This document shows, in pieces, positions 1-15,697 of a DNA stretch of 15,697 bases (position 1 is its first letter; the number at the start of each line of letters is the position of its first letter). The DNA lies in NCBI GenBank assembly GCA_025362155.1, contig JANYHX010000241.1, positions 1 to 15,697 on the forward strand. Reading direction: 5' to 3'. This DNA is from Gallionella sp. (GTDB lineage: Bacteria; Pseudomonadota; Gammaproteobacteria; Burkholderiales; Gallionellaceae). A program made the position numbers and the translations under genes. The notes beneath the pieces are model-generated. The model did no database searches. It saw nothing but the letters and a program-made list of their open reading frames with translations, and had not been told where the DNA came from.

Positions 1-321
1 AAGCAGCCAATAGCGTTGCTTTTTTCGCAGCAGAAAAATCCCCAATAGCAGCGCATAAATACTCATAGCCCGTATGCCCTGCAGGTTGCTGACAACGAGC
101 ATGAACTGCGTAAACTGCGACGTAGCGTGTGCATGAAACCATGCGGCCAATTGGGCATCAACGAGGGTAAGTGGGTCACCGGACACGACATCTTCAGCCA
201 TACCCAGAAACAACCAACCCGTAGCTATCAACACCAGCAAGCCCAGAATGTGCCACCAAAAAAAGCTGTCCTGGGGGAGGTGTGTTTGGGGAAAAACATG
301 GGGAGGCTGCGGGTTTTCCAT
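1..321 (-). CDS. PAP2-family membrane phosphatase, N-terminal part (runs off the left edge)
   Basis: An open frame starts at the ATG at 321 and continues without a stop to base 1, giving the first 107 residues. A hydrophilic, proline-rich N-terminus is followed by a membrane helix (about residues 25-43). A loop follows with an AWFHAHAT-type stretch and a QFM-LVVSNLQG stretch, then a second helix ending in a basic KK-R turn. This layout is typical of the N-terminus of PAP2 (type 2 phosphatidic acid phosphatase) proteins, which dephosphorylate lipid phosphates or undecaprenyl pyrophosphate at the membrane. The catalytic motifs (K-x6-RP, SGH, R-x5-H) would lie beyond the edge, so the assignment rests on N-terminal resemblance only. 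It is on the same strand as the YceI gene but separated from it by a hairpin terminator and a possible promoter of its own. Confidence 0.55.
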   Translation of the reverse strand, partial: MENPQPPHVFPQTHLPQDSFFWWHILGLLVLIATGWLFLGMAEDVVSGDPLTLVDAQLAAWFHAHATSQFTQFMLVVSNLQGIRAMSIYALLLGIFLLRKKQRYWLL

Positions 322-364
322 AAGTAACGGTTTCAGCGTAATCGAAATGGCTTGGGATTGTTCG

Positions 365-394
365 ATTATGCCCCACTCAAGTGACTTGTGTCTG
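365..394 (-). promoter_or_regulatory. Possible sigma70 promoter for the PAP2 gene
   Basis: Read on the minus strand, CAGACA (389-394) and CATAAT (365-370) are separated by 18 bases. They match the -35 and -10 consensus at 4/6 and 5/6 positions. The site lies about 45 bases upstream of the PAP2 start and downstream of the yceI terminator, where a separate promoter would be expected. Prediction only. Confidence 0.3.
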
Positions 395-438
395 AGGGTT
401 CGCACACGGAGGGAGTGGGCAACTTCAACCATGACAAA

Positions 439-468
439 GCGGTATTTTGGCACCCGCCAAAATACCGC
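439..468 (-). terminator. Hairpin terminator downstream of yceI
   Basis: A perfect 13-bp inverted repeat (439-451 paired with 456-468) with a 4-base loop begins 18 bases after the yceI stop. Read on the minus strand it is followed by only three T residues. The stem is strong, but the U-tract is short, so termination may be partial or the hairpin may mainly protect the 3' end. Confidence 0.6.
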
Positions 469-486
469 CCCATGCTGCTTGTCGAG

Positions 487-1056
487 TTAGTTTTTAATCG
501 CTTCTATTTCAAATACCAGCTTCACGTCATCCCCTACTGCTGGTAATGCGTACTTAACACCGAAATCGGAACGCTTGATCTGCGCGCTGGCAGCGGCGCC
601 ACACTCATCTTTTTTGCTCATCGGATTTGTGCCGCAGTTGAATGCATCAATGGTCAAAGTGACTGGCTTGGTAACTCCCATGATGGTCAAATTGCCATCC
701 ACGCTGGCAGGCTTGTCGCCCTTGAAATGCATCGCAGTGGATTTGTAAGTGATGGACGGAAATTCCGCCGCATTAAAAAAATCCGGCGATTTCAGATGCT
801 CGTCACGTTTGACAAATCCGGTGCTGATGGAGCCGGACTCAATGCTGATGTCTACCGCACCGGTCTTGGCCGCACGATCCAGCGTTACGGTACCGCTGGT
901 CCGATCAAAGCGGCCTTGCATGGTTGAAAAACCGAGATGGTTGATGCTGAAATGCGGGAAAGTGTGGGGTGGGTCTATGGTGTAGCTTTCTGCCGCCATG
1001 GCGGATAGGGGCAATGCGGCAGAAATAACGAGGGCGGAGAAAAGTGATTTGTGCAT
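487..1056 (-). CDS. yceI: YceI-family secreted lipid-binding-like protein
   Basis: The 189-residue product begins with a Sec signal peptide (basic MHK, hydrophobic core, likely cleavage after AMA at residue 21). The mature part starts ESYTIDPPHT and contains the YceI signatures: FSINHLGFSTMQGRF, SIESGSISTG, LKSPDFFNAAEFPSITYKST, the NLTIMGVTKPVTL strand and the closing DDVKLVFEIEA strand. YceI proteins form a lipocalin-like barrel in the periplasm that binds isoprenoid-type lipids; the physiological role is mostly unclear. Two cysteines in the C-terminal half (CGTNP...DECG) fit the variant with a disulfide insert. The start at 1056 is preferred over the farther ATG at 1158, because it puts the signal peptide at the N-terminus and has a TAAGGA ribosome binding site a few bases upstream. 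The gene is transcribed divergently from sdhC. Confidence 0.9.
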   Translation of the reverse strand: MHKSLFSALVISAALPLSAMAAESYTIDPPHTFPHFSINHLGFSTMQGRFDRTSGTVTLDRAAKTGAVDISIESGSISTGFVKRDEHLKSPDFFNAAEFPSITYKSTAMHFKGDKPASVDGNLTIMGVTKPVTLTIDAFNCGTNPMSKKDECGAAASAQIKRSDFGVKYALPAVGDDVKLVFEIEAIKN

Positions 1057-1082
1057 GGTATTCCTTACGTGGTTATCAAAAA

Positions 1083-1098
1083 TCAAACAACTGTTTGA
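1083..1098. promoter_or_regulatory. Palindrome at the yceI transcription start (possible operator)
   Basis: TCAAACA-AC-TGTTTGA is an inverted repeat with two perfect 7-base arms. It sits immediately downstream of the predicted yceI -10 box, roughly over positions +1 to +16, where a repressor would block initiation. No regulator can be named from the sequence. Confidence 0.3.
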
Positions 1099-1105
1099 GG
1101 GAAGT

Positions 1106-1134
1106 AGCATAGCAATCACTATTGTTTCTGTAAA
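1106..1134 (-). promoter_or_regulatory. Sigma70-like promoter for yceI
   Basis: On the minus strand TTTACA (1129-1134; 5/6 to the -35 consensus) is followed after exactly 17 bases by TATGCT (1106-1111; 4/6 to the -10 consensus). It predicts a leader of about 45 nt before the yceI start at 1056. In the same 189-bp divergent region no equally convincing promoter for sdhC could be picked out. Confidence 0.5.
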
Positions 1135-1245
1135 GGAGGCTGCTAAAAATAGTAGCAAGCGCAGATCGGGTTTCTCCCGCGATGGTGTAGCATGGCGGCT
1201 ATTGCGTTTTATGCATACTCCGCTCAGTAATCACAGAGATCAGTA

Positions 1246-1620
1246 ATGAATAAACAACGTCCCAAGCACCTCGCGCTGCATCTCATTAACTTACCGCTGC
1301 CCGGTATTGTTTCTATCCTCCACCGCATCAGCGGCCTGATGTTGTTTTTTGCACTGCCATTATTGTTGCTGATGCTGCAATACAGCTTGACGTCAATCGA
1401 GACCTATACACAGCTGATGGCTCTGCTGGCTAATCCGCTGCTCAAGTTAATCTTGCTGGGTTTGTTGTGGGCGTTTCTGCATCATTTTTGCGCCGGGCTG
1501 CGTTACCTGGCGGTCGACTTACACTACGTGCGCGATCTTGCACAGGCGCGCAACAGCAGCAAAGTGGTGATGGTGGTGAGTTTGGTATTGACCATCTTTT
1601 TGGGAATAAAACTATGGTAA
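1246..1620 (+). CDS. sdhC: Succinate dehydrogenase cytochrome b556 subunit
   Basis: SdhC is one of the two membrane anchors of complex II. It holds haem b and part of the quinone site, so electrons from succinate reach ubiquinone. The 124-residue product has three membrane helices (about 28-47, 62-83, 104-123). It shows the family signature SILHRISG, in which Ser23 and Arg27 correspond to the E. coli quinone-site residues Ser27 and Arg31. The second helix carries HH-x3-GLR; His80 corresponds to the haem ligand His84 of E. coli (constant offset of four). The N-terminal RPKHLALHLINLPLPGIVS segment is typical. Its stop codon overlaps the sdhD start by 7 bases, indicating translational coupling. 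Confidence 0.93.
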   Translation: MNKQRPKHLALHLINLPLPGIVSILHRISGLMLFFALPLLLLMLQYSLTSIETYTQLMALLANPLLKLILLGLLWAFLHHFCAGLRYLAVDLHYVRDLAQARNSSKVVMVVSLVLTIFLGIKLW

Positions 1621-1961
1621 ATCGCGTCGTCGTCGGTGCGCACTATGGGTTGCGCGACTGGTTGATTCAGCGCGTCACGGCGATAGTAATGGCGGTGTAT
1701 TGTGTAGCGTTGGTGGCTTATCTGCTGATGCAGCCCCAGGTGAATTATGACGTTTGGACAGCATTGTTCTCCAGCCAGATAGTTCGCACATTCACTTTGT
1801 TATTTCTGCTCAGCGTGTTCTATCACGCCTGGATCGGCGTGCGCAATGTCGTGATGGATTACGTCAAATCTGCCGCTGTGCGGTTGGTCATTCATGTGCT
1901 AGTGATTCTGGCGTTGCTGCTGTATGCAATATGGTCGATACAGATACTTTGGGGCATGTGA
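1614..1961 (+). CDS. sdhD: Succinate dehydrogenase hydrophobic membrane anchor subunit
   Basis: This is the second membrane anchor of complex II. The 115-residue product has three predicted helices (about 21-39, 54-76, 88-112). His71, Asp82 and Tyr83 in the FYHAWIG...MDY stretch sit at exactly the positions of the E. coli SdhD haem ligand His71 and quinone-site Asp82/Tyr83, so the subunit looks functional. The ATG at 1614 is chosen because it overlaps the sdhC stop (ATGGTAA) and gives the usual length; the longer open frame upstream lies entirely within sdhC. The stop codon overlaps the sdhA start (TGATG), so sdhC, sdhD and sdhA form one transcription unit. Confidence 0.93.
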
Positions 1962-3724
1962 TGGCAATTGCAAAACGAACTTTCGATGTGGTGGTAGTCG
2001 GCGCCGGCGGCGCCGGGATGCGCGCTGCATTACAACTGGCGCAAGCCGGTTTGAAAGTCGCGGTACTATCCAAGGTGTTCCCTACCCGCTCGCACACGGT
2101 AGCTGCACAGGGCGGCATCGCTGCTTCGCTGGGCAATGTCAAGGAAGACAACTGGCATTGGCATATGTACGACACAGTGAAAGGCTCGGACTACCTGGGC
2201 GACCAGGACGCCATCGAGTTCATGTGCCGCGCCGCGCCGGAAGTCGTCTATGAGCTGGAGCATTTCGGCATGCCGTTCGACCGACTGGACAGCGGCAAGA
2301 TTTACCAACGCCCGTTCGGCGGCCATATGCAGGAATTCGGCAAGACACCGGTAGAGCGTGCTTGCGCGGCTGCCGACCGCACCGGCCATGCATTGCTGCA
2401 TACGCTGTATCAACAGAATGTAAAAGCCAATACGCATTTTTTTATTGAGTGGATGGCACTGGATTTAATACGCGATCAAGACGGCGATGTACTGGGCGTG
2501 ACCGCGATGGAAATTGAAACTGGCGAGGTAATGATGTTTCAGGCACGTGCCACGTTGTTCGCCACAGGCGGGGCGGGGCGCATTTTTCAATCCAGCACCA
2601 ATGCTTATATCAATACCGGAGATGGGCTGGGCATGGCGGCGCGCGCCGGAATTCCGCTCGAGGACATGGAATTTTTTCAGTTCCATCCCACCGGCGTGTA
2701 TGGCGCGGGCGTATTGATTTCGGAAGGAGTACGCGGTGAAGGCGGCTATCTGGTCAACAAGAATGGCGAACGCTTCATGCCAAAATATGCACCCAATGCG
2801 AAAGATTTGGCCAGCCGTGACGTGGTGTCACGCGCCATCACGGTGGAAATAAATGAGGGACGCGGTTGCGGGCCGCACGGCGACCATGTGCTACTCAAAC
2901 TGGATCACCTCGGCGATGACGTGATCAAGCAGCGGCTGCCCGGCATCCGCGAGATCGCGTTGAAATTTGCCCATGTCGATCCCGCAAAAGACCCCATACC
3001 GGTGGTGCCCACCGCGCATTACATGATGGGCGGGCTGCCCACCAACTATCACGGGCAAGTCGTTGCACCCTACAAGACCGGGCCGGATGAAGTGGTGCAC
3101 GGACTTTATGCGGTGGGCGAATGCGCCTGCGTGTCGGTGCATGGCGCGAATCGCTTGGGCTGTAATTCCTTGCTTGATTTGCTGGTATTTGGCCGTGAAG
3201 CGGGCCGGCAAATCATTGAAGACCTGAAAAGCAATCCGCATCCCAAACACTTGCCTGCCGATGCTGCCGAACGTCCGCTGGCAAGATTGGCGCGTTTGGA
3301 AAATCAAAAAAATGGCGAGCGCGTTGCCGAGGTCGGCGATGCCATGCGCAAGACCATGCAAAAACATTGCGGCGTATTCCGCTTCCCGGGCTTGCTGGCC
3401 GAAGGCGCTGAGCAGATCAGGCAGATCGCCGAAAGGGTGTCACATACCGAAATCCAGGATAAGAGCAAAGTGTTTAACACCGCGCGCATTGAGGCTTTGG
3501 AACTGGATAATTTAATCGAAGTTGCGCAAGCCACCATGGTTGCTGCCAGCGCGCGGCAGGAAAGCCGCGGTGCCCATGCGCGCGATGACTTTCCGCAGCG
3601 CGATGATGTAAATTGGCTTAAACACAGCTTGTATTTCCGCGAGGGACAACGGCTGGATTACAAACCAGTGCGACTCAAACCGCTGTCGGTGGAATCGTTT
3701 CCGCTCAAACCACGGGTGTATTAA
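1961..3724 (+). CDS. sdhA: Succinate dehydrogenase flavoprotein subunit
   Basis: SdhA oxidises succinate to fumarate in the TCA cycle and passes electrons through FAD to the iron-sulfur subunit. The 587-residue product matches the usual length (588 in E. coli). It has an N-terminal dinucleotide-binding GAGGAG motif (residues 14-19) and the covalent FAD histidine at His45 in [11 protein letters not shown]. The substrate-site residues His242 (FHPTG) and Arg286 fall at the E. coli numbering; His353 and Arg398 complete the site. The C-terminal [12 protein letters not shown]...WLKH segment is intact. The ATG at 1961 overlaps the sdhD stop; a longer open frame upstream is sdhD in another frame. Unusually, sdhB does not follow: the next gene, 86 bases downstream, is a glycosyltransferase-like membrane protein. 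Confidence 0.96.
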
Positions 3725-3810
3725 AAAGAAATTTCTGTAAAGTTATGGGGCAAATAAAGCACTCGCTCAATGCATCAAATACGCATCAAATTGATTTTTA
3801 GAGATGTCCC

Positions 3811-5544
3811 ATGATAAAGGAAACGCAAAAAGGAATGGGTAGTCGAGGCATCTCAGCTCTTCCTGTGGGATCGAAAACTACTCAACAATATCCCTCGCCG
3901 TCGGTATTAATCCTTTTCCTTCCTCTTCTATTGTCTTTTATAAGTCTCGCTATTCAAAACTGGTATCAGGTTTTTGATGATGCTTTTATATCCTATCGCT
4001 ATGCACAGAATCTTGCTATGGGATATGGAATTACTTGGAATCCAGGTCAAACACCCACAGAAGGCTACACAAATTTTCTTTTGATAATCATTTTGGCTCC
4101 ATTCATAAGGGCGGGTCTCGATCCGCTGTTGGTCACCAGAGTGTTAAGTTTTATCTGCGTGATCGGAATATCTGGAATATTATTTACTGTAGCTAGGCGT
4201 CAATACCACTGCTCTGCCACGGCAGCGTTTATGATTGCTGCGCTCATTTTCCTGGTTCCGGTAACGGAGATTCAATGTATTGTCGGGCTGGAAACTGTCA
4301 TCTACGCTTTTTTCCTGTTGGCTACGTTCATTGTGGGTATTACCTTTATTGACTGTCAACAACTCAAACATTCCATCATATTCAGCTGCATGCTTTTTCT
4401 TACGATGCTACTCCGTCCAGAGGCAGCGCTCTTATATCCAATCATATTTATCGCAGCTGTTGTTACTGCGATTCGTAATCAAACTACTCTGACATCACTG
4501 TTAGTTGGATTTCTAACGTTATTAACATTGGGTGGCATATATCTGACATGGAAATACTTACATTTTGGCCAACTTTTCCCCAATCCATTTTATTTGAAGG
4601 CGTCTGGAGAGACTTTGTTTAGTCCAAAAGGCATTCATAGTGTAAAGTCTTTTATAGAAGATAATACCCTTCTTATGATCTTGGCATTTTCGAGCCTTTT
4701 TTTTGGCATTTTTGCTGAACGCCAAGTACAGCCATGGAATAAAATAGTTGCACTGTCTGGCTTTGCTTTCGTTGTTGTTTACTGCTTATTCTTCACTCAC
4801 ATTGATACGCTCATGGACACTCATGGGCGTTTTCTATATCCCCTCGTCCCCCTCATCATTTTGCTGGCAAACCCCTCTCTCGCCAAAATACTTGGGTTTC
4901 TAGAACCTATTTCTGTCTTCAGAATACCTATTTTCCCCGCCATAACAGTAATATTTTTGCTCGCATTTGGCTCGTCTAATATTATTGAAATAAATCACAA
5001 CATTAAAAATTTGACTCCTAATGACTTCATGCAAACCAGCCAACTCCTCATGCCAAAGGAATATCGCATATCACAGGTACTAGCCCGCTTTCCACAAATT
5101 AAAGAGGTTCGAATTGCATTCGGTGATTCGGGAGTAATGCCCTATTTCAGTGGCGCAATATGGCTTGATGTGGTTGGGCTGAATGATGGATTCATATCAA
5201 AAATGCGTGACAAAAACAAACTAGTTGACTACTTCTTTAATTGGTCACCTGATCTTGTGATTCATCCAGGAAAAGCGGGACGGTCGTGGTTTCAGGATGG
5301 TCATGGCCCGCTTGGAGACTATCTATCTTGGTCAAATGATTCCAGGTGGGATGAATACGCATACGTTGGTACCAGCAACATACAAGGCTCGAGTTACGAT
5401 TTGCAATACTTCATCAGAAAGTCAAGCCGATTCCGTGATTCTCTCAATCGCTTTTTAAAAGCGAATGTCGTGGACGGCTGGTATGATCCATTCCCATTAT
5501 CCATTGGCACCTACCGCCCCAAGGAGATTCAGCCAATGCAGTAG
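3811..5544 (+). CDS. GT-C fold polytopic glycosyltransferase, AftB-like group
   Basis: The 577-residue protein has about ten membrane helices and a soluble C-terminal part (about 400-577). Right after the first helix comes FDDAFISYRYAQNLAMGYG (Asp56-Asp57). This is the acidic pair of GT-C enzymes, which move a sugar from a polyprenyl-phosphate donor at the outer face of the inner membrane. Further landmarks are EGYTNFL (84-90), GLET (159-162), LRPEAALL (201-208), LFPNPFYLKA (255-264), HGRF (338-341) and GDSGVMPYFSGAIWLDVVGLND (438-459). This set resembles proteins annotated as AftB-like or GT39/GT87-like; the sugar cannot be told. A start at 3835 (Met9), with AAGGAAA upstream, is an alternative. 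The gene is AT-richer than sdhA and begins the glycan cluster. Confidence 0.72.
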   Translation: MIKETQKGMGSRGISALPVGSKTTQQYPSPSVLILFLPLLLSFISLAIQNWYQVFDDAFISYRYAQNLAMGYGITWNPGQTPTEGYTNFLLIIILAPFIRAGLDPLLVTRVLSFICVIGISGILFTVARRQYHCSATAAFMIAALIFLVPVTEIQCIVGLETVIYAFFLLATFIVGITFIDCQQLKHSIIFSCMLFLTMLLRPEAALLYPIIFIAAVVTAIRNQTTLTSLLVGFLTLLTLGGIYLTWKYLHFGQLFPNPFYLKASGETLFSPKGIHSVKSFIEDNTLLMILAFSSLFFGIFAERQVQPWNKIVALSGFAFVVVYCLFFTHIDTLMDTHGRFLYPLVPLIILLANPSLAKILGFLEPISVFRIPIFPAITVIFLLAFGSSNIIEINHNIKNLTPNDFMQTSQLLMPKEYRISQVLARFPQIKEVRIAFGDSGVMPYFSGAIWLDVVGLNDGFISKMRDKNKLVDYFFNWSPDLVIHPGKAGRSWFQDGHGPLGDYLSWSNDSRWDEYAYVGTSNIQGSSYDLQYFIRKSSRFRDSLNRFLKANVVDGWYDPFPLSIGTYRPKEIQPMQ

Positions 5545-5574
5545 CCAACAAAACGTTAATTATCGAACCAGAAA

Positions 5575-6507
5575 ATGTCTATTATTTCCATTGTTGTTCC
5601 AGTATATCAAGCTGAACATTGCCTTGACGAGCTTTATCACCGTCTGAGGGGTGCGCTTGAAAGTATTTCACCGGATTTTGAAATCGTGCTGGTAGAAGAC
5701 TGTGGTGGCGACAATTCATGGCAAGTGATCGAGCGGCTGGCTGCGGCTGACCCGCGCGTGCGCGGCATCCAGTTCAGTCGCAACTTTGGCCAGCATTACG
5801 GCATCACGGCCGGGCTGGATCACTGTCACGGTGACTGGGTGGTAGTAATGGATTGCGACTTGCAGGATCGCCCCGAAGAAATCCCGCGCCTGTATGCCAA
5901 AGCGCAAGAAGGTTTCGATATTGTATTGGCGTTGCGCGGGGCGCGTCATGATCCGTTCTTGAAACGCCTGACCTCATCGCTGTTTTACAAGGTATTCAGT
6001 TATCTCGCGGATATAGAATACGACGGGGCGAGCGGTAATTTCCGCATTATGTCGCGTAAGGTAGTAACAAGCTTCCGCCGTATGGGCGAGCAATTACGCT
6101 TCTTCGGCGGGTTAGTACAGTGGCTCGGATTCCCGACCAGCAGCATAGAGGTGGAACACGCCGAACGTTTTGAGGGAAACTCCACCTATACATTTTCCAA
6201 GCTATGGAAATTGGCTACCGAAACCATCATTGCCTACTCCGATAAACCATTGCGTATCGGTGTGCGTTTTGGCTTTGGCATGGCTGCGCTGGCCTTCTGC
6301 TATGGCCTGTATATTTTAATGCGCGCTTGGGTGCATGGCTCTCCAATACCAGGCTGGAATAGTTTGATTGTGTCGCTGTATTTTATTGGTGGAATCATCA
6401 TTGCGATGCTGGGCATTATTGGCATCTACTTGGGCAAGGCCTTCGACGAAAGCAAGAAGCGACCACTCTATATCATCAGGCGATCCACCTTTGAACACGC
6501 TGATTAA
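5575..6507 (+). CDS. GT2 polyprenyl-phosphate glycosyltransferase (GtrB/ArnC/DPM1-like)
   Basis: This cytoplasmic-face enzyme probably transfers a sugar from a nucleotide donor to undecaprenyl phosphate. The 310-residue product has a GT-A domain opening with SIVVPVYQAE. It contains VEDCGGDNS (40-48), the metal/nucleotide motif DCDLQD (93-98), SGNFRIMSR (153-161), FFGGLVQWLGF (176-186) and the GNSTYTFSKL box (201-210), which is diagnostic for the GtrB/ArnC/DPM1 group. Two C-terminal membrane helices (about 229-250 and 264-288) end in IYLGKAFDESKKRPLYI. Length and layout match GtrB (about 310 residues). A GtrA-family gene lies two genes downstream, which supports a GtrA/GtrB pair. It starts 30 bases after the GT-C gene, and its 3' end overlaps the acetyltransferase start by 17 bases. 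It is GC-richer than the gene before it. Confidence 0.85.
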   Translation: MSIISIVVPVYQAEHCLDELYHRLRGALESISPDFEIVLVEDCGGDNSWQVIERLAAADPRVRGIQFSRNFGQHYGITAGLDHCHGDWVVVMDCDLQDRPEEIPRLYAKAQEGFDIVLALRGARHDPFLKRLTSSLFYKVFSYLADIEYDGASGNFRIMSRKVVTSFRRMGEQLRFFGGLVQWLGFPTSSIEVEHAERFEGNSTYTFSKLWKLATETIIAYSDKPLRIGVRFGFGMAALAFCYGLYILMRAWVHGSPIPGWNSLIVSLYFIGGIIIAMLGIIGIYLGKAFDESKKRPLYIIRRSTFEHAD

Positions 6508-7159
6508 GCCTACCCCATGGGACACGGCGGCGTTCGACATGCCAACCTGGGAGCTGACCGAATATTCTGAAGAGGCACTGCAACAAGCCGCACAAACGCC
6601 CGGACACTACACTCTGAAGGTCGATCCATTAGCGGATAAAAAATTGTTGCACGAGTATGGCTTCTACTACTGCGATACCTTGATGACACCGCATTGCAAC
6701 GCAACGCGCTTACGTGCGTTGCAACATCCAGAGACAACTATTTCCAAGGATGTTGATGTTGAACACGCTTTGGCGATTTGCCACGGGGCTTTCGCACATG
6801 GTCGTTTTAATCGTGATTTTAATCTGCCCCAAGAGAGGGCTGATCTGCGCTATGACAGCTGGCTGAAGCAACTGCTCGAAGCTCAACAGGTTTATGGACT
6901 GTACTGGAAAAATGAGCTGGCTGGTTTCGTCGGATATAGCGGTAATAGCCTGGTGTTGCACGCAGTGGCGGAAAAGTATCGCGGCAAGGGTTTAACGAAA
7001 TACTGGTGGAGCGCGGTGTGTGGCGAATTGCTGGCAACCGGGCATGAGGAAGTGAAAAGCTCTATTTCTGCTGCTAATCTCGCGGTACTTAACCTGTATG
7101 TTTCGCTTGGTTTCAGCTTCAAAAATCCACAAGACATCTATCATTGCCTAATACCATGA
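6491..7159 (+). CDS. wecD: WecD-like GNAT acetyltransferase (dTDP-4-amino-4,6-dideoxygalactose N-acetyltransferase candidate)
   Basis: The product is a GNAT N-acetyltransferase. The acetyl-CoA binding loop is YRGKG (163-167), followed by the NLAVLNLYVSLGFSF strand-helix. Tyr203 aligns with the catalytic Tyr208 of E. coli WecD. Upstream, FAHGRFNRD and YDSWL match WecD landmarks, and PWDTAAF (9-15) matches the LTWENAFFG opening. WecD acetylates dTDP-Fuc4N, the product of WecE; a wecE gene lies in the same cluster, which supports this role. The start is uncertain. TTG at 6491 gives 222 residues (224 in E. coli), places the Trp at residue 10 as in the family and overlaps the GT2 gene by 17 bases. 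The first in-frame ATG after the GT2 stop (6539) would delete the W-D-T segment. Another acyl or amino-sugar specificity remains possible. Confidence 0.72.
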   Translation: MNTLIKPTPWDTAAFDMPTWELTEYSEEALQQAAQTPGHYTLKVDPLADKKLLHEYGFYYCDTLMTPHCNATRLRALQHPETTISKDVDVEHALAICHGAFAHGRFNRDFNLPQERADLRYDSWLKQLLEAQQVYGLYWKNELAGFVGYSGNSLVLHAVAEKYRGKGLTKYWWSAVCGELLATGHEEVKSSISAANLAVLNLYVSLGFSFKNPQDIYHCLIP

Positions 7160-7232
7160 GTGATTTGCCACCTCTCCCCTACCCTGTTGCTCTATGCAAG
7201 TCTGGATTTAAATTAGGTCGCGCATAGACTTG

Positions 7233-7652
7233 ATGATTGAGCCATCTGAAAATATTCAAAATGCACGAAGGGATAAACCTGCACTGCAATTACTTCGATA
7301 TGGCGTGGTAGGGTTAGGAACTAATTTAGCCCTTTATTTTATTTACTTGTTTATTACCTATTGGGGTCTCGAACCAAAAAAGGCTATGACTGTGTTGTAT
7401 ATCATAGGCGCACTCATGGGATTTTTTGGTCACCGTAAATGGACATTCACCCACCAAGGAGCTTTCCTTGGGTCTGGGATCAGATATTTCATTGCACATC
7501 TACTCGGGTATTTGATTAATTTTATTATCTTGCTGACCTTTGTCGACAAGCTTGGTTACGCTCATCAGTGGGTTCAGGCAGGAGCAATACTTGTAGTTGC
7601 CGGATTTCTTTTTGTGGCTTTCAGGTATTTCGTTTTTCCGAAACCTGAGTAA
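7233..7652 (+). CDS. GtrA-family small membrane protein (lipid-linked sugar flippase-like)
   Basis: The 139-residue protein has four membrane helices and the GtrA-family marks RYGVVGLGTNL at the first helix, GHRKWTF after the second and FRYFVF at the C-terminus. GtrA-type proteins are believed to move undecaprenyl-phosphate-linked sugars across the inner membrane, working with a GtrB-type GT2 enzyme. Such an enzyme is encoded at 5575-6507. The ATG at 7233 is preferred over the adjacent TTG at 7230. No strong ribosome binding site is visible. It is preceded by a 73-base spacer, which holds a 7-base inverted repeat (7191-7197/7222-7228) of unknown meaning, and followed by a large membrane protein after 28 bases. 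Confidence 0.85.
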   Translation: MIEPSENIQNARRDKPALQLLRYGVVGLGTNLALYFIYLFITYWGLEPKKAMTVLYIIGALMGFFGHRKWTFTHQGAFLGSGIRYFIAHLLGYLINFIILLTFVDKLGYAHQWVQAGAILVVAGFLFVAFRYFVFPKPE

Positions 7653-7680
7653 CGGCGAGAATATTAAATGAATATTATTC

Positions 7681-9291
7681 GTGGCTAGCATTTCCATTTT
7701 TCTGCGGGGCATGAAAGATCGCCCCGCGCTCCTCTCATTTTTATGGGTAGCCACGTTCATCATCTCGCTTTGTCTGGTGTTTGTTCCGTGCTGGGAAAGA
7801 AACGACGATGTTGCCATGTCAATGATCGCCCATGGCTACGGGCTTGCCGCCTATAGCTCACCGCACCTGTTTTTTTCCAATATTCTGTGGGGTTACCTGG
7901 TTCGCGTCATACCAACCGTCAGTGGTGTATTGGGCTATTCGCTCGCTACGATGGGCGTTTTGCTGGTGCTCGGGTGGGCGACTCTATATTTTCTGGTTCG
8001 ACTGGGCGCAGGCTACCTCATCGGATTGCTTGCGGTTTCATTGCTTATTGCGCTGCCTACGCTGGTTCCCCAGTTCACGGTTAACGCCGGGCTGTTGACC
8101 GTGGCTGCTGTCATCGGTTGGCAGGTTTATGCTCGACTTGGGGGGAGGAGCATTCTTGTGTCTGCGTGCCTGCTCGCATTCTTGGGCTACCTGATACGGG
8201 ACAAGGAATTTTTATTAGTGCTAGTCGTGGCAGTGCCTCTGCTGCCTTGGCGCGCATTACGACAGCGGCAGGAAATGCAGATCGCTTTCTTGTTGTTAAG
8301 TGTGGCGATTGTCTCGGCCTCAGCCTTTGATCATTGGTCTTACAGTGGCCCGGAGTGGCAACACTTCATGGAGATGTACCCCAGCCTGACATCCATCATC
8401 GACTTCCAGGCCGGAGAGCATCTCAAACAACACCCGGAAATATTAGGTCGGCATGGCTATTCTCAAAATGATATTGATCTGGTTATAAATTGGTTTTTTG
8501 TTGATCCGCACATTGCTGACCCGAAATCACTGAAGGCGATGCTGGCTGAACTCGGCTCTTTTCCCATGCAGGAGGGTAATGTCCAATCTGGCTTTGTGGC
8601 CATTAAAGCACTATTTGTCCCCGTGTTGCTGCCGATACTTTTGTCGGCGCTACTTCTCCTTGTGCTGATGCCACGATGGTCGGTGGCGCTTGCCTGGGTA
8701 CTCTGTCTGGTAGCTTTGTTCGCCATGGGTTTCATGGGGCGCCCTGGTCAGTTGCGGGTATATGTGCCTTTGATGAGTTTGTTATTCGTTGCACCTCTCA
8801 TCTCAGGAGGAAAATATATAACCGGTGCCCGGCAATGGATGGCGCTGCCAATACTGTTAGCGGCCTGCATTGCGAACGCTTATTTACTCATTCCTCAAGC
8901 ATTGATATCCAAGCAATGGGCACAACAAGTTCAGAGTGATATCCATGGCTTTCCCGCCGGGCCTATCGTCATCTGGGGAGGAGATTTTCCCTACGAACTC
9001 GCCTTTCCGGTATTAGCCAACGACCTGAGTTCCCGCAAGATCAAGCTGTATGGACTGGACGGATTCACTCACGCCCCTTTTTCAGTGGCTAGTACCGAGC
9101 AGGCGTCGGGTCGTGAAATACTGGAAAGTTTACGCACAGCGACAGGAATTCCGATCATTGCCTCATCAGAAAGGATGGCGATGCTGCGCATTTATTGCAG
9201 GGAACATTTAAACGGACAACTACACAAGCTCGCAACATCTCAAACTCGATCGCTCACAATTGAGCAGCTACGCTGCGAGACGAGCTATTGA
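7681..9291 (+). CDS. Unrecognised polytopic membrane protein, candidate GT-C transferase
   Basis: I cannot assign this 536-residue protein to a named family. It has about ten to twelve membrane helices in two blocks (about 14-210 and 305-402) and a loop of about 90 residues between them. A soluble C-terminal part of about 130 residues follows. After the first helix comes ERNDDVAMSM (Asn41-Asp42-Asp43), an acidic pair placed as in GT-C glycosyltransferases. Its position beside gtrA and the GT2 gene makes it the obvious candidate for the final periplasmic transfer, by analogy with the serotype-specific GtrC-type genes. This is inference. The start is uncertain: GTG at 7681 lacks a good ribosome binding site, and ATG at 7711 (Met11) is possible. 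The stop codon lies inside an inverted-repeat element that appears to have landed in an original TAG stop. Confidence 0.6.
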   Translation: MASISIFLRGMKDRPALLSFLWVATFIISLCLVFVPCWERNDDVAMSMIAHGYGLAAYSSPHLFFSNILWGYLVRVIPTVSGVLGYSLATMGVLLVLGWATLYFLVRLGAGYLIGLLAVSLLIALPTLVPQFTVNAGLLTVAAVIGWQVYARLGGRSILVSACLLAFLGYLIRDKEFLLVLVVAVPLLPWRALRQRQEMQIAFLLLSVAIVSASAFDHWSYSGPEWQHFMEMYPSLTSIIDFQAGEHLKQHPEILGRHGYSQNDIDLVINWFFVDPHIADPKSLKAMLAELGSFPMQEGNVQSGFVAIKALFVPVLLPILLSALLLLVLMPRWSVALAWVLCLVALFAMGFMGRPGQLRVYVPLMSLLFVAPLISGGKYITGARQWMALPILLAACIANAYLLIPQALISKQWAQQVQSDIHGFPAGPIVIWGGDFPYELAFPVLANDLSSRKIKLYGLDGFTHAPFSVASTEQASGREILESLRTATGIPIIASSERMAMLRIYCREHLNGQLHKLATSQTRSLTIEQLRCETSY

Positions 9292-9414
9292 GCATTACAT
9301 AATTCGCGACAACCATTCCGTTCGGGCTGAGGTATCGAAGCCTAAGGCTGGTACAAGGTTTCGCCCTTCGATACCTCAGGGTGAACGGTGTAATGAGTTA
9401 TGTAATGCTCAATA
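9286..9414. mobile_element. MITE-like nested inverted-repeat element with TA flanks
   Basis: An 18-bp perfect outer inverted repeat (9285-9302 and 9398-9415) encloses an imperfect inner one (9318-9340 and 9366-9388; 20 of 23 pairs). The central loop is 25 bases. The inner arm (CCGTTCGGGCTGAGGTATCG and its complement) resembles the short REP-like palindromes scattered through many proteobacterial genomes. Each outer arm contains TA next to TTGAGC, so the element can be read as 9288-9412 with 15-bp terminal repeats and a TA target duplication. That is the pattern of MITEs mobilised by Tc1/mariner-IS630 type transposases. It contains no gene. Because the arms are palindromic, the exact ends are inferred. 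Transcribed, it would fold into a long hairpin between the upstream membrane protein gene and wecE. Confidence 0.72.
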
Positions 9415-9465
9415 GTGAAGCGGCACAATTGTTTAATTTTCGTAACTAGTTAAAAATGAGAAGCC

Positions 9466-10593
9466 ATGAATAATATTCCATTCAATAAACCCTACATGAC
9501 GGGCCGCGAACTCTGGTATATCGCACAGGCGCATACCAATGGTCACCTCGCTGGTGATGGCATGTTCACAAAAAAATGCCATGCCTGGCTGGAAGCGCGC
9601 ACTGGTACGCATAAGGCATTGCTCTCCCATTCATGCACCGCAGCTTTGGAAATGGCAGCCATCCTTGCGGATATCCAGCCGGGCGATGAAGTGATCATGC
9701 CTTCCTACACTTTTGTCTCTACGGCTAATGCCTTTGTTTTGCGTGGGGGTGTGCCAGTCTTTGTGGACATTCGTCCGGATACGCTCAACATTGACGAGAC
9801 CAGGATAGAAGAGGCCATCACGCCGCGCACCAAGGCCATCGTGCCAGTACATTACGCAGGGGTAGCCTGCGAAATGGACGTCATCATGGGCATCGCACAG
9901 CGGCATAAACTCTTGGTCATAGAGGATGCTGCGCAGGCTGTCATGTCTACCTACAAGGGTAAGCCGCTGGGTACGGTCGGACACTTGGGTGCCTATTCTT
10001 TTCATGAAACCAAAAACATCATTTCCGGGGAAGGCGGTGCCTTGCTGGTCAATGATGAGCGCTTTGCCGAACGCGCGGAGATCATTCGCGAGAAAGGTAC
10101 TAACCGCAGCCAGTTTTTTCGCGGCCAGGTAGACAAATATACCTGGATGGATATTGGATCGTCTTATTTGCCTGGCGAAGTAATCGCGGCATTTCTTTGG
10201 GCACAGATGGAAGAAGCGCAGACCATTACTCAGAGGCGCTTGGATCTCTGGCATCGATACCATGAAGCATTGTCTGCGCTTGAAGGAGTGGGCAAGTTAC
10301 GCCGCCCTATTATTCCGGAAGGTTGCCAGCACAATGCTCACATGTATTACATCTTGCTTGAGTCACTGGAAAAACGGACCGAGGTGATCGCCAGACTGAA
10401 AGAACACAATGTAAATGCCGTGTTCCACTATGTGCCGTTACACAGCTCCCCGGCCGGGAAAAAATATGGGCGAACCAGTGGCGAATTACGGCATACCAAT
10501 AATCAGGCAGAGCGGCTATTACGACTGCCTTTGTGGCTGGATATGGCTGAAGCGCAAGACAGGGTGATCACGCAATTACAGGCGATTATTTAA
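9466..10593 (+). CDS. wecE: dTDP-4-amino-4,6-dideoxygalactose transaminase
   Basis: WecE (RffA) is a PLP enzyme of the DegT/DnrJ/EryC1 family. It converts dTDP-4-keto-6-deoxyglucose to dTDP-4-amino-4,6-dideoxygalactose using glutamate. The 375-residue product is nearly full family length (376 in E. coli). It contains long stretches that I recall as near-identical to E. coli WecE: IQPGDEVIMPSYTFVSTANA (70-89), VPVHYAGVACEMD (126-138), IREKGTNRSQFFRGQVDKYTW and ERLLRLPLW. The PLP-binding lysine is Lys183 in SFHETKN; Asp154 and Gln157 in EDAAQ contact the cofactor. The start at 9466 follows a weak GAGAAG site. It lies 51 bases past the MITE-like element and is the last plus-strand gene, converging on the gene ending at 10666. 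RmlA/RmlB, which would supply the substrate, are not in this window. Confidence 0.93.
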   Translation: MNNIPFNKPYMTGRELWYIAQAHTNGHLAGDGMFTKKCHAWLEARTGTHKALLSHSCTAALEMAAILADIQPGDEVIMPSYTFVSTANAFVLRGGVPVFVDIRPDTLNIDETRIEEAITPRTKAIVPVHYAGVACEMDVIMGIAQRHKLLVIEDAAQAVMSTYKGKPLGTVGHLGAYSFHETKNIISGEGGALLVNDERFAERAEIIREKGTNRSQFFRGQVDKYTWMDIGSSYLPGEVIAAFLWAQMEEAQTITQRRLDLWHRYHEALSALEGVGKLRRPIIPEGCQHNAHMYYILLESLEKRTEVIARLKEHNVNAVFHYVPLHSSPAGKKYGRTSGELRHTNNQAERLLRLPLWLDMAEAQDRVITQLQAII

Positions 10594-10665
10594 GCAAAGC
10601 GATCAGGGATGAAGTACAACTTTGGTTAAGGCAAGCCAGGTGAACGAATGCGGCAAACTCGGCTA

Positions 10666-13044
10666 CTATTTTATCTGCTCAGGATTATTTTTTGCATTAG
10701 GCGAACTATTGCAATAAACAGAAATCAGTCTTCCCGATGCACATTTTTCATATTGATCTGCGACATCTCCGTAAACCATATTCAAAGGTGACAAAATATC
10801 TCCTTCACGATAGATTGCACTGCCAAATAAATCATGCAAATGAACAACATTGGGACTTGTTTCTGATAGCGAATGAATGTCTATACTATGCCCTATGTCA
10901 CTATCAACGAACAAGAATGTGGGTTTGTTTATCAATATAGCTTTTACAGCTTCTTCTACTTCTTTGGGAGTGGCCAAATTTGTGAGGAGTTCATTGTAGG
11001 GCATTGCACTATATTTGCCAGCCAGAATTGGCAGTAGATGGTCATATTTCGAGATGATGTAAATTCCTTTTATATCGGGGCTGTATTGCTTAATTAGAAT
11101 GGTGGCTTCTTCAAAGAGTTCAGGCTCCATCGTTGATGTAAAAGACGCATCTTCAAATGACCACTGATATAACTGATGATTCGCGAAGGTCTTGTTATAA
11201 GAATGCTGGTTTTTGTAAAAGTGAAAAGACGCTGCAATGTACACAAATAATAGCGGCACAAACAGGAGCGTCTGTATCGTTGCTATTTTTTCTTTACCTT
11301 GAATATTAGATATCCACCCGTGATATAGGGCAGCAATCCACAAGATAAAAACGGGAGCAATACCCCATATATGATGTAAGGATGGATACCAAATATAATA
11401 TGTCAGGCTCATTACAAAGTAGAGAGCCAGTCCCACTGTAAGAATCTTATATGCTTCGCTTTGTTTTACCCATATTGTGACCGCCAGTAATGCACCAACC
11501 CATACCAATAAAGAAAAGATGTGCGGGGAGGTAATTTGAGGAGACCCCACCCCCATGAGCATATAAATCGCTGTAGGATTTGAACCTGGCATAGGATAAA
11601 AATAAAGCATCAACCCAAACACCAGCATTACGCAACCAAAGAATAGCGGCAATTGTTGAAATGGTCGCTGTTTTAAACTCTTAAACAAAAGGGCGCCTCC
11701 TACGGACAGCGAGAGATACAAACCAAAATCCTTGCTCCACAAAATTGCAAACAGGGCGAAGCCGCATGCGAAAAATAAATATGCTTTTCGATCTAGTGCC
11801 AAATAGCGGTATAACAGATAAAACACTGGGACATCAAAGATATGCCGCACTGGATTAAACCCCGGGGGCAACTTAATCAACTCAATTCCAAGCTCAAGCA
11901 ATGCAGAGATTGCCAGAATGCCCGCAAAAACCACCGTATCCAATCTTCTGAAAATAAGCCAAACACCCCATAAAAAAATGGCAAAACAAATAAGGTAGGC
12001 GGAAAAGAATTCTTTGAAGTACCCTTGATAATTCATCATCCCCAATGAGTCAAGGAGTTGACCCTGTGTAATAGTACTTAACCAGCCATAAACCATGGTC
12101 TGCTTATCCGGTGATGCCCCCTTAGACAGCGCATACATAGGACCAAAGTTATAATTATGATGATAAAAGAACCAGCCTCTTGTTTCCCTCGCCTCTGACC
12201 TGACTTCGTTTCGTTCAATAAAATCATTTTCTTCAGTTGAAAAGCGACGTGAAGAATCGATAGAATTTAATGTCCCATACTCCATTTGCGAATATTCAAT
12301 TTTATTGGTCTTATTCGCTGAATGTTTTTCTTTTCGGGGATCATATAGCTGTATTCCTACTATTTTGTGTTTGTTTAAGAAATTGATGTTATCAACAATC
12401 TTTCCAGATTTTAGAATCGTCTTCTCAGAGATGTTTAGATAATCATTCCCAATCAACACTGGGTTTGTAATCAACGGTACAAAAATGGACACATATTGGA
12501 TAACTATTACGCACAGAACAATCGCCAATAACCATTTTGGCATGGGAAGAGTCAACCATTGTTTTCGCCAAAGGGAAAAAGGAAGCCACAAAAATAGCAC
12601 CAGCCATACTACGGAGAGTGTACCTATAAGCGCCATCCTCTCTTTATTTGCCAGCAACAGAGCTGCATTAACCATGAAGATCGCCAGGAAATAAGCCCAC
12701 ATTCTTGGGAATTGATCTCTATGGAATTTTTCTTCCCCTTTTACAATAATTCGGGTTAAAGCGATAACGAGTGGGTAGTAAGCGAATATCCCCACCACAG
12801 GTAAAACATACTGCAATAACGATGTTGTCTTTCCGCCTACTGGGGGGGCGCCTGTCCAAGGATACAAGTTTGAGTAAAGATTTTCGGGTAGGTGGAAGAC
12901 CTGTCCCAAAAAACCAGCGATATACATAAATACGACAATCAGGCCAGCGCTGCAAATCGAGAAATGCGCCACCAATAAATTATGCAAGCTTTTCCCGGCC
13001 AAATACTCCTCGCACTGTTGCATCCACTTCATGTCATTTACCAC
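10666..13044 (-). CDS. Large orphan polytopic membrane protein (792 residues)
   Basis: I do not recognise a named family. The protein has an N-terminal block of membrane helices (about 28-50, 76-100, 116-132, 138-158, 170-192) and a large polar region (about 193-345). A second helix block follows (about 345-620), then a soluble C-terminal domain (about 625-792). Landmarks are ENLYSNLYPWTGAPPVGG (54-71) in the first loop and FFYHHNYNFGPMYALSKGAS (292-311) at the end of the polar region. The size and the two large extracytoplasmic-looking domains fit a GT-C-type or oligosaccharide-transfer protein, but no catalytic motif can be named. The GTG at 13044 lies 13 bases after the preceding gene; ATG at 13032 or 13023 are possible starts. 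It is AT-rich like its operon neighbours. Confidence 0.6.
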   Translation of the reverse strand: MVNDMKWMQQCEEYLAGKSLHNLLVAHFSICSAGLIVVFMYIAGFLGQVFHLPENLYSNLYPWTGAPPVGGKTTSLLQYVLPVVGIFAYYPLVIALTRIIVKGEEKFHRDQFPRMWAYFLAIFMVNAALLLANKERMALIGTLSVVWLVLFLWLPFSLWRKQWLTLPMPKWLLAIVLCVIVIQYVSIFVPLITNPVLIGNDYLNISEKTILKSGKIVDNINFLNKHKIVGIQLYDPRKEKHSANKTNKIEYSQMEYGTLNSIDSSRRFSTEENDFIERNEVRSEARETRGWFFYHHNYNFGPMYALSKGASPDKQTMVYGWLSTITQGQLLDSLGMMNYQGYFKEFFSAYLICFAIFLWGVWLIFRRLDTVVFAGILAISALLELGIELIKLPPGFNPVRHIFDVPVFYLLYRYLALDRKAYLFFACGFALFAILWSKDFGLYLSLSVGGALLFKSLKQRPFQQLPLFFGCVMLVFGLMLYFYPMPGSNPTAIYMLMGVGSPQITSPHIFSLLVWVGALLAVTIWVKQSEAYKILTVGLALYFVMSLTYYIWYPSLHHIWGIAPVFILWIAALYHGWISNIQGKEKIATIQTLLFVPLLFVYIAASFHFYKNQHSYNKTFANHQLYQWSFEDASFTSTMEPELFEEATILIKQYSPDIKGIYIISKYDHLLPILAGKYSAMPYNELLTNLATPKEVEEAVKAILINKPTFLFVDSDIGHSIDIHSLSETSPNVVHLHDLFGSAIYREGDILSPLNMVYGDVADQYEKCASGRLISVYCNSSPNAKNNPEQIK

Positions 13045-13057
13045 TTAAGATTATTTT

Positions 13058-14365
13058 TTATAAATAGGTAATGTTCACCAATGAAGCGCTATTGGAATTT
13101 AACTGTGGCTGATTTTTCTGCGTCAATTGGCTAATTTCATAAAGCATAGTGGTCAGTAAAGTAAAGTTCAGGATGGGTCTGAGAACGCTCCCCATTCCCA
13201 ATGTCCAATGAACCTCAACAATTGAGTTGGTCAGATATGAATATTGCTCACCTATTGTCTGCCTTGCCAAAGGAATCAAATCGAGAGGTGCAAATAGCAG
13301 TATTAGAATGGCTAAATAAGCATTTTTGAATTTCATTGTGAGAAATATAGGCAATAGCGTGATATAAAAAATAAGGGACCACCCGCCTACCCATGCTCCT
13401 AAATTAGTAATTGCAACTAGCAAAATGGCAAATATTTGCGTATCACTTAGTGGCTTATTTTTGCTGTATAGAACAACAAATATCCATGCAAGAACAAACC
13501 AATTGATTGCCAAGATTACATTGGCAATGGCATGTAGATTGAAAAAGTAACTGTACTTGGTTGCATGTTTAATTGCTTCATGGTTAAACACATAAGAAAA
13601 CGCCGAGATGCTTGACGGCATTGCCATTACCTCTTTCAACGAAAGAGTCGCGCCAATTTGCGAGAAGTGGAACATGTTGCTAAAAATGAGCAGGAAATGG
13701 GAGTCAAATAGGATGCCAGTAAACACAAATAGTATGCTGGATAACAAGGTAGCAAGCCAAAAATATTTCCATTTGCGCCTAACCAGATAAAAAAATATCA
13801 GCAACGCGAAATAGGGCTTTAGATTAATCAACACAGCGATGCAAAAAACTCGATATAAGCCTTCGCTACTAAGCATGAGTGCGATAAACACCAGCGTATA
13901 GATAATGAGATTCCCACGCTCAAGTGCGAAAAGCATCGGAGTGCTCAAGATAATAATAAAATAGAGCAATGTTTTCTCTGCGCCGGTGAAACTATTCCAC
14001 AGCTTTGTCCTTAAAACGAGCAAGGGAGTAATCAGGTAACTGGATAGAAAAAAAAGTACAACAGAGAAAGCTGACGCACGTAACGCTACTGAATTGGAAA
14101 AAATTGTGTTACCTAAAAATATCTGCTTAATTAACTTGAGAAAAATAAAATTCAGTGGCGGATAAAATGATTCCCACACGGTGTATACACCGCCATTATC
14201 AGACCAAAATAAGGGGCGAAATAAATCCATAAAAACTTCATGCTTATAATAGAAAAATGGGCTAGGCAAATAACCATGCCGACCCAGAAACCACATATAA
14301 AAGAAGAACCCAAGAAACTGGATTCCTAAAATTAGCACTAAGGTGGGGGTGTGAGGGCGATTCAC
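13058..14365 (-). CDS. GT87-like polytopic membrane glycosyltransferase
   Basis: The 435-residue protein has about ten membrane helices. The first loop holds YKHEVFMDLFRPLFWS (Asp47) and then FYPPLNFIFLKL (68-79). Helix 4 is followed by ALERGNLIIYTL (148-157), and NLKPYFALL is at 181-189. The acidic residue after helix 1, the YPP box, the E-x-GN box and the K-P-Y box are the pattern of the GT87/DUF2029 branch of GT-C transferases, which use polyprenyl-phosphate sugars. Substrate is unknown. Translation starts at GTG 14365, with AGGA 6 bases upstream. It lies 46 bases after the 145-residue protein gene and 13 bases before the 792-residue one, so the three probably share a transcript. Strongly AT-biased base composition suggests acquisition. 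Confidence 0.6.
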   Translation of the reverse strand: MNRPHTPTLVLILGIQFLGFFFYMWFLGRHGYLPSPFFYYKHEVFMDLFRPLFWSDNGGVYTVWESFYPPLNFIFLKLIKQIFLGNTIFSNSVALRASAFSVVLFFLSSYLITPLLVLRTKLWNSFTGAEKTLLYFIIILSTPMLFALERGNLIIYTLVFIALMLSSEGLYRVFCIAVLINLKPYFALLIFFYLVRRKWKYFWLATLLSSILFVFTGILFDSHFLLIFSNMFHFSQIGATLSLKEVMAMPSSISAFSYVFNHEAIKHATKYSYFFNLHAIANVILAINWFVLAWIFVVLYSKNKPLSDTQIFAILLVAITNLGAWVGGWSLIFYITLLPIFLTMKFKNAYLAILILLFAPLDLIPLARQTIGEQYSYLTNSIVEVHWTLGMGSVLRPILNFTLLTTMLYEISQLTQKNQPQLNSNSASLVNITYL

Positions 14366-14411
14366 AAAATTCCTGTATTGTTACCAAGATAAACAAGGGA
14401 CATAAATAAAG

Positions 14412-14849
14412 TTACTCCTTCCAATGTTTCACTGGCATCCCATTAAAAGTGCCTGCAATGGCACCCGGGCTGGATGATTGTCCGCCGGAGGTTTTTAATG
14501 GTAAATCCAAGTGATCCAATCTGGTGGTGTAACGCTTGATTACTAGTGGGTTTGCGTTGTGCATTTCCAGCAGTCCAATGGCCAGTTGCATTTCCAATAC
14601 TGCGTCATTTAATTTTCCGGCCTTCTCATCAATTTCTGATGCGCGGAATAAGGCCGCAGGGTTTTGAATAAAGCTCATCAAAGCCACTCTTGTCTTTTCG
14701 TTCTTGGCAGCTTTTTTAATTGAATATGACATTGCTGAAAAATCGGGCATGAGTACTGCGATTGCTACGATAAACAATATAAAGGTTATCGCAGCCTTAA
14801 TCGAAAAGAGAACCAGTGACGAAACAAACGACGATGAAGTGGATTGCAT
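14412..14849 (-). CDS. Small single-pass membrane protein with a TPR-like helical segment
   Basis: The family is not recognised. The 145-residue product has a short polar N-terminus, one strong membrane helix (about 11-34) and a helical, charged domain. Residues about 66-97 (FRASEIDEKAGKLNDAV...AIGLLEM) have the spacing of one tetratricopeptide-like helix pair. The C-terminus is glycine/serine-rich. The helix could anchor the domain to the inner membrane with the bulk in the periplasm. The ATG at 14849 has AAAGGC about 9 bases upstream. It lies between a GT2 gene (107 bases upstream) and a GT87-like gene (46 bases downstream), so a scaffold or assembly role in the same glycan pathway is possible but unproven. 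Confidence 0.6.
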   Translation of the reverse strand: MQSTSSSFVSSLVLFSIKAAITFILFIVAIAVLMPDFSAMSYSIKKAAKNEKTRVALMSFIQNPAALFRASEIDEKAGKLNDAVLEMQLAIGLLEMHNANPLVIKRYTTRLDHLDLPLKTSGGQSSSPGAIAGTFNGMPVKHWKE

Positions 14850-14956
14850 ATGAATTAGCCTTTAATTTGAAAAATTAATGCTGATGAGGGTTTGTGCATG
14901 TAAATAATTGAGAGGAAAATCGATAGATTTTGGAAGTCGCATCTAAGGCAGTTGCA

Positions 14957-15697
14957 TCAATCAAAATTTATTCTTTCCTTTTCCACCACCACAGGACGAC
15001 GTTGCAGATAGGTGTGGATTGAGCCAATGTATTCGCCCAGGATTCCGATAAACATTAACTGGATGCCAAACAGAAAGAAAAGGCCTATGACCACGGGAGC
15101 GAACCCGAGTGGAAAGGATTCCCAAAACATTAGCTTGAGTACCATGTAAACGATTGCTACAAGCACGCTAATCATCCCAAGTGCAAATCCTGCGAAAGCC
15201 GCAATTCGAATGGGTACTTTCGAATGACTGACAATGCCGAGCATGGCGATGTCATAGAGTGAGTAAAAATTATTCTTCGAAATGCCGCGCAACCGTCTCG
15301 GCTGTGCAAAGGGAATTGTCTTGATTTCGTAACCAAGTTCGCAAATTAACCCACGCAGGAAGGGATAAGGATCATCAATCTTGCGCAACTGGTCGAGCAC
15401 TTCTCTGTCGTAAAGGCCAAATCCCGTTGCATCTGTTACTAACGTAATATCAGAAATTCCATCCAAAAAATTATAGTAGGTCTTGCGTAGGGTATGGATC
15501 CAAGCAACACCTTTGCTCACTGGCTTGGTCGCCATGACCAGCTTGTAACCTTCCTCCCAGTGGCGAATAAACTCGGGAATCAATTCCGGCGGATCCTGCA
15601 GATCGGAGGCAAGATAAATTGTGGCGTTGCCACTGGACTGGAGAATTCCGTAGTAGGGCGAGCGGATATGACCGAAATTACGCGTGTTAACGATGAT
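14957..15697 (-). CDS. GT2 polyprenyl-phosphate glycosyltransferase, C-terminal part (runs off the right edge)
   Basis: An open frame is continuous from the right edge to the TGA at 14957-14959 and gives the last 246 residues; the N-terminus is outside the window. The visible part starts in the GT-A core with TRNFGHIRSPY and the metal/nucleotide motif SDLQDPPE. DATGFGLYDREV, FLRGLICELGYEI and the RLRGISKNNFYSLYD box follow, then two membrane helices and a tail GEYIGSIHTYLQRRPVVV. This is the GtrB/ArnC/DPM1-like group, which loads a sugar onto undecaprenyl phosphate. It differs clearly from the other GT2 enzyme in the window (5575-6507) and heads the leftward operon, as far as can be seen. An internal TTG at 15583 is not a credible start because it would remove the catalytic DLQD motif. 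Confidence 0.85.
   Translation of the reverse strand: MIVNTRNFGHIRSPYYGILQSSGNATIYLASDLQDPPELIPEFIRHWEEGYKLVMATKPVSKGVAWIHTLRKTYYNFLDGISDITLVTDATGFGLYDREVLDQLRKIDDPYPFLRGLICELGYEIKTIPFAQPRRLRGISKNNFYSLYDIAMLGIVSHSKVPIRIAAFAGFALGMISVLVAIVYMVLKLMFWESFPLGFAPVVIGLFFLFGIQLMFIGILGEYIGSIHTYLQRRPVVVEKERINFD

Follow-up and report, generated by a model that had tools for sequence, protein, structure and literature searches.

Putative genes for a glycosylation module carrying Fuc4NAc on undecaprenyl phosphate in a Gallionella-type bacterium

Gene content of the window

The stretch of DNA analysed here (the window, 15,697 nucleotides) is one whole contig (C193) from the 2.2 Mb genome of an uncultured Gallionella-type bacterium (330 contigs, 87.8% complete). 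In its left part, a PAP2-like gene, a YceI-like gene, sdhC, sdhD and sdhA were recognised by eye, in that order. A row of forward-strand genes follows sdhA and ends with wecE. To the right of wecE, two polytopic proteins, a 145-aa protein and a second PgfS-like GT2 are encoded convergently on the reverse strand. The features that matter for the argument are the following.

3811-5544, forward: polytopic protein, 30 bases 5' of the GT2; possibly another GT-C transferase
5575-6507, forward: GT2, membrane polyprenyl-phosphate glycosyltransferase of the ArnC/GtrB/PgfS superfamily (Pfam, NCBIfam, PDB relatives)
6491-7159, forward: GNAT acetyltransferase, WecD-like by fold (Pfam, homologue alignment, structure comparison)
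7230-7652, forward: GtrA-family small membrane protein (PF04138, GtrA_DPMS_TM; 56.7 bits, cut-off 26.1)
7681-9291, forward: polytopic protein, modelled as a GT-C glycosyltransferase (N-D-D motif after helix 1; structure model)
9466-10593, forward: WecE, dTDP-4-dehydro-6-deoxyglucose transaminase (TIGR02379, DegT_DnrJ_EryC1)
14957-15697, reverse: second PgfS-like GT2, truncated at the edge of the contig

The open reading frames lie where a preliminary description of this DNA had placed them, all on the forward strand, with agreeing coordinates for the GT2, the GtrA-type protein, the polytopic protein and WecE. As that description had stated, there is no recognisable WecF, WecG or Wzx/Wzy: Pfam and NCBIfam scans of the ten window proteins gave none. 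A scan for signals returned 9 promoter-like sites (11.6 expected) and 11 terminator-like sites (7.8 expected). Besides the 7681-9291 product, the window encodes three polytopic proteins. The one upstream of the GT2 (3811-5544) reaches 26.6 bits in NCBIfam NF047440 (LA_3751/LA_3752), far under the cut-off of 200, and has a 71% identical homologue in the same position at a related locus (L002); whether it belongs to the pathway is uncertain. PDB sequence searches with this protein, with GtrA and with the product of 10666-13044 yielded no useful relative.

WecE scores 646.2 bits in TIGR02379 (ECA_wecE, cut-off 434.85) and 308 bits in Pfam DegT_DnrJ_EryC1, also over its cut-off. It is 62% identical to E. 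coli WecE over 366 residues and keeps the HETKN motif. On this basis the enzyme would make dTDP-Fuc4N.

The GT2 belongs with the membrane GT-A enzymes of the polyprenyl-phosphate sugar synthase type, the first component of the GT-A, flippase and GT-C systems that are well described in the available parts of the literature (PMC11127046, PMC8035078, PMC7389260). It scores 98.2 bits in Glycos_transf_2 (PF00535), over the cut-off, and its best solved relatives are sll0501 (215.8 bits) and ArnC structures. The earlier label of GtrB/ArnC-like holds at the level of the superfamily, but the curated models do not carry it further: PgfS, the best NCBIfam match, gives 229 bits against a cut-off of 500, and the ArnC model NF007986 gives 167.5 against 529. 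The protein is 31% identical to E. coli ArnC. It is proposed to be a putative dTDP-Fuc4NAc:undecaprenyl phosphate (Und-P) transferase.

The GNAT reading frame is open from 6368. Homologues start near 6491, and the gene is taken as 6491-7159 with an inferred TTG start because of the homologue alignment, which gives a 17-base overlap with the GT2 frame. The protein scores over the cut-off in Acetyltransf_10 (30.4 bits). Its earlier description as WecD-like stands by fold, as structure comparison recovers the WecD fold along the full length, but not by curated sequence models: the WecD model NF008212 gives 17.2 bits against a cut-off of 219 in a weak match spanning residues 3-210, where E. coli WecD, used as a control, scores 357.6. 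Alignment of the two with hhalign gave a 26-column off-register match (probability 2.9), and WecD is absent from the matches listed in a PDB profile search. A sequence-level link between the two proteins was dropped, leaving the structure comparison and the weak full-length NCBIfam match as pointers to WecD. The GNAT is proposed to be a putative dTDP-Fuc4N N-acetyltransferase. Plasmid and phage collections held no match to it.

Recurrence of the gene set across genomes

A genome scan with the GNAT found 24 loci; 22 were kept after removal of L024 and L025 (32-33% identity, partial). The GNAT is directly preceded by a full-length GT2 in 20 of them. In L008 the GT2 match on that side is only partial, and in L021 a second GNAT stands between. 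WecE lies within 6 kb of the GNAT in 21 of the 22 (all except L023). These loci come from Gallionella, Nitrosomonadales, Methylococcales, Polaromonas, Desulfobacterota-type, cyanobacterial and verrucomicrobial MAGs, where bin errors are possible, and from the isolate Tuberibacillus calidus DSM 17572. Within the window's own family, 27 of the 158 genomes, the own one among them, gave strong full-length GNAT matches. Across the class, a census of 369 genomes gave matches at E<=1e-30 in 2, again with the own genome, which marks the module as rare at that level.

A set of 31 genomes, the window's own included, was used to ask which genes accompany the GNAT. It comprised 23 of the 27 strong GNAT positives and 8 of the 127 match-free genomes, these 8 chosen for completeness of at least 95%. 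G020, G033, G087 and G151 were left out for lower completeness, and G009 (a fragment, 5.9e-18) and the weak matches G044, G046 and G075 were counted neither way. WecE was over its cut-off in 22 of 23 GNAT-positive and in none of 8 GNAT-negative genomes (Fisher p ~1e-6, uncorrected for kinship). The one positive without WecE at threshold is G157, where the GNAT locus stops shortly after an SMR gene and the contig may end. RmlB does not separate the groups, being over its cut-off in 20 of 23 positives and 8 of 8 negatives; it was not found in the window's own genome (88% complete), nor in G084 or G156. A chance neighbourhood was rejected, as the module recurs across loci and WecE tracks the GNAT across genomes. 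WecF (PF07429) was found in none of the 31 genomes, with E. coli positive as a control. An ECA-like locus using the same sugar elsewhere in the genome, which the preliminary description had named as a counter-indication, was rejected on that result. An apparent methyltransferase-WecE fusion in L019 (a 595-aa reading frame) was also rejected, since the two genes are in different frames.

The strongest single locus is that of T. calidus (L022). RmlA, RmlB, GT2, GNAT, an ArnF-like protein and WecE follow one another there on one strand (RmlA 61% identical to RffH, RmlB 50% to RffG, WecE 65% to E. coli WecE; GT2 53% and GNAT 48% to the window copies). The row is predicted to cover each step from glucose-1-phosphate to flipped lipid-linked Fuc4NAc. 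Just 5' of it lie genes for UppP (BacA family) and a VTT-domain (DedA-type) protein. Both families function in undecaprenyl-phosphate recycling.

Could the sugar-making genes and the membrane genes instead be unrelated? WecE and the GNAT would then feed an ordinary cytoplasmic O-antigen or capsule transferase, and the GT2, GtrA and GT-C proteins would make up a separate Gtr system acting on glucose, GlcNAc or galactose. Those three are the sugars of published Gtr-type systems (PMC11127046, PMC8035078), and Fuc4NAc genes lie within the O-antigen clusters of two E. coli strains (PMC7725333), as far as the available parts of these sources go. The module also stands near LPS or O-antigen genes in both relatives whose wider surroundings were read: a Kdo transferase, a heptosyltransferase and a GT4-type initiator around L079, and a Wzx-like protein and an O-antigen ligase around L080-L081. 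In the window the module is beside sdhA. Against such a division, the GT2 adjoins the GNAT across phyla, and in the T. calidus row, the GT2 is the sole transferase. The GT2s of module loci group together (53-90% identity to the window copy, with the DCD motif in all copies aligned), whereas the other GT2s of these loci show 25-32% to the window GT2 or to ArnC. With WecF lacking from the whole genome set as well, two independent systems are judged improbable.

A second question concerns the identity of the sugar. The chemistry may be right and the product not Fuc4NAc, being instead its 4-epimer Qui4NAc, another N-acyl sugar or a methylated one; this would be compatible with the general mechanism. 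Class I methyltransferases (MTF291 or MTF205) are frequent neighbours of the module, and the acyltransferase is not constant: it is a GNAT in the loci found by the GNAT itself and a hexapeptide protein in L075 (genome G081). In L075 the hexapeptide acyltransferase (best NCBIfam NeuD/PglB/VioB, under cut-off) and a methyltransferase are enclosed by GT2 (85%), GtrA (74%), GT-C (64%) and WecE (88%), and no GNAT match is present anywhere in that genome. An acyltransferase of another type in the GNAT's place is evidence that the GNAT serves to N-acylate the WecE product. In the window block, by contrast, the ORF list and Pfam gave no recognised methyltransferase, and WecE reaches at most 221 bits in PseC, ArnB and the other sugar transaminase models listed, far from its ECA_wecE score. 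A sugar other than Fuc4NAc is thus considered unlikely.

The flippase slot and the terminal transferase

The GtrA-family protein is, by its family match, a putative Und-P-Fuc4NAc flippase, and it occupies the place of the second component of three-component systems, which may be GtrA or another small flippase. ArnE/ArnF and GtrA are the small flippase candidates named in the available part of PMC7389260. In 39 non-redundant loci (phylogenetically non-independent; 11 duplicates and the truncated L061 removed; loci from the G-handle genomes seen for about 1.5 kb on either side; SMR and GtrA queries taken partly from the loci counted), the slot 3' of the GNAT is taken by GtrA 16 times and by an ArnE/F-like SMR protein 16 times; the other 7 loci have neither, and no locus has both. 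Three SMR proteins tested had ArnF and then ArnE as best NCBIfam models (63 bits at most, cut-off 99).

The 7681-9291 product falls in no Pfam family over cut-off. The N-D-D motif reported earlier is real, with N41, D42 and D43 each conserved in at least 90% of 35 aligned homologues. Structure prediction, suggested at the same time, models the protein as a GT-C, the fold of the third component. From this model it is proposed to be a putative periplasmic Fuc4NAc transferase, and its tie to Fuc4NAc is the weakest step of the interpretation. All four loci that have this family and the module on one stretch (the window, L002, L004 and L075) carry GtrA, and the family lies between GtrA and WecE in each. 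Many other loci have an ArnT-like GT-C nearby, accompanied in some of them by MBOAT and SGNH-type genes, and in L012 a GtrII-family transferase follows WecE. The 16 loci with an ArnT-like transferase hold SMR in 10, GtrA in 1 and neither in 5 (kinship uncorrected). The kinds of flippase and transferase thus appear to go together as a tendency. Against a strict pairing, the GNAT of G010 adjoins an SMR protein (L047), while a different contig of that genome (L077) encodes GtrA together with the 7681-9291 family; GtrA and this family may therefore form a separable pair.

This arrangement gives more weight to a further alternative, compatible with the rest of the pathway, in which the 7681-9291 product uses another lipid-linked sugar (for example from the GT2 at 14957-15697) and Fuc4NAc is moved by another polytopic protein of the window. 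Candidates are at hand in the three other polytopic proteins and the second PgfS-like GT2, and the variety of nearby GT-C proteins at other loci points the same way. In addition, the family is present in G008, a genome without the GNAT, where the 16 kb inspected contained no module gene. On the other side stand the shared position between GtrA and WecE and the presence of the GNAT in five of the seven genomes with the family, the hexapeptide version being found in a sixth (G081). This alternative is regarded as rather unlikely.

A proposed pathway and its place among known systems

The five genes from the GT2 to WecE probably form a dedicated extracytoplasmic glycosylation module that uses Und-P-Fuc4NAc in a three-component, Gtr/Arn-like manner. 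RmlA and RmlB, encoded elsewhere, would supply dTDP-4-keto-6-deoxyglucose in the cytoplasm, WecE would convert it to dTDP-Fuc4N, and the GNAT would N-acetylate this to dTDP-Fuc4NAc. The GT2 would then load Fuc4NAc onto undecaprenyl phosphate, and GtrA (elsewhere the ArnE/F-like SMR protein) would carry Und-P-Fuc4NAc to the outer leaflet. A GT-C protein, here most likely 7681-9291, would finally pass Fuc4NAc in the periplasm to an exported acceptor, of which LPS or another surface glycan is the likeliest. The module reading is based on the gene set, the families, the modelled folds and the co-inheritance; from these we infer the enzyme activities, the substrates, the exact sugar, the order of steps, the flipping and the acceptor. 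Such a combination of dTDP-Fuc4NAc synthesis with Und-P loading, flipping and GT-C transfer had been put forward in the preliminary description. It is supported by the co-inheritance, the tracking of the GNAT by WecE, RmlA and RmlB in T. calidus, the missing WecF, the GT-C model and the ArnE/F-like replacement in the flippase slot.

The proposed module shares parts with three known systems. Gtr-type systems (GtrA/GtrB/Gtr-type; CsbB/GtcA/YfhO) likewise join a GT-A Und-P loader, a GtrA flippase and a GT-C, but their sugars, in the parts of the sources available, are Glc, Gal, GlcNAc and pentofuranoses (PMC11127046, PMC7389260, PMC8035078). The cassette described here also differs in carrying the sugar-making WecE and acetyltransferase, and in a predicted dTDP-linked donor. 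The Arn pathway for L-Ara4N has a transaminase, an N-acylation, ArnC-type loading, a small-membrane flippase and a GT-C, and resembles in particular the loci with ArnE/F-like flippases and an ArnT-like transferase. The module would follow this scheme with sugar enzymes of the Wec type and components of the Gtr type. Unlike Arn, the module has WecE in place of ArnB and a predicted acetyl in place of a formyl group, and among the locus ORFs compared none was best matched by E. coli ArnD. With the Fuc4NAc branch of ECA (RffH, RffG, WecE, WecD, WecF) it shares the predicted dTDP-Fuc4NAc donor and a close WecE. The user of that donor in ECA is WecF, which puts Fuc4NAc on lipid II-ECA (PMC12212991, a review available in part), whereas the module's acetyltransferase shares with WecD the fold alone, and Fuc4NAc is proposed to be carried by itself on Und-P.

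Genes resembling wecE outside Enterobacterales are not new in themselves, since some P. syringae strains are reported to have rfbA, rfbB and a gene named wecE in their CPA locus, next to a putative glycosyltransferase (PMC12608077, in the part available). A search of full-text literature outside subscription papers, some of it available in part, did not find an Und-P-Fuc4NAc system described. Fuc4NAc synthesis may be overlooked outside Enterobacterales because curated sequence models miss the acetyltransferase as WecD. We lean, with somewhat less assurance than for the module itself, towards a self-contained and portable route that starts from dTDP-4-keto-6-deoxyglucose and ends in flipped Und-P-Fuc4NAc; its flippase and N-acyltransferase would be swapped, its GT2 and WecE kept, and various surface acceptors served across phyla. 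Were this so, Fuc4NAc would not be confined to Gammaproteobacteria, the only group, E. coli O-antigen clusters included, in which the available text of PMC7725333 reports it. Loci with the same GT2 and WecE but a differing flippase and GT-C would offer a natural test set for flippase specificity. If the proposed module is real, 4-acetamido-4,6-dideoxygalactose would be added to the list of sugars that Und-P is known to carry singly, and the Arn and Gtr logics would look like versions of a single modular scheme in which the flippase can be swapped.

Position of the module and possible signs of mobility

The window carries three of the sdh genes, and the sole sdhB found in this genome lies away from them on contig C213, where it is followed by sdhE-like and gltA-like genes recognized by eye.

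Window, 1246-3724: sdhC, sdhD and sdhA
L083 (locus on contig C213), 9539-11884: sdhB, then the sdhE-like and gltA-like genes

The sdh operon may have been interrupted by the insertion of glycosylation genes, or the genome or its assembly may be rearranged at sdh. Transposase-like fragments, identified by eye, adjoin genes of the 7681-9291 family in two loci and would fit mobility of the island.

L077, 1-564: transposase-like fragment
L078, 377-811: transposase-like fragment

Acyltransferases in and near the module

Two related loci carry the following acyltransferases within the module.

L075, 4860-5420: hexapeptide acyltransferase, occupying the GNAT position
L021 (cyanobacterial MAG), 7247-8865: tandem pair of GNATs

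The rest of the L075 module is 64-88% identical to that of the window; the L021 GNATs show 22% and 46% to the window GNAT. Genes for an ArnT-like transferase, an SGNH-type protein and an MBOAT O-acyltransferase lie near the module in seven loci (L005, L006, L013, L016, L017, L019 and L020), which suggests that the same glycan is O-acylated.

Other probable lipid-linked sugar pathways

Downstream of the module, three of the genes on the opposite strand are the following.

10666-13044, minus: polytopic protein
13058-14365, minus: polytopic protein
14957-15697, minus: second PgfS-like GT2

Together they probably constitute another lipid-linked sugar pathway, convergent with the module. The organism also seems to have an Arn-type pathway, since homologues of ArnA (59%, 39%) and ArnC (49%) are encoded in L030, a locus on its contig C320.
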